Source: Cryomorphaceae bacterium
GTDB taxonomy: Bacteria > Bacteroidota > Bacteroidia > Flavobacteriales_D > Parvicellaceae
NCBI GenBank assembly: GCA_905182525.1
Contig: CAJJBV010000002.1
Coordinates: 1 to 64,000 of the forward strand
Direction of reading: 5' to 3'
DNA length: 64,000 nucleotides
Below, one piece after another: positions 1 through 64,000 of this stretch (the stretch's first letter is position 1; every line of letters begins with the position of its first letter). Made by a program: the position numbers and the translations under genes. The notes under the pieces were generated by a model. The model ran no database searches. It saw only the letters and a list, made by a program, of their open reading frames with translations, and was not told where the DNA came from.

Positions 1-2874
1 CTGGACTGATTTAGGCGCTGGACCGGGAGTAATAGGAAATGTAGCTCTTCTTGATAATATAGGAGCTGGATTATATGAAGTTACTGTAACAGATGATAGC
101 TTATGTGTTGGAAGTAAAGAAATTAATATTAGTGATATTAATGGTCCAATAGTGACAGACTCTACGGTAGATGTAACTTGTAATAATGATACTGACGGAA
201 AAATATTCTTAACAGTTACTACACAACCATTAGGAAATACTTATGGTATAGATTGGGATATTGATAATTTTATTGGTGCTACACCACCAGATTTAGATGG
301 TCTTCAGGATAGCATTGTCCAAACAGATTTAGCTGCTGGAGTTTATTTCGTAAGAATAACAGATTCCTCAATCAATGTATTACAGTTCACAGCGATACTG
401 TTTTTGACCCAGGCCCAATCGTATTAACTCCAAAAAGTGATGCTATAACTTGTTTTGGTTTATCAAACGGGAAGGCATGGCCTGAAAATATTTCTGGAGG
501 AAATGGCGGGTATCAATATTTATGGGATGACCCATTAATCAAACAACCGATACAGCATTTAGCTTACCTACAGGTTCTTATAGATTAACTGTTACTGATT
601 CCTTGTTATGTAAAGATTCAATGGTTGTAAATATCACTCAGCCAGATTCAATATACTTAATCTTAAGTCAAGATAGTGTAACCTGCTTTTCAGATTCAAA
701 TGGATATGCTTTTGTAGACAGTATTAGTGGAGGTAATGGTGCGTATCAATATACTTGGGATTTATTTGCCCAAATTTTAGATCCAACCAATGCTAATAAT
801 GATTCTATTTTTAATTTAGAAGCTAAAACATACACATTAACAGTAGAGGACTCAAAAGGCTGTAGCACTTCTGATACCATTAGAGTATTACAACCAGAGC
901 CACTTATTATTTTTAGCATAGATCAAGACAGTGTGTCTTGTTTTGGAGGCTCGTCAGGACAGGCTTTTATAGATAGCTTAAGTGGAGGTAATAAAGGATA
1001 TGAATATCTATGGAGTAGTGGAGATACATCAATTATTGCAACCAATCTAACTGCCGGAAACTACACAGTAACATTGAAAGATTATAAAGGTTGTAGTTAT
1101 GATTCTTCTGTTAATGTCTTAGAGCCAGCACCTATGATTATTGTTGGTTTTGGTCAAGATAGTGTAAATTGTTTTGCTGATTCAAATGGATATGCTTTTG
1201 TAGATAATATCAGTGGTGGAAATGGCGGCTACAATTACTTGTGGAACACTTTGCCAACTCAAAGTACAGATACAATTTTTAATCTTACTGCAGGATTATA
1301 TCAAAGTATTATAACTGATATAAAAGGATGTAAGGATACGGTTGACATAAATGTGTTAGAACCAGATTCAATAGTTTTTGGAATTTTAAGGACAACTGAT
1401 GTTAGTTGTTTTGGTGATTCTACCGGAAGTGCATTTGTAGGTAATATTACTGGTGGTAATGGAAGCTATCTGTACTCATGGAATCTAACACCAAATCAAA
1501 CTGATACTTTGGCAACTAACCTAAATGCTGGCACTTATACATTTACATTAATTGACAACAAAGGATGTGAAAAAGACACAACTTTTGTCATACTTGAGCC
1601 GGGACGTCTTTCAATAGATTCCACAAGACAAGATAGTGTTTTATGTTTTGGAGATAGTACAGGAAGCGCCTTAATTGCTCTAGTTAGCGGCGGGAATAGC
1701 GCTGTTAGTTACTCATGGTCAGACACTTTAGGAAATATATTAGCAGCTTTGACAGACAGCTTAGCAATAAACCTTCCTGCTGGATCTTATAAAGGAATTA
1801 TTGAGGATAGCCTTGGTTGTAGTGACAGTACTATTATACAGGTTTTACAACCTATAGAGTTTAAAGTAGACACTCTTAGTATTTCTTCACCATTTTGCAC
1901 ATCTACTAATGATGGTTCAATAACTATGGATGTCAATGGCGGAGTAAGTCCATATTCGTTTAATTGGACAAACTTATCTGGGAATTTCATCGACTCTATT
2001 CAAGATTTAGATAGCTTACTTCCAGGTACTTATTATTTAAATGTCTTAGATTTTAATAATTGTAATGCAAAAGATACAGTAACTCTTATTCCAGGAATAG
2101 AAATTATAGTTAACGCAGGATTCGATACATTAGTTTGTATTGGAGATAGCCTTAACCTAGTAGGGTCTAGTAGTGGAACAATGAGCCCAGTAGTTTCTTG
2201 GAATTTACTAGGGGATCGTCAATAAGTACTGATAGTATTACTAATTATTTATTTGATGACACTACGCATCTATTTATGACTTTGTATATATTGTTTCTGA
2301 TCAAGCTTGTATAGTTCAAGACTCTATAAAAGTTAGTGTTGCTGCTCTTCCAATAGTAGATGCTGGTGCAGATGCTGTTATAGGGTTAGGAACTACTTTT
2401 AATTTAGGAGGAGCTCCTACGGGCCCACCAGGATCAAGTTATTTATGGTCTCCATTAACAGACTTTAGTAATTTAGGAGACGCTACATTTGAAAATCCAG
2501 AGATTACAATGCTTAATAGCGAAACCTATACTGTAATTGTTATAGACTCTAATGGTTGTATTAGTAGCGATCAAATATTTGTTGATTTAATTCCAGATAT
2601 CGTAGTCCCATCTGGATTTTCACCTAACGGGGATGGAATAAACGATACTTGGATAATTGCAAACATTTCACAATTTTCTAGCAATTCTATAAGAGTTTAT
2701 AGCAATAGATGGGGATCATTAATTTATGATAAAGATAAAGCAGGGCAAGACTGGTCTGGAAACGGAGCCAATAATAAGCCAATACCTGTAGGAACTTATT
2801 ATTATGTCATTGAATGGACTGATTATGACGGTAAAAAAGCTAGTTTAAATGGGCCAGTAACAATAATTAGGTAA
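1..2874 (+). pseudogene. SprB-repeat adhesin with type B T9SS C-terminal domain, 5' partial, frameshifted
   Basis: This is the 3' part of a large cell-surface adhesin of the SprB type, exported by the type IX secretion system and carried along the cell during gliding. The gene runs off the left edge. Seven repeats of about 78 residues carry the signature CFGDSTGSAF...SGGNG.Y.Y.W, and the last ~90 residues (VPSGFSPNGDGINDTW to the stop) form a gliding-motility-associated C-terminal domain (CHU_C, T9SS type B). The frame changes near 380 (frame 2 to 1), 537 (1 to 3), 2213 (3 to 2) and 2260-2275 (2 to 1). Each is equivalent to one lost base, and the protein continues in register after each. It overlaps the downstream PorP/SprF gene by one base, the usual sprB-sprF arrangement. 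Whether it is a real pseudogene or an intact gene with sequence errors cannot be decided here. Family assignment is firm; orthology to SprB itself is not. Confidence 0.85.
430..2095 (+). repeat. Seven tandem SprB-type repeats
   Basis: Degenerate tandem coding repeats, one per roughly 231-255 bases. Conserved Cys codons sit at 451, 684, 939, 1170, 1407, 1644 and 1896. Each unit reads (D/S)xVxCFxDSxGxAF, then SGGNG.Y.Y.W, then an aromatic/Thr-rich strand and D.KGC. They are similar in protein but clearly diverged in DNA, so they are old duplications. The first spacing is a base short because of the frame change near 537. Confidence 0.8.
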
Positions 2875-3779
2875 TGAAAATATTTTTTAAACATATTATT
2901 ATTTTAGCTGTTGCTGTTTGCATCTCTTGTAGTTCTTATTTAGCTCAACAAATACCTGTTTACAGTCAGTTTTTCATGAATAAGTACACCCAAAACCCAG
3001 CTTTTGCAGGGATGGATCATTTGTATAGTGTAACCTCTAACCATCGATATCAATGGGTGGGGATGAGAGATTATCCGAGAACCTACACACTTAGTTTAAA
3101 CGGCCCAACTAAAGATTTAAAAAATGGAATTGGGGCATTTCTTTATACTGATAATGTTGGACCTACTAGGAGAACTGGACTTCAGGCGTCTTATGCATAC
3201 CATACGCAAATTAATGATAAAATAAATGTATCTCTTTCCTTAAGTGGCGGGTTGATTGAATGGAAAATTGACGGAAATAGACTGACATTTACTGATCAAA
3301 ATGACCCAGCTGCATCAAGTGGAATAATGAGAACAATTATGCCAGATGCTAAATTTGGATTTTTATTTTATAATGATAAATGGCATGCAGGTGGTGCTGC
3401 ACCAAACTTATTACAGAACAAGATTAAGTTTAAAGATGTTTCAACAACAGCGGGGAGTAAGCTTGAAGACCATTATTTTATTCATGGAGGATATGACTTT
3501 ATTTTACCTTATGATTTAGTTGCAGATCCTTATATACTATTAAGATATGTTTCTAGTGTCCCACTACAATTAGAATTTGGATCTAAGGTAACTTGGAAAA
3601 ATTTAGCCTGGGCTGGATTTTCATATAGAACAGGTGACGCTATTTCTATGTTATTTGGCTATACCTTTAAAGAATATCTTTCATTTGGCTATTCCTATGA
3701 TTTCACAACCTCTAACCTAAGAAATTATTCAGGGGGATCACATGAATTACTTTTTAGAATTCTATTTGAAAGACATTAG
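2874..3779 (+). CDS. PorP/SprF family type IX secretion membrane protein
   Basis: Outer-membrane barrel protein of the PorP/SprF family (301 aa), which helps a cognate T9SS cargo reach or attach to the cell surface. It has an N-terminal signal peptide, then the family hallmark QIPVYSQFFMNKYTQNPAFAG and alternating beta strands to a C-terminal strand ending in Phe-x-Arg. The ATG overlaps the stop of the upstream adhesin (TAATG), so the two are translationally linked, as sprF follows sprB in gliding flavobacteria. Unlike the adhesin it is intact. Calling it SprF rests on position; the family has many paralogues. Confidence 0.9.
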   Translation: MKIFFKHIIILAVAVCISCSSYLAQQIPVYSQFFMNKYTQNPAFAGMDHLYSVTSNHRYQWVGMRDYPRTYTLSLNGPTKDLKNGIGAFLYTDNVGPTRRTGLQASYAYHTQINDKINVSLSLSGGLIEWKIDGNRLTFTDQNDPAASSGIMRTIMPDAKFGFLFYNDKWHAGGAAPNLLQNKIKFKDVSTTAGSKLEDHYFIHGGYDFILPYDLVADPYILLRYVSSVPLQLEFGSKVTWKNLAWAGFSYRTGDAISMLFGYTFKEYLSFGYSYDFTTSNLRNYSGGSHELLFRILFERH

Positions 3780-3811
3780 TTAAGTATCTAACAACACCTT
3801 ATAATCTTTTT

Positions 3812-4924
3812 TTATCGAGTCTTAAAGGGATTCCTTTGTATCCATTTTTTGGGTGAAATTTTCTTAATTATAGGATAGATTATAAATCTCAACACTTTAT
3901 TATTAATATGAATTGTAATTTTAGACTCTAGAGGTATTGCCCCTATTGTGCTTTTAAATTCTGACGCGGTTCGACCATAAATAATTTTTTCAGCCTTTTT
4001 TTTAATTCCATGCTCTATAGAGTCGTATAAGATTCTATTATACAAGCTAAAATTCTTATTATGCTGATAATTAAGTCCAATAAAGTAGGAGTACAAAGAT
4101 TTATTAATAAAAAACTCAGAAGAGAAAGCGATGATTTCAGAATTTAGAAAGTATCCAAAAATTGAAAACTCAATAGCAGACTGATTTAATAAGTCTTTAA
4201 AGGTAGCTATATTCATGGGAGCACCTGAAAATGAAGATTTACCATGTACATTATTATAAAGATTTTGTAATACGGGTAGTAAGGATTCAATTTCTTCAGA
4301 TTCAATTTTTCTAATGACTAAATCCTTACTCTTATTTAATACACTACTAATTCTTTTTTTGTATTTAGAAGAGACACTATTCTTATAGTCATCAAACAAA
4401 CTCCATTTAGAATTTAATTTTAAAACCATATCAGGATCAATTTTAAATTCAGAGGACATGTAGTTTGAGTTACTTTTATCAAAGTCTAATCGATTTAAAA
4501 AATAGTCCGGGAACAAGAAAAAATTAATCTTAAATTCTTTCTTGAGTTGAGCTATAAGAGATTTAAAATCATGTTCCGATAATTTATTGTTTTTAAAACT
4601 AACAGAAGAAACATTAGATAAATGGGTGTTCCCAAAACAAAAAAATTGAAGATTAATCTGGTTTAGAAAAAGTTTCTTTAAGCTATATTTTTTAGAATTT
4701 AAATAGTTCCCAACTTTTTGCCCATCTATTTTAATTAAATGACCATAAATAATTCCCTTTTCCCAACTTATATAAAAGGGTACTAAATGTGAGCTGTCAT
4801 TATTAATTTCGAATGCTTTTAAAAATGAGGTTTCTAAAAATGGGGACGAACCCTTAACTAGGTGATTCCAAGACTTTTCATCAACATCATTAATGGAATG
4901 AACTATTTTAAATTGGGTTGACAA
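3812..4924 (-). CDS. FemAB/GNAT-like acyltransferase
   Basis: A 370-residue protein resembling the FemAB-like N-acyltransferases of COG3146, which carry a doubled GNAT fold. The N-terminal stretch SSPFLETSFLKAFE matches the family opening (a small-residue/Pro/Phe-Leu motif followed by an amphipathic helix). A central FPDYFLNRL and a C-terminal YGRTASEFKSTIGAIP, resembling the acyl-donor pocket region, also fit. The start is TTG, one base after the stop of the helicase gene, so it is the last gene of the VWA-AAA-helicase run. The substrate is unknown: family members have been proposed to act on peptidoglycan precursors or other amines, but nothing here fixes that. Confidence 0.65.
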   Translation of the reverse strand: MSTQFKIVHSINDVDEKSWNHLVKGSSPFLETSFLKAFEINNDSSHLVPFYISWEKGIIYGHLIKIDGQKVGNYLNSKKYSLKKLFLNQINLQFFCFGNTHLSNVSSVSFKNNKLSEHDFKSLIAQLKKEFKINFFLFPDYFLNRLDFDKSNSNYMSSEFKIDPDMVLKLNSKWSLFDDYKNSVSSKYKKRISSVLNKSKDLVIRKIESEEIESLLPVLQNLYNNVHGKSSFSGAPMNIATFKDLLNQSAIEFSIFGYFLNSEIIAFSSEFFINKSLYSYFIGLNYQHNKNFSLYNRILYDSIEHGIKKKAEKIIYGRTASEFKSTIGAIPLESKITIHINNKVLRFIIYPIIKKISPKKWIQRNPFKTR

Positions 4925-4925
4925 A

Positions 4926-6317
4926 TTAAAAAAAGTCGTTTTTAAAATTTATCAAATATAATTTTTTAGTGGCTCTAGTTATAGCCGTATAAAGCCATCT
5001 TAAATAAGAAACATCTAACATTTCATTTTTAAAGTATCCAAGATCTACAAAAACGTTTTCCCATTGCCCCCCCTGAGACTTGTGACAGGTGATTGCATAT
5101 GAAAACTTCACCTGTAAAGCATTTAAATATTTGTCTTCTTTGATTTTCTTTCTGTCCCCTTTATAATCTTTACTTATTTCTTGATAAAGTTTTTGATAAT
5201 CCTCATAGCTTAGAGATGGGGTTTCTAAATTGATAGTATCTAACATTACAATAACATCAATTTCTTTTTCTTCTAAGAAGTCAACTAATTTTATAGTAAT
5301 ATCTGCAAATTTAAACCCATATTTATTCAATATTTTATTTACACTTAGCACCTCTATAATGTCGCCATTAGCTATGAGCTCTGAGGAATTTTTTTCCCCA
5401 AGCCAGAAGTAGTTATTTCTTACCACCATTAATAAATCACTAGTAGATATTTCCTCCTCAAGAAATCTAATTCTAGATCGAATTTGCTGGTTGTAAATAT
5501 TAGCTCTTTTATTAGATCGGCAAAGTACTATGGTATTAGTTAGCCCACTTTTATCATAGTTAGTTTCTAAATTTTCTTGTAATTCATCTCCAGACTGAAT
5601 TCTTATCACATCGTCACTAACTTTAAATTTTGGGATATTAACATTGGAGTTTAAAATTTGATTTCTAATTTCAGTGGCATTAAAAAGAATAGTTGAGGCC
5701 TTACCTTGCCGAACTACTTCACTTAAATTAAAGGAAAGAATTTCTTTAGAATAATTTTCAGCTAAAAAAGATTCACTCAAGGCAGGACTAATATCTAAAT
5801 TTACTGGAGGAAGTTGAGCAGTATCACCAATCAAAATAAGTTTACAACCTATACCATCGTATACAAATTCTATTAAGTCATCAAGTAGTGATCTATTTCC
5901 AAACCCTTTATCGGAAGACTCGGGAATCATTGAGGCTTCATCAACAATAAATATTGTATTTGAATGGGTGTTTTCCTTAAGTTTAATATAAGTATTCCCA
6001 CTTTTATTGCTGTTAATCCAGTATATTTTTCTGTGAATTGTTGATGCACTTTTCTTTGAATATTTAGAAAGTACTTTTGCTGCTCTTCCAGTTGGAGCTA
6101 ATAAAGAAGATTTTTTTCCAATAGAGGACAAACTATTGACAAGTGCAGAAATTAAACTAGTTTTTCCAGTACCAGCATAACCTTTTAATAAAAAAATATT
6201 TCGAGTACTTATAGAGGCCACAAAATCAGAAACTTCATGAACTATTTTTTCCTGTTCCTTTGTAAAGGAAAACTTAAAATTCTCTTTTATTTTTTCTTTA
6301 AAGCTATTAATATTCAA
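4926..6317 (-). CDS. RecD-like ATP-dependent DNA helicase
   Basis: Superfamily 1 helicase (463 aa) of the short RecD/Dda-like type common in flavobacteria. Walker A is GYAGTGKT (46-53), Walker B is IVDEAS with DE at 126-127, motif III is GDTAQLPP (164-171), and the C-terminal UvrD_C_2 region carries YAITCHKSQGGQWENV and LYTAITRAT. There are no RecD N-terminal domains and no RecB/C neighbour, so it probably acts alone in repair or fork processing rather than as part of RecBCD. It follows the AAA+ gene after a 26-base gap. Confidence 0.85.
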   Translation of the reverse strand: MNINSFKEKIKENFKFSFTKEQEKIVHEVSDFVASISTRNIFLLKGYAGTGKTSLISALVNSLSSIGKKSSLLAPTGRAAKVLSKYSKKSASTIHRKIYWINSNKSGNTYIKLKENTHSNTIFIVDEASMIPESSDKGFGNRSLLDDLIEFVYDGIGCKLILIGDTAQLPPVNLDISPALSESFLAENYSKEILSFNLSEVVRQGKASTILFNATEIRNQILNSNVNIPKFKVSDDVIRIQSGDELQENLETNYDKSGLTNTIVLCRSNKRANIYNQQIRSRIRFLEEEISTSDLLMVVRNNYFWLGEKNSSELIANGDIIEVLSVNKILNKYGFKFADITIKLVDFLEEKEIDVIVMLDTINLETPSLSYEDYQKLYQEISKDYKGDRKKIKEDKYLNALQVKFSYAITCHKSQGGQWENVFVDLGYFKNEMLDVSYLRWLYTAITRATKKLYLINFKNDFF

Positions 6318-6343
6318 AATTTAAGGAGATATCCCATTTATTT

Positions 6344-7807
6344 TTACATGTTTTTAATGTAGTCACCATAAGGATCTTGTATTTCAACACCTTCAGAATA
6401 CTCAACTTTACTAAGTTTTTTAAATTGAACTAGTCCCCAAAGAACAAATTCACTTAGAAAACATAAATCATCCTTTGAAGTATTGGGTTGATATTTTTGA
6501 ATTAGTTTATTTAGAGGCTCTATCGATAGAAGCTTTTGACTATATTTTTTTTCTGAAATACCATTTAAAATTTCAAATTTAGACTCATTAAAAAACCATG
6601 AAACTAAATCATCATATGGGCTATTCCCATCTTGCTTTTCTAATTTCTCAATTTTTGGAAAAAGTTTTTCAAATAGTGTTTTAATAGAACTTTCTATTAG
6701 TTTATTAGCTACAAACTCTGCACCTTCTTGTTCTCCTTCATAAACTAACTCTACTTTTCCTGTAATTGCGGGGACAATACTTGAAAAGTCCGATAATCTT
6801 ACTGTAGTTTTTGATTCATTATTTCTAAGAAGTCTTTGCTCGGCACTGCTCAAAAGATTTTCTAGTGCTGAAATACTAAGTCTTGCACTAACTCCACTTT
6901 TTTCATCAATGAATTCACTTTTTCTTGCCTCGAAACTAATTTCTTCAAGTAAGTCGCTGGCTAGTAAAGGAATGTGAATATTTTCTTTTTGTTTTAAAGA
7001 AGAACTAATTTCTTGACTCGTTATTTTTTTTGCTGTTTCAATATCTTTTGGATAATGGGTTAAGATTTGTGATCCTATTCTATCTTTAAGTGGAGTAACA
7101 ATACTTCCTCTATTGGTATAATCTTCAGGGTTTGCAGTAAATATAAATTGAATATCTAGTTCAAGCCTTAATTTAAATCCTCTAATTTGAACATCACCTT
7201 CCTGTAGAATATTAAATAAAGAAACTTGAATCCTAGCTTGTAAATCAGGCAATTCGTTGATCACAAAAATGCACCTATTTGCTCTAGGAATCATTCCATA
7301 ATGTATTACTCTATCGTCGGCATAACTTAATTTTAAATTTGCAGCTTTTATTGGATCAATATCACCAATTAAATCGGCAACTGTTACGTCGGGAGTTGCT
7401 AATTTTTCTGCAAATCTATCTGATCTATGAAGCCAAGAAATTGGTGTTTTATCACCCATTTTATTAACCAGCTCAATACTAGCTCTTGAAATCGGAGCCA
7501 TTGGATCATCGTAAATTTCAGAACCTTCTACATAAGGGATGTATTCATCCAGAAGATTTACCATTAAACGTGCAATTCTTGTTTTTGCTTGTCCTCTTAA
7601 ACCTAAAAGATTTATGTTATGTCTTGAAAGTATAGCGCGCTCTAGTTCAGGAATCACAGTTAGTTCATAACCATAAATACCTTCAAAAACATTAATTTTA
7701 TTTTGAATATTATAAATCAAATTTTCTCTTAACTCATCTTTAATACCTTTTTGAACATAGCTTGCTTTTTTGAGCTCCCCTAAAGTTTTTATTTTTTGAT
7801 AATTCAT
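6344..7807 (-). CDS. MoxR/magnesium-chelatase-like AAA+ ATPase
   Basis: AAA+ ATPase (487 aa from the chosen start) of the Mg-chelatase ChlI/MoxR group. Walker A-like GLRGQAKT lies near residues 69-76 and the Walker B region IFVINELPDLQAR about 110 residues later, followed by an arginine-finger stretch and the helix-2 insert region LFNILQEGDVQIRG typical of the clade. A longer reading from 7849 exists, but it overlaps the upstream gene by 41 bases. ATG 7807 lies one base past that gene's stop (TAAAATG), so I prefer it. Paired with the VWA gene upstream it should form a MoxR-VWA chaperone-like complex that remodels or inserts cofactors into an unknown client. Confidence 0.85.
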   Translation of the reverse strand: MNYQKIKTLGELKKASYVQKGIKDELRENLIYNIQNKINVFEGIYGYELTVIPELERAILSRHNINLLGLRGQAKTRIARLMVNLLDEYIPYVEGSEIYDDPMAPISRASIELVNKMGDKTPISWLHRSDRFAEKLATPDVTVADLIGDIDPIKAANLKLSYADDRVIHYGMIPRANRCIFVINELPDLQARIQVSLFNILQEGDVQIRGFKLRLELDIQFIFTANPEDYTNRGSIVTPLKDRIGSQILTHYPKDIETAKKITSQEISSSLKQKENIHIPLLASDLLEEISFEARKSEFIDEKSGVSARLSISALENLLSSAEQRLLRNNESKTTVRLSDFSSIVPAITGKVELVYEGEQEGAEFVANKLIESSIKTLFEKLFPKIEKLEKQDGNSPYDDLVSWFFNESKFEILNGISEKKYSQKLLSIEPLNKLIQKYQPNTSKDDLCFLSEFVLWGLVQFKKLSKVEYSEGVEIQDPYGDYIKNM

Positions 7808-7808
7808 T

Positions 7809-8921
7809 TTATTTGATTCTTTTTTTTCTGTTAGTTTCATAATCTTCAAAAATCATTTCCCCCAGGTTTTCTAAACCAGTAAAAAATGCTTTTCCTTTGT
7901 TAGCCTCTGTAAATTTCTTTATGAATTCCATTAAATATGGATCTTGGGCGATCATAAACGTAGTAATTGGAATATGTAATCTTCTTGCCTGTTGAGCCAT
8001 TGCATAGCACTTATTGGTTATGTATGGATCTAATCCGTTACTATTTTTATAATACCTGCCGTCCTTTAGCCTTAAACAACTGGGCTTACCATCAGTTATC
8101 ATGAATATTTGTTTATTGGTGTTTCTCTTCCTTCTTAACATATCCATCGCTAAACTTAGTCCAGCCACCGTATTTGTATGGTATGGACCAACTTTCAAAT
8201 AAGGAAGATCTTTTATTGATATAGCCCAAGCATCATTTCCAAAAACTAGAATATCAATACTATCTTTTGGATACCTAGTTTTTATAAACTCAGATAAAGC
8301 CATAGCTACTTTTTTTGCAGGCGTTATCCTATCTTCTCCATAAAGAATCATACTGTGACTTATGTCTACCATAAGTACTGTGCTCATTTGACTTTTATGG
8401 TAAGACTCCTCAATTACTAAATCATTTTCGCTAAGTTTAAAATCATTAATTCCATGATTAATATGGGCGTTTTTTAATGACTCTGTCACTGAAATTTTAT
8501 CTATGGAATCGCCAAACTGGAAAGCTTTAAAATCACCAGTGTGCTCGTCACCAAAGCCTTGTTTGTTGCTTTTGTGATTGCCAATTCCATTCTTTTTAAT
8601 TTTCCCAAATATTTGGTTTAGGGCTTGCTGTCTAATAGCTTGTTCGGTTTTTGATGTTAAAGCTATATTTCCATTTCCACTACTATCAATTTCCTCTTTA
8701 ATGTACCCTTTTTCTTTAAGTTCTTCGATAAAGTCATCAATAGTATAATTTTCGTTGGTTAGGCTATATTCTTTATCCAATTCTTTCAACCAGTTTATAG
8801 ATTCATCAAAATCTCCAGATGTATGGGTTAGAAGCTCTTTAAAAATATCAAAAAGCTTATCAAATAAAGGCTCCTTTTTAGCTTCAAATATTTTAAATAT
8901 AACCCCCTTTGTATTTTTCAT
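7809..8921 (-). CDS. VWA domain protein partnered with MoxR-like ATPase
   Basis: A 370-residue protein with a C-terminal von Willebrand A domain. The MIDAS metal site is complete: DISHS at 186-190, a Thr in HTNTVAG about 55 residues on, and Asp in MITDGKPS. The N-terminal ~140 residues are charged and helical. ChlD of magnesium chelatase and CoxE/MoxR-linked VWA proteins have the same layout. There are no porphyrin or carbon-monoxide genes nearby, so chelatase function is not implied. It heads a four-gene run with the AAA+ ATPase, helicase and acyltransferase. Confidence 0.85.
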   Translation of the reverse strand: MKNTKGVIFKIFEAKKEPLFDKLFDIFKELLTHTSGDFDESINWLKELDKEYSLTNENYTIDDFIEELKEKGYIKEEIDSSGNGNIALTSKTEQAIRQQALNQIFGKIKKNGIGNHKSNKQGFGDEHTGDFKAFQFGDSIDKISVTESLKNAHINHGINDFKLSENDLVIEESYHKSQMSTVLMVDISHSMILYGEDRITPAKKVAMALSEFIKTRYPKDSIDILVFGNDAWAISIKDLPYLKVGPYHTNTVAGLSLAMDMLRRKRNTNKQIFMITDGKPSCLRLKDGRYYKNSNGLDPYITNKCYAMAQQARRLHIPITTFMIAQDPYLMEFIKKFTEANKGKAFFTGLENLGEMIFEDYETNRKKRIK

Positions 8922-9165
8922 AATATGGACTAATTATAAAACTATAATATATTAACTCATTCCAGCAAATTTTATGATTTTTTAAGGAAAATAATTTTTC
9001 AATTAAGAAACTGAAAAAGAGAAGAAATGGTTAAAAAAGCGGAAAAAAAAGTATTTTTTACTCTAAAACACTAAAAAAAGCACAAAAAACTAGACTTTTT
9101 TAAATTTAATTATTTTAAATAATAATGGTTGAGTTTGATTATTTTTATAAATATTCTTCTTCTCG

Positions 9166-10389
9166 CTATTTAACAAAGTATTCAATAAATCTCTTATCGT
9201 TTTTATCTCTATTTCTTGTAATATTTACTTTCCCATTGTCATTAATTATTTTAATTAGGTTACTTCTTTTTGATTTTATAGAGTCAAAGCTCATATGAGA
9301 AATTTCTAAAATCAAGTCTATTTCATCCTTTTTAAGTACCTGCCCTTTAGAAAGAATAAGATTTTTTTCTATTGATACAGGGAAATCATATAAATGTTTT
9401 CTTTTAAATCTAATTGCTAAAACAATTAATATTACTGTGATTATTATTGACGATAAAGTAATTATTAAATACAGAAATAATTTACTAACTCTTTGTTTTT
9501 TTATGCCATCTAGGTAAATACCTTGGATATCTTTTTTATGATAAATAGCATCATTATTTAATAAAACAGATTTTGTTATTCTATTTGAATTTCTGTAGTA
9601 TAAAGTATCTTTTTTAATATAAGCATAGCTATTGCCATCTAAACAGGGTATATCTTTTAGTAAATTTACGTACAGAGCGTCTCCACTTTCTTTGTCAAAC
9701 AACTCATAAGAACACTCTGATGCGCTGCGATTTTCAATGATCATATACTTTTCTGATTCTTGAATGATATTAATTTTTCCAATTTGCATTCTATTAGAAA
9801 TCATAGAGCTAAACCGGCCAATTTCTTTAAATCTCCAATTGATTAAATCTATCTCTCCAAATAATAAACTTTCACTGGTTATTTTATTATAATTTCTATC
9901 TAAAGACAGTAAAACTTTAATTTTATCACCAATTAACCATGAAGAGACAACTTTCTTTGCTTCAAAAGGGTAATCTTGAATTTCCTTTTTAAACCATTCT
10001 TTATTTTGTTTGTTAAATTCTAGTAGTCCAACAAAAGAACTCCAAAGACCTTGCCCTCCATACAGGTATATTTTAGAGTTATAGATAAATAAATAGCGAT
10101 GAAAGTTATGACCATGATAAATTCCCTTACTAATTTTCTCAATTTTAATATCTTTCCCGCAATTAAGTTTAAAAAGATGTAAAGTTCCATTTGGATTAAA
10201 GTAAGCAGTGGTATCATTTGTAAAGACCAAACTTTTTAAGAACTTAGTTTTAAAATCTCTAATTATAGATGAATCATTGTAAGCTTTAAATTTGATATAT
10301 AATTTTTCAATATCAATTTTAGTTGAATCAAAATATGCTGAGTAAGAATTTGCTAAAAATAGGCTAATTATAATAATAATATTCCTCAT
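9166..10389 (-). CDS. Membrane-anchored protein with kelch-like ectodomain, unknown function
   Basis: I do not recognise a named family. The 407 residues comprise a signal peptide (about 1-18), an exported region of about 285 residues with a kelch-like repeat (YNSKIYLYGGQG...LEFNKQNKEW), one transmembrane helix at about 303-327, and a charged cytoplasmic tail of about 80 residues. The tail (KKDEIDLILEISHMSFDSIK, then RNRDKNDKRFIEYFV) looks helical with a terminal beta hairpin, which could be a small winged-helix or interaction module. The layout suggests an envelope sensor with an internal output domain, but that is inference. It stands alone, with 244 and 255 bases of non-coding AT-rich sequence on either side. 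Confidence 0.6.
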   Translation of the reverse strand: MRNIIIIISLFLANSYSAYFDSTKIDIEKLYIKFKAYNDSSIIRDFKTKFLKSLVFTNDTTAYFNPNGTLHLFKLNCGKDIKIEKISKGIYHGHNFHRYLFIYNSKIYLYGGQGLWSSFVGLLEFNKQNKEWFKKEIQDYPFEAKKVVSSWLIGDKIKVLLSLDRNYNKITSESLLFGEIDLINWRFKEIGRFSSMISNRMQIGKINIIQESEKYMIIENRSASECSYELFDKESGDALYVNLLKDIPCLDGNSYAYIKKDTLYYRNSNRITKSVLLNNDAIYHKKDIQGIYLDGIKKQRVSKLFLYLIITLSSIIITVILIVLAIRFKRKHLYDFPVSIEKNLILSKGQVLKKDEIDLILEISHMSFDSIKSKRSNLIKIINDNGKVNITRNRDKNDKRFIEYFVK

Positions 10390-10644
10390 TTTATTTACTT
10401 ATTGATTTAAAAACTACATAATATACAACTGTGTTTTGAAAAGATGAAAAAATATAGGTGTTATTACGTTAATTTACCTATTATTTTTTTTCTTTATTTA
10501 TTGAAAAAGTAATTCAGTTTAATTTATAATTATGCCACTCAAAGTTTCTATTTTTATTGTAATTTAAACACATTTGATATATTTTCCAATACCTTTTAAA
10601 TGGTATTTATAGAAAGGAATTTTGAGAAATAGAAATCAAATTAA

Positions 10645-10717
10645 TACTCCCACCGGGACTCGAACCCAGATCTGTTGCTTAGGAGGCGACTGTTCTATCC
10701 AGTTGAACTATGGGAGT
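10645..10717 (-). tRNA. tRNA-Arg (anticodon CCT)
   Basis: Cloverleaf on the minus strand with acceptor stem ACTCCCA/TGGGAGT, D arm GTTC...GAAC, anticodon loop CTCCTAA (CCT, reading AGG) and T loop TTCGAGT. The discriminator is A, and CCA is not encoded. The anticodon stem has one C-A mismatch (GTCGC against GCAAC), and the T stem has a G-U pair. It starts 14 bases after metG ends on the same strand and may be processed from the same transcript. Confidence 0.93.
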
Positions 10718-10731
10718 AAATAGTAATTGAT

Positions 10732-12792
10732 TTATCTAATTGTATTTCCTGAATTTATTTCTTTTGTTGGAGCTACAAAAGCCAATTCTCCTTCTTCACT
10801 TTCGGCCATTAAAATCATTCCCTGAGATTCTACTCCTCTAATTTTTCTTGGAGCAAGATTTAGAAGAATGCTTACTTTTTGCCCCACTATGTCTTTAGCT
10901 TCAAAACTTTCTGCAATTCCCGATACAACTGTTCTAATATCTATTCCAGTATCTACGGTAAGTTTTAGCAATTTATCTGCTTTTTCTACTTTTTCTGCAG
11001 CAGTTATTGTACCAACACGTATATCCATTTTAGAAAATTCTTCAAACGTAATTTCATCTTTCATAGGTGGGAATTTAGAAGTTTTTTTTTCTTTATTTTT
11101 TAATTTTTCTATTTGCTCTTCAATCTTTTCATCTTCAATTTTTTGGAAAAGAATATAAGGCTTATTTATAGTGTGATTACCTTGAATTATTTTATGGCCA
11201 CCTGCTTTTTCCCAATTAGGAAGTTCAATATTTAAAAGCTGTGCTAAATCCAAGGATTTTTTAGGCATAAAAGGCTCAAAAACAATGGCTAAATTGGCTG
11301 TAATCTGAAGAGAGATATTCATTATTGTTTTTACTCTTTCAGGATCTATTTTAATTAATTTCCATGGCTCGGTATCTGCTAAATATTTATTGCCCGCTCT
11401 AGCTAATTTCATAGCCTCACTAAGCGCATCTCTAAATCTAAAGGAGTTTATAGCTTTTCCTACATTCTTAGGTGTTTCTTTAATGGTTTTTAGAACTTGG
11501 AGATCAATATTTAATAGTTCGTTGGCTTTAGGAACAATACCTTCATAATATTTCTGAGTAAGAACCAATGTTCTATTGACAAAATTCCCAAAAATAGAAC
11601 ACAGCTCGTTGTTGTTTCTAGCCTGGAAGTCTTTCCAAGAAAAATCACTGTCTTTATTTTCTGGGGCTATTGAACAAAGAACATATCTTAAAACATCTTC
11701 CTGTTCCGGAAAATCAAGAATAAAATCTTTTCCCCATACTGCCCAATTTTTGGAAGTACTTAACTTTTCACCTTCCAAGTTTAAAAACTCATTGGCAGGG
11801 ACATTTGTAGGGAGAATATAGTCATCTAACTCAGACAAAATTGCTGGAAATATAATAGTATGAAAAACAATATTATCCTTGGCTAAGAAATGAACCAAAT
11901 TAGTGTCTTTACTTTTCCAATAATCTTCCCATTTCTTTCCTTTTTCCTCTGCCCATTTTTTAGTTGCAGAAATGTATCCAATTGGTGCGTCAAACCAAAC
12001 ATAAAGCACCTTGTTTTCACCTCCCTCAAGAGGAACATTTATTCCCCAATCCAAATCCCTAGTAATCGCTCTTGGCTGAAGTCCGCCTTTGATCCAACTC
12101 ATACACTGTCCAATTACTTGGTTTTTCCAAGCTTTTGGATCGTGAACTTGGGTGCCTTTATAAATTCCATTTTGCATCCAATCACTTAGCCATTTCTCAT
12201 GCTTATCTAATGGTAAGTACCAGTGGGTAGTATTTTTAAGTTGAGGGGATTTCCCACTTAATGTTGAAATTGGATTAATTAGTTCTAATGAACTTAGTGT
12301 ACTTCCACATTTTTCACATTGATCTCCATAAGCACCATCTGCACTGCATTTAGGACACTTTCCTGTTACGTATCTGTCTGCTAAAAACTGATTAAATTCT
12401 TCATCGTAATATTGTTCGGATTCTTTTTTAACAAAAGCCCCTTTTTTCTCCAGCTCTAAAAATAATTCTTGAGCTGTTTTGTGGTGGTGATCTGAAGATG
12501 TTCGGTCATAAATATCAAAACTAATTCTCAATTTTTCAAAAATAGCCTTGTTAGAAAAATGATATTCATCTACAATATCTTTTGGACTTTTTCCTTCCTT
12601 TTTAGCACGAAGCGTAATGGCTGCTCCATGCTCGTCAGACCCACAAATAAAGGCAACATCTTCACCGCTAGATCTTAAAAAACGAGCATAAATATCGGCT
12701 GAAATATAAACCCCAGCCAAGTGACCTAGGTGTAAAGGGCCGTTTGCGTATGGCAAGGCAGCAGTAATAGTATGTCTCTTTGGAGATTTCAA
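10732..12792 (-). CDS. metG: Methionine--tRNA ligase
   Basis: Class I aminoacyl-tRNA synthetase (686 aa) that charges tRNA-Met. The HIGH-type motif is HLGH (21-24), the zinc knuckle has two CxxC pairs (CPKC...CEKC, about 145-163), the KMSKS-type loop reads EKLSTSKNW, and the last ~110 residues are the EMAP/Trbp-like tRNA-binding domain (MDIRVGTITAAEKVEKADKL). The start is TTG at 12792, because an in-frame stop lies immediately upstream and no ATG precedes the conserved TITAALPYANG. A flavobacterial -7 element (TATATTTG) lies 20 bases upstream. Confidence 0.97.
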   Translation of the reverse strand: MKSPKRHTITAALPYANGPLHLGHLAGVYISADIYARFLRSSGEDVAFICGSDEHGAAITLRAKKEGKSPKDIVDEYHFSNKAIFEKLRISFDIYDRTSSDHHHKTAQELFLELEKKGAFVKKESEQYYDEEFNQFLADRYVTGKCPKCSADGAYGDQCEKCGSTLSSLELINPISTLSGKSPQLKNTTHWYLPLDKHEKWLSDWMQNGIYKGTQVHDPKAWKNQVIGQCMSWIKGGLQPRAITRDLDWGINVPLEGGENKVLYVWFDAPIGYISATKKWAEEKGKKWEDYWKSKDTNLVHFLAKDNIVFHTIIFPAILSELDDYILPTNVPANEFLNLEGEKLSTSKNWAVWGKDFILDFPEQEDVLRYVLCSIAPENKDSDFSWKDFQARNNNELCSIFGNFVNRTLVLTQKYYEGIVPKANELLNIDLQVLKTIKETPKNVGKAINSFRFRDALSEAMKLARAGNKYLADTEPWKLIKIDPERVKTIMNISLQITANLAIVFEPFMPKKSLDLAQLLNIELPNWEKAGGHKIIQGNHTINKPYILFQKIEDEKIEEQIEKLKNKEKKTSKFPPMKDEITFEEFSKMDIRVGTITAAEKVEKADKLLKLTVDTGIDIRTVVSGIAESFEAKDIVGQKVSILLNLAPRKIRGVESQGMILMAESEEGELAFVAPTKEINSGNTIR

Positions 12793-12811
12793 AATCTATT
12801 TTTATAATGGC

Positions 12812-12819
12812 CAAATATA
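12812..12819 (-). promoter_or_regulatory. Candidate -7 promoter element for metG
   Basis: TATATTTG on the minus strand matches the Bacteroidota sigma factor -7 consensus TAnnTTTG and ends 20 bases before the metG TTG. No TTG is seen at the expected -33 spacing, so this is half a promoter by sequence. Confidence 0.4.
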
Positions 12820-12826
12820 AGTTAAT

Positions 12827-12842
12827 ATGCTATTTTTAGCAT
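12827..12842. promoter_or_regulatory. Perfect palindrome between metG and the LD-carboxypeptidase gene
   Basis: ATGCTATTTTTAGCAT is a 6-bp perfect inverted repeat with a TTTT loop. It lies in the 66-base divergent gap. It contains a near-match to the -7 element on the plus strand (TATTTTTA) for the downstream gene. It could be an operator or simply an AT-rich coincidence. Confidence 0.3.
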
Positions 12843-12858
12843 TAAGAATTTAAATGAA

Positions 12859-13756
12859 ATGAATTTACCCCAAAAATTAAAACTTAACGATGAGGTTATT
12901 ATAATAGCTCCAGCTAGAAAAGTAGAATTAGAATCTCTAGAATTTGCTGAAAAATTATTATTAAAATGGGGGTTGAAGCCTGTAAGATCTAAAAATTTAA
13001 TGTGCAATTCTGGGATTTTTGCAGGAACTGAGATGGAAAGAAAGCAAGACCTTCAATGGGCACTGAGACCATAAATCTGCAAAAGCTATTTGGTGCTTTA
13101 GAGGAGGATATGGCTCCATACAATTATTAAAAGAACTAAACCCAGCTAATTTTTTAATTAATCCTAAGTGGATTATTGGATTTTCTGATATTACTAATAT
13201 CCACTGTTTTTCAAATATTATTTTAAATACTGCTTCCGTTCATGCAACTATGCCTATTAATGTTTCAAAAAATACTCCTACTACATTAGATTCCCTAAAA
13301 AAATTCCTTTTCAAACAGGAAATAAACTATAAAATTAAATCTTCAACCGATAATATAAGCGGAAATGTAAAAGCTCCTTTAGTTGGCGGAAATCTTTCAA
13401 TTTTAACTTCATCTTTAGGAACCAACTACCAACCTGATTTTGAAAATAAAATTCTATTTATAGAAGATATAGATGAATATTTATATAAAATTGATAGAAT
13501 GATTTGGCAATTAAAATTTGCTGGTGTTTTTCATCAAATTAAGGGGCTTATTATAGGACATTTTACCAACATAAAAGATAATTCTACAGCTTTTGGAATG
13601 AGTATTGAAGAAATAATACTCCAAAAGGTTAAAGAGTTTGATTTTCCAGTAATATTCAACTTTCCTTGTGGACATGAAAATGAAAATTTAACTTTGCCAT
13701 TTGGTATTGAAATGAATTTAAAAGTAAATTCCAAAACAGCTGAACTTTACAATTAA
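12859..13756 (+). pseudogene. LD-carboxypeptidase (peptidase S66), frameshifted
   Basis: Muramoyl-tetrapeptide LD-carboxypeptidase family (S66), which removes the terminal D-alanine of murein tetrapeptides during recycling. The N-terminal part (KLNDEVIIIAPARKVE) reads in one frame to about 13062. From about 13073 the protein continues in the next frame with AIWCFRGGYGSIQLL and the nucleophile motif IIGFSDIT, and ends with the family's C-terminal PFGIEMNL region. One extra base (a G in GCACTGAGACC) explains the break, since removing it gives ALDHKSAKAIW. Total length would be about 298 residues, normal for the family. It is the first gene of a five-gene plus-strand cluster. Confidence 0.85.
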
Positions 13757-13776
13757 TAGATCAATTTATTATAAAT

Positions 13777-14397
13777 ATGAAGATAATATCATTAACTATT
13801 TTAATTACAATTTTTATCGCTTTTAATGGTTATACTCAGGTTGAAAAAGTAGAATTTGAATTAGAAAAAACACCTTTTAAAATAAGTTTAAATACGGGTG
13901 TTTATAGATCTAGATTTGACTTACCAGTTGATGCAAATGTAAATAGTTTTCAAAATTTTTCAATTTTTGCACAAGTGTACTTCCCTTTTAAAAGATCACT
14001 TGATAAACCTGAAAATTTTAAGAAACCTAAAACGGATTTAAATTATTTTGATCGATTATTTACCACAAGTCCAGTTGCGGTTTTCCATGTTACTGAAAAG
14101 GGAGGCAATGCTCTAGGACTAGGGCAAGAACTGTCTTTTAAAATAGCAAAAAAAACATTTGTAAAATCTCAACTTGCTGTAGCTTGGGTTGAATCTAGTT
14201 CTCAAAAAAATGACGGCCTTAAAAGTGGGATAAATTTCCATCATTTTTGGCATTTTTCAACTTATGTAAATGCTAATACATATATTTCAATTGGGTATAA
14301 CCATATTTCTAACGGAAAAATATTTTCTAAAGAAGTAGGGTCCTTATTTGACATGTTGGTTTTGGGTATAAGCTACTCTTTCCAAGACAGAATATAG
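13777..14397 (+). CDS. Outer-membrane barrel, possibly PagL-like lipid A deacylase
   Basis: A 206-residue exported protein (signal peptide 1-20) predicted as a small beta barrel ending in an aromatic C-terminal strand (LGISYSF). The segment YNHISNGKIF (about 174-183) has the His-x-Ser-Asn pattern of PagL-type lipid A 3-O-deacylases (His176, Ser178), and Glu186 downstream could be the third catalytic residue. Flavobacterial relatives are usually labelled acyloxyacyl hydrolase. It starts 20 bases after the LD-carboxypeptidase and ends 18 bases before the PIG-L gene. Enzymatic function is inferred from the short motif only. Confidence 0.55.
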   Translation: MKIISLTILITIFIAFNGYTQVEKVEFELEKTPFKISLNTGVYRSRFDLPVDANVNSFQNFSIFAQVYFPFKRSLDKPENFKKPKTDLNYFDRLFTTSPVAVFHVTEKGGNALGLGQELSFKIAKKTFVKSQLAVAWVESSSQKNDGLKSGINFHHFWHFSTYVNANTYISIGYNHISNGKIFSKEVGSLFDMLVLGISYSFQDRI

Positions 14398-14415
14398 TTT
14401 TATTATTAATTACAG

Positions 14416-16872
14416 ATGATTAAATCACTCAACCTATTACTTTTTTTTAATTTACTTTTTTTAAATCTTTCTTCGCAGCAGTTAAATAGCGCTGAGATTC
14501 TACATGAGATTAAAAAACTAGACGTTCTTGGAAATATACTTTATTTAGCTGCCCATCCAGACGATGAAAACACAAGATTTATAAGTTATTGTGCTAATGA
14601 AAAACTATTAAATACTGGTTATTTATCTCTTACCAGAGGTGATGGGGGTCAAAACCTAATTGGGACAGAGATCAGAGAAGAACTAGGTATTATTCGAACA
14701 CAAGAACTTCTATCAGCCAGAAGAATTGACGGAGGAGAACAGTTTTTTACTAGGGCTAATGATTTTGGATACTCAAAAACACCACAAGAGACATTTAAAA
14801 TTTGGGGAAAGGATAAAATACTTTCAGATGCTGTTTGGGTAATAAGAAAATTTAGACCTGACGTTATTGTTTGTCGTTTCCCAATTAACGGAAAAGGGGG
14901 GCACGGTCACCATACAGCATCGGCAATTTTAGCTATGGAAGCTTTTGATTTGGCTGCAGATTCTACGATTTTCAAAGAACAATTAAAATTTGTAGATCCA
15001 TGGCAAACTAAAAGAATAGTAGTTAATACAGGTAGATGGTGGAATAAGGATATTTCAGATCGAGAGCCAGGAGTTGTATCCTTAGATATTGGAGGATATA
15101 ATAAGTTGCTTGGGACTTCCTACAATGAATTAGCTGCCTTAAGTAGATCAATGCATAAAACTCAAGGTTTTGGAAGTACTGGGAAAAGAGGTGAATATTT
15201 AGAATATTTTGAATATTTAAAAGGCGATAGCGCCAAAAACGATTTATTTGAAGGTTTAGATTTTTCTTGGAATAGAATTTCAAATAATAATGAGATAAGT
15301 AAATTAATAAAAAATATTGTAAGAAGTTTTAATTTTAATAATCCGTCCCAGACTGTTTCTGATTTATTAAAATTAAGAGCATCAATAAATCAGATTGAAA
15401 ATAATTTTTGGAGAAAAATAAAGTTAAAAGAAGTTGAAGATTTGATTTTTCAATGTGCAGGGATTTATATTGAAGTAAGTACGTTATCTTCAAAAAATTC
15501 AGCTTCAGACTCATTGTCTTTTAACATAGAAATTAACAATAGAAGTAGTCTTAAAGTCCAATTAAATTCTATTAATTGTAATGAATTAAACTTCTATAAA
15601 AACTACACTAAAGTTCTTAATGAAAATCAAACTAATAACTTGAAAAATAAGATTCTCATTCCTGAGAAAATAAAAATCAGTCAACCATATTGGTTATTAA
15701 CCCCAGGTCTTACAGGATCACACAATGTTGAATCTCAAGAATTAATAGGTTCTTCAGAAAATAAACCATCTGCAGAATTTAGTATTAAACTTAAAATTGG
15801 AAATGAATATGTAGAGCTTCAAAAACCTTTAATTTTCAAATGGAATGATCCGGTTAAAGGAGAGCAAACAAAAAGCTGGGTAGTTACCCCAAAAGTAACG
15901 GCTAACATTGATCAAAAAGTAATGATTTTCTCAGACAAAAATCCTCAAAAAATTTCTGTTTCTGTAATTGCACATTCTAATAATCAAAAAGGCAAAATAA
16001 AAATTATTCACCCCGATGGATGGAGTGTTGTTGGTCCTGAAGAGTTTACCTTAAATAATGCTGATGACCAAGAAGTTTTAGAGTATAATATAACTCCTAT
16101 GGATAATACGATTTCTGGCACTTTAAAAGTTCAAATAAATAACGAAGATGCTCACGCTATAAATACTATTAATTATGATCATATTTCATCGCAAAGTTGG
16201 TTTCCTAGGGCCGAGGTTCAGTTAGTAAATCTAAACTTAAAAACTGTCCCTAAAAAAATTGGCTATTTAATGGGAGCAGGAGATTTAGTGTTTGAACATT
16301 TAAAGATTTTAAATTATAATATTGAGCAAATTAAACTGAATGAAATTTCTGCTGATGATTTAATAAAGTTTGATGTTATTATTTCTGGTGTTAGGTTCTT
16401 TAATGTGGAAGAAGAATCTTTAGCGGCTGTTTCTAAATTACTTAGTTATGTCTACCAAGGAGGCAATTTAGTTGTCCAATATAATACAAGCTATCGCTTA
16501 AAAACTAAAGAGTTTTTCCCTTATCCACTTAAAATATCTAGAGACAGAGTCACTGAAGAAGATGCTGAGGTAAATTTTTTAAATAAAACTCACAAAGTCA
16601 TGAACTACCCTAACAAAATCATAAAAAATGATTTCAATAATTGGGTTCAAGAAAGAGGGTTATACTTTCCTAATAAATGGAGTAAAGAGTACGAGCCAAT
16701 TCTTTCTTGGAATGATACAGATGAAGAACCTAAAAATGGATCTCTGCTCATAGCAAAATACGGAAAAGGATTTTACACTTACACTGGAATTTCTTTTTTC
16801 AGACAACTACCGGCGGGAGTTAGTGGCGCCTACAAACTATTGGTTAACATAATTAGCTTAAGTAATGACTAA
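14416..16872 (+). CDS. Secreted PIG-L family deacetylase
   Basis: A large exported protein (818 aa) with a signal peptide (about 1-20) and an N-terminal PIG-L/LmbE-type zinc deacetylase domain. The first metal motif is AAHPDDE (45-51) and the second HGHH (163-166). Such enzymes remove N-acetyl groups from amino sugars or related compounds. The C-terminal ~450 residues are beta-rich (IHPDGWSVVGPEEFTLN looks like an NPCBM/Ig-like module) and end with a flavodoxin-like or glutamine-amidotransferase-like fold (FDVIISGVRFFN...YQGGNLVVQYN). The stop overlaps a 39-codon membrane gene by 8 bases. The substrate is unknown. Confidence 0.88.
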   Translation: MIKSLNLLLFFNLLFLNLSSQQLNSAEILHEIKKLDVLGNILYLAAHPDDENTRFISYCANEKLLNTGYLSLTRGDGGQNLIGTEIREELGIIRTQELLSARRIDGGEQFFTRANDFGYSKTPQETFKIWGKDKILSDAVWVIRKFRPDVIVCRFPINGKGGHGHHTASAILAMEAFDLAADSTIFKEQLKFVDPWQTKRIVVNTGRWWNKDISDREPGVVSLDIGGYNKLLGTSYNELAALSRSMHKTQGFGSTGKRGEYLEYFEYLKGDSAKNDLFEGLDFSWNRISNNNEISKLIKNIVRSFNFNNPSQTVSDLLKLRASINQIENNFWRKIKLKEVEDLIFQCAGIYIEVSTLSSKNSASDSLSFNIEINNRSSLKVQLNSINCNELNFYKNYTKVLNENQTNNLKNKILIPEKIKISQPYWLLTPGLTGSHNVESQELIGSSENKPSAEFSIKLKIGNEYVELQKPLIFKWNDPVKGEQTKSWVVTPKVTANIDQKVMIFSDKNPQKISVSVIAHSNNQKGKIKIIHPDGWSVVGPEEFTLNNADDQEVLEYNITPMDNTISGTLKVQINNEDAHAINTINYDHISSQSWFPRAEVQLVNLNLKTVPKKIGYLMGAGDLVFEHLKILNYNIEQIKLNEISADDLIKFDVIISGVRFFNVEEESLAAVSKLLSYVYQGGNLVVQYNTSYRLKTKEFFPYPLKISRDRVTEEDAEVNFLNKTHKVMNYPNKIIKNDFNNWVQERGLYFPNKWSKEYEPILSWNDTDEEPKNGSLLIAKYGKGFYTYTGISFFRQLPAGVSGAYKLLVNIISLSND

Positions 16873-16984
16873 AAAAGAGAAGCCCCCAATTTTTAAATCC
16901 TGGAATGGGTGGTATTTTACAATTTTAATAATATTAGTTCTAATAATACTAGTTCTTAGTTTTATAACTAAATACTTTTCATGA
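16865..16984 (+). CDS. 39-residue single-helix membrane protein, candidate symporter accessory subunit
   Basis: An intact 39-codon gene with ATG at 16865 and TGA at 16982-16984. It overlaps the PIG-L gene by 8 bases and the symporter gene by 4 (ATGA), strong evidence of translational coupling. The protein has a basic, Pro-containing head (MTKKEKPPIFKSWNGWY), one hydrophobic helix of about 18 Leu/Ile/Val residues, and a short polar end (TKYFS). Small membrane subunits encoded directly before SSS-family transporters are known elsewhere (YjcH with ActP, YhdT with PanF, DUF4212 proteins). This one is shorter and I cannot place it in those families. A role as partner of the next gene is inference. 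Confidence 0.7.
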   Translation: MTKKEKPPIFKSWNGWYFTILIILVLIILVLSFITKYFS

Positions 16985-18705
16985 GTAATTTAGACTGGTT
17001 CGTATTAATATTTACTTTACTGTCTATAGTAGTATATGGAGTCTGGAAAACAAAAGGAGCAACTGATTTAAAATCATATTTAAAAGGAAATAATGATGCT
17101 AAATGGTGGGGTATAGGAATATCAATTATGGCTACCCAAGCAAGCGCAATAACTTTTTTGTCAACACCTGGTCAAGCATATTCAGATGGAATGAGATTTA
17201 TTCAGTTCTATTTTGGACTTCCAATTGCAATGATTATTCTATCCGTTACATTTTTACCCATTTTTTACCGTCTAAAGGTATATACCGCTTATGAATATTT
17301 AGAAACTAGATTTGATTTAAAAACAAGAACTTTAGCAGCTCTTTTATTTTTAATTCAAAGAGGGCTGGCTGCAGGTATTACAATTTATGCACCTTCAATA
17401 ATTCTGTCTACTTTATTGAATTGGAATCTCACTTTGACTAATATTTTTATTGGATTTTTAGTAATTGTATATACTGTTTCAGGTGGTACAAAAGCAGTTA
17501 CTCAGACCCAAAAACAACAAATGGCAGTTATGATGGGGGGAATGATTCTTGCGGGTTTTTTATTACTTAATATGTTACCACAAAACATTTCATTTATCGA
17601 TGCAATGCATGTTGCTGGAAAGATGGGAAAACTGAACTTAATTAATTTTGATTTTAATCTTTCTGATAGATATAATTTTTGGACCGGAACAACTGCAGCA
17701 TTATTTTTATTTCTTTCCTATTTTGGAACAGATCAATCTCAAGTTCAAAGATACTTGTCTGGAAAATCTTTAGCCCAAAGTAGGCTAGGACTTATTATGA
17801 ATGGCATATTAAAAATCCCTATGCAGTTAGTTATATTGTTTATAGGTGTTATGGTTTTTGTTTTTTACCAGTTTAATACCCCTCCAATATTATTTAATAA
17901 AGTAGAACTTAATAATGTTAAAAACTCTATTTATTCTCAACAAATAGATGATTTGGAAAAGGAGTTTAAAATAATTCACCAACAAAAGTCTGCAGAATTA
18001 TATAGTCTTATAGAATCTCAGAGAAAAGAGAAAATCAATCAAGTTAATCAATGGAAAAAAAAGGCTCTAGTAAGTAATTCGAAGATGACAGATATTAATA
18101 ATGAAGTTAAGGCCTTAGTTAAAGAAAATAATCCTTCGGCGGAGACTAATGATAAAGACTACATTTTTATGAATTACGTAATAGATTATTTGCCTCACGG
18201 AGTTATTGGATTATTATTTGCAGTTATGTTTTCTGCAGCAATGTCATCAACAGCTTCAGAATTAAATGCATTGGCATCAACAACCACAATTGACATCTAT
18301 AAAAGATCAATTAAAAAATCCGAAAATGACCAACACTATTTATTATCATCTAAATTCTTCACATTATTGTGGGGAATAATAGCTATAATATTTGCTACTA
18401 CAGCTTCTCTTTTTGAAAACCTTATTCAAGCTGTCAATCTTTTAGGTTCTCTTTTTTATGGGACAATTCTAGGTATTTTCGTTGTTGCGTTTTATTTCAA
18501 AGAAATAAAATCTAATGCAGTATTTTACAGTGCGATAATGGCAGAACTACTAGTGATGTCAATACATTTTGCAAATCACTTGGAGATCGCCCCTAGCTGG
18601 CTTCAAATGGGGTATTTATGGTATAATGTTGTAGGTTGTTTTCTAGTGTTGTTTTTTGGGAATTTTATTCAAAAAGTATTATTTAGATTTAATTTTTTTA
18701 ATTAA
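16981..18705 (+). CDS. Sodium:solute symporter (SSS family)
   Basis: Integral membrane transporter (574 aa) of the SSS/SGLT family that couples Na+ entry to solute uptake. The N terminus (KSYLKGNNDAKWWGIGISI) and the helix with TYTVSGGTKAV-like sequence (IVYTVSGGTKAVTQTQKQQ) are family landmarks, and FGTDQSQVQRYLSGKSL marks TM8. A hydrophilic, charged insert of about 75 residues (about 320-395) lies between two helices, as in a flavobacterial subgroup. The solute is unknown; the PIG-L deacetylase upstream suggests an amino sugar or its deacetylated product. It overlaps the convergent DUF2911 gene by 27 bases. Confidence 0.92.
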   Translation: MSNLDWFVLIFTLLSIVVYGVWKTKGATDLKSYLKGNNDAKWWGIGISIMATQASAITFLSTPGQAYSDGMRFIQFYFGLPIAMIILSVTFLPIFYRLKVYTAYEYLETRFDLKTRTLAALLFLIQRGLAAGITIYAPSIILSTLLNWNLTLTNIFIGFLVIVYTVSGGTKAVTQTQKQQMAVMMGGMILAGFLLLNMLPQNISFIDAMHVAGKMGKLNLINFDFNLSDRYNFWTGTTAALFLFLSYFGTDQSQVQRYLSGKSLAQSRLGLIMNGILKIPMQLVILFIGVMVFVFYQFNTPPILFNKVELNNVKNSIYSQQIDDLEKEFKIIHQQKSAELYSLIESQRKEKINQVNQWKKKALVSNSKMTDINNEVKALVKENNPSAETNDKDYIFMNYVIDYLPHGVIGLLFAVMFSAAMSSTASELNALASTTTIDIYKRSIKKSENDQHYLLSSKFFTLLWGIIAIIFATTASLFENLIQAVNLLGSLFYGTILGIFVVAFYFKEIKSNAVFYSAIMAELLVMSIHFANHLEIAPSWLQMGYLWYNVVGCFLVLFFGNFIQKVLFRFNFFN

Positions 18706-19521
18706 CTCTTTACTTTTTTTAATATATCCATAATCATCTTTTTTGTCGCTAGCTATATCAATTACATAGTTCGCAGTAGATATAGACCCATCCAAGTTTC
18801 CAAGCTTATTTAGAATTCTTGCTTTGTGATATGACATCCAAAATGCATCAGGTCTTTTATCAATAGCTATGTTAATCCATTCTAAAGCCAATTCAAATTC
18901 TGAAGTGTTATCAACTAAAAATTTAGCACCATTGTAATAGTCATTTGCTGAAGGACCTTCGTTTAATAAATCCATATAATCTTTTTGTAGTTTTTTAGCT
19001 CCTTGAGATTTCACATCAATACTAATTTTTGTATTCGCCCATTTCATGGTCATTATAGTACTAAAAGATTTAAATGTCTCAAAATCTATAGTGAAAGATT
19101 CTGTAAAATTTTCTGTCTGGTTAGCTTCTACAGTAATACTACAAACTTGCTTTTCTTTATCGTATTCTCCAGATCCCCAAAGTTCAGTTTCTTTATTTAA
19201 AAGTATTTGCCACTCACCTTTTCCAGGAATAGTAAAGAGAGAATAACTCCCTTTTGGGACTTCTTTACCACCAAAAATACAGTCATTTTCAAAAGTTATC
19301 TTTGTAGCTTTATTGGCTCCTGTTCTCCAAATTTTTCCAAATGGAACTAATTCTCCAAATATTTCTCTTCCTTTTACTCCAGGTCTTGAGTACTCAACTA
19401 TCACATTGGAAACACCAACTTCTTGAGAAATCGTAGCAGTTGGGCTTGGCTTAGGAGTTTTAATCTGAGAATAAAAGCTGTTGCAACACAGAATTGCAGT
19501 CATTAGAATCAATTTTTTCAT
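18679..19521 (-). CDS. DUF2911 domain protein with TPR-like C terminus
   Basis: Exported protein (280 aa) with signal peptide MKKLILMTAILCCNSFYSQ. The DUF2911 domain spans about residues 28-175, recognised by YSRPGVKGREIFGELVPFG and WRTGANKATKITF. The remaining ~100 residues are helical with a TPR-like repeat (ELALEWINIAIDKRPDAFWM, then ARILNKLGNLDGSI). The function of DUF2911 is not established; it is common and conserved in Bacteroidota. Its 3' end overlaps the end of the convergent symporter gene. Confidence 0.9.
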   Translation of the reverse strand: MKKLILMTAILCCNSFYSQIKTPKPSPTATISQEVGVSNVIVEYSRPGVKGREIFGELVPFGKIWRTGANKATKITFENDCIFGGKEVPKGSYSLFTIPGKGEWQILLNKETELWGSGEYDKEKQVCSITVEANQTENFTESFTIDFETFKSFSTIMTMKWANTKISIDVKSQGAKKLQKDYMDLLNEGPSANDYYNGAKFLVDNTSEFELALEWINIAIDKRPDAFWMSYHKARILNKLGNLDGSISTANYVIDIASDKKDDYGYIKKSKELIKKIKSK

Positions 19522-19590
19522 TATTTATGTATTTAGATTTCAAATTTAAAAGTTTTATCTTAATTATTTCAAATTAGAATAAATAAAAAA

Positions 19591-19956
19591 TTGGTTAACA
19601 ATCGTCATAAAACTGGAAAAATAGGGGAACAAAAAGCATTAGATTTTTTGATGGAAAATAACTATGAAATTTTATTTTCAAATTGGAGATTTCAAAAGTG
19701 TGAAATTGATATCGTAGCAAAAAAAAATAATGAACTTATTTTTGTTGAGGTTAAGACAAGAACAAGTTCCCTTTTATCTGAAGAAAACCTAATTTCTATT
19801 TCTCAACAAAAAAGAATAATTAATGCTGCAGACCATTTTGTCAAACAAAATGAATTAGATTATAATATTAGATTTGACATGATATTTGTTGAAAGATCTT
19901 TAAATTCTTTTAAATTAACGCACTTTAAAGAATTTTTTAAACCCACAATTGATTAG
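19591..19956 (+). CDS. YraN/UPF0102 family nuclease-fold protein
   Basis: UPF0102 protein (121 aa) with a restriction-endonuclease-like fold: GKIGEQKALDFLMENNYEIL, then the ExK-type core EIDIVAKKNNELIFVEVKTR. The role in bacteria is not settled; the family is linked to DNA metabolism by fold. TTG at 19591 is the only plausible start, directly before the conserved VNNRHKTGKIGE. Its stop overlaps the start of the pseudouridine synthase gene by 8 bases. Confidence 0.9.
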   Translation: MVNNRHKTGKIGEQKALDFLMENNYEILFSNWRFQKCEIDIVAKKNNELIFVEVKTRTSSLLSEENLISISQQKRIINAADHFVKQNELDYNIRFDMIFVERSLNSFKLTHFKEFFKPTID

Positions 19957-20665
19957 ACTTAATAAATATATTTCAAATTCAGGAGTATGCTCAAGAAGAG
20001 AAGCTGACGTTTTAATCTCAGAAGGAAAAATTAAAATAAATAACCAAGTTGTTACTGCCTTAGGAACGAAAGTTAATAAAGAGGATATTGTAATCTATAA
20101 TGGAAAAATACTCAAAGCTGAAAATCATAAATATATATTAATTAATAAACCCAAAAATTGTATAACTACCGTTAAAGATACCCACGAAAGAAAAACAGTG
20201 ATGGATATAATTGAGGGTGTTTGTGATGAACGCCTTTACCCTGTAGGGAGATTGGATAGAGACACTACGGGTTTATTATTGATGACAAACGATGGGGAAC
20301 TAACCACAAGATTAACACACCCAAGTTTCGGGATTAAGAAAAAATATGTAATTCAATTAGAAAATAGTATTCACCCAGACTCTTTAAAAGAAATGGTAAA
20401 AGGAATTCAATTAGATGATGGAGAAGTAAAATATGACGATGTTATATACGGCAGGCAACAAACAGACAGAACACAACTGATTGTGACCCTTCATTCTGGA
20501 AAAAATAGAGTTATTAGAAGAACAATGGAATATTTTGACAAAACGTTACTTCATTTAGACAGAATAGAATTTGCAGGAATAAAAAAAGGCAATTTGCAAA
20601 GGGGAAATTGGAGATTTTTAGACCCTAAAGAAGTTGGGTATCTTAAAATGACGAAATCTCGTTAA
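19949..20665 (+). CDS. rRNA pseudouridine synthase (RsuA/RluB family)
   Basis: Converts a uridine in ribosomal RNA to pseudouridine. An S4 RNA-binding domain (IRLNKYISNSGVCSRREAD) opens the protein, followed by the catalytic domain with the signature GRLDRDTTGLLL, catalytic Asp at 103. At 238 aa it is normal for RluB/RluE/RsuA relatives; which rRNA and site it modifies cannot be told from sequence alone. TTG start inside the yraN stop region. The 3' end overlaps the convergent rnc gene by 23 bases. Confidence 0.93.
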   Translation: MIRLNKYISNSGVCSRREADVLISEGKIKINNQVVTALGTKVNKEDIVIYNGKILKAENHKYILINKPKNCITTVKDTHERKTVMDIIEGVCDERLYPVGRLDRDTTGLLLMTNDGELTTRLTHPSFGIKKKYVIQLENSIHPDSLKEMVKGIQLDDGEVKYDDVIYGRQQTDRTQLIVTLHSGKNRVIRRTMEYFDKTLLHLDRIEFAGIKKGNLQRGNWRFLDPKEVGYLKMTKSR

Positions 20666-21356
20666 GTATATATTTACATGCATTTTGTTCAGCTGATTTT
20701 TTAGATGAACCATTACCTTTGCCTATAATAGTTTCTCTTTCTAAAATTGTGGAACTGAACCATATTTTTTCCGTATTATCATCACGTATAGTGTTGAAAC
20801 TAATTTTCGAGCCTTTCTTTTGATACATCATCAAAACTTCACTTTTATAGTCTTGATTTTCTAAAATAATTTTATCAATGTCTAAATTTGATTTTAATAT
20901 GAAATCTTCAATACTTTTTTTTGCTTTTTCAATTCCTAAGTCTATTAAAATAGCACCATACAGGGCTTCAAAAGTATTTCCTACTAATGATTTATAACTA
21001 TTTGAACTTTTTTGATAAAGAATAAACTCTTGAAGACCTAAGTCCTGTCCAATTTTGTTCAAATTTTCCCGGCTTACAATTTTAGCTCTTAGCTGAGTTA
21101 AATAACCTTCATTATCATTAGGATAAATATCATACAAATAATTAGCGACGGTTAAAGATATAAATGCATCTCCAAGAAATTCTAACCTTTCATTATCAAG
21201 ATTATTTTTCTGTATATTTTTATATGAACTATGTGTAATTGCCTCGAGATATAAACGTTCATTAACAGGCTTAACGCCTAGTTTAAGGGCTAAGAAATTT
21301 AAAAATTTTTCGGATAATAGAGAAGACTTCTTTTTTTTAAAAAAAAAACTAATCAT
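20643..21356 (-). CDS. rnc: Ribonuclease III
   Basis: Double-stranded-RNA endonuclease acting in rRNA maturation and RNA decay (237 aa from the chosen start). The signature NERLEFLGDAF (55-65) carries catalytic Glu59 and Asp63, and NTFEALYGAILIDLG supplies the second acidic pair. A dsRNA-binding domain fills the C terminus, ending in GNGSSKKSAEQNACKYIL. The open frame extends to 21401, but ATG 21356 overlaps the fabF stop by only 8 bases (ATGATTAG) and is preferred. The order acpP-fabF-rnc is widely conserved. Confidence 0.95.
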   Translation of the reverse strand: MISFFFKKKKSSLLSEKFLNFLALKLGVKPVNERLYLEAITHSSYKNIQKNNLDNERLEFLGDAFISLTVANYLYDIYPNDNEGYLTQLRAKIVSRENLNKIGQDLGLQEFILYQKSSNSYKSLVGNTFEALYGAILIDLGIEKAKKSIEDFILKSNLDIDKIILENQDYKSEVLMMYQKKGSKISFNTIRDDNTEKIWFSSTILERETIIGKGNGSSKKSAEQNACKYILNEISSF

Positions 21357-22602
21357 TGTATTCTTTAACAATAATAGATGAGTTGTGACCCCCAAATCCA
21401 AAAGTGTTACTTATAGCAGTTTTAACAGTTCTTTTTTGAGCCTTATTCAATGTTAAATTTAGATTATAGTCTATATTTTCATCTTTGTTTTCAAAATTAA
21501 TTGTAGGAGGTATAATATTATTTTCAATAGCCTTTACACAAGCAATGGCTTCTATAGCTCCTGCTGCACCTAATAAGTGACCTGTCATTGACTTAGTACT
21601 ACTAATATTTAAATTAAAGGCATGTTCACCAAAAACTTTTTTAATTGCCAGTGTTTCTGCGATATCTCCTAAAGGAGTAGACGTTCCATGAACGTTTATG
21701 TAGTCAATATCTTCTGGGATCATTCCAGCATCTTCTAATGCAAGTTTCATAACGCTTATTGCTCCCCTTCCTTCAGGATGTGGGGCTGTAATATGATGGG
21801 CATCAGCTGTCAGCCCTCCTCCGGCAACTTCTGCATAAATTTTAGCTCCTCTTTTTTTTGCATGCTCTAACTCTTCAAGAATTAAGCACCCTGACCCTTC
21901 CCCAAGTACAAACCCATCTCTAGTTGAATCAAATGGCCTGGATGCAGTTTTGGGGCTATCATTCCTAGTTGATAATGCTTTAAGAGCATTGAACCCTCCA
22001 ATTCCGGCAATATTTACACCAGCTTCGGAACCTCCAGTTACAATAAAATCTGATTTTCCAAGCTGAATCAACATCAAAGCATCAATAATAGCATTTGTTG
22101 ATGAAGCACATGCAGAGACGGTAACATAATTAGGTCCACGTAATCCGTGTTTTATAGAAATATGCCCAGCAGCAATATCGACTATCATCTTAGGCACAAA
22201 AAACGGATTAAATCTTGGTGATCCGTCTCCGTCTTTGAAATTAAAACACTCCTCTTGAAATGTCCCCATTCCTCCAATTCCAGAACCCCAGACTACTCCA
22301 GCTCTATCTAAATTTACTTTTTCTAAGTCTAATTTTGAGTCTAAAATCGCTTCATCTGCAGTAGCAAGAGCATAAATAGAAAAAAGATCTAATTTTCTAG
22401 CCTCTTTTCTATCCATTATATCCAAAGGATCGAAATTTTTAACTTCGCAGGCAAATTGAGTTTTAAATAAAGCAGTATCAAATTTTGTAATATTTGCTGC
22501 ACCGCTCTCACCCTTAATAAGGTTTTTCCAGTATTCATCAACAGAATTGCCTACTGGAGTTAATGCACCCATACCAGTAATGACAACTCTTTTTTTATTC
22601 AT
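21349..22602 (-). CDS. fabF: 3-oxoacyl-[ACP] synthase II
   Basis: Beta-ketoacyl-ACP synthase II (417 aa), which condenses acyl-ACP with malonyl-ACP in fatty-acid elongation. Active-site Cys165 lies in TVSACASS, with His residues in VHGTSTPLGD and GHLLGAAGAIEA completing the Cys-His-His triad. Full-length and intact. It lies 33 bases downstream of acpP, the gene for its carrier protein, and overlaps rnc. Confidence 0.97.
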   Translation of the reverse strand: MNKKRVVITGMGALTPVGNSVDEYWKNLIKGESGAANITKFDTALFKTQFACEVKNFDPLDIMDRKEARKLDLFSIYALATADEAILDSKLDLEKVNLDRAGVVWGSGIGGMGTFQEECFNFKDGDGSPRFNPFFVPKMIVDIAAGHISIKHGLRGPNYVTVSACASSTNAIIDALMLIQLGKSDFIVTGGSEAGVNIAGIGGFNALKALSTRNDSPKTASRPFDSTRDGFVLGEGSGCLILEELEHAKKRGAKIYAEVAGGGLTADAHHITAPHPEGRGAISVMKLALEDAGMIPEDIDYINVHGTSTPLGDIAETLAIKKVFGEHAFNLNISSTKSMTGHLLGAAGAIEAIACVKAIENNIIPPTINFENKDENIDYNLNLTLNKAQKRTVKTAISNTFGFGGHNSSIIVKEYND

Positions 22603-22635
22603 AAAACTAGTTTTGAGACGTAATTATAAGGAGTA

Positions 22636-22869
22636 TTATTTATTCTCCTCAATATATTTTATTGCTTGACCAACAGTTTGAATATTTTCAGCTTGTTCAT
22701 CGGGGATAGCAATATTGAATTCTTTTTCAAATTCCATAATTAATTCTACGGTATCTAAGGAATCAGCTCCTAAATCGTTGGTAAAACTAGCTTCTGTAGT
22801 TACTTCACCTTCATCAACTCCTAATTTATCAACTATAATAGATATAACTTTAGATTGTACGTCTGACAT
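22636..22869 (-). CDS. acpP: Acyl carrier protein
   Basis: Small acidic four-helix protein (77 aa) that carries growing acyl chains on a phosphopantetheine arm. The attachment site is Ser37 in [13 protein letters not shown]. It is first in the acpP-fabF-rnc group. The divergent gap to purN is 135 bases and should hold promoters for both directions. Confidence 0.97.
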
Positions 22870-22960
22870 ATTATGTTTTTTAATTGTTTTTCAATGCAAA
22901 TAAATAACTTTTCCTGAATTCAACAAAATTCTTTACTTTAAACTTATTCAACAACTATAG

Positions 22961-22991
22961 TTGATTAACTACTAATCTATGTCTATATTTC
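22961..22991 (+). promoter_or_regulatory. Candidate flavobacterial promoter for the purN operon
   Basis: TTG at 22961-22963 and TATATTTC at 22984-22991 are separated by 20 bases and resemble the TTG / TAnnTTTG pair with one mismatch in the -7 element. The ATG of purN lies 14 bases beyond. Confidence 0.35.
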
Positions 22992-23004
22992 GGAAAACTA
23001 AGAG

Positions 23005-23568
23005 ATGAAAGTAGCTTTATTTGCCTCTGGTAGAGGGAGTAATGTTGAAAATATTATTCGATTTTTTGATGGAAATAAAAGAATAAATATTTCACTTATT
23101 TGTTCAAATAATAAAAGTAGTGGGGCTATTTTACACGCTAAAAACTATAAAATACCTCATTTTTTTTTAACAAAAGACGATTTATCCAAATCGAAAACGT
23201 TGATAAATAAGCTTCATCATGCTAAAATAGATTTATTAGTACTAGCCGGATTTCTTTTAAAAATACCAGCTTTTTTTATCAATAATTTTGATGGAAAAAT
23301 AATTAATATTCACCCATCATTATTGCCAAAATATGGTGGTAAAGGGATGTATGGAGACAATATTCATAATTTGGTTTTAAGAAACAAAGAAAAAAAAACG
23401 GGAATTACTTTTCATTATGTAAATGAAAACTATGATGAAGGGAAGATTATAGCTCAGTTTGAAATCCAAGTAGATAAGTTTGAAACATTAAAATCCATTA
23501 AGAAAAAAATAAGTCAAGAAGAATTACTAAATTATCCAAAAATTATAAGTTCGTTTTTAGATGAATAA
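23005..23568 (+). CDS. purN: Phosphoribosylglycinamide formyltransferase
   Basis: GAR transformylase (187 aa), the third step of purine synthesis, using 10-formyl-tetrahydrofolate. It shows the N-terminal ALFASGRGSNVENII phosphate-binding loop, the active-site block INIHPSLLPKYGGKGMYG (Asn and His catalytic), and GITFHYVNENYDEGKII with the catalytic Asp. Family-typical length. The end overlaps the channel gene by 8 bases, heading a compact five-gene run. Confidence 0.95.
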   Translation: MKVALFASGRGSNVENIIRFFDGNKRINISLICSNNKSSGAILHAKNYKIPHFFLTKDDLSKSKTLINKLHHAKIDLLVLAGFLLKIPAFFINNFDGKIINIHPSLLPKYGGKGMYGDNIHNLVLRNKEKKTGITFHYVNENYDEGKIIAQFEIQVDKFETLKSIKKKISQEELLNYPKIISSFLDE

Positions 23569-24370
23569 AATTAAAAGAAAAATACACGAAATAATTTTTG
23601 AGGCGGACACTCCAATGGGCAAATTATTTGATATTGCTCTTCTGGTTATGATTTTATTAAGTGTTGCAGTAGTGATGCTGGAAAGTGTAGAGTCTTTTAG
23701 AAACGAATGGGCCTGGCTCTTTGAAATTTTAGAATGGACATTTACCTTTTTATTTTCTTTAGAATATCTACTCAGGATATTTTCTGTTAAAAATCCTTTT
23801 AAATATATATTTAGCTTTTATGGTATAATAGATTTATTATCCTTAATTCCGTCATATATTGGTATTGGCATAGGTACAAATAATATTTCATCAATTAAAA
23901 GTATTAGGACCGTAAGATTGATTAGAATTTTTAGGATTCTAAAACTCATTAGATACATTAAAGAAGCAGCAGCTTTAAAAAAAGCTTTTATAGCAAGCAA
24001 GCAAAGAATTGTTGTTTTTCTTTTTGTGGTATTTTCAATAGTGGTTTTAATGGGAACCATAATTTATATGTTAGAAGATCCAAAAGATGGCTTTACATCC
24101 ATTCCAAGAAGTATTTATTGGGCAATTGTAACTCTTACCACTGTTGGATATGGAGATATTGCTCCTCAAACTCCATTAGGACAGTTTTTTGCTTCTCTTA
24201 TCATGATTTTAGGATATTCTATTATTGCAGTTCCTACTGGAATGATTTCTGTAGAATTATCCAAAACTTCACTAAACACAAAAAACTGTAGCTCTTGTTC
24301 TTTAGACAACCATGAAGATGATGCTTTATTTTGTAAAAAATGTGGTGAAGAACTTAGCCCTAATAACTGA
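23561..24370 (+). CDS. Voltage-gated-type potassium channel with C-terminal zinc ribbon
   Basis: Six-helix ion channel (269 aa). The voltage-sensor S4 is arginine-rich (SIRTVRLIRIFRILKLIRYI, about 114-133) and the pore filter is TLTTVGYGD (191-199), so it is K+-selective. After S6 (about 205-232) a short tail carries two CxxC pairs (Cys243/246 and Cys258/261) forming a zinc-ribbon-like knuckle (CSSC...CKKCGEEL). The tail may bind metal or promote assembly, but that is inference. It is embedded between purN and rnhA with overlaps at both ends, which gives no clear functional link. Confidence 0.92.
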   Translation: MNKIKRKIHEIIFEADTPMGKLFDIALLVMILLSVAVVMLESVESFRNEWAWLFEILEWTFTFLFSLEYLLRIFSVKNPFKYIFSFYGIIDLLSLIPSYIGIGIGTNNISSIKSIRTVRLIRIFRILKLIRYIKEAAALKKAFIASKQRIVVFLFVVFSIVVLMGTIIYMLEDPKDGFTSIPRSIYWAIVTLTTVGYGDIAPQTPLGQFFASLIMILGYSIIAVPTGMISVELSKTSLNTKNCSSCSLDNHEDDALFCKKCGEELSPNN

Positions 24371-24843
24371 TGAAGATTAACTTATACACAGACGGCTCAG
24401 CTAAAGGGAATCCCGGCAGGGGAGGATATGGATTAGTTTTAATTTCTGGGAAACACTACAAAGAAATTTCACAAGGATTCAGACACACTACTAATAACCG
24501 AATGGAACTATTGGCAGTAATTGTAGGTTTGGAACATCTAAAAAGTAAAGAGTGTGATGTTTTAGTTTTTTCAGACTCCAAGTATGTTGTAGATTCAGTA
24601 GAGAAAAAATGGGTGTTTCAGTGGGTTAAAAAAGGTTTTAAGGGAAAGAAAAATGCAGATTTGTGGAAAAGGTTTCTACTAATTTATCAAAAACATAATG
24701 TTTCATTTCAATGGGTCAAAGGTCACGCAGGCCACCCTGAAAATGAGAAATGTGACCAATTAGCTGTTGAGGCATCTGATCATAAAGAATTATTAATTGA
24801 CAAAGGCTATGAACATTCTATAAATTCTAATTCCATGTTTTAA
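24370..24843 (+). CDS. rnhA: Ribonuclease HI
   Basis: Degrades the RNA strand of RNA-DNA hybrids (157 aa). The metal-binding carboxylates are all present: Asp8 (YTDGSAKGNPG), Glu46 (NNRMELLAV), Asp69 (FSDSKYVVD) and Asp129 (ENEKCDQLA), with the flexible-loop His in VKGHAGHPEN. It starts on the last base of the channel stop (TGATG). Full-length. Confidence 0.96.
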   Translation: MKINLYTDGSAKGNPGRGGYGLVLISGKHYKEISQGFRHTTNNRMELLAVIVGLEHLKSKECDVLVFSDSKYVVDSVEKKWVFQWVKKGFKGKKNADLWKRFLLIYQKHNVSFQWVKGHAGHPENEKCDQLAVEASDHKELLIDKGYEHSINSNSMF

Positions 24844-24845
24844 TA

Positions 24846-25875
24846 ATGAAAGCTATCCAGCTAATTAAATACGGGTCATCTAAAGATTCATTTTTATCGA
24901 AGAATGTACCATTACCAATTTTGAGTAAATAAAGATGATGTACTTATAAAAGTGCATGCATTCGGAATTAATTTTGCAGATATAATGGCTCGAAAAGGCC
25001 TTTATAAAGCATCTCCAGCACTTCCTGCTGTTCTAGGATATGAAGTTGTTGGAATTGTAGAAAAAACTAAAAATCCTCAATACAAAAATTTAATTGGGAA
25101 AAGAGTATTAGCATTGACAAGATTTGGTGGTTATGCAGAATATGCAGTTACAAGTGCATTAGCCTTGATTGAAATACCAAATACCTTAAAAAATGGCATA
25201 GCTCTAGCATTAGCTACGCAGTACTGTACTGCTTTGTTAGCATTAAAAAAAACTTCTTTACAAAAAGATGATTTAGTATTAATTCATTCAGCATCTGGTG
25301 GAGTTGGAACCGCTTTAACCCAGCTTGTAAAACAAAAAGGTTGTAAAATAATTGGACTAACAAGATCTGAATCTAAAATACCTTACTTGAAAAGTAATGG
25401 AGTTGATTTTCCAATTGACACTTCAAAAAAAGATTATAAACTACAAATTCAACAAATATTTCCAAACCAAAAAATTACATCAATTTTTAATTCTGTTGGC
25501 GGAAAAACATTTAAAAAAGACATTCAGTTATTAGAAAATGGTGGAACTTTAGTATTCTTTGGTATTTCTGATAGAATAAATCAAAAGAAAGGGCTTTTCC
25601 AAACACTATTGCAAATGCTGAAAATTGGAAAAATTCATCCAGCACTTCTTATTTTGAAATCACAAACCATTGTAGGATTAAATCTTTTAGAAATAGCTGA
25701 TAAAAAACCTCAACAACTTTTAGAGGCATTAAAAGAGTTAGTTACTTTACAAAATAGTAATGTTATAAAACCTATTGCTTTCAACAAATTTACTTGGGAA
25801 GAAATTTCAAAAGCCCATTATGGAATGGAAAATGCTCAATTTACAGGGAAAACGTATATTAATATTATAGATTAA
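24846..25875 (+). pseudogene. Quinone oxidoreductase-like zinc-type alcohol dehydrogenase, frameshifted
   Basis: Medium-chain dehydrogenase/reductase of the quinone-oxidoreductase type, NADPH-dependent. The first 28 codons from ATG 24846 (MKAIQLIKYGSSKDSFLSKN) end at a stop near 24930. The protein continues one frame over with DDVLIKVHAFGINFADIMARKG, the standard family sequence. One extra A in the AAATAAA stretch explains it, since the repaired reading is PILSNKDDVLIKV. The nucleotide-binding motif HSASGGVGTALTQL follows. It has no structural zinc cysteines. The frame after the shift runs unbroken to the SCO gene and overlaps it by one base. Confidence 0.82.
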
Positions 25876-26561
25876 TGAAAAGAGTTTTTGTTGTTTTTTT
25901 AATTTTTATTATTGGTGCTGGGATTATAATTTTTTTAAATCTCGATTGGCAGAATAATAAAAAGTTACCAGTTTTTCAACCTAATGATATTAATCCAGAG
26001 TTAGTAGATTCTTCATTACATGGCAGAGGAAGAGGTATTAATGGTGGAGATCATTCCATTTCTAACTTTAATCTTTTAGATCAACTCAACAGAAAGGTTA
26101 CTAAAAAAGTGATGAAAAATAAAATTGTTTTAGCTGATTTTTTCTTTGTATCCTGCCCTTCTATTTGCCCCAAAATGACCAATAACCTTTTAAAAATTCA
26201 TAACTATTATAAGACAGACAGCTCTATTTTAATTTTATCTCATACTGTTTGGCCAGAGTTAGACAGTGTTTCTGTTCTTTTTAATTATGCTGAAAAATAT
26301 AATGTTAATCATGAAAATTGGAGGTTTTTAACCGGAAGCAAACAAGAGTTATACAGACTAGCACGACAAGATTATCTTGTGGTTCCAGATGTAAATGACC
26401 CAAATTTCCAACATGGAAGCGCAGCTGACTTTATTCATACTGAAAATATTGTTTTAATTGATCAAAAGCAAAGAATAAGAGCTTTTTATGACGGAACCGA
26501 TGAAGTTCAAATGCAGCAAGCAATCCAAGATATAGAGATACTAAAGAAGCTAGATAACTAA
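25875..26561 (+). CDS. SCO1/SenC-type copper chaperone
   Basis: Membrane-anchored thioredoxin-fold protein (228 aa) of the SCO family, which delivers copper to the CuA site of cytochrome oxidase or acts as a thiol reductase. The N-terminal helix (about 5-22) anchors it. The copper ligands are Cys94 and Cys98 (SCPSICP) and His188 (DFIHTENIVLID). No cytochrome oxidase genes are in the window. It is the last gene of the purN run and overlaps the convergent transporter gene by 4 bases. Confidence 0.92.
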   Translation: MKRVFVVFLIFIIGAGIIIFLNLDWQNNKKLPVFQPNDINPELVDSSLHGRGRGINGGDHSISNFNLLDQLNRKVTKKVMKNKIVLADFFFVSCPSICPKMTNNLLKIHNYYKTDSSILILSHTVWPELDSVSVLFNYAEKYNVNHENWRFLTGSKQELYRLARQDYLVVPDVNDPNFQHGSAADFIHTENIVLIDQKQRIRAFYDGTDEVQMQQAIQDIEILKKLDN

Positions 26562-27307
26562 AAATATTTTTTTAATTTTTTTGTCAAGTAATAGAATGGA
26601 ATAGTATCTAAAAGAGCTATCATTAGTTTAAAAATATATCCTGATATTATAAAGTAGAACAAAGAATGAGTTAAATCTCCGTTAATATTTTTTGGTAGTC
26701 CATCTACAACAAAATGTGTTATTAATATAACAGCTATGCTATCTACTAATTGACTAATCAATGTAGACACATTGTTTCTAAGCCAAAGTTTCTTATCACC
26801 AGTTTTTTCTTTCAAGTAATGAAATATTTGAACATCAATAAATTGAGCACTTATATAAGCAATCATAGATCCTAAAGTTGCTCCCATACTTAATTTTCTT
26901 ATGTGATAAAAAGCATAATCAGGATGAATATAAACTTCATTATTATTTATTTTATAAAGCGGAGAATTGTTTAAAATTTCATTGGGGGGGTCTAGCGCAC
27001 CGGCAATCCAAATAAAAAATAAAACCCAAAGATTAAGAACTAGCCCCATCCATACTACCCAATTAGCTCTTTGTTTCCCATAAAGCTCACTTATTAGGTC
27101 TGTACATAAAAAAGTGATTGGGTAAGGAAGGACTCCAATTGCAATTACAAATGGAATGTCATAACCTAAAAACTCAAACGAATAGTCAATAAATTTTGAG
27201 GTTCCTAGTATATTCAGTAGGGTTATTGAACCCAAGAATAAACCAGATAATATTAGAAATATTACAGCTTTATTTTTTTCTTTTTTATCTAATGAAGTGT
27301 TGTTCAT
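26558..27307 (-). CDS. Queuosine precursor transporter (YhhQ/VUT family)
   Basis: Integral membrane protein (249 aa, about six helices) of the YhhQ family, which imports 7-deazaguanine precursors for queuosine tRNA modification. Recognised by LLNILGTSKFIDYSFEFLG, TFLCTDLISELYGKQRAN and the C-terminal LISQLVDSIAVILITHFV. No other queuosine genes are nearby. The ATG at 27307 gives a short charged head before the first helix. Confidence 0.88.
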   Translation of the reverse strand: MNNTSLDKKEKNKAVIFLILSGLFLGSITLLNILGTSKFIDYSFEFLGYDIPFVIAIGVLPYPITFLCTDLISELYGKQRANWVVWMGLVLNLWVLFFIWIAGALDPPNEILNNSPLYKINNNEVYIHPDYAFYHIRKLSMGATLGSMIAYISAQFIDVQIFHYLKEKTGDKKLWLRNNVSTLISQLVDSIAVILITHFVVDGLPKNINGDLTHSLFYFIISGYIFKLMIALLDTIPFYYLTKKLKKYF

Positions 27308-27386
27308 TTTTTTTAAGCTAGTGATTAAATTTACCTTAAAATATAAAACTTATATGTATTTTTAAATAATAGTTTTCAAAATATAA

Positions 27387-28166
27387 ATGATAAAAATAGC
27401 CTCCATTCAAACCAATATTTTCTGGGAAGATCCTAAAACCAATAAGCGGGAGTACGATAAATTATTTCCTTCTTTAGAAGCTTTTGACTTAATAATTTTA
27501 CCAGAAATGTTTACAACTGGGTTTTCAATAAGGGCTAATAAAATTGCTGAAAACAGCTCTGGAGAAACACTTTCTTGGATGCAGCAACACTCTAAAAAAC
27601 TTGACACGTGTATTGTAGGCAGTTTGCCAATAAAGGAAAACAACAAATTTTATAATAGGCTTTATGTGGTTAAACCTAATGAAGTCCAGTACTATGATAA
27701 AAGATATCTTTTTTCAATGGCAGACGAAGACAAACACTTCTCAAGGGGAGAAAAAGAACTTATTTTTGAAATAAAAGGCTGGAAAATAAAACCATTGATT
27801 TGTTATGATTTGAGGTTTCCAGTTTGGAGTAAAAATAAGCATAAAAACAAGGAATTTAGTTATGATATTTTAGTGTATGTAGCGAATTGGCCTGCCGCCC
27901 GATCGGATGCTTGGAAAGCTCTTTTGAAAGCTAGGGCCATTGAAAATGCATCATATGTTATAGGGCTAAATAGAATTGGTAAAGACAATAATAAAATTGA
28001 TTATGATGGTTCTTCAAGAGTTTTTAATTTTCAAGGAAATAGAATAGATAAATTTGAGGCTAATAATTTTCATATTGAGAAAAGTATTTTTATAAAAACA
28101 GAACTGAATACATACAGAGAGAAATTCCCAGTTTTACAAGATGCAGATGATTTTAATCTTCTTTAG
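27387..28166 (+). CDS. Nitrilase-superfamily amidohydrolase (omega-amidase, YafV-like)
   Basis: Carbon-nitrogen hydrolase (259 aa) with the Glu-Lys-Cys triad: Glu40 (ILPEMFTTGFS), Lys105 (YDKRYLF) and Cys139 (KPLICYDLRFPVW). The PEMFTTGFS and RFPVW signatures match the YafV/omega-amidase branch, which hydrolyses 2-oxoglutaramate and 2-oxosuccinamate and supports methionine salvage. Its 3' end overlaps the convergent lipoprotein gene by 14 bases. Confidence 0.9.
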   Translation: MIKIASIQTNIFWEDPKTNKREYDKLFPSLEAFDLIILPEMFTTGFSIRANKIAENSSGETLSWMQQHSKKLDTCIVGSLPIKENNKFYNRLYVVKPNEVQYYDKRYLFSMADEDKHFSRGEKELIFEIKGWKIKPLICYDLRFPVWSKNKHKNKEFSYDILVYVANWPAARSDAWKALLKARAIENASYVIGLNRIGKDNNKIDYDGSSRVFNFQGNRIDKFEANNFHIEKSIFIKTELNTYREKFPVLQDADDFNLL

Positions 28167-29685
28167 TAAAGTCCCATTGAATATTTAAAGTCCAATTTTT
28201 TTTGAGTTTTAGAACTTCTTGATAAATAAAAATTGGCTCTGGTAAAATCCTATTAACTAAATCGCCCTTAGACCAGTATCCATTCCCATCTAGGTCTGCA
28301 ATTATCTTTATTTTATAATCACCTGGATAACATCTTAAAATAGTAGTGTCTAATTTTTCACCATTAATATTAAATTGCTTAACAACCTCTTCGTTTTTTA
28401 AAATTTGTAAGATTGAATTTTCAAATGGAAGATTGAAAACATTTAGCTCTAAAGAGGACAAATCGTCATCCTGAAGTAAACTAAAATTCACAGCACTTGT
28501 ATCCTCTTTTGATTTTTTTAGCCCATCTATACTACTTGGGAAAAGAGTCATTTTATAGTTTTTATGTTCTTCCATTGGTAAAATTGTAAGATAGTTTTCA
28601 CTATACTCAAACCTTGAATTAATATTTATAGAATCAGCCATTATCTTTATAAGCGAGCTATCAAACCCTTTGATAAATTGATTAAAATCTAGTGTATATC
28701 CAAATTTTGATTCTAGTGTTTTGTCTTCATGTTTTTTATAAGAAAGTTTTGAATTAACAGGTTTTTTTAAATCTACAGCAACTCTTAATGTATCATAAAA
28801 CTTATTAGGAGAAGAAATAATTATCGTGTGTTTTTTTAAAGTATCTGAGAAATAAAAATGATGTTTATTTATTATTCTATTTGAGTAGTAAGTTTTATTA
28901 GTTGTTATATCAATAACAGTGCATGAGTCAGTGGGGGTATTAAACTCTAACTCTAGATGCCCTAAATTATTGAACTTCACCTTGTCCAAAGAAGCGCTCT
29001 TTTGAGGCTCATAGTTAATAATATTTTTAAATCCTGAGCTATCTTTAATAAAAATAGTATCTAGTAAGAACCCATGAACTTCTGTTGTTGTATCTAATAT
29101 AAGATTGTCATTTTCATCAATAAAAGAAGACATTAAATATTCCCCTTTTTTAATATTATCTATTTTAAATTCTCCATTTTTATTTGAATAAGTTTTATAA
29201 AAAAAATCACTATTAGAAATACTTACAAGTTTAACTAAAGAATTTTCTAAAATACTTTTTTCAGGATACTTAACGACCTGTCCGCTTATGCTCCCAGAAT
29301 CTAAATAATATCCAGTTGAAATAATATAATTAAAGGAACTTATTTTATTAGACTCGGTCATATCTGTTATTGAATTAAGAAATAAAAATGAGTATGTTGT
29401 ATTTGATGTCAAGGAATCTTCCCATTTGATTTCTAAATTTTTCTTGTCTTGAATAACCTCAATATTTTTAATTTCAGGATTAGTTATAAATCCTTTATTA
29501 CCATCAATAAACTGAACATTTTCATTAAATTTTAATAAAATTGAGGACTGATTAAAGTTTATAATTTCTTTAGTAGAGTCTATTATCAATATTGGAGCAT
29601 TTACATCCTTTTCACCACCTGTCAAAGCGGTTTGTTGAGCACAACTAACTAAAAAGGACAATATGAATATGAATAAATACTTCAA
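28153..29685 (-). CDS. Ig-like domain lipoprotein
   Basis: Exported lipoprotein (510 aa) with lipobox Cys15 (SFLVSCAQQ) and the flavobacterial opening TALTGGEKDVNAP. A bacterial Ig-like (Big_5) domain follows (about 35-130: LKFNENVQFID...WEDSLTSNTTYSFLFLNSI), then a CarboxypepD_reg-like strand region around 135-200 and further beta domains. No enzymatic motif. Probably anchored at the outer membrane; role unknown. Start overlaps the stop of the upstream GAF gene by 4 bases. Confidence 0.85.
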   Translation of the reverse strand: MKYLFIFILSFLVSCAQQTALTGGEKDVNAPILIIDSTKEIINFNQSSILLKFNENVQFIDGNKGFITNPEIKNIEVIQDKKNLEIKWEDSLTSNTTYSFLFLNSITDMTESNKISSFNYIISTGYYLDSGSISGQVVKYPEKSILENSLVKLVSISNSDFFYKTYSNKNGEFKIDNIKKGEYLMSSFIDENDNLILDTTTEVHGFLLDTIFIKDSSGFKNIINYEPQKSASLDKVKFNNLGHLELEFNTPTDSCTVIDITTNKTYYSNRIINKHHFYFSDTLKKHTIIISSPNKFYDTLRVAVDLKKPVNSKLSYKKHEDKTLESKFGYTLDFNQFIKGFDSSLIKIMADSININSRFEYSENYLTILPMEEHKNYKMTLFPSSIDGLKKSKEDTSAVNFSLLQDDDLSSLELNVFNLPFENSILQILKNEEVVKQFNINGEKLDTTILRCYPGDYKIKIIADLDGNGYWSKGDLVNRILPEPIFIYQEVLKLKKNWTLNIQWDFTKED

Positions 29686-30170
29686 ACTAATTCTAGGATT
29701 AAATTATTAATTGACTTTAAATTCATTTCATCAATTTTATTAAAAGCATTAATTTTGTCATGATCAATATCTAGTATATAAGTAATTACTCCTTTTTTGT
29801 TTTTAATTGGGATTACAATTTCCGATTTTGATTCTTTATTGCAGGCAATATGACCTTCAAATAACTCAACATTGTCAACTATTATTGATTTTTCTTTATC
29901 CCAAGATTTCCCACACACACCTTTACCTTTTGGGATTTTCACACAGGCAACTGGGCCTTGAAATGCATTTAATATAAGACAATTACCCTCAACTTTATAA
30001 AATCCTACCCAAAACCAATTAAAATTATTTTTTAACAATGCAGTTATATTTCCTAAATTGGTAAAAGTAGGAACTGAATAATCTATGATATTATCGATGT
30101 CTTTAAGAATGTTTTTATATAAGTTAGATTTTTGTTTCACCTTTAAATAATTAAACAAAAATAACCTCAT
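29682..30170 (-). CDS. Free methionine-(R)-sulfoxide reductase, GAF domain
   Basis: Single GAF-domain enzyme (162 aa) that reduces free methionine-R-sulfoxide. The catalytic cysteines are all present: Cys76 and Cys86 (VACVKIPKGKGVCG) and Cys110 (GHIACNKESKSEIVIP). WFWVGFYKV marks the substrate pocket. Length and spacing match fRMsr/MsrC. Divergent from yebC, with a 46-base gap. Confidence 0.9.
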   Translation of the reverse strand: MRLFLFNYLKVKQKSNLYKNILKDIDNIIDYSVPTFTNLGNITALLKNNFNWFWVGFYKVEGNCLILNAFQGPVACVKIPKGKGVCGKSWDKEKSIIVDNVELFEGHIACNKESKSEIVIPIKNKKGVITYILDIDHDKINAFNKIDEMNLKSINNLILELV

Positions 30171-30216
30171 CTATTAGATATGCAATTTTTTTTATTTTTA
30201 CACATTAAAATCTTTT

Positions 30217-30966
30217 ATGGCAGGACATAGTAAATGGGCAAATATTAAGCACCGAAAGGCTGCTCAAGATAATAAAAGAGCTAAGGTTTTTACTAGAGCA
30301 ATTAAAGAAATAACAATTGCAGCTAGAGATGGAGGTGGAGAATTGGACACTAATCCTTCTTTGCGATTGGCTGTTCAAAATGCAAAAGGCGCCAATATGC
30401 CAAAAGACACTATTGAGCGCGCTATTAAAAAGGGAATTGGAGGAGAAGGCGCTAATTTAGTTGAAATCACTTTTGAAGGTTACGCTTCCAATGGAATAGC
30501 TGTATTTGTTGAAGCAACTACCGACAATAATAACAGAACAGTAGCATCAGTTAGATCAATATTCAATAAGTATAGCGGGAATTTAGGGACCAATGGGTCT
30601 CTTGGTTTTCTATTTGAAAGAAAAGGAATATTCACTTTACAAAAAGAGACTATTGAGATAGAAGAGTTAGAAGAACTAGAGATGGATTTAATTGATTTTG
30701 GGTTAGAAGAATTAACTGCTTTTGAAGATGAAGTAATTATTCAAACTTCATTCGATGATTATGGCAAAATGCAATCTCAATTAGATGATAAAAAATTGAT
30801 AGTTAGTAATGCAGAACTTCAAAGAATTCCAGTTGACACTACAAAACTAGCTCTTGATGATGCACAAAAAGTAATGAAATTAATTGATAAAATGGAGGAA
30901 GATGATGATGTCAATGCAGTTTATCATAATCTTGAAATTACAGAAGAACTAATAAACTCACTTTAG
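30217..30966 (+). CDS. YebC/PmpR/TACO1 family protein
   Basis: Three-domain YebC-family protein (249 aa) with the invariant opening MAGHSKWANIKHRKAAQD and the middle block FEGYASNGIAVFVEATTDN. Relatives are described as DNA-binding regulators, and more recently as translation factors that help ribosomes through polyproline or as mitochondrial translation activators. The sequence cannot distinguish these. The acidic C-terminal stretch (EELEELEMDLIDFGLEEL) is normal for the family. Monocistronic. Confidence 0.95.
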   Translation: MAGHSKWANIKHRKAAQDNKRAKVFTRAIKEITIAARDGGGELDTNPSLRLAVQNAKGANMPKDTIERAIKKGIGGEGANLVEITFEGYASNGIAVFVEATTDNNNRTVASVRSIFNKYSGNLGTNGSLGFLFERKGIFTLQKETIEIEELEELEMDLIDFGLEELTAFEDEVIIQTSFDDYGKMQSQLDDKKLIVSNAELQRIPVDTTKLALDDAQKVMKLIDKMEEDDDVNAVYHNLEITEELINSL

Positions 30967-31025
30967 TTTAATTATAAAATAAACTAGTGTAGTGCTAAAC
31001 TCCTTAGCGGGAGTATTAATTCATA

Positions 31026-32115
31026 CTAATATTTAACCACATTAATTCTCTTTATAACATCGCTATAAGAAACTTTAAGTAAGTAAATCCCTCTTGGATA
31101 ATCTTCGATATTTAAACTTCTACTATTAGTTGAGCGTATAAATTTACCAGTAAAATCATAAAGCTGTAAATTAATTTCACCAGCATAATTATCTAATTTT
31201 ATATTGACAATATTATTAGTTGGATTAGGAAAAACAGTCAGGCTAGATGATTTATTTACAATAACACCATTAAGACTGTTAAAACAATCGGATGAATAGT
31301 TGCAATTCTCACTAAAAAAATGATTGGAATCAAAATAAAAATTAGAATTATTTATCCAATTTGTATTTGAATATGAAGAGTCATCTACTTCAATACAAGT
31401 AAGGTTAGAATTTCCTTGAGCAAAAACCCTTGTGATGATTAGTATTATTATCATTTTTTAAGTTTAAACAAGACAAAAAATTAGAATCAAGATAAATCAC
31501 TTCTAATAAAGAATTATTACTTAAATCAATACTTGTAAGATAATTATTAAAACACCAAAATGTTTTTAATGCTATATTCTGAATTACATCTAAGCTATCT
31601 ATGAAGTTGTCATCTAAATAGAGATATTCAAGTTTTGTACTACTTCTTAAGTCTATATTTTCTATAAAATTATAGTTTAAATACAGTGTTTGAAGATTTA
31701 CACAACTACTTAAATCCACATTTTCTATGAAGTTGGTATCTAAATCTAAATATTCAAGAGCTATACAATTACTTAAATCAATAGTATCTATTAAGTTATC
31801 AGAACAAAGAAGTTTTTTTAGAGTAGTATTATTAGAAAAATCTAAAGTTGATAGAAAATTATTGTGACAGTCAAGGTATTGTAGACTTGTAAAATCTTCT
31901 ATTCCAGTTAAATCTGAAATAAAATCATTAAAAATAATAAGTGAATCAACTGTACTAATACTAGCAGTAGTTACTGAATCATTGTCAGCTATACCGTCTC
32001 CCATACCATAAGATTCTAATAAATCTTCAAAAGTGTCATCCGGAACGTAAGTTTTTTGTTGTCCTTTGGTTGAAATTCCGATTATTATTGTGATTGTGAA
32101 TATTAAATATTTCAT
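31026..32115 (-). pseudogene. Leucine-rich repeat protein with type A T9SS sorting domain, frameshifted
   Basis: Exported surface protein: signal peptide (MKYLIFTITIIIGISTKGQ), then about eight leucine-rich repeats of 21 residues (for example LDLDTNFIENVDLSSCVNLQ), and a C-terminal T9SS type A domain (SLTVFPNPTNNIVNIKL...GIYLLKVSYSD). The frame breaks near 31437, where one extra G in AAGGGTTTTT separates CLNLKNDNNTNHH from AQGNSNLTCIEVDDSSYS; these two parts are contiguous in relatives. The downstream frame can start at an ATG giving MIIILIITRVFAQG, which mimics a signal peptide but is a by-product of the shift. Repaired length is about 363 residues. Role unknown, probably adhesion or binding at the surface. 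Confidence 0.82.
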
Positions 32116-32188
32116 GAATTAATAATTAGTTATTAAGTATTTAAGTAATGGGTTTATTAAACTATGAAAAGAATAATTTAAAAAAATA

Positions 32189-33232
32189 CTAAGTACTTTC
32201 TTTTTCATTGATATTTCCTTTTTCAGATAGTAAAATTGCCAAAGGCCTTGTGGAGTCTATTTCAGAGAGTATTATAATAATTACAACAGTGAAAGGAACA
32301 CTTACAATCATACCCGTTGTGCCCCAGATTAGCCCCCAAAACATTAAAGATAAGATACTTAATAGCGGACTTATATTCATAGAATTACCTAGCCATTTTG
32401 GCTCAATAAAATTCCCAATTATTACTTGAACAGATCCAACTACGAATAAAATAATAAAAGCATTGGAGAAGTCACCAAATTGAAGCATTGAAAAAACTAC
32501 CGGAAATAAAGTTGCAAGTAAAGAACCTATTGTAGGAATAAAGTTTAAAATAAAAATTAAAAACGCCCAAAATATGGCAAAATTTAAATCACAAATATAG
32601 AAGACAACAAAGCTAATTAACCCAGTTATAAAGCTAGATATAGTTTTAATCCCTAAATATTGCGCAACTGACCATTCTATTTTATTAAGTGTCTTATTTA
32701 AGTTGTTAACGTTTGAAGACGAGTTTGCAAAGTATTGTTTTAGTTTATTATCAAAGTGGAGCTCCTCAATAAATATAAATACTGTAAACATTAAAATCAT
32801 CAAAGTACTACTTATGATATTTGAAACGGCATCAAAAAGCATTTCTGCTAGCCCAGAAATACTGATTTCAGTATATTGTGTTTTAATATAGGATTGCACA
32901 TCGATTTTAAATTTATCATTAATAATAGTGACTAAATCTGTTATATTTTTATCATAATCATGATGGGATTCAATAATTGAATTAAAACTTGATAAAATTA
33001 GCTGAGAAAAAAAATAAAGAATTCCAAAAATAAAAAAAGCAGTAAAGACCTTCTTTAATTGATCGGGAATCCATCTACCATATACTGGTATTTGTTGAGA
33101 AAAAGTGGTAAAAACTCTAATGGTAAACCATAAAAGAAGTGCAAAAATAAATGGAATGAGGATAGACTGTCCATAAATTAATATGATAATTACACCTGAA
33201 AAGCCTATTATATATTTAGAGAAGTTATTCAA
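32189..33232 (-). CDS. AI-2E family transporter
   Basis: Polytopic membrane protein (347 aa, about seven or eight helices) of the AI-2E/PerM family. The C-terminal block ILNFIPTIGSLLATLFPV and the later FIEPKWLGNSMNISPLLSIL...WGTTGMIVSVPFTVVI are diagnostic. Members export varied small solutes or Na+/H+; the name does not show that this one handles autoinducer-2. Monocistronic, on the opposite strand to the PorZ gene and separated from it by a tRNA. Confidence 0.92.
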   Translation of the reverse strand: MNNFSKYIIGFSGVIIILIYGQSILIPFIFALLLWFTIRVFTTFSQQIPVYGRWIPDQLKKVFTAFFIFGILYFFSQLILSSFNSIIESHHDYDKNITDLVTIINDKFKIDVQSYIKTQYTEISISGLAEMLFDAVSNIISSTLMILMFTVFIFIEELHFDNKLKQYFANSSSNVNNLNKTLNKIEWSVAQYLGIKTISSFITGLISFVVFYICDLNFAIFWAFLIFILNFIPTIGSLLATLFPVVFSMLQFGDFSNAFIILFVVGSVQVIIGNFIEPKWLGNSMNISPLLSILSLMFWGLIWGTTGMIVSVPFTVVIIIILSEIDSTRPLAILLSEKGNINEKEST

Positions 33233-33380
33233 GTTATTTTAAGTTAAATATAGTATATATACTATTGTCTAATACAAACAACATAATTTTATAAGGTTAT
33301 TTATTAGATGTAACTAAGTTATGAAAATGCTATTTTTGGTGTTTAGTAATAAATCTAAATAGTAATTTTTTAAAAAAAAG

Positions 33381-33454
33381 TGACCCCGGAAGGATTCGAA
33401 CCCTCAACCCTCAGAGCCGAAATCTGATATTCTATCCAGTTGAACTACGGAGCC
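33381..33454 (-). tRNA. tRNA-Arg (anticodon TCG)
   Basis: Minus-strand cloverleaf: acceptor GGCTCCG paired with CGGGGTC (two G-U pairs), D arm GTTC...GAAT, anticodon stem TCAGA/TCTGA with loop TTTCGGC (TCG, reading CGA), T loop TTCGAAT, discriminator A, no encoded CCA. Confidence 0.93.
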
Positions 33455-33462
33455 ATTTCAAA

Positions 33463-33470
33463 CAAAAATA
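33463..33470 (-). promoter_or_regulatory. Candidate -7 element for tRNA-Arg(TCG)
   Basis: TATTTTTG on the minus strand matches TAnnTTTG and ends 8 bases before the mature tRNA 5' end, the expected distance for a start a few bases upstream. No TTG at the -33 spacing. Confidence 0.4.
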
Positions 33471-33515
33471 GTTTATTTGTAATAATTATTTTAATATTTA
33501 GTTAGTTTGTATAAT

Positions 33516-35831
33516 ATGAAAAGGATTTTATATACTTTACTTTTTTTAAATCAATTTATTTCATTAATAAATGCACAAGATTTTTCCGTTGGAACTTGGA
33601 GAGATCATTTGCCATATTCAAAGTTTACTCAAGTGGCTTCAGTTGGGAGATATAATCTATGCTGCAACTCAATTTTCATTAGTAGAATTTGATAACTCTA
33701 CCAATGAGATAACGAAATTAAGTACTGTAAATGGATTAAGTGAAATTGGTATTACCTGTATTAGTGCTAATAAATCTCAAAATGCCTTATTAGTTGCTTA
33801 TAATTCTAGCAATATGGACCTAATTAAAAATAGTGAAATTATTAATATTTCTTCCATTATTAACAGCTCCATAATTGGAGATAAAACCATTTACAATCTT
33901 TATAGTCATAGTAAATATATATATGTATGTACAGGCTTTGGAATAGTAGTTGTGGACCTCGATAAAGAAGAAATTAAAGACACTTATATAATTGGAGCTT
34001 TAAGTTCTCAACTAAAAGTAAAAGACATTCATATTTCTAATGATACAATATATGCTTTGACAGAAGATGAAATAAAGTATGCACCTTTAAATAATGGTTT
34101 TTTATCCAACTCCAGTGTATGGAGTTCGCATGATTTGCCAAATGGTTCTCAGATTGATCAACTAGAATCTTTTGGAAATGATTTTTTTGCTTTTGGAAGC
34201 TCTAAAACAATTTTTAAATACTCTAATAATCAATGGGATACTTTAATTTATCAACCAAATGAAAGTCTTAGAAATTTTAAAGTAATCAACCAAGATTTAA
34301 TTATTTGCTCACTAAATTCTATTGAAATTTATGATCAAAACTTACAGCTCCTAAATGAATTTTTTGCTTATGATGCAACTACATACATGTCCCCTAACGA
34401 TATTATTAAAGAGGATGGATATTACTGGATAGCGGACAATAAAAAAGGGTTTAATAGATTTTCTGAAAATTGGGAATCTGATCCAATTGTTAATGGTGGA
34501 CCTTTTTCAAATGATTGTTTTCATCTTGTCATCAAAGGGAGATCAATTATATGTTGCTTCTGGAAGAACAGATGGAACTAATTGGAATAAAACATATAAT
34601 ACGAATGGAATTTATCGATTTAAAAGTTCTTGGACTACCTACAACCGAACTACTAACTCCATTATGCAACAAGAAATAGATACAATTTCTGATATTGTTT
34701 GGGTAACGCCAAACCCTAGTGATCCAAATAAATTTGTTGCCTCGTCTTGGTCTGGAGGACTACTTTCTTTTAATAATAATGATCTAGAAGAAAGATTTAC
34801 ATTTCATAATTCTTCACTCCAAACTAGAATTGGCGGAAATGGTTATTTTGTTTTTGCTGGTGCAACAAGTTTTGATAATAAGGGGAAACTTATGGGTTTC
34901 AAATTCTTTTACTTCATCTCCTTTATCAGTTAAAACTCTTGACGGTAGTTGGAAATCCTTTTATTGCGGAGGGGTAGCAACTAACAAGTTATGTACGGAT
35001 CTAATTATAGATGAACAATACGGATTCATATGGATGGCAATAAAATCAGTTGGAATTTTAGTATATGACTTTAATCAAACTCCCCTCGATGAATCGGATG
35101 ATCAATATAAAATTATTGGCAGCGGCAGTGGAACAGGATCATTACCAAGTACTTTTGTAAATACTTTAGCAATAGATAGAGATGGAGAAATATGGATTGG
35201 AACGGATCAAGGCCCAGTAATATTTTACAGCTCATACCCCATTATGAATGAACCAACTTATGATGCGCAAAAAATATTGATAGAACAAGATGGAACCTTA
35301 CAATACCTATTAGAAAACGAAAGAATAACAGACATTGAAATTGATGGAGCTAATAGAAAATGGATTTCAACTGATGGAGGAGGAGTATTTTTACTATCTG
35401 AAGAAGGTACACAAACTATATATTCTTTCTCAAAAAATAATAGCCCACTTTACAGCGACGTAATAAATTCTTTGGCCATTAATGACAATACTGGTGAAGT
35501 TTACATGGGATCTCCAGATGGGATTATAGGGTTTAAATCTACTGCCACCTCGTCAAATATTCAGTTTAAAACTTTGGAAGTTTTTCCAAATCCAGTTAGA
35601 CCAGAATATCAAGGAAATATTGCCGTAAGAGGGATGATGAATAATTCAGAGGTTAAAATTGTTAACGCAAGTGGATTCCCAGTTAAAACAGTTTTTTCTA
35701 ACGGAGGCCAGGCAATTTGGGACGGATTAGACAATAACAATCAACAAGTAGGAAGTGGCGTTTATTACTTTTTAGCAACTTCAGAAGATGGGTATTCAAA
35801 GGCTAAATCAAAGGTTCTTATAATAAGATAG
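33516..35831 (+). pseudogene. porZ: PorZ-like type IX secretion protein, frameshifted
   Basis: Type IX secretion component with two-bladed propeller domains; PorZ is part of the cell-surface attachment complex that anchors T9SS cargo to A-LPS. Signal peptide MKRILYTLLFLNQFISLINA, then the diagnostic SVGTWRDHLPY, propeller repeats (IYAATQFSLVEFD, DGEIWIGTDQGPVIF, RKWISTDGGGVFLL), and a C-terminal region EVFPNPVRPEYQGNIAVRG with a FlgD-like fold. Three frame changes split it: an extra G in GGG at 33644-33646, one extra base near 34528, and an extra G in GGGG at 34882-34885. Each repaired junction gives continuous family sequence. ATG 33516 is preferred over an upstream TTG. Repaired length about 771 residues, typical for PorZ. 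Confidence 0.87.
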
Positions 35832-35893
35832 TTTTAATCTTTAAAGTGTGAATATCTATCTTTTCTTCTCATTTTTATTGTTTAGTTTACATC

Positions 35894-35901
35894 TATTTTT
35901 G
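35894..35901 (+). promoter_or_regulatory. Candidate -7 element for the cvpA operon
   Basis: TATTTTTG matches TAnnTTTG and ends only 4 bases before the cvpA ATG. If it is used, the transcript would start at or next to the start codon and be leaderless or nearly so. A TTG at 35878-35880 is closer than the usual spacing, so the assignment is weak. Confidence 0.3.
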
Positions 35902-35905
35902 AATT

Positions 35906-36424
35906 ATGATTTGGTTAGATATTGTTTTATTAGCTCCTTTGTTGTGGGGAGCATATAGTGGGTTTAAAAAAGGACTGGTAGCACAAATATTAGGGCTCTT
36001 AAGTTTGTCTGCTGGTGTCTGGATAGGGACTCAGCATCAAGAACTGGTAGAATTCTTGGTTATCGATAAAGTACAGGTTAAGTATCTATCAATTATATGT
36101 TTTGTAATTCTATTTTTTAGCACTTTAATCATTGGGGCAATACTTATTAAAATTATAGAAAAGTTCATCAACTTAGTACAGCTAAAATTTCTAAATAAAA
36201 TTGCAGGAGTAGTTCTTGGAATATTTAAGGTTTTATCGTTTTTAATAGTAATAGTTTTTATGATTGAAAGCTGGGATTCTCATAGTTTCTTAATTAAAAA
36301 AAAGATAAAAACCACATCCATTATTTATCCGATTTTTAAAAATATAGGAGATTTAATTTTGCCTAAGCTCAAAGATCAAAATATTTTAGATCACTTACCG
36401 AATCAAAATATTTTAACTATATAA
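35906..36424 (+). CDS. CvpA family membrane protein
   Basis: Four-helix inner-membrane protein (172 aa) of the CvpA family. The opening MIWLDIVLLAPLLWGAYSGFKKGLVAQI and the second block FVILFFSTLIIGAILIKIIEKF are typical. Members are linked to colicin V production and envelope homeostasis; the activity is not known. It heads the plus-strand run with holB, gldH and an aminotransferase. Confidence 0.88.
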   Translation: MIWLDIVLLAPLLWGAYSGFKKGLVAQILGLLSLSAGVWIGTQHQELVEFLVIDKVQVKYLSIICFVILFFSTLIIGAILIKIIEKFINLVQLKFLNKIAGVVLGIFKVLSFLIVIVFMIESWDSHSFLIKKKIKTTSIIYPIFKNIGDLILPKLKDQNILDHLPNQNILTI

Positions 36425-36449
36425 TTTAAACTTTAACTACCTTTGAAAG

Positions 36450-37571
36450 GTGTATTTTTCAGACTTACCAGGACAAGAGACTACTAAAACTCAATTAACA
36501 GATTTATTTAAATCTAATAAGGTTCCTCATGCCCTTTTATTGACCGGGTTAGAGGGTTGTGGACATCTACAATTAGCGCTCTCTTTTTCTGGACTCTTAC
36601 TTTGTGAGAATCCAAATGAAACAGACTCATGTAAAAACTGTTCATCATGTAAAATGTTTGAAAAATTTCAACATCCAGATTTACATTTTTCATTTCCAAT
36701 TCATCTTTCAAAAACAGAACATTCAGAAATATCAGATGATCAAAGAGCTTCATTTATAGAGATCCTAAAAGATTTCAAATGCTTAGGAAAAAAAACCTGG
36801 TATTCTAAAATGGGTAATGAAAATAAGCAAGGGGTTATTGGAGTTAAAGAAAGTCAATCAATTCTAAATAAACTTAACCTTAAATCATTTTTTGGAGGTC
36901 GTAAACTTCTTATTATGTGGATGCCTGAGCTAATGAATGTTCAAGCTGCCAATAAGCTCTTAAAACTAATTGAAGAGCCGCCCCAAGAGACTTATTTTAT
37001 TTTTATTTCTAATGATCAATCAAAAATTTTACCTACTATAAATTCTAGACTTCAAAATATTAGTGTCCCTAAAATGATCGATACTGAGATTGCTACATTT
37101 TTAAAAACTAATTTTCAATTAGACTCTGCTTTAGCTGAAAAAATTGCAATTAATTCAAACGGAAATTTAAACAAAGCAATTTGCGCTCACCTAGAATCAG
37201 GTAGTTCCGAACTAAACAGGTCTCTTTTCGTTAACTGGATGCGACTTTGTTACTCAAGAAATATTGCGGACACTATAGACTGGGTCAACGAATTTTCTAA
37301 AATAGGACGAGAACAGATTAAAGATTTTATTAGCTATGCTTTAGAAATGTACAGGCAATGTATTCTTGGTAATTTCAAACTTTCCATGAAAGGATTAAAT
37401 GAAAGTGAAGAAAGTTTTTTAGAAAAATTTAAGCCATTTGTAAATCATAAAAATATTTCGGAAATTAATTCAGTAATGAATGAAGCATATTATCATTTAG
37501 AGAGAAATGCAAATCCAAAAATTTTAATGCTTGATGTCTCATTGCAGCTTTACAAATTATTAAGAAAATAA
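36450..37571 (+). CDS. holB: DNA polymerase III delta' subunit
   Basis: Clamp-loader subunit (373 aa) that helps load the sliding clamp. A GTG start precedes YFSDLPGQETTKTQL. The P-loop position reads GLEGCGHL with no lysine, as expected for the non-hydrolysing delta' subunit. A zinc module CKNCSSCKMFEKFQHPD (about 61-77) and the sensor block NKLLKLIEEPPQETYFIFIS follow. A stretch of about 45 residues after HFSFPIHLSK is common in Bacteroidota. It precedes gldH by 26 bases. Confidence 0.92.
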   Translation: MYFSDLPGQETTKTQLTDLFKSNKVPHALLLTGLEGCGHLQLALSFSGLLLCENPNETDSCKNCSSCKMFEKFQHPDLHFSFPIHLSKTEHSEISDDQRASFIEILKDFKCLGKKTWYSKMGNENKQGVIGVKESQSILNKLNLKSFFGGRKLLIMWMPELMNVQAANKLLKLIEEPPQETYFIFISNDQSKILPTINSRLQNISVPKMIDTEIATFLKTNFQLDSALAEKIAINSNGNLNKAICAHLESGSSELNRSLFVNWMRLCYSRNIADTIDWVNEFSKIGREQIKDFISYALEMYRQCILGNFKLSMKGLNESEESFLEKFKPFVNHKNISEINSVMNEAYYHLERNANPKILMLDVSLQLYKLLRK

Positions 37572-37597
37572 ATAACCTAATATTTTATATACAATTC

Positions 37598-38074
37598 ATG
37601 AGACTAAATTTTTTTATTGCCATAGGAATCTTAAGCTTATTTGTTAGTTGTAAGGATGAAGATATATTATTCAATGAATATATTGAAATTAGTAATTCCC
37701 AGCTTTCTTATTTAGATACAATTGTTTTTCAAACAAATATTTTAGATACTTCTAATACTCACAATATATTTTTACAGCTGAGAACTTCCACAGATTATAA
37801 ATGGTCAAATATGTTTGTTTTCTCAGAAATAAATTTTCCAAATAGTAAAACAAGGACAGATACTTTCGAAATAATTTTAATGGACAAAAAAGGACATTGG
37901 AAAGGAAATAAATCTGGTATTATGGTCAATTATAATTATTCTCTTTATAAGAACATTAAGTTTCCAATAAAAGGAAAATACAAATTTAGATTTGTTCAAG
38001 CAATGAGAGATACGGTCTTGAAGGAAGTTAAAAATTTAGGATTAAAAATAACAAAGCCCATAAAAAAGCTTTAA
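37598..38074 (+). CDS. gldH: Gliding motility lipoprotein GldH
   Basis: Lipoprotein (158 aa) needed for flavobacterial gliding and linked to type IX secretion. Lipobox Cys18 (LSLFVSCKDE), then the family landmarks NIFLQLRTSTDYKWSN, FPNSKTRTDTFE, GHWKGNKSGI and KYKFRFVQAMRDTVL. Length is normal. In many flavobacteria a ricT-like gene sits between holB and gldH and a penicillin-binding protein follows (from memory); both are missing here. Confidence 0.9.
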   Translation: MRLNFFIAIGILSLFVSCKDEDILFNEYIEISNSQLSYLDTIVFQTNILDTSNTHNIFLQLRTSTDYKWSNMFVFSEINFPNSKTRTDTFEIILMDKKGHWKGNKSGIMVNYNYSLYKNIKFPIKGKYKFRFVQAMRDTVLKEVKNLGLKITKPIKKL

Positions 38075-38091
38075 TTCTTTAAAGCAATATT

Positions 38092-39240
38092 ATGAAAAAC
38101 ATAATAAATTCTAAATTACCTAATTTAGGTACTAATATTTTTTCTTCTATGTCTAAATTAGCAAGTGAAAATAAAGCAATTAATTTATCTCAAGGCTATC
38201 CAGATTTTGAAGTCGACCCTTTTCTTATAAAATTAGTAAACAAGTATATGAATAAAGGCATTAATCAATACGCTCCAATGCAAGGAGCGATAAGATTAAG
38301 AGAAGCAATTTCAGAAAAAATTGAAAGTATTTACCATCAGTATTATGATATAAATGAAGAGATTACTGTTACTGCCGGTGCAACTCAAGCAATATTCACT
38401 ACTATAGCAGCATTTATTCATCCAAAAGACGAAGTAATCATTTTTTCTCCAGCTTTTGACTGTTATCAACCAGCTGTAGAACTTAATGGAGGAGTCCCAG
38501 TTTTTATAGAGTTAGAGCCCTCAGAATTTAAAATTGATTGGAAAAAAGTAGAAAAGAAAATTTCTTCTAAAACTAGAATGATTATAATTAATAATCCTCA
38601 CAATCCGCTTGGGACTATTTTTACAGAACACGATATGAAATGTTTAGAAAATATTTCCCAAAAGTATAATACTTTAATTTTAAGTGATGAGGTTTATGAA
38701 CATTTGGTATATGACAAAAATGAACATATATCAATTTGTAAATATCCAAAATTATTTAATAATGCAATTGCTACATTCTCATTTGGAAAAACATTTCATA
38801 TTACAGGATGGAAACTAGGTTATGTTCTGGCGCCAAAACATTTAATGATAGAAATTAGAAAAGTACATCAATTCAATGTTTTTTCATGCAATCATCCAAT
38901 ACAATTAGCAATTGCAGACTATCTCCAAACTCCAGATCACTACTTAAGTCTAAATAGTTTTTACCAAGAAAAGAGAGATTTATTTTTAGAAATAGTTAGT
39001 GCTTCAAGATTTAAAGCTATTCCATGTAAAGGAACTTATTTTCAATTGCTTAATTATTCAAATATTTCAGTTATTTCAGATACAGAAATGGCAAAAAAAT
39101 TAACAATATCAAATGGCATAGCTAGTATTCCTATTTCTGTATTTTCTTTTTATGGAAAAGATGAGCAAAACTTAAGATTTTGCTTTGCTAAAAAAGTAGA
39201 AACCTTAAAAAGGGCTGGTGATATTTTAATTAAAATTTAA
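38092..39240 (+). CDS. PLP-dependent aminotransferase (methionine/KAT-like)
   Basis: Class I fold-type aminotransferase (382 aa). The PLP lysine is Lys233 in SFGKTFHITGWKLGY, with INNPHNPLGTIF supplying the Asn ligand and LSDEVYEHLVYD the Asp/Tyr pair. The opening LSQGYPDFEVDP and the GW after the lysine match the YbdL/methionine aminotransferase and kynurenine aminotransferase branch. Likely acts in methionine salvage together with an omega-amidase such as the one at 27387-28166, although the two genes are not linked. Confidence 0.9.
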   Translation: MKNIINSKLPNLGTNIFSSMSKLASENKAINLSQGYPDFEVDPFLIKLVNKYMNKGINQYAPMQGAIRLREAISEKIESIYHQYYDINEEITVTAGATQAIFTTIAAFIHPKDEVIIFSPAFDCYQPAVELNGGVPVFIELEPSEFKIDWKKVEKKISSKTRMIIINNPHNPLGTIFTEHDMKCLENISQKYNTLILSDEVYEHLVYDKNEHISICKYPKLFNNAIATFSFGKTFHITGWKLGYVLAPKHLMIEIRKVHQFNVFSCNHPIQLAIADYLQTPDHYLSLNSFYQEKRDLFLEIVSASRFKAIPCKGTYFQLLNYSNISVISDTEMAKKLTISNGIASIPISVFSFYGKDEQNLRFCFAKKVETLKRAGDILIKI

Positions 39241-39315
39241 TTATCCACAATTCATTCTTAAGATTTGAGTTGGCTTAAAATATTCTACTTTTCATTTTCA
39301 GCTACATTTACTCAA

Positions 39316-40266
39316 ATGAAGCGATTATTATTTTATTTACTAGTGTTTATTGGGTGTAACTCAAATGCTCAAACTATAATAGACGTTTATTGTTACGAGG
39401 ATAGTTGTTTTCATGAAGTAATAGATCCTGAAATGCTTTTTGTAGAAAGATGGGATACTCTCGCTCAATCCAAATTTTGGAAAACAGTTATTAACACAAC
39501 AAAAGACACTTGCTTAATTAATATTGCAAGTAATCGAAAAATATTGAACTATATAGAAAGATCAGTTTGGTTCAATCAAACCGAATCTGAAAAAAAAATA
39601 TTTAAGGATTCTGTAATAGATTATTATTGTTTAGATTCTAATACTAGACTTTATATCACAACGGGAAAAAAAGAATTTTATCAAATTGAGCAAGTTATTC
39701 CATCCATTGAAAGTGCAATAAAGATTTTTCAAGAAAACAGTGTTGATCCCTGGTTTGCACAGTCAATATTATTGATAGAAAGCCCTGCACAATTAAAATA
39801 TTCTTCCAAAGGCGCCTATGGACCATTTCAGATCATGAAAAGAGTGGCTAGAAACATGGGTTTAATTGTAAATAAATATGTAGATGAAAGAAAAGATTTT
39901 AATAAATCAGCTTATGCAGCTAGTGAACTTTTGAAAAGAATTTGTATACCTCAAGCCCGTAGAATACTATGTGAAATGGGAGATATTGAACCTATTGAAA
40001 GTGAGTTATGGTTTAAATTTTTAGTACTCCATATATATCATGCTGGGGCTAAAAATGTCGAGTCTTTATTAGCACAATTAGACCAACCAATCCAAGGAAT
40101 GGAATTAATAAAGTGGATGTGGACTAATGAGTATGGAAATTTTAAAAATTCTTCTCAAAATTACTCTCAAATAGCAATTGCTGCTATGTTAACATTAAAA
40201 GACATTGTCGTATCAGATTGTAATTATATATTTGATTATAATAATTATAATACGATAGAAAATTAA
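39316..40266 (+). CDS. Lytic transglycosylase (SLT domain)
   Basis: Exported murein lytic transglycosylase (316 aa) that cleaves the glycan strand. Signal peptide MKRLLFYLLVFIGCNSNAQ, with a Cys that could be a lipobox. The SLT domain has the catalytic Glu155 in ILLIESP, then SSKGAYGPFQIMKRVARNMGL and a late helix ending in LHIYHAGAKNV. An upstream TTG (39265) in the same frame would add 17 residues with no signal-peptide logic, so ATG 39316 is preferred. Its last base is the first base of the next gene. Confidence 0.85.
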   Translation: MKRLLFYLLVFIGCNSNAQTIIDVYCYEDSCFHEVIDPEMLFVERWDTLAQSKFWKTVINTTKDTCLINIASNRKILNYIERSVWFNQTESEKKIFKDSVIDYYCLDSNTRLYITTGKKEFYQIEQVIPSIESAIKIFQENSVDPWFAQSILLIESPAQLKYSSKGAYGPFQIMKRVARNMGLIVNKYVDERKDFNKSAYAASELLKRICIPQARRILCEMGDIEPIESELWFKFLVLHIYHAGAKNVESLLAQLDQPIQGMELIKWMWTNEYGNFKNSSQNYSQIAIAAMLTLKDIVVSDCNYIFDYNNYNTIEN

Positions 40267-40880
40267 TGAATAGATTTCTAAATTTTCTTTCTAATATATT
40301 AATATTAGGATTTGCATCTATTTCTTTTCTTGTCCACAATAAAGATTTTGGAACTGAAATCCCCATGTTTAGAGAATTCACAATTTTTTTCCCTCTTATT
40401 ATTCTTTTAATTTTTTTATTTAAAGCTTATTCTCGTTGGGGGAAACTGAAATTAGTAAAAAAAAAAGATGGCTTTAACATTTCTCAAATTGGATGGAAAA
40501 AAGCTTTTACATATGAGGTTTTACCTTTTTTTATTTTTTTACCATTAAGCTTTATGCTTTTGCTTTTTGTAGAAGACACGACATTTTTTATAATTACTCT
40601 TTATTTACTAGTTTTTGAAGGGTTATTTTTTATGAAGGTTGGTAAAAAAGCATTTAAAATGGTTTTAACCGATCAAGCTCTAATAATATTAAACAACAAT
40701 CAACATTTTATTTTTTGGGCTAAAATAAAAATGATCTCGTTTCAGCAAAAGGGAATGGTTATTTTATTAAAGAACAAAAGACAAATTTATATAGGAGAAT
40801 CTGATTTTGAAAATTTTTTAATTTGGAAAAAAAAAATTGAAAAAGAGTCGATGTCCAAAGGAATTTATATCCAGAACTAA
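40266..40880 (+). CDS. Membrane protein with PH-like C terminus, unknown function
   Basis: Not recognised as a named family. The 204 residues contain about four helices in two pairs (8-25 and 38-53; 85-102 and 105-122), followed by a soluble stretch of about 70 residues (MVLTDQALIILNNNQHFIFW...GMVILLKNKRQIYIGESDFEN) that reads like a bacterial PH domain. It starts on the stop of the transglycosylase (TAATG), so the two are probably co-translated. Confidence 0.65.
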   Translation: MNRFLNFLSNILILGFASISFLVHNKDFGTEIPMFREFTIFFPLIILLIFLFKAYSRWGKLKLVKKKDGFNISQIGWKKAFTYEVLPFFIFLPLSFMLLLFVEDTTFFIITLYLLVFEGLFFMKVGKKAFKMVLTDQALIILNNNQHFIFWAKIKMISFQQKGMVILLKNKRQIYIGESDFENFLIWKKKIEKESMSKGIYIQN

Positions 40881-40882
40881 AT

Positions 40883-41905
40883 CTACTTTATACCACTAAC
40901 TATTATTGCTTCAAGCTCTCTTAAAAACTTGGATTTTTTAAAGTTTGGAGCATATATATATCCTTGAACAGTAATTACTTTAGAATTATTGCTGCTTAAC
41001 CAACTGTAACTTATAAAGGGACCTCCCATTTTATCGTTTGTCATTGTCCAGCAACCTTTTAGTAGTCTAACGTATTTGTTATTGATGTGAAAAGAGGTGT
41101 CAATAACGCTGCTAAAATCATTTTTTACAGTCTGGATAAATGAGCTACTATCTTTCCCCAACAAGAATTTTTTCCCAATAGAGTCATTTAGGCTAATGAT
41201 AAAATCACCATCAAACTGATTTTTATTTAAATAGGGGGTTTCATATAAGATTATTCCTTTTTGAATTTCATGAGAACCATTCTGATCTTTTTGAATTTCT
41301 AATTTACTCCACCACCAAAAATTTTGACTTTTTTTATTTAGTTTAAACCCTTTTGGAGCTTTAAAATTTAAATCAACAAAATCTTTAAGTACTAGATTTA
41401 AGATGTTGTTTTTCGAGAAATTGCTAGTTATTTTTTTGAGATTAAAATCTTTTAAAATTGATTTTACTTCATTGGAATTAGTTTTAAAATAATTAATCGC
41501 AGAGTTTTTAGAATTAAATTTTAATTCAATGATTAATTGACCATTAGCCCAAAGATCAGTTTTAATAATTGGAGTTGTTTTTTTTGGATTATAACTCTCA
41601 ATTTCAACAAAAATAAAACAGTTGTTATTTTTTATGTTTTTTAAAATTTTGTTAGGGACAACGAAATCAGTAATGTATTCCTTTTCATAGGGAAGTGGTG
41701 TTGTTTTTACTAAATTTTCAAAGGAATTTTTAATTTGTTGTCCCAAATCATCTTTCCAGTATTTCTTATCCAATGCAAAAAGAATCTCCCCGAAATTATT
41801 CTTTGCTTTAGGCTTTAAAAGATTGGGGTTATAATCGCTTCTACAACCTAATAACCAAAATAGGCTTATGAATACTATAACCCTATAGATTATTTTTATA
41901 TACAT
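40883..41905 (-). CDS. DUF4837 family lipoprotein
   Basis: Lipoprotein (340 aa) with lipobox Cys21 (FWLLGCRSD). The segment NFGEILFALDKKYWKDDLGQQI and the later WWWSKLEIQK and GCWTMTNDKMGGPF...SYSWL match DUF4837, a Bacteroidota family of unknown function. It overlaps the end of the upstream gene by 10 bases and converges with the membrane-protein gene, leaving a 2-base gap. Confidence 0.85.
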   Translation of the reverse strand: MYIKIIYRVIVFISLFWLLGCRSDYNPNLLKPKAKNNFGEILFALDKKYWKDDLGQQIKNSFENLVKTTPLPYEKEYITDFVVPNKILKNIKNNNCFIFVEIESYNPKKTTPIIKTDLWANGQLIIELKFNSKNSAINYFKTNSNEVKSILKDFNLKKITSNFSKNNILNLVLKDFVDLNFKAPKGFKLNKKSQNFWWWSKLEIQKDQNGSHEIQKGIILYETPYLNKNQFDGDFIISLNDSIGKKFLLGKDSSSFIQTVKNDFSSVIDTSFHINNKYVRLLKGCWTMTNDKMGGPFISYSWLSSNNSKVITVQGYIYAPNFKKSKFLRELEAIIVSGIK

Positions 41906-42714
41906 ACTGTTATTCCGTATGAATAATTAAATAAATCTTTATAAAGATTAGAGTACTTAGAAAAGTTTGTTTGAAAGTAAATTCCAATTTTATTCCAAAT
42001 TATTGTCAAGTTTCCGTCAAGATAATACCTAGTATTAAAAAAATCATTTCTTATGTTTTGCTGATTCAATATGTTATTTTCAGTAAAGTGAAATTTAGAT
42101 TTACCTGTTAATAGTAAATGATTAATAAGAACGAATTGTGTTTTCAATCTTTTATTTTGTTTTGGGAATAGCACCCAACTAAGATTTATGGGAACTGTCA
42201 AATAATTATGGGTTAAGATATTTTTAGATATATCTTTTTGATTGGAGTTATTAAAAATCATAGTATCGCTATACAATGATAATTCTTGTTGATTCAATAC
42301 TAATTTTTTTTTCTCAAATCCTATTCCCAAAAACACTTTCAAATATTGTTTTTTAATATTGAAAGACTTTAGGTAGGCATTAATACTTAAGCTTCTAGAG
42401 TTTAATTTTTTATAATCGATCTCATTATATTGCACTATCCCATTTATTATAGATTTATAATTTAATTGCATATTCCCTAATGAAAAGCTTAAACGAACTA
42501 AATTTTGGTCATCTTTATTTTCGAGAAGCTCTTTTTCAAATCCCCATTCATCTTGATCAAGACTCTTAGAAACAATTAGTACTTTTGATTGCTTTAATTT
42601 AAACTTAATAGTGTCGCTAAACTGAGCATTAATTGTAGTGCTTACTAATAATAGAAAGATGAAATTTGTTGAAAAAACAAAAGTTTTTTGGAAAAAATAC
42701 AAAGTATATTTCAT
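41896..42714 (-). CDS. Exported hypothetical protein, probably beta-rich
   Basis: No family recognised. From ATG 42714 the protein has 272 residues, with a signal peptide (MKYTLYFFQKTFVFSTNFIF to about residue 30, ending STTINAQ) and a region of alternating hydrophobic and polar residues typical of an outer-membrane barrel, ending in YSYGITVCI. The open frame begins 8 codons earlier, but ATG 42714 puts the signal peptide first. Overlaps the DUF4837 gene by 10 bases and is probably co-transcribed with it. Confidence 0.6.
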   Translation of the reverse strand: MKYTLYFFQKTFVFSTNFIFLLLVSTTINAQFSDTIKFKLKQSKVLIVSKSLDQDEWGFEKELLENKDDQNLVRLSFSLGNMQLNYKSIINGIVQYNEIDYKKLNSRSLSINAYLKSFNIKKQYLKVFLGIGFEKKKLVLNQQELSLYSDTMIFNNSNQKDISKNILTHNYLTVPINLSWVLFPKQNKRLKTQFVLINHLLLTGKSKFHFTENNILNQQNIRNDFFNTRYYLDGNLTIIWNKIGIYFQTNFSKYSNLYKDLFNYSYGITVCI

Positions 42715-42778
42715 AGATATATGGCAATATCTTGTCATTATTTTAATTTTTCTAATTGGGTTGCTTTTTATTTTATAA

Positions 42779-43747
42779 TTACCTCAATGAAAATGAAGAT
42801 GATCCAATATAATAACTGTCATTATAAACTTCAATTTCATATTTTCCAGGGCCAATTCCGCCTTCAATTTCATGAAACACACATAAATCCATAGTTTCTT
42901 TTTGATAGTTTACAGTTCTTTTAGAACTCATTTCAATTTTCTCTCCATTTGAATTAAGAATATTAATAGGATTTTCAGATTTTAGTGTTTTTTGATTTTC
43001 ATCAATTATTTTAATATAAATATTTTTATCTCCGGAGTTAGTAAGCTTATTTTCAATTAATGTAAAACAAGCTTTAATCATATTTGTTTTAGAAGCTCTT
43101 GTTGTTTCACTTTGAGCTCCAGAACTTCTTATTCTTAAGCCAGAAACCGTAATATTTCCCGTCTGTAAAACAGCTCCTAATGCGACTTTATTTATCAAAT
43201 CTTTATTTTGTTTTTTATACTTTTCATTTTGATTAGAAACAGTGTTAAGCTTATTAGTCTTTTCTGTAAGTGTATTAGATAAATTTATGTTTAAGGTGTT
43301 TAAAGAATCTATAGTATGGATATAATCCCTCATAATCCCTCTAAGTGTTTCTGCTTCTTTATTTAATTTAAAAATTGCTCTCCAGTCTCTTTTAGTTTTA
43401 CTATTTAGTTTATCAACTTTATCCATTAAATCTTTAATTTTTTCTCTTTGTTGATTGATACTATCGACCACCATAGTATTACTTTCTTCAAGACTATCGT
43501 AGGAGAATAGTAATAATTTTAAATTGTCTTTAAGATTTCCTGATTTTGAATTAGATAAAGCATCTTCATTAAGTAACACTTTATTCATTTCGTTATTTTC
43601 CAAAAGCAATAAGGATAGCTCTTTGGTGATTTTATAGTTTTGCTTATTTAAATCACTTATCAAGTATCCAGTATATCCTAGAATAAGTATTAATATAAAA
43701 ATAAAAATTGTAGAATAGTTTCTTTTTGATGATGTATTTTCGTTCAT
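42779..43747 (-). CDS. Membrane-anchored coiled-coil protein
   Basis: Protein of 322 aa with one N-terminal transmembrane helix (about 13-31), a long periplasmic coiled coil (about 32-190, including LKDNLKLLLFSYDSLEE and RDWRAIFKLNKEAETLRGIM), and a C-terminal beta domain (about 190-322: LGAVLQTGNITVSGLRIRSS and GPGKYEIEVYNDSYYIGSS). This layout is common in Bacteroidota, but the function is not known. The block from DWRAIFKLNKE to the beta domain is the best-conserved part as I remember it. Confidence 0.75.
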   Translation of the reverse strand: MNENTSSKRNYSTIFIFILILILGYTGYLISDLNKQNYKITKELSLLLLENNEMNKVLLNEDALSNSKSGNLKDNLKLLLFSYDSLEESNTMVVDSINQQREKIKDLMDKVDKLNSKTKRDWRAIFKLNKEAETLRGIMRDYIHTIDSLNTLNINLSNTLTEKTNKLNTVSNQNEKYKKQNKDLINKVALGAVLQTGNITVSGLRIRSSGAQSETTRASKTNMIKACFTLIENKLTNSGDKNIYIKIIDENQKTLKSENPINILNSNGEKIEMSSKRTVNYQKETMDLCVFHEIEGGIGPGKYEIEVYNDSYYIGSSSFSLR

Positions 43748-43778
43748 ATTAATGATAATAATACAAAGTTAACATATC

Positions 43779-44441
43779 TTGATTAAAGAATTTATTCAAC
43801 TTATCTATCCTGATTTTTGTTCTGGCTGCAAACATCAATTGTTGTTTTCAGAAAAATCTATTTGTTCATCATGTCTATCTGAGTTTAGAATGTCTTCAAA
43901 AATAAATAATCATCGTTATTATGGAAGAAAATTGATTAACAAAGAAATATATGCAAGTAATTTTTTTAAGAATAAATTGCTCCAAAAAATGATTCATGAG
44001 ATTAAATATAATGGTAATAAAGGCACTGCTTATGTTTTAGGAATTGAGTTAGGATATTTAATTAAAGATAGTTGTAACTACAAAGAATTTGATTTCATAA
44101 TTCCAGTACCTACAAGTGAAATTAAAAAATTAAAGAGAGGATATAATCAAAGTGAGCTTATTGCAAATGGGGTTTCAAAAATCATTAAAAAACCAATTCT
44201 AATTAATCACCTTTTAAGAGAAAATAATTTAAGATCTCAAATAAATAGTGATAAATATAAAAGATGGAAGAATGTCGATCAGCAATATAAATTAGCAAAA
44301 CCTTTAATTGAAAATTCGAATATTTTATTAATTGACGACGTTGTTACTACTGGAGCAACAATTAATAGTTGTGTTGAAGCCATTCTTGCAAAAACAAAAA
44401 AAATTAAAATTACAGTTGGAGCTTTAGCAGGAAACAAATAA
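43779..44441 (+). CDS. ComF family phosphoribosyltransferase-like protein
   Basis: ComF-type protein (220 aa), associated with natural transformation in some bacteria. N-terminal zinc finger CSGC (14-17) and CSSC (29-32), then the PRPP-binding loop LLIDDVVTTGATINSC near the C terminus. VPTSEIKKLKRGYNQSELIA is the family middle block. TTG start at 43779. Divergent from the coiled-coil gene. Confidence 0.9.
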   Translation: MIKEFIQLIYPDFCSGCKHQLLFSEKSICSSCLSEFRMSSKINNHRYYGRKLINKEIYASNFFKNKLLQKMIHEIKYNGNKGTAYVLGIELGYLIKDSCNYKEFDFIIPVPTSEIKKLKRGYNQSELIANGVSKIIKKPILINHLLRENNLRSQINSDKYKRWKNVDQQYKLAKPLIENSNILLIDDVVTTGATINSCVEAILAKTKKIKITVGALAGNK

Positions 44442-44475
44442 TTAAATATTAATTATAAACTGGCTATTGTAATTA

Positions 44476-45564
44476 TCATTGACCCATAATCGATTTAGCA
44501 AATGCCTTATTATCTGATTTAATTTTATCGGAATATCTTTTAATATCAACAAGTGGACTAATAGATTTTGAATTAAATATATGATCAAGTAATTCTTTAG
44601 CCAGAAGTGGGGCCATCAGAAGAGCTTTACTCCCCATTCCATTTAATGTATATATATTTTTAATCAATGGGTGTTCCCCAATAAAAGGTTTTCTGTCTGG
44701 TGTTGTTGGCCTAAAGCCAAAGCTTTGATCTACAATACTAATATCATCAATATTAATAATTTTACTTAATTTTTTCAAAAGATAATTTTTAGCATTATTT
44801 GTTATGTGTCTTTTAGAATCTTCGTTACTGTAGGTAGACCCAACAGTAAATATTTTATTTTTTATTGGCAAACAAAAAACTCCGCAATTAATTATTTTCT
44901 TTGGTAATACATCTGAAAAAATATTCATTATTTCTCCTTTATTTGGAATCATTGGTAGATAATCAAATATTGGGTTCTTTAATGAGCTTGATCCATCGCA
45001 CATAATTATATTTTCAAAACTATCATCGCCATAATAAAACATATTGTTTTCTAGTTTAATTTTTAGAGGGTTAAACTTTTCTTTTTTAAGAATATTTCGG
45101 GTTTCATATTTATTTTTAAGATATTTTAGAAAAAAATTTACGTTTAAATGGTTGCTTTTAAGAACCTCTCCACTTCCAAAAGCATCATTAATCGGATCTA
45201 TTTTTTGATGATTTAAATCTATAATTCCCTTTAACTTAATATCGGAGCATCTACCAATCCAATTATTTTGCTCTTGATAAGAGTTGAAAACTCTTATCAT
45301 ACTACAACTTTTATAAAATTTAGTTTTATTTAATGAATCAAATTTTTTGTAGAAATCATCACTAAAGTCATAGAAATCTTTACCATTCCAAGAAAGATTA
45401 ACTCTTTTTAAAGACATTGGATGCATGATTCCGGCGGCTACTCTAGAACTGGTATTTTTATTGAAATCATCTACTATTTTAAATGTCTTAGTGAGCTTTT
45501 CTAATTGTGTTGCTAAAACAGAACCTGTGATTCCTTGACCAACAATTAAAAATTCATATTTCAT
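44476..45564 (-). CDS. FAD-dependent oxidoreductase (DAO family)
   Basis: Flavoenzyme (362 aa) with the dinucleotide motif VGQGITGSVLATQLEK (7-22) and a DAO/D-amino-acid-oxidase-like body (SSRVAAGIMHPMSLKRVNLS; SFGFRPTTPDRKPFIGEHPL; NGMGSKALLMAPLLAKEL). The C-terminal blocks are those of the MnmC/ThiO-like branch. No thiamine or tRNA-modification gene is next to it, so the substrate is open. It starts immediately after the exporter gene ends. Confidence 0.85.
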   Translation of the reverse strand: MKYEFLIVGQGITGSVLATQLEKLTKTFKIVDDFNKNTSSRVAAGIMHPMSLKRVNLSWNGKDFYDFSDDFYKKFDSLNKTKFYKSCSMIRVFNSYQEQNNWIGRCSDIKLKGIIDLNHQKIDPINDAFGSGEVLKSNHLNVNFFLKYLKNKYETRNILKKEKFNPLKIKLENNMFYYGDDSFENIIMCDGSSSLKNPIFDYLPMIPNKGEIMNIFSDVLPKKIINCGVFCLPIKNKIFTVGSTYSNEDSKRHITNNAKNYLLKKLSKIINIDDISIVDQSFGFRPTTPDRKPFIGEHPLIKNIYTLNGMGSKALLMAPLLAKELLDHIFNSKSISPLVDIKRYSDKIKSDNKAFAKSIMGQ

Positions 45565-46218
45565 TTATAATTGAATGTCCTTAAAGCAAATTGCGACCCC
45601 AAAAAACACCATTAAGCAGCCAATAAGCATTCCAATAATAGACAAAACTTTATTGTTTAATTTCTCTTTAAGTCTGCTAGAAAAGTAGATTTTTAAAATG
45701 TCCACCATAAACATCGTCAATAGTGTAATCCCAAAAAATGAAATTAGCTGTAAGTCTCCTAGATTCAATTCTTTTGTAGCATATGTACTTGCTGCAATCC
45801 AAAAAATAAGAACTCCAGGGTTTATTGCATTTAACCCTAGTCCTTTGATAATTAGTTGAAATGGATATATTATAATATTTGTTTTAACAGCTTCAATTTC
45901 TTTTACATCTCTGGCTGCAACATTAGTTTTTTTAATTTGGAGTAAATTTTTATAAATAAAAGTAATTCCTAAGGTTATAAATACAGAACCGGCAATATAT
46001 TTTACAAACGAATTAGTTGTTAACCAAATATTTATTTTTTCAGCAACAAAAAATGCTGCAAGTAGATAAATGGCATCGCTTAGTAAAATACCTAGATCTA
46101 AAAAAACTGCTGCTTTAAATCCCTTTTTTATACTTGTTTCTAATAAAATAAAAAAAGCAGGACCTAACATAAAGCTTATGATTATCCCAAATACTATACC
46201 ATTTTGAATGATTAACAT
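45565..46218 (-). CDS. LysE family exporter
   Basis: Six-helix inner-membrane protein (217 aa) of the LysE/RhtB superfamily. The opening GIIISFMLGPAFFILLETSIKKGFKAAVFLDLGILLSDA is characteristic, as is NPGVLIFWIAAS later on. It exports amino acids or similar compounds; the substrate is not clear. Adjacent to the FAD oxidoreductase with no gap, so probably an operon. Confidence 0.9.
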   Translation of the reverse strand: MLIIQNGIVFGIIISFMLGPAFFILLETSIKKGFKAAVFLDLGILLSDAIYLLAAFFVAEKINIWLTTNSFVKYIAGSVFITLGITFIYKNLLQIKKTNVAARDVKEIEAVKTNIIIYPFQLIIKGLGLNAINPGVLIFWIAASTYATKELNLGDLQLISFFGITLLTMFMVDILKIYFSSRLKEKLNNKVLSIIGMLIGCLMVFFGVAICFKDIQL

Positions 46219-46246
46219 TAGTTCATATTATTATTTTATTGAGAAT

Positions 46247-46270
46247 AAAAAAACCGCCTATTGGCGGTTT
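46247..46270 (-). terminator. Rho-independent terminator of the small protein gene
   Basis: 8-bp perfect stem AAACCGCC/GGCGGTTT (46251-46258 with 46263-46270) and a 4-base loop, followed on the minus strand by a run of seven T (46253 to 46247). It lies 26 bases after the 63-codon gene. Confidence 0.85.
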
Positions 46271-46295
46271 AATATTAAAAATATAAAAGTGTTAA

Positions 46296-46487
46296 TTAAC
46301 CTTTAACGAAAGGAAGACCTGTTTTAGGACTTTCAACAACATTTTTACCACTTGGTAAATCGCAAGCATTAGATCTTTCGTCTTTACAGAAGTAATAAAT
46401 AGTTTGATTTCTTCCACCTCTAAGTTCAACATCTTTAGTGTGTAAATAGTAAGTTTTACCCTTACTGTTAGTATGTGAATAAGCCAT
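46296..46487 (-). CDS. Small conserved protein (63 aa), unknown function
   Basis: A short intact gene with its own terminator. The pattern SKGKTYYLHTKDVELRGGRNQTIYYF followed by LPSG..VVES.KTGLP is a small protein family I recognise from Bacteroidota and cyanobacteria without an assigned function. Here the middle has two Cys (FCKDERSNACDL). The basic and aromatic character could suit nucleic-acid or ribosome binding, but that is a guess. Strong termination and a monocistronic position suggest substantial expression. Confidence 0.75.
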   Translation of the reverse strand: MAYSHTNSKGKTYYLHTKDVELRGGRNQTIYYFCKDERSNACDLPSGKNVVESPKTGLPFVKG

Positions 46488-46696
46488 TTTTAAGTTTTTA
46501 ATTGATTACTATCCGAATATAATAAAAACATAGCTATTATCCCCTTAAAAATTAGGTTTTCTAAAATATTTTTTTTTAAAATGGGGTTTTTTTGGAAATA
46601 AATCCAACTTTCATAGCTAATAAAATGATATTTAGGAACTTATATAAAAAAATAAAGAGTATAATCTTTATTATAAAATCTATTTAAAATTATATT

Positions 46697-48007
46697 TTAT
46701 GGTTTAGGAACTATACCATATTTCTTGCAATATTTAATGTAATTTTTTTCTTGTTCGTTAGATAAGTCTATTTTCTTTCCATCAATGAAGGCATAGCTTA
46801 ATTTATTAGAGATGATATCTAATGCATCCCCTTTAGAAACAAATAAAGTAGCAGACATCCCCTTTTTGATTGTCCCATATTTTTCAATCCCTAGTATTTT
46901 AGCACAATTTGAAGTAAGTGCTTTTATTGCTTCTTCATATGGTAATCCATATGCAACAGCAGTTCCTGCAAGAAATGGAATATTTCTACTTTGCATTTGC
47001 TCCATGTCTCCTTGATTATCAAAACAAAATAGCACTTTAGATTTAAAAAGTATTGATGGCAATCGGTATGAAATATCTAATTCGCTTTGTTTGTATTTAG
47101 GTAAAGAATGAACCCTTTTAATAATAACAGAGATATCATTTTCTGCAAGTAATTCTGCAATATAGTGAGCGTCTCTTCCGCCAACTAGAGTTAGTTTTTG
47201 AATTTTAAATTCTTTTTTAAATTCAATAATTTCTTTTATTTGTGAAACCTCATTGGCATGAATATATAATCTTTTGGAACCTAAAAAGATACCTTTCATC
47301 GCCTCCATTTTTAAATCAACAATGCCAAAAGATGTTCCCTCGCAATAAGCTTGAGATCTATTGAAAAAATTATAAATCTCAACTTTCAATGTTCTAACTT
47401 TTGTTTTTGTTTTTTTAATTTCTGCTTCTGATGCTCCAGTTCTATTTATTCTACTTATTGGCCAGTTCATGTGAATTCCTTCATCTGCCTTAACAACGGC
47501 ATCTTCCCAGTTCCAAGCATCAAATCTCATTACGGATGATGTTCCGGAAATCAACCCGCCTCTAGGAGATATTTGACCTAAAAGAATACCATTAGACCTA
47601 ACCGTAGGAGTTATTCTAGAATCTGTATTAAAAGCAGTAAGAGTTCTTGAATTTGGATTGAAATTTCCAGTTTCTCTGTAATCTTTAGTAGCTCTAACTG
47701 CACCAATTTCCATTAGCCCTAATGTGGAGTTCATTGCAATAAAACCTGGGTAGACATCTTGGCCAGCTATATTAATTATAACATTGTATTTTGAACTATC
47801 AATCGTATCTTGATCAAGATCCATCAATTCACTTATTAATCCTTTTTCAAATCCAATTGCTGAATTTTTTATAATTTTCCCATCTCCCTTGTGGAGTATT
47901 CCTCCATGCAATAAAATATTTTCTTTTTGGATTTCTGCAGGTGTGATTTGAGCAATACCACTTATCCAGCTAATAATTATAAATAATATTGATATGGCTT
48001 TATTCAT
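46697..48007 (-). CDS. Amidohydrolase-like protein lacking the metal motif
   Basis: Exported protein (436 aa; signal peptide MNKAISILFIIISWISGIAQ) with the overall fold of metal-dependent amidohydrolases: a composite beta domain, then a TIM-barrel-like body ending in YGTIKKGMSATLFVSKGDAL. The position that should be HxH reads YPGFIAMNSTLGL, and the usual later His and Asp are not obvious, so it is probably not a classical hydrolase. It overlaps the larger amidohydrolase gene by 8 bases. Such a pair, one normal and one degenerate, is common in Bacteroidota. Confidence 0.85.
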   Translation of the reverse strand: MNKAISILFIIISWISGIAQITPAEIQKENILLHGGILHKGDGKIIKNSAIGFEKGLISELMDLDQDTIDSSKYNVIINIAGQDVYPGFIAMNSTLGLMEIGAVRATKDYRETGNFNPNSRTLTAFNTDSRITPTVRSNGILLGQISPRGGLISGTSSVMRFDAWNWEDAVVKADEGIHMNWPISRINRTGASEAEIKKTKTKVRTLKVEIYNFFNRSQAYCEGTSFGIVDLKMEAMKGIFLGSKRLYIHANEVSQIKEIIEFKKEFKIQKLTLVGGRDAHYIAELLAENDISVIIKRVHSLPKYKQSELDISYRLPSILFKSKVLFCFDNQGDMEQMQSRNIPFLAGTAVAYGLPYEEAIKALTSNCAKILGIEKYGTIKKGMSATLFVSKGDALDIISNKLSYAFIDGKKIDLSNEQEKNYIKYCKKYGIVPKP

Positions 48008-51000
48008 CTATTTCAAATTCATTACACTTATGAAGTTTATTATCTTGCTTTTTTATTCTTTGTGTTTGGGCTCCATTTTTTTTAGCTAAAATCATTTCGC
48101 TAATAATATTAGATCTATTTTTTTGATTTTCTTCAAATAATTTTTCTTGAATTATGTAGTCATAAAGTAGACGCCCGTCTACATAAGTTTGTTCTACTTT
48201 TGCATAAACAGAGAGAGGAGAATGATCCCAGATTACGATATCTGCATCTTTACCTTTTTTAATAGAACCAGTACGATCATCAATATGTAATAATTTAGCA
48301 GGATTAATTGTGACTAATTTAATTGCTTCATTTTCAGAACAGCCACCGTATTTAATTGCTTTACTAGCTTCTTGATTCAGTCTTCGTCCCATTTCCGCAT
48401 CATCAGAATTAATAGCTGTTACAATCCCCATTTGACTTAGAAGACAAGCATTATAAGGAATTGCATCTCTTACCTCATATTTATAGGCCCACCAATCAGA
48501 GAAAGTAGATGCACCAACCCCATGGGCTTTCATTTTATCAGCAACTTTGTAGCCTTCTAATATATGTGTAAAAGTATTTATTTTAAAGCCCATAGAATCT
48601 GCCATTTTCATTAGCATATTTATTTCTGATTGAATGTAAGAGTGGCATGTTATAAATCTTTTTTCATTAATTATCTCACTTAAAGCTTCAAGCTGTAAAT
48701 CTTTTTTTGGTTCAATCTTTTTTACTTTTACTTTTTTTGGTAAATTATTGAAATCATCTATTTTATTTTGATACTCTTTAGCCTCTATAAAAGCATCATA
48801 ATAAATTTGTTCTACTCCCATTCTTGTTTGAGGATATCTTATGCTGTAGCGCCACCCCCAATTAGATTGTTTTACATTTTCTCCTAGCGCAAATTTTATA
48901 AATTTTGGAGCAGTTTTTATTTTCATTTCTTCTGCTGTCTGTCCCCATCGCATTTTAATAATTGCACTTTGCCCTCCGATTGGATTTGCTGAACCATGAA
49001 GTAATTGAGCTGATGTTACTCCACCTGCAAGTTGTCTATAAATATTAATATCTTCAGGATTAATCACATCTCCAATTCTTACTTCTGAAGTTACAGCATT
49101 TGACCCTTCATTAACACCATTTTGAATAGCGATATGTGAATGTTCATCAATAATCCCAGGTGTAATATGTTTGCCTTCTAAATCAATTACTTTAACATTA
49201 TTATAATTTCCAAGATCAATATTTTCACCAACATCAATTATTTTGCCATCTCTTATCCACAGTTTACCTTTGAAAGTTTCTAAATGATCGGCTGTCCATA
49301 TTGTTGCATTTTCAAATAATACGTTTGATAATTCAGCTTGTTCTGATGGACAAAAATCTAAGTGTTTATTTTTTATAAATTTCTTTTTAATAATTTTTTT
49401 GCTAGCAGTATCTGTTTTGGTGATAGTTAGAACTTTACTTTTTTCAGCTTTCCAATTAAACCATTCTCCATATTTATCTCTTCCTTCACCATTCCATTTT
49501 TGACCATCATTTTCAATTTTGCCATTCAGCCTAATTAAATTGTCGCCCTCGGAATAGCTAATAGTTACGTTATTTTCATAAAGTGAAAAGTTAACTTTAA
49601 CAGTTTTTTCGGATTTAATCTTTACAAAATCACCACTTGGACTAATTACTGGACGCCCATTTAACAAACTGTCTTTTAAAATCCTAAATTTTAATTCTGC
49701 TTTTGGCTTATCTATAGAACCACTGATTAATAATTTTTTTTCATTATTTCCTGTAATTAATTTATAATTCCCTCTTAGATCTTTAGAGTTAGTGATGGAT
49801 TTAAATTCTTGTTTCCCAAGAACCCAGTTTTCTAAAATCTTAAAATCTTTTGTAAACAATTCTTTATCAGTAATCAAAAAATTAGCTAGCTTTCCTTTGT
49901 TAATTGTTCCACATATAGAATCAATTCCTAGCCATTTTGCAGGAAGCTCCGTTAAAGCATATAAAATCTTTTCTTTTTTAGCACCACTCAATAAACTCTC
50001 TTGAATATTTTTAAAAAACACTTTACTTTTTAAATTTTCAGAAGTAATACAAAATGAAATATTTTCTTTTTCTAGAGTAGCTATGTTTAATGAAGCATAC
50101 TTCCAATGAGATAAGTCAGATGTGCTAACTGAAATTGCATCGTATGGGTTTTCTAAATCCATAGGCTTTGGAAAATCTAAAGGAATAATTAGTTTTGGAG
50201 ATATAGATTTTATTTGTTCTATATTTTCATATTCCTTTCCACTACCCTTATAAATAAAATCAATTCCAGATTCTTCGGAAACTTTAGAGGCTCTCATCAA
50301 ATCTAATTTTCTATCTAGAACAAATATGTTCGGGTATTTTTTATTACTTACATGTGCTTCATAGGACAAATTTATTTTAGGATGATTATTTAAATTATTT
50401 TTTTCATACCATTTAGAGTCTATAAAAAATTGCCTCAATAAGGCTATGGAACCCATTAACGAAGTTGGGTAAGCTTGATTGGAATTCCCTTTATTAAAAG
50501 AATAAAAGTTAGCTGCTTTATCTAATAAAATTTTAGAATTAGAACTTTTCCCTAGTAAATGTAGAGATCCTGTCCCCCTAACAATTCCATTTTTTTGGTG
50601 ACTTAACACCATTCCATATCCCTTTTTTAGAAACGTTTCTATTTCATTATAAACCAACTTAACATTATCAATGGCATTATATTCTGGTCTAACAGCTTCA
50701 TTCCAATGGTAAGGACCTTTTTTAGAGGTTTTGTATTGAGGATTTTTTAATTTTTCTTTAGATTTTTCTTTAGAAATATTTAAGTCACTATACAATTCTA
50801 TAAATGAAGGGTAAATAAATTGACCAGTTAAATCGTGAATAATAGCGCCTTTAGGAATAGAGATATTTTTTCCCATTTCAATAATTCTATTTCCTTTTAC
50901 TATTAAAATTCCATTTTCAATTATTGTGTTTTCATTAACATGAATAGTCCCATTGATAAAAACTTCTGGTAATTCTGCTTTTTTTTTAATTCCAAAATGA

Positions 51001-51077
51001 GGAGAATAATTACTGTTTTGAGCATTCGATAGAAAAACCACAAAAAAACATGAAACAAAGAGTAGGTATCTTTTCAT
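48000..51077 (-). CDS. Double-domain amidohydrolase
   Basis: Exported protein of 1025 aa (from ATG 51077; a TTG two codons upstream is less likely) with signal peptide MKRYLLFVSCFFVVFLSNAQ. Residues about 35-410 form an amidohydrolase-like domain whose HxH site reads FIYPSFIELYSDL. About 430-560 is a beta-rich insert (GRPVISPSGDFVKIKSEKTV...WNGEGRDKYG). About 580-1000 is a second, apparently active amidohydrolase with HSH at about 646-648 (TPGIIDEHSH), a His in FITCHSYIQ, one in FTHILEGY, and Asp in AINSDDAEMG. Substrate unknown; peptidase or lactonase activity is possible. It precedes and overlaps the second amidohydrolase gene. Confidence 0.88.
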   Translation of the reverse strand: MKRYLLFVSCFFVVFLSNAQNSNYSPHFGIKKKAELPEVFINGTIHVNENTIIENGILIVKGNRIIEMGKNISIPKGAIIHDLTGQFIYPSFIELYSDLNISKEKSKEKLKNPQYKTSKKGPYHWNEAVRPEYNAIDNVKLVYNEIETFLKKGYGMVLSHQKNGIVRGTGSLHLLGKSSNSKILLDKAANFYSFNKGNSNQAYPTSLMGSIALLRQFFIDSKWYEKNNLNNHPKINLSYEAHVSNKKYPNIFVLDRKLDLMRASKVSEESGIDFIYKGSGKEYENIEQIKSISPKLIIPLDFPKPMDLENPYDAISVSTSDLSHWKYASLNIATLEKENISFCITSENLKSKVFFKNIQESLLSGAKKEKILYALTELPAKWLGIDSICGTINKGKLANFLITDKELFTKDFKILENWVLGKQEFKSITNSKDLRGNYKLITGNNEKKLLISGSIDKPKAELKFRILKDSLLNGRPVISPSGDFVKIKSEKTVKVNFSLYENNVTISYSEGDNLIRLNGKIENDGQKWNGEGRDKYGEWFNWKAEKSKVLTITKTDTASKKIIKKKFIKNKHLDFCPSEQAELSNVLFENATIWTADHLETFKGKLWIRDGKIIDVGENIDLGNYNNVKVIDLEGKHITPGIIDEHSHIAIQNGVNEGSNAVTSEVRIGDVINPEDINIYRQLAGGVTSAQLLHGSANPIGGQSAIIKMRWGQTAEEMKIKTAPKFIKFALGENVKQSNWGWRYSIRYPQTRMGVEQIYYDAFIEAKEYQNKIDDFNNLPKKVKVKKIEPKKDLQLEALSEIINEKRFITCHSYIQSEINMLMKMADSMGFKINTFTHILEGYKVADKMKAHGVGASTFSDWWAYKYEVRDAIPYNACLLSQMGIVTAINSDDAEMGRRLNQEASKAIKYGGCSENEAIKLVTINPAKLLHIDDRTGSIKKGKDADIVIWDHSPLSVYAKVEQTYVDGRLLYDYIIQEKLFEENQKNRSNIISEMILAKKNGAQTQRIKKQDNKLHKCNEFEIDE

Positions 51078-51142
51078 TGACAATGAATTTAAAAATATTA
51101 ACTATATCTTGCATTAATATTTAACAAAATAATTTCACAACT

Positions 51143-51499
51143 ATGAAATCTCATAATATATCTCTTGTTAGTTCACTTGTTTTAATAGTTATGAGTACAT
51201 GGGGCTATCTTTCTTCAGAAACTCCTTCAGTTACCGCTTTAATCCCATTATTTTTTGGAGTAATACTTATTTTGTGTTATCCTGGAATAAAGAAAGAAAA
51301 TAAGATTATTGCACATATTGCTGTCAGTTTAACTTTACTTGTTTTTTTAGCACTATTTATGCCCCTTAAGGGAGCTTTTGGCAGGGAAGATAATGGAGCT
51401 GCTTTAAGAATATTTATAATGATTACTGGTGCTGCATTTTCTTTATTTGGCTTTATTAAAAGTTTTATTAACGCAAGAAAAGCAAGGGAAAACAACTAA
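51143..51499 (+). CDS. Small four-helix membrane protein, unknown function
   Basis: Protein of 118 aa with four hydrophobic segments (about 8-22, 32-47, 58-76 and 88-106) and a basic tail (NARKARENN). The SETPSVTALIPLFFGVILI stretch recalls a membrane family seen in marine bacteria, but I cannot name it. It ends 24 bases before hflX on the same strand. Confidence 0.7.
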   Translation: MKSHNISLVSSLVLIVMSTWGYLSSETPSVTALIPLFFGVILILCYPGIKKENKIIAHIAVSLTLLVFLALFMPLKGAFGREDNGAALRIFIMITGAAFSLFGFIKSFINARKARENN

Positions 51500-51523
51500 T
51501 CTTTAAAACAATCTAACCTATTT

Positions 51524-52645
51524 TTGGAAAAAGCAGTTTTAGTAGGGATAAATTATAGTTCTCAAACCAACGATCAAACAAAAGAATTCTTGGATGAACT
51601 AGCTTTTTTAGCTCTTACATCTGGAGCCAAAACCACACAAAGATTTACTCAATCTTTAAAAATTGCCCACTCAACTACATTCGTAGGAAAAGGAAAACTC
51701 AACGAAATTGAAATTTTTGTAAAAGAAAAAGAAATTGATCTAGTTATTTTCGATGATGACTTAACCCCTTCTCAATTAAGAAATATTGAAAAACAGCTTT
51801 GTTGTAAAATTTTAGATAGAAGTAATTTAATACTTGATATTTTTGCAAGTAGAGCTAGAACTGCTCATGCTAAAACCCAGGTAGAATTGGCGCAATATCA
51901 ATATTTATTGCCAAGATTAACAAGAATGTGGACTCACTTAGAAAGACAAAAAGGAGGTATTGGGATGCGTGGTCCTGGGGAAACACAAATTGAAACCGAT
52001 AGAAGAATTATAAATCAGAAAATAAGTAATTTAAAACTTAAGCTAACTAAAATCGACAAGCAAAAGTTTGCTCAAAGAAAAAACAGAGGCAATATGGTTA
52101 GAGTTGCCCTAGTCGGTTATACCAACGTAGGAAAATCTACGCTTATGAATATCGTTAGTAAATCAAAAGTTTTTGCAGAAAACAAATTATTTGCTACACT
52201 GGATACTACAGTTAGAAAAGTTGTGGTAGATCAAGTACCATTTTTATTAAGTGATACTGTAGGTTTTATTAGAAAATTACCTCATCAACTAATAGAATCG
52301 TTTAAGTCAACTTTAGACGAAGTAAGAGATGCTGATGTTTTAATTCACGTTGTTGATTTATCACATTCTGTATATCAAGATCAAATGAATTCAGTGAACG
52401 AAACATTAAATGAGTTATTGCCAAAATCTAAAGCCACAATTATTTGTTTTAATAAAATAGATAGGATTAAAAGCGAAGAATTAAAAGCATTAAAAGAGTT
52501 TTGGAAAAATAAAGATTTTCAAGTTGTTTTTATTTCAGCAGTTCAAAAAATTGGAATAGACAATTTAAAAAAAGAACTTTTTAACAAAGTTAAAGACATT
52601 CACTACACTAGATTTCCTTTTAACAAGACTTCTGTGTATTATTAA
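51524..52645 (+). CDS. hflX: GTPase HflX
   Basis: Ribosome-associated GTPase (373 aa) that splits stalled ribosomes after heat or other stress. The HflX N-terminal domain ends with the signature QKGGIGMRGPGETQIETDRR. The G1 loop is GYTNVGKST (198-206), G3 DTVGFIRKLP, and G4 NKID. TTG start at 51524 before EKAVLVGINY. Family-typical length without the extended C-terminal domain. Confidence 0.95.
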   Translation: MEKAVLVGINYSSQTNDQTKEFLDELAFLALTSGAKTTQRFTQSLKIAHSTTFVGKGKLNEIEIFVKEKEIDLVIFDDDLTPSQLRNIEKQLCCKILDRSNLILDIFASRARTAHAKTQVELAQYQYLLPRLTRMWTHLERQKGGIGMRGPGETQIETDRRIINQKISNLKLKLTKIDKQKFAQRKNRGNMVRVALVGYTNVGKSTLMNIVSKSKVFAENKLFATLDTTVRKVVVDQVPFLLSDTVGFIRKLPHQLIESFKSTLDEVRDADVLIHVVDLSHSVYQDQMNSVNETLNELLPKSKATIICFNKIDRIKSEELKALKEFWKNKDFQVVFISAVQKIGIDNLKKELFNKVKDIHYTRFPFNKTSVYY

Positions 52646-52673
52646 GAATTATTTTTTGTTATACTAAATTAAA

Positions 52674-53624
52674 ATGGGAAAGAAATTAGTCATTGGGTCT
52701 TCAGGACAAATTGGGGTCGAATTAATTGAAAGCTTGTCAACAATTTTTGGAGCTAGTCAAGTTATTGCCTCCGATATTAAACCATCTAAAGAAATTAAAA
52801 CCCAAGGTGTTGATTATATTTCTCTTGATGTTCTCAATAAAAGTAAATTATTGAAAGTCATTAAGGAGCATAATATTTCTGAAGTTTATTTACTTGCAGC
52901 AATGTTATCTGCATTAGCCGAAAAGAAGATTGAATCAGCTTGGAACTTAAATATGCAAGGATTATTCAATGTTTTAGATTTGGCAAAAGAAAAGCATATT
53001 AATAAAGTCTTTTGGCCCAGTTCCATCGCTGTTTTTGGCCCAACCAGTCCAAAAATTAACACTCCTCAATCTACATTACTTGAACCATCAACTGTTTATG
53101 GTATTAGTAAAATGGCCGGAGAAAGATGGTGTGAATATTATTTTTTAAAATATGGTGTAGATGTTAGAAGTTTAAGATATCCAGGGATAATTAGCTATAA
53201 ATCTCCACCTGGTGGCGGTACTACAGATTATGCAATAGAAATATTTCATGCAGCAATAAATAATCAGGTTTATAAATCATTTATAAGCGAAAATGTTTCA
53301 TTGCCAATGCTCTACATGAATGACGCGATCCAAGCAACTGTAGAAATAATGAACGTAGATAGAAAAAAACTAACTGTAAACTCTAGTTATAATATTTCTG
53401 CAATGAGTTTTAATCCTAAAGAATTAACCAAAGAAATTCAGCGTATTTTCCCTGATTTTCGTATTTCATATGAAATAGATTTTAGAAATGAAATAGCATT
53501 GTCTTGGCCCTCAATTATTGATGATTCAATCGCTAGAAATGACTGGAACTGGAATCCGGCTTATAATTTGAGAAAAACTACTTTAGAGATGATTAATGGA
53601 ATTTCAAAACAGCTAGCCAACTAG
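52674..53624 (+). CDS. L-threonine 3-dehydrogenase-like NAD-dependent epimerase/dehydratase
   Basis: Extended short-chain dehydrogenase (316 aa). NAD motif GSSGQIG (8-14), catalytic Tyr142 and Lys146 (STVYGISKMAGE), and the substrate-binding stretch RSLRYPGIISYKSPPGGGTTDYA that marks SDR-type L-threonine 3-dehydrogenases. Oxidises L-threonine to 2-amino-3-ketobutyrate. No glycine C-acetyltransferase gene is in the window. Its 3' end overlaps the convergent acyltransferase by 12 bases. Confidence 0.88.
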   Translation: MGKKLVIGSSGQIGVELIESLSTIFGASQVIASDIKPSKEIKTQGVDYISLDVLNKSKLLKVIKEHNISEVYLLAAMLSALAEKKIESAWNLNMQGLFNVLDLAKEKHINKVFWPSSIAVFGPTSPKINTPQSTLLEPSTVYGISKMAGERWCEYYFLKYGVDVRSLRYPGIISYKSPPGGGTTDYAIEIFHAAINNQVYKSFISENVSLPMLYMNDAIQATVEIMNVDRKKLTVNSSYNISAMSFNPKELTKEIQRIFPDFRISYEIDFRNEIALSWPSIIDDSIARNDWNWNPAYNLRKTTLEMINGISKQLAN

Positions 53625-54938
53625 ACTTTGAACACTGTCAAACGCTTTTTTTATAATTAAGAAATCTTCTTTTTTTATTGCTTTTCTGTAATTCCATCTT
53701 CCTTTAATTTTGATGTATAAAATCCAATATCTAAAATTAAGTAATGAAATTAATGGAAGTGAAAAAACACATATTAATCCTATCTTCCAGTCCAAATAAG
53801 CAAAAATAAATATGGTAATAATAAGCCAATACAATATAAAAAGAACTACTCCAATTACTTGTTTTAAAGAACTATGAAAATGTTTGTCTTTTATTTTATT
53901 TTCAACTATCCAAACTGGGATTTTATAGGGGATATAGTTTGTAATTAACCCCAATAAATGAACAGGCAACAGAATGAACATAATAATGCTTATTCCAAAT
54001 AATTTAATAAAAGAATCTTCGGGAATTTCTAATAAATAAGGTCTAATACTATTTTTTTTAGTGAAAGATTGGACAGATTTTATGTCAGAAAGAAGCTTAT
54101 TATAAACGGATGGATCCTGAATTTTTATTTGTTCAGTTTTTCTTAATTTTTCTTGTCTTAAATTGAATTTCTCAATTACGGAACTAACTTTTTTACTTAA
54201 TGGGAACCTATGGAGTAGGTAGTATATTTCTTCGTAGTTTTCTTGATCTTCGATATTAATAACTAGAGTTCTTAATTCATCAAAAACTTTAAAAGTTAAT
54301 TTATTAATAGCTTCAACGTTATTTTCTTGAAATTGATCGTAATATTTACTAACATCTATTGGATTACCCACATTTAATAGAATATCAGAATTCATATTAA
54401 AATGATTTTCATAGTCAATCCCTAATGGAATAATATAAATAGGAGTTTCTTTTCCATATTTATGCAGTGTTCCAAGAGTGATTCTAGCTAATCCTTTTTT
54501 TAATGGGCGAATTAATTTTTTATAATTGTGATTACCTTCTGGAAAAATAACAAGGTTTCCTTGGTTTTTAAGAATGTCATAGCACTCTATAAATGTCGTT
54601 GCATTTTTTGAGATTGTATCTACGCCATCTCTTTGCCTAAATATTGGAAGCATGTAAAGCTGTCTTAAAAGCTTATTAGCTAATTTTTTTTTGAAAATAT
54701 CAGCTCTAGTTAGGTAGTAAAGAGGAGCATTTGTTTGACCAGCAAGAACTATAGGGTCTAAAAAAGCATTTTGATGGTTAACTGCATAAACTATTCCAGC
54801 ATTTTTTGGAATCTTGGACTTGCCTTCATATTGAAATCCCCTGAAATAGGCTCTAGATCCTGTAGTAACTAAAGCATATCCAATTTTATAAAAAAAATGC
54901 CAGTCCTTAATCCAGTAATTAAGCCAAATTTTTTTCAT
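53613..54938 (-). CDS. Lysophospholipid acyltransferase (PlsC-like)
   Basis: Membrane-bound 1-acylglycerol-phosphate acyltransferase-like enzyme (441 aa). Motif I reads VNHQNAFLDP (His and Asp of the acceptor site) and motif III is FPEGNHNYKKLI. The C-terminal ~150 residues include paired helices (FGISIIMFILLPVHLLGL; QVIGVVLFILYWLIITIFIFAY). Bacteroidota relatives are annotated as glycerol-3-phosphate or lysophosphatidic acid acyltransferases; the acceptor cannot be told here. Follows pheT on the same strand after 3 bases. Confidence 0.85.
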   Translation of the reverse strand: MKKIWLNYWIKDWHFFYKIGYALVTTGSRAYFRGFQYEGKSKIPKNAGIVYAVNHQNAFLDPIVLAGQTNAPLYYLTRADIFKKKLANKLLRQLYMLPIFRQRDGVDTISKNATTFIECYDILKNQGNLVIFPEGNHNYKKLIRPLKKGLARITLGTLHKYGKETPIYIIPLGIDYENHFNMNSDILLNVGNPIDVSKYYDQFQENNVEAINKLTFKVFDELRTLVINIEDQENYEEIYYLLHRFPLSKKVSSVIEKFNLRQEKLRKTEQIKIQDPSVYNKLLSDIKSVQSFTKKNSIRPYLLEIPEDSFIKLFGISIIMFILLPVHLLGLITNYIPYKIPVWIVENKIKDKHFHSSLKQVIGVVLFILYWLIITIFIFAYLDWKIGLICVFSLPLISLLNFRYWILYIKIKGRWNYRKAIKKEDFLIIKKAFDSVQSLVG

Positions 54939-54941
54939 AAC

Positions 54942-57371
54942 TTATCTTAAAACAGCTTTAAAATCTACTTCTAACTTTTTTTGAATTTTAGCTACAATTG
55001 CATCAACTTCTTCATCTTTTAAAGTTCTTTCTGGATGTAAAAATTCAAATCTAAACCCATACGCTTTTTTACCTTTTAAATTTTCATCTCTGTAGATATC
55101 AAATAAAGAAGATGACTGTAATATTGAGCTATTTACTTTGCTTATAGAATTTAAAATATCTTTCAATGAGACATCTTCATTAATTAAAATGGATAAATCT
55201 CTAAATACTTTTTGAAATTTGTTGATAGGTTTAAATTTAATTTTATTATTCTCCACTAACTTAATTATGTTGTCAAAATAAATTTCTGAAATAAAACAAT
55301 CATTTTTTATCCCTATAGATTTAGAGATTTCGTTTTTAATAGTTCCTAGTTTAGCTAGAATATGCCCCCCTTTTTTAATTAATATTCCTTCATTCCAATA
55401 AGAGTCCATTACAATTATTTCCTCTTCAAAGGCCACTCCCAAAGAGCTAAAAACACTTTCTACAATTCCTTTAAGTTGAAAAAAGCTACTTTTTATTTTT
55501 CCATTAAACCAATGTTCTTCATTTTGCAACCCAGCTGTTGCGATTAGCAATCTAGTATCTTCTAAATATTCATTGTTTTTAAAAGAATAAGCTTTTCCCC
55601 ATTCAAAAAGCCTCATATTTGGACTGCCATTAAACTGATTGTGTTTTAAGGACTCTAAAGCGCCATGAATTAAAGTTTTCCTAAGAAAGGCAGTATCTTT
55701 ACTAAGTGGATTTAGTAAAGAAATATAATCTTTGGAATCTGGTTCCTCAATATTAAAGTATTCTTTTTTTGTTAGTGAATTATTCATTATTTCAAAACCC
55801 CCTATACTAACCAAATGATTACTAATTTTTTGTTGAATAGAATGAAGACTTTTTAATTTAGGAATTGAAGCGGAAGCATTGAATTTTTCAGGGATTGGAA
55901 TATTATTATAACCATATATTCTTAGAACCTCTTCACAAATATCAATTTCACGAGTAACATCGTTTCTAAATGCGGGAACAGTTACTTTAGCTTTATTAGA
56001 TTTAGTATTACTTACTTTAATATCTAAATGACTTAAAAGTTCAGTTATAGTTTTATTGTCAAGGGAAATTCCACCAATTTTTCTGATTTTTTCAAAGTTT
56101 ATTTCAAAAGATAAATCTTTAATTTTCTCAGGATAAATATCAAATATTTCTGATGCAACATTTCCCCCAGAAATCTCTATTATCAATTCAGCAGCTTTAA
56201 TTAATGCTGGAATTACCATAGCTGGATCAACTCCTCTTTCGTATCTAAAAGAGGCATCTGTATTTAGTCCATGTCTTTTAGCAGTTTTTCTAATAGATAC
56301 AGGATTAAAAAGAGCACTTTCAATAAATATACTTTTAGTATTTTCCGTCACGCCTGATTCTAAACCCCCAAAAACTCCGGCCAAGCACATTTCTTTTTCA
56401 GAATTACAAATCATAATGTCGTCTTTATTTAGAGTTCTTTCTACTCCATCAAGAGTTGTGAAAATTGTTTTATTTTTTGGAGTTTTAATATTTATTTCAC
56501 CGCCTTTTACTTTTTCTAAATCAAAAGCATGAAGAGGCTGTCCATAATTATGAAGAATAAAATTAGTGACATCAACAATATTATTTATAGATTTCACACC
56601 AATAGAGTCTAATTTATTTATTAGCCATTTTGGACTTGATTTAACTTTTATATTTTCTATCACAATACCGCTGTATCTTTGGCATTGATCTGAGTTTTGG
56701 ATGTTTATATTTATTTTAACATTTTTTTGAATTGATTTCTTTTGTTTTTCTGGGACTGGAATTAGCGCAGAATTTGACGGTAATAATTTTTTAAATTTTA
56801 AAGCTGCTAATAAATCTCTTGCAACTCCATAATGACTCATGGAATCAGCTCTATTTGGAGTTAATCCAATTTCAAAAATAGTGTCATTTATCACATCAAA
56901 ATAATTTGAAGCAAGTGTTCCTGTCCGAGTCTCGCCGCTTAGAATTATAATACCGTCATGGCTACTTCCCAATCCAATTTCATCTTCGGCACAAATCATC
57001 CCAAAAGAATCTTCTCCTCTTATTTTTGCATTTTTAATTTCAAACGAGGGACCTTCTAAAGGATAAATAGTTGTTCCGGGTTTAGCAACAACTACTTTTT
57101 GACCTTTTTTTACGTTAGGTGCTCCACAAACTATTTTATAGTTTTCTTCTTCTCCTAGGTCAACTTGCGTAATATTTAACCTGTCTGCGTTAGGATGTTT
57201 TTCAACACTTTTAATTTCTCCAACTATTAAGCCTTTAAGACCCCCTTTAATACTTTCATAGATTTCCAATCTTTCAACTTCCAAGCCAATATCAGTTAGA
57301 AGTTCAGATGTTTCTATGGGGGCTAGTTTAAAGTCTAGAATATCTTTTAACCAATTGTAAGAAATTTTCAT
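54942..57371 (-). CDS. pheT: Phenylalanine--tRNA ligase beta subunit
   Basis: Beta subunit (809 aa from the chosen start) of phenylalanyl-tRNA synthetase, which works as an alpha2-beta2 tetramer; pheS is not in the window. From the start MKISYNWLKDIL come the tRNA-binding domain (about 40-150), B3/B4 editing domain, B5 (DICEEVLRIYGYNNIPIPE), and a C-terminal ferredoxin-fold anticodon-binding domain (FRDLSILINEDVSLKDI to AYGFRFEFLHPERTL). The open frame runs 17 codons farther upstream; ATG 57371 gives the canonical N terminus. Confidence 0.96.
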   Translation of the reverse strand: MKISYNWLKDILDFKLAPIETSELLTDIGLEVERLEIYESIKGGLKGLIVGEIKSVEKHPNADRLNITQVDLGEEENYKIVCGAPNVKKGQKVVVAKPGTTIYPLEGPSFEIKNAKIRGEDSFGMICAEDEIGLGSSHDGIIILSGETRTGTLASNYFDVINDTIFEIGLTPNRADSMSHYGVARDLLAALKFKKLLPSNSALIPVPEKQKKSIQKNVKININIQNSDQCQRYSGIVIENIKVKSSPKWLINKLDSIGVKSINNIVDVTNFILHNYGQPLHAFDLEKVKGGEINIKTPKNKTIFTTLDGVERTLNKDDIMICNSEKEMCLAGVFGGLESGVTENTKSIFIESALFNPVSIRKTAKRHGLNTDASFRYERGVDPAMVIPALIKAAELIIEISGGNVASEIFDIYPEKIKDLSFEINFEKIRKIGGISLDNKTITELLSHLDIKVSNTKSNKAKVTVPAFRNDVTREIDICEEVLRIYGYNNIPIPEKFNASASIPKLKSLHSIQQKISNHLVSIGGFEIMNNSLTKKEYFNIEEPDSKDYISLLNPLSKDTAFLRKTLIHGALESLKHNQFNGSPNMRLFEWGKAYSFKNNEYLEDTRLLIATAGLQNEEHWFNGKIKSSFFQLKGIVESVFSSLGVAFEEEIIVMDSYWNEGILIKKGGHILAKLGTIKNEISKSIGIKNDCFISEIYFDNIIKLVENNKIKFKPINKFQKVFRDLSILINEDVSLKDILNSISKVNSSILQSSSLFDIYRDENLKGKKAYGFRFEFLHPERTLKDEEVDAIVAKIQKKLEVDFKAVLR

Positions 57372-57499
57372 AAAAATAAAAGGTTTTACAATGTAAAAAT
57401 AACTGCTTTTCTTGGGTGACAAAAAATAAGAGCAATAAAATACTTTCTAAGTATATTCAACTATTAGTTTAAAATATGTATGATGATGTAAAATTTTTA

Positions 57500-57507
57500 T
57501 ATTTTTG
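57500..57507 (+). promoter_or_regulatory. Candidate -7 element for tRNA-Phe
   Basis: TATTTTTG matches TAnnTTTG and ends 14 bases before the tRNA 5' end. The -33 TTG is not evident. Confidence 0.4.
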
Positions 57508-57521
57508 GCGCTCTTAAAGTT

Positions 57522-57594
57522 GGTGCCTTAGCTCAGTTGGTAGAGCAATGGACTGAAAATCCATGTGTCCCTGGTTCGATTCCTGGAGGCACCA
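57522..57594 (+). tRNA. tRNA-Phe (anticodon GAA)
   Basis: Plus-strand cloverleaf: acceptor GGTGCCT/AGGCACC, D arm GCTC...GAGC, anticodon loop CTGAAAA (GAA), T loop TTCGATT, discriminator A, no encoded CCA. A terminator follows directly. Confidence 0.96.
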
Positions 57595-57600
57595 CTTATT

Positions 57601-57631
57601 AAAAGCTCTCTATAAATGAGAGCTTTTTTTT
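57601..57631 (+). terminator. Rho-independent terminator after tRNA-Phe
   Basis: 10-bp stem AAAAGCTCTC/GAGAGCTTTT (57601-57610 with 57618-57627), loop TATAAAT, then a T run to 57631. It ends the single-tRNA unit and separates it from the histidine kinase gene. Confidence 0.9.
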
Positions 57632-57691
57632 GTGAAAACAAATATTTTTTCAATTTTTTCAAGCTTTTACTAATTCAATTATTATATCAGT

Positions 57692-57699
57692 TAAATTTG
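57692..57699 (+). promoter_or_regulatory. Candidate -7 element for the histidine kinase operon
   Basis: TAAATTTG matches TAnnTTTG and ends 12 bases before ATG 57712, so the leader would be only a few bases. It supports the shorter start of the kinase. No clear TTG at -33. Confidence 0.4.
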
Positions 57700-57711
57700 T
57701 ATGATTTCAAA

Positions 57712-58611
57712 ATGGTCATGAAGAACAATAAAACGATATTAATCTTTTACTTTTTAATTGCCTATGTAATTTTACAGTTCATTTGGTGGGGATATCATAT
57801 TTACTCACTTACAGGGCAATTAAATAATAGCGAAGCTTATATAGATAGCAGGCTAAAAATGATTGCAGGTGAGGGAACTGTATTTATTATAATAATTTGT
57901 TTAGGTGCCATTTACGTCATTAGATCGTTCTACAAAGACATTAACTTATCAAAAAAAGAAAAAAACTTTGCACTTTCAGTTACTCATGAACTAAAGACTC
58001 CAATTGCTTCTTCAAAATTATTTGCTGAAACCCTATTACAGAGAGAGGATCTTAGTAAAAGCCAAGTAAAAACCAGTTTAGAAAAAATTATTTATGAGCA
58101 AAATAGATTGAATGAATTGGTAGAAAAAATTTTATTAGTCAGCACCATCGATGAAATGAAAAATGACATTCATATAAAACCAATTTCGTTTTATAATATA
58201 CTTAATCAAGTAATTGAAGAAGGAGGAAACTCTCATAAAATATCCAATAAAATTCCAGATGACATCGTATTTAACGGGGACGATTTTTATTTAATATCGT
58301 TATTTCAAAACTTGTTGGATAATGCTAAAAAATACTCTCCAAAAGATTCTGAAATTAATTTTTATGCCGAAAACCACCCAACCAAAATAATTATATATAT
58401 TTCAGATCAAGGTGTTGGTATAAAGGATGGCGAGAAGTTAAAAATATTTGATAGGTTTTATAGAATTGAAGATGAAGATACAAGGTCTTCAAAAGGAACT
58501 GGATTGGGATTATTTTTAGTCAATCAAATTGTAAAAATGCACGGCGGGAAAATCGCTTGTAAAGACAATATTCCTAATGGATGCATCTTTCAAATTCAGT
58601 TTAAAAAATAA
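57712..58611 (+). CDS. Sensor histidine kinase, orphan
   Basis: Two-helix membrane histidine kinase (299 aa) with a very short periplasmic part: TM1 about 8-28, TM2 about 57-74, then HisKA with phosphoacceptor His92 (FALSVTHELKTP), and HATPase with N box LLDNAKKYSP, G1 DQGVGIKDG and G2 KGTGLGLFLVNQI. ATG 57712 (or 57718) is chosen over the frame opening at 57616, which would begin inside the terminator. No response regulator is adjacent. The next gene is gpmI, 1 base downstream, and the two may share a transcript. Confidence 0.9.
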   Translation: MVMKNNKTILIFYFLIAYVILQFIWWGYHIYSLTGQLNNSEAYIDSRLKMIAGEGTVFIIIICLGAIYVIRSFYKDINLSKKEKNFALSVTHELKTPIASSKLFAETLLQREDLSKSQVKTSLEKIIYEQNRLNELVEKILLVSTIDEMKNDIHIKPISFYNILNQVIEEGGNSHKISNKIPDDIVFNGDDFYLISLFQNLLDNAKKYSPKDSEINFYAENHPTKIIIYISDQGVGIKDGEKLKIFDRFYRIEDEDTRSSKGTGLGLFLVNQIVKMHGGKIACKDNIPNGCIFQIQFKK

Positions 58612-58612
58612 A

Positions 58613-60118
58613 ATGGCAAAAAAAGTAGGGTTAATAATTTTAGATGGATGGGGATTAGGAGCAAAAGATGATTCAGATGGAGTTTATCTAGCAAAAACTC
58701 CTTTTTATGATGATCTAATTAAAAAACTCCCCAATGCACTTTTAAAAACATTTGGAAAAGATGTTGGGCTCCCTGATAAACAAATGGGAAATTCTGAAGT
58801 TGGCCATTTAAACATAGGCGCCGGAAGAATTGTTTATCAAGACTTGTTACGTATAAATAATGCAATTAAAGATGAGACCTTTTTTAAAAATCCTCAACTT
58901 TTTAATGCAATTAATGCAGCAAATAAAAACAACTCTAATATTCATTTAATGGGGTTAGTTTCTAATGGCGGCGTCCATTCTTCATTGAATCATTTATTAT
59001 CATTGTGCTCATTCTTAAAAGAAAATTTTTCTGGCAATGTTTTTATCCATGGGTTTAGTGATGGTAGAGATTGCAGTCCAAGGTCTGGAATCGAATCTTT
59101 CAAAAAGCTTAATGAACACATCAAAGATTCTAATATAGTTTTATCATCAATTATTGGAAGATACTTTGCCATGGACAGAGACCAAAGGTGGAATAGGATT
59201 AAAAAGGCTTACGACCTTTTAATTGAAGGTAAAGGAAAATTGAAAAAAGATTATAAAACAGCTTTTGAAGAAAGCTATTCTAATAATATTACAGATGAGT
59301 TTTTGGAGCCAGTTAAAATTCTAGATAGCAATGGAACTATTGATAATAATGACACTGTTATATGCTTTAACTTTAGAACAGATAGATGCAGACAAATCAC
59401 CACAGCTTTATCTCAAAAAGATTTCAAGAATTATGGGATGAAAACAAAACCTCTTAATTTTTTCACCATGACAAACTATGACAGAAGATTTAAAAATATT
59501 GAAGTTATATATGACAAGGACAACTTAAAAATGACATTGGGGGAGGTTTTAAGTATTAATAACAAAACACAATTAAGAATTGCTGAAACAGAAAAGTATC
59601 CACATGTTACTTATTTTTTTAGTGGTGGAAGAGAAAAAGAATTTGAAGGTGAATCTAGAATTGTAGTAAGCTCACCTAAAGTAGCTACCTACGACTTAGA
59701 GCCAGAGATGAGTGCTCTAAAAGTAACTTCCAGTGCGATAGAATTTATTAATAAAAAAACTCCTGATTTTGTTTGTTTAAATTTTGCAAACCCAGACATG
59801 GTTGGTCATACCGGAGTTCCAGTAGCAATTCTTAAAGCATGTGAAACTGTAGATAAATGTTTAGAAAAAATTGTACACACTCTTAAAGCGCTCGATTATT
59901 CTGCAATAATTATTGCGGATCATGGCAATGCTGAGTTAATGAAAAATAAAGATGGCTCTCCACATACTGCCCATTCAATTAATATGGTTCCAATAATTGT
60001 ACTTGATAAAAAGGTAAGTGTAGTTAAAAATGGTAAGCTTGGAGATATTGCTCCTTCAATTCTAGATTTAATGAAAATAGCTCAACCTAAAGAGATGTCT
60101 GGTAAAAGTCTTATTTAG
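58613..60118 (+). CDS. gpmI: 2,3-bisphosphoglycerate-independent phosphoglycerate mutase
   Basis: Manganese-dependent phosphoglycerate mutase (501 aa) interconverting 3- and 2-phosphoglycerate in glycolysis. The phosphoserine is Ser61 in MGNSEVGHLNIGAG, with N-terminal metal ligand DGWG, and the C-terminal metal block NPDMVGHTG and IADHGNAELM. ATG 58613 precedes AKKVGLIILDGWG; an earlier in-frame ATG lies inside the kinase gene. Intact and full length. Confidence 0.97.
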   Translation: MAKKVGLIILDGWGLGAKDDSDGVYLAKTPFYDDLIKKLPNALLKTFGKDVGLPDKQMGNSEVGHLNIGAGRIVYQDLLRINNAIKDETFFKNPQLFNAINAANKNNSNIHLMGLVSNGGVHSSLNHLLSLCSFLKENFSGNVFIHGFSDGRDCSPRSGIESFKKLNEHIKDSNIVLSSIIGRYFAMDRDQRWNRIKKAYDLLIEGKGKLKKDYKTAFEESYSNNITDEFLEPVKILDSNGTIDNNDTVICFNFRTDRCRQITTALSQKDFKNYGMKTKPLNFFTMTNYDRRFKNIEVIYDKDNLKMTLGEVLSINNKTQLRIAETEKYPHVTYFFSGGREKEFEGESRIVVSSPKVATYDLEPEMSALKVTSSAIEFINKKTPDFVCLNFANPDMVGHTGVPVAILKACETVDKCLEKIVHTLKALDYSAIIIADHGNAELMKNKDGSPHTAHSINMVPIIVLDKKVSVVKNGKLGDIAPSILDLMKIAQPKEMSGKSLI

Positions 60119-60222
60119 TCATTTGAGATTATTATAATAAAATTTTAAATCATACTTAGACAGTATAAAGTTTAATTTTTATTACTCGTATATTAACTTA
60201 ATAATAAAGTTTAGAATTAATT

Positions 60223-61614
60223 ATGACACAAGATTATATCGAAAAAAATAAAGATAAATTTTTAAATGAACTCTTTGAATTTATTAAGATCCCATCGGTT
60301 AGTGCGGATATAAAATTTAAGCAGGAAGTTTTAAAAGCTGCAAGTTTTTTGGAAGAAAACCTAATAAAAATTGGGGCTGACAATGTTCAAGTCTTTCAAA
60401 CCTTAGGATACCCAATTGTATATGCAGATAAAATCATTGACCCTAATTTACCTACAATTTTAGTATACGGCCATTATGATGTTCAACCTGCTGATCCTTA
60501 CGAATTATGGGACTCAGACCCATTTAACCCAGTAGTTAAAAAAACTAAAATACACCCTCAGGGAGCTATTTTCGCAAGAGGAGCTTGTGATGATAAAGGA
60601 CAGATGTTTATGCATTTAAAAGCTTTTGAAGCTATGTATAAATCTAATGAGCTTTATTGTAATGTTAAATTCATGTTTGAAGGTGAAGAGGAAGTAGGGT
60701 CTTCTAATTTAGAAAAATTCGTTCGATCAAATATTGATCTTTTAAAAGCAGATGTAGTATTGGTTTCGGATACCGGCATTATAAATAATTCTACACCTTC
60801 AATTTGTGTTGGATTAAGAGGGTTAAGTTATGTTGAAGTGGAAGTTACAGGGCCTAACAGAGATCTACATTCTGGACTTTATGGCGGTGCAGTTGCCAAC
60901 CCAATCAATGTTCTTTCTAAAATGATTGCTTCTTTACACAACGAAAATGGAACAATCAATATCCCTGGATTTTATAATGATGTAATCCAGGTAAGTAATT
61001 CCGATAGAAAAGAAATGGCCAAAGCTCCATTTAATCTTGAAGAATATCAGTCAGATCTATCCATTAAAGAAGTTTATGGTGAAGAAGGGTTTACAACTAA
61101 TGAAAGAAATTCAATACGACCAACATTAGATGTAAATGGAATATGGGGAGGCTATATTGGAGAAGGGGCAAAAACTGTTTTGCCTTCAAAAGCAAGTGCT
61201 AAAATTTCTATGAGACTTGTTCCCAATCAAAAGTCTACAAACATCACTAATTTATTTGAAACCCATTTTAAAAAGATTGCTCCTAATTATGTAAAAGTAA
61301 AAGTAACTCCGCATCATGGAGGTGAAGGGGTTGTTATTCCAACAGATTTCCCAGCATATTTAGCTGCTAAAAAGGCTATGGAAACTACATTTGGTAAAAC
61401 TCCTATTCCAGTAAGAAGTGGAGGAAGCATTCCAATTGTTCCAATGTTTGAAGAGGTGTTAGGACTTAAAACAATCCTTTTGGGGTTCGGTTTAGATTCG
61501 GATGTAATTCATTCTCCAAATGAGCATTTCGGATTATTTAATTTTTATAAGGGTATTGAAACAATTCCTTGTTTTTATAAAAATTATGCTGAAATCATGG
61601 CCTCTGAAAAATGA
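60223..61614 (+). CDS. M20 family dipeptidase
   Basis: Zinc dipeptidase (463 aa) of the CNDP/DapE-like M20 group. Metal and catalytic sites: YGHYDVQP (His84, Asp86), ARGACDDKGQM (Asp123/124), and EGEEEVGS (Glu154/155), with later HSP near the C terminus (DVIHSPNEHFGLFN). Cytosolic, no signal peptide. Cleaves small peptides. Overlaps the following lipoprotein gene by 4 bases. Confidence 0.93.
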   Translation: MTQDYIEKNKDKFLNELFEFIKIPSVSADIKFKQEVLKAASFLEENLIKIGADNVQVFQTLGYPIVYADKIIDPNLPTILVYGHYDVQPADPYELWDSDPFNPVVKKTKIHPQGAIFARGACDDKGQMFMHLKAFEAMYKSNELYCNVKFMFEGEEEVGSSNLEKFVRSNIDLLKADVVLVSDTGIINNSTPSICVGLRGLSYVEVEVTGPNRDLHSGLYGGAVANPINVLSKMIASLHNENGTINIPGFYNDVIQVSNSDRKEMAKAPFNLEEYQSDLSIKEVYGEEGFTTNERNSIRPTLDVNGIWGGYIGEGAKTVLPSKASAKISMRLVPNQKSTNITNLFETHFKKIAPNYVKVKVTPHHGGEGVVIPTDFPAYLAAKKAMETTFGKTPIPVRSGGSIPIVPMFEEVLGLKTILLGFGLDSDVIHSPNEHFGLFNFYKGIETIPCFYKNYAEIMASEK

Positions 61615-62051
61615 AAAATTTATTTTTTGTTTTATTTTTAATAATATTTTCCTCTTGCAGTATTTATAAGCCTGTAGAGTTTAAAGGGATAAGTAATTAT
61701 TCATTTTCTAAAAAAGATGGATGTAAGCCAATCTGTATTGAGCTAAATATTTATAATCCAAACCCTTACGATATAACTTTTAAATCTGCCATTATAAAAG
61801 GATCTGTAGGTAAACATAATTTAGGGGAATTAAATTTTTCAGAATTATATAGTTTAAAAAAAATGACACTTTCGAATATTAATTTAAAATTTGATAGTGA
61901 ACTTAATAGTTTCATGCCTTTAGCAGCTGGGATTTTTAATTATATTTCAGGATCTGAAGTTGTTCTTTCAATTGATGGAATACTTAATGTGAAAGTATTG
62001 GGGTTTTCAAAAAATATTTTAATCAATCAATCAATAGCGATTACAGAATAG
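61611..62051 (+). CDS. LEA-2 family lipoprotein
   Basis: Small lipoprotein (146 aa) with lipobox Cys16 (IIFSSCSIYK). The rest is a single LEA-2/WHy-like beta domain, shown by IELNIYNPNPYDITFKSAII and the final SIDGILNVKVLGFSKNI. Function unknown, envelope-located. Co-translated with the dipeptidase (ATGA overlap). Confidence 0.8.
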   Translation: MKNLFFVLFLIIFSSCSIYKPVEFKGISNYSFSKKDGCKPICIELNIYNPNPYDITFKSAIIKGSVGKHNLGELNFSELYSLKKMTLSNINLKFDSELNSFMPLAAGIFNYISGSEVVLSIDGILNVKVLGFSKNILINQSIAITE

Positions 62052-62114
62052 CTTTGTACGTAAAATGATTACGTTGTAGTTTCTCATCTTTGGTGTGTAT
62101 TAAAATTATCACTA

Positions 62115-62441
62115 ATGACAACAAAGAAACATTCTAAAATCAACTTCCAAGTAAATTATATTATTTACGAAAAAAATGATACTGCAATTTTACTTGATGG
62201 TGCTTTTTATATTAACGACAAAGCCTACTTTACTTCAATTCCCTTAAACTTAGTACGTTTTAGTTACCTATGTGAAAAAACCATTGGATTTAAAAAGACT
62301 AATATTATTTGGAATAATCTTCTTAATAATAATGACCAAGTTTCAGAAATTGCACCTAAAAACTTCTTAGGAAACGATTTAATTATTTCTACAAATGAGT
62401 CATTCTTAAACCAACAATTATTTAAATTAAAAACAGCATAA
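62115..62441 (+). CDS. Hypothetical protein, partner of HIRAN-like gene
   Basis: No family recognised. A 108-residue soluble protein with mixed alpha/beta content, no signal peptide and no obvious motif. The ATG of the HIRAN-like gene lies 1 base after its stop. It probably shares a transcript with that gene. Confidence 0.55.
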   Translation: MTTKKHSKINFQVNYIIYEKNDTAILLDGAFYINDKAYFTSIPLNLVRFSYLCEKTIGFKKTNIIWNNLLNNNDQVSEIAPKNFLGNDLIISTNESFLNQQLFKLKTA

Positions 62442-62442
62442 A

Positions 62443-62784
62443 ATGAAAACAATAGCAATTACAAAAAATCTAGAAGTTATGTTACCTAAAATGGGGATAA
62501 TGACTCATTTAGTAGAATTAACAAGACACGATTACATATATGTAAAAGATCGTCTTAAAATAAATGATATTTTAAGTATAGAATCTGATAATAGTAGATT
62601 CTGGGAGCAGAATTCTTTAGCCATATTTTACAAAGGATTTAAACTAGGCTATCTAAATAGTTCAATAAATAACGTTGTCCAAAAAATGATTAATAAATTT
62701 GGTGATGTACATATAACATTGAAAAACAAACCTATTGGAAATAACCCTTTTGAAGGGGTTGATATTTTAATTCAAATAGGGTAA
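62443..62784 (+). CDS. HIRAN-like domain protein
   Basis: A 113-residue protein matching the HIRAN domain pattern: a basic opening strand, then LKINDILSIESDNSRFWEQN (in place of L.VGdel.LvREPdNpyDpnA), SLAIFYKGFKLGYLNSSINN (AIxVy..g.klGYlpr.i) and a final VHITL strand. HIRAN domains bind damaged or single-stranded DNA ends in larger proteins; stand-alone versions are less well understood. Intact. Confidence 0.65.
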   Translation: MKTIAITKNLEVMLPKMGIMTHLVELTRHDYIYVKDRLKINDILSIESDNSRFWEQNSLAIFYKGFKLGYLNSSINNVVQKMINKFGDVHITLKNKPIGNNPFEGVDILIQIG

Positions 62785-63993
62785 TTATTTTAACAACCAA
62801 ATCGCTGGATTTACAGTATTTAATCCCTCAGCAAGAATTCTCCAAATTTCAAAATGGGCTTCTGAAATACCTGATTCTTTAGCTAGTAGTCTACCAACTT
62901 TAGTTCTAACTTTAATTCGGTCTCCCTTTTTAACATAAACTTCTTTTAGATTTGCATATACAGTTCTATATTCACCGTGACTTACCATAACTACTTTACC
63001 TGCTCCAGGAATAATTAAAACACTAGTTACTTCCCCTCCAAATACTGCTCTAACGTTTGCATTTTTCGAAGTTGTAATATCTATTCCATTATTGTCTACA
63101 GTAGCAGTAGTAACCAAATGATGTTGGTGTTTGCCGTATTTACTAGTGATCTCCCCCTTTTCTACAGGCCAAATTAATCTCCCTTTATTTTTATTAAAAT
63201 TTTTGGACAATGCTATCCCTTCAGGAGTAGCATCAAACTTAGATTTTTTTAATTTTTCTAAAGCTCGAATTTCATCTTCAATAGCTTTTTTAACAGCTTT
63301 TGCAATTTCTCTTCTTTTAAGGTTACTCTTTTCTAATTCTTTGGCTAAATTTTCTTCATTATTTTTTATTTTATTTAATGACACTAGTTGGGCATTCTTA
63401 TCAACCAGGTAATTAACTTTCTCATCTTTTTTAATTTTGAGAAGATTTTTTTTATTTATAATTTCTTTTCCAAACTCTTCTTTTTTTAACTTAAGGTTAA
63501 TTTGAGTTTTCTTGATTCTATCAATTTGTTTTAAACGATAGTCTTTATAATGTTGAATATATTTCATCCTATGGAAGGCCTCTGAAAAAGTAGAAGATGA
63601 AACAATATAGAGGAATTTATAGTTGGGATCTCTATTTTTAAAAGCATACAATAACATTTTTTCATATTCTTCTTTTAGAATTTTGTTAGTATTACTTAAT
63701 GAATTTATCTGTCTATTAACTTTATTTATTTTCTCATCCATTTTCCTTAACTGAAAATTATAATTATCAATAAGCTTTTGACGATAATTAATCTGTTTGT
63801 CAACAATATTAATTTCACTAAGTGTGAGTTTTTTTGTTGCACGAGTCTGCTTAATTAAATCTTTTGTATGATTAATTTTCTCAATTAAATTTTTTTCTTG
63901 CTTTTTAAGTAAAGCACTTTTCTTCTGACCAAAAAAAATGGAAGGAATAAAAAAAATAAAAAAAGCAGATATATAGATTAATTTACTGTTCAT
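62785..63993 (-). CDS. EnvC-like murein hydrolase activator (degenerate LytM)
   Basis: Exported coiled-coil/LytM protein (402 aa). Signal peptide about 1-22, long coiled coil about 25-265, then a LytM (M23) domain from about 275 (WPVEKGEITSKYGKHQHH). The catalytic HxGxD reads NNGID and the YxHL His reads YANL, so it should lack hydrolase activity, as in EnvC, which activates amidases during cell separation. The usual ISEAHFEIW end remains. Two bases separate it from the convergent HIRAN gene. Confidence 0.88.
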   Translation of the reverse strand: MNSKLIYISAFFIFFIPSIFFGQKKSALLKKQEKNLIEKINHTKDLIKQTRATKKLTLSEINIVDKQINYRQKLIDNYNFQLRKMDEKINKVNRQINSLSNTNKILKEEYEKMLLYAFKNRDPNYKFLYIVSSSTFSEAFHRMKYIQHYKDYRLKQIDRIKKTQINLKLKKEEFGKEIINKKNLLKIKKDEKVNYLVDKNAQLVSLNKIKNNEENLAKELEKSNLKRREIAKAVKKAIEDEIRALEKLKKSKFDATPEGIALSKNFNKNKGRLIWPVEKGEITSKYGKHQHHLVTTATVDNNGIDITTSKNANVRAVFGGEVTSVLIIPGAGKVVMVSHGEYRTVYANLKEVYVKKGDRIKVRTKVGRLLAKESGISEAHFEIWRILAEGLNTVNPAIWLLK

Positions 63994-64000
63994 TTAAATT

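Follow-up and report, generated by a model that had tools for sequence, protein, structure and literature searches.

The PorZ gene (33516-35831, + strand) appears in the assembly as four open frames with three successive +1 steps between them, and this triple break is most likely not a real feature of the organism. PorZ is most likely produced in living cells as one intact protein of ~770 residues. The breaks can, with good probability, be attributed to consensus errors of an assembly in which two strains were collapsed, both the strain mixture and the software step being what we infer from the sequence. Breaks of the same kind are not confined to PorZ, and most of them carry a signature at synonymous third codon positions.

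The PorZ locus

The window analysed is a stretch of 64,000 nucleotides (C2:1-64000) of a 2.19 Mb genome in six contigs, estimated as 96% complete. Within it, the first PorZ frame (33507..33692, with an ATG at 33516) is followed, each time in the next (+1) frame, by a second (33571..34581), a third (34487..34933) and a fourth one (34830..35831), which carries the C-terminus, all on the + strand. In a whole-genome profile search, the 757 positions of the PorZ profile NF052228 were matched by three consecutive pieces, 40-330, 320-445 (the third frame) and 441-757, situated at 33640-34548, 34517-34894 and 34881-35828; the pieces in successive frames thus span profile positions 40-757, and form a single chain only after read-through. 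The whole-genome hit of PorZ reaches 315 bits, compared to 578 bits for an intact congener copy, and part of the fourth frame alone (34983-35828, 292 bits) passes the curated cut-off of 260 bits; five further matches in the genome score at most 34 bits. Additionally, the second frame contains a match to the N-terminal PorZ β-propeller (PorZ_N_b_propeller, PF21544; 33655-34122, 104 bits).

The open frames together with the profile pieces confirm the three gained bases, all in one direction, that had been proposed in the initial annotation of this DNA. The first break is ambiguous in position and can be placed anywhere within ~33636-33650 (+), a stretch containing a GGG at 33645-33647, to which the initial annotation had assigned both the extra base and the coordinates 33644-33646. 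The second one, expected near 34528, was located at 34524..34528 (+), at CAT-CTT-G, with three references. Eight references place the third one at 34880..34888 (+), at AAGGGGAAA, where the GGGG does lie at 34882-34885 as had been described.

Among ten congeners, the N-terminal PorZ model was matched in nine, eight of which encode PorZ in a single uninterrupted frame of 745-778 aa. The match in the remaining one, G007 (266 aa), is cut short where its 8.2 kb contig ends, and no match to this model was obtained in G008, a genome 83% complete. Apart from the contig-end piece, no split PorZ was found in these ten congeners. The nearest named relatives, seven with 71-78% identity for the last part of the gene, come from marine metagenome-assembled genomes of Flavobacteriales, Crocinitomicaceae and “MED-G20”. 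What PorZ does is known from Porphyromonas gingivalis, for which A-LPS binding and interaction with PorU are reported (PMC8545088); both proteins fall in the same NCBIfam equivalog family, the marine copy by its sequence.

Once read through, PorZ shows no stop in 770 residues. Against 14 outgroup copies it has a mean identity of 0.356, and the ten entries taken from seven congener genomes have 0.348-0.354. Being free of stops and no more diverged than the congener copies, it does not have the look of a decaying gene. In a quick tree, its terminal branch (0.246) is the longest in the genus, followed by 0.173 and 0.163, the remaining terminal branches being shortened by duplicate entries; a modest speed-up of PorZ evolution is therefore conceivable. 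The relaxed selection, stops and deletions expected of a pseudogene were not found in PorZ. In-frame stop positions amounted to 21 in 341 genes covered in this genome; seven of them were well aligned on both sides, and three of these seven had a reference of at least 130 aa, a filter also applied to the shifts described below. Two of these three stops (19918 and 25862) lie 5' of the open frame of their gene. The third one (L054:6491) is a TAG with both flanks well aligned, as compared with a congener open reading frame of 154 aa.

Distribution of +1 breaks across the genome

Congener proteins were aligned with a purpose-written frameshift-aware aligner onto the window and onto 38 further 20-kb stretches sampled from this genome (824 kb in total, of which 351 kb and 341 genes were covered). 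After filtering by identity on both sides and by reference length, 40 of 56 shifts were kept and 16 were dropped. The well-supported shifts in these 351 kb comprise 35 of +1, four of -1 and one of +2, while the identical filter gave one +1, two -1 and one +2 in 350 kb of congener G003, and one +1, one -1 and one +2 in 416 kb of congener G005. The five shifts of other directions in this genome are located at L091:13920, L093:16921, L094:14221, L098:15952 and L066:15697.

Within the window, congener protein alignments place +1 breaks at 13066 (+) in an LD-carboxypeptidase-like gene (12859-13756) and at 24927 (+) in a quinone-oxidoreductase-like gene (to 25875). Housekeeping genes are broken too, including TamL, GcvT and RecG, which are over the profile cut-off, as well as genes whose best matches, to tRNA CCA transferase and cysteine synthase, lie under it. 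The +1 events are clustered, with 10 neighbouring pairs at a distance of at most 1.5 kb vs 4.1 expected, a number reached in 0.55% of placements. Genes with references at least 85% identical showed two events in 25.0k aa, vs 33 in 92.1k aa for the other genes (P 0.012).

Two regions can be mentioned separately. Eight +1 breaks occur in 20 kb at G000:C4:10036-30368 (stretches L064 and L065), in a TonB-like gene (a label of our own, with no NCBIfam match), a glutamate-dehydrogenase-like gene (two), GldJ, PorU (three) and RecG. At G000:C3:35404-42387 (L062 and L063), gldK has two breaks and gldN one, and another small gene nearby is also broken.

A further indication is obtained without reference proteins. 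The ends of secreted proteins can be recognised by type A sorting tails (TIGR04183), for which 81 matches were found in this genome (2.2 Mb), vs 84 in G003 and 66 in G005. The median length of the frames bearing them is 329 aa, vs 556 aa (G003) and 610 aa (G005), and 33 of the 81 are shorter than 250 aa, vs 13 of 150 in the two congeners together. A tail frame was considered joined when it overlapped an upstream open frame of at least 200 nt. By this measure, 12 of the 29 tail frames in the sampled stretches join by +1 and one by another step, some of the 12 being breaks already counted, e.g., in PorU. Of 53 tail frames in the stretches of G003 and G005 that were covered, two join by +1 and nine by the other step, as overlapping neighbour genes would, in a count that excludes frames less than 150 nt from a stretch end, which are included for this genome. 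In the window, this approach located a +1 break at 31404..31460 (-), in a leucine-rich-repeat protein (31026-32115) that carries a type A sorting tail.

Sequence context of the breaks

Homopolymers are rarer at the breaks than expected by chance from simulated insertions. In just two of the 35 events do all the candidate bases lie in runs of two or more, vs 18-21% for simulated random insertions and 43% for neighbour duplications; a repeat of the count with multiple references gave 2/32, vs 23% for random insertions. Among 2- to 5-mers and gapped pairs near the sites, no slippery motif survives the number of tests, the most over-represented codons being AGA (11 vs ~4) and AAG (8 vs ~2). A slippery site GGG-AGA shared by the breaks was also considered, and dropped after the second PorZ break was placed at CTT-GTC.

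The signature found consists of a codon XYN1 followed by N2, with XYN1 and XYN2 being synonymous, such as TAC/TAT, GAT/GAC, AAG/AAA or GGG/GGA. This idea is post hoc, as it was formed while reading the contexts and then tested against simulations on the same events. Placement against local references was possible for 32 of the 35 events (25 of the 32 with a single reference), and the pair is present in 20, 25, 27, 28 and 29 of these at tolerances of 0, 1, 2, 3 and 4, respectively. Across the same tolerances, the simulated frequency is 35-54% with random insertion (P 0.0014 to 1.5e-6) and 38-57% when the inserted base differs from both its neighbours (P 0.0043 to 1.1e-5). At tolerance 2, the 27/32 compares with 42.7% for random insertions (P ~1.5e-6), 46.5% for a base unlike its neighbours (P ~1.1e-5), 50.7% for insertion at codon boundaries, 57% for any third-position pair and 95.2% for a silent SNP written twice. 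With a single reference for each of the 35 events, the pair is seen in 21 at tolerance 0 (simulations 36-39%), in 27 at tolerance 2 (42-46%) and in 30 at tolerance 4 (53-57%).

At 27/32, the observed share falls short of the 95% that silent SNPs on their own would give (P 0.018), which means that part of the events must come from pairs of another kind or from different errors. Transitions make up 13 of 27 by best pair, with no excess over the ~53% in simulations, and 11 of the 17 events in which a single pair is possible, a figure with no matched control; the transition share thus lends no added support to an interpretation as alleles. In PorZ itself, the second break (CTT/CTG or CAT/CAC) and the third one (GGG/GGA) show the synonymous pair, while the first has none within tolerance, GGG/GGA being possible there at a cost.

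Type IX secretion genes

Sixteen of the 35 events lie in the type IX machine or its cargo: PorZ (3), PorU (3), GldK (2), GldN (1), GldJ (1) and tail-bearing genes (6), where the sorting tail of the L126 reference is our own reading. On the other hand, the SprA frame is open over 2472 aa, and the best PorV match is found in a frame of 416 aa, which makes a loss of the type IX system unlikely. The conflict that the initial annotation had pointed out between a broken PorZ and an otherwise intact system is therefore real, with SprA and PorV open and 81 sorting-tail matches in the genome.

The enrichment of breaks in type IX genes is no more than suggestive. With independent TIGR04183 sites and weighting by length, 3 of 9 tail genes are broken vs 23 of 332 genes (P 0.06), in a test that omits PorZ, which has no TIGR04183 match, and one broken gene of L086, where the alignment stops short of the tail. 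A first tail test (6/11 vs 20/330, Fisher P 4e-5) was discarded as biased, since it ignored gene length and its profile had been built on six tails, five of which belong to the six broken genes.

Origin of the breaks

The assembled population would be a mixture of two or more strains that are close relatives. The assembler or polisher would, at certain silent SNPs, put the two alleles in separate columns and write both bases, and each doubled site would add one base, so that the frame steps by +1. Silent-SNP alleles written side by side would account for the direction of the breaks and their phase with respect to the codon, and also for homopolymers being absent, stops rare and breaks few in highly conserved genes. 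A related phenomenon has been described in the collapsed assembly of Trypanosoma brucei Lister 427, where nearby allelic variants misaligned in the consensus are reported to have led to false indels and truncated open reading frames (PMC8445201); in that diploid eukaryote a phased assembly provides the proof, whereas a bacterial population is deduced here from codon statistics alone. Literature searches on the artefact found no description of the synonymous-pair signature, which is not proof of its being unpublished.

Other origins have to be weighed against these collapsed alleles. Ordinary sequencing error left in the consensus, from insertion-prone reads at locally low coverage and with no strain variants, is an unlikely source, even if the +1 bias, the spread over the sampled genome, the clustering and a PorZ without stops would all fit it: random insertions do not produce the excess of synonymous pairs. 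Furthermore, long-read errors are described in published work as mainly homopolymer indels, mostly false deletions (PMC12007338), whereas homopolymers are rarer than chance at the breaks reported here. Recognition of broken open reading frames by means of relatives is common to that work, to the ORF-interruption score (PMC9426551) and to the present one, but the errors described there are mainly homopolymer-linked, with deletions as the commonest class, while those found here are insertions, mostly outside homopolymers and at synonymous third positions. A real recent loss, with the lineage losing PorZ and other type IX genes by frameshift, could explain why 16 of 35 events fall in the machine or in tail-bearing genes; it is improbable in view of the insertion bias (35 to 5), the mere three filtered in-frame stops, two of them 5' of an open frame, the constraint on PorZ, the open SprA and PorV, the unrelated housekeeping genes also broken and a length-weighted tail enrichment of P 0.06.

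Programmed or suppressed +1 frameshifting at the break codons would be in line with the common direction of the three PorZ breaks and with the AGA and AAG codons near the sites, but we regard it as highly improbable, as no motif survives the number of tests, the congeners have PorZ in one frame, and codon-boundary insertion predicts 51% of synonymous pairs vs the 84% seen. If GGGA is taken for a four-letter glycine codon, all three PorZ breaks are bridged; this reading was rejected, since it also shifts at the fourth and fifth GGGA and runs into stops. Equally far-fetched is a contingency device in which the extra bases are real and the type IX genes and cargo of one export pathway are read by +1 recoding at codon boundaries. 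The initial annotation had left the choice between base-calling error in the consensus, rightly included as one option, and phase variation by G-run slippage. The latter, for which the first and third PorZ breaks at or near GGG and GGGG might speak, hardly deserves any weight: a switch would call for a long simple-sequence tract, and runs of 3 and 4 G are short for slippage; the second break has no G run, two of the 35 events are confined to runs of at least two bases, and +1 breaks are spread over the sampled genome, for the most part outside homopolymers and at synonymous third-position pairs.

Implications

If the breaks are alleles written side by side, neither phase variation nor loss of secretion need be assumed, and the false story of a broken or phase-variable secretion system is removed. 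Genomes with such a +1 pattern would yield false pseudogenes, and the artefact can be checked for cheaply by looking for an excess of +1 breaks in which the extra base adjoins a synonymous third codon base. If the enrichment in type IX genes holds, it is likely because these genes differ more among strains. We put forward only tentatively, as a rather doubtful possibility, that the artefact points to real hot spots of strain diversity, located in the secretion machine and the cargo. The broken genes may be those most variable within the population.
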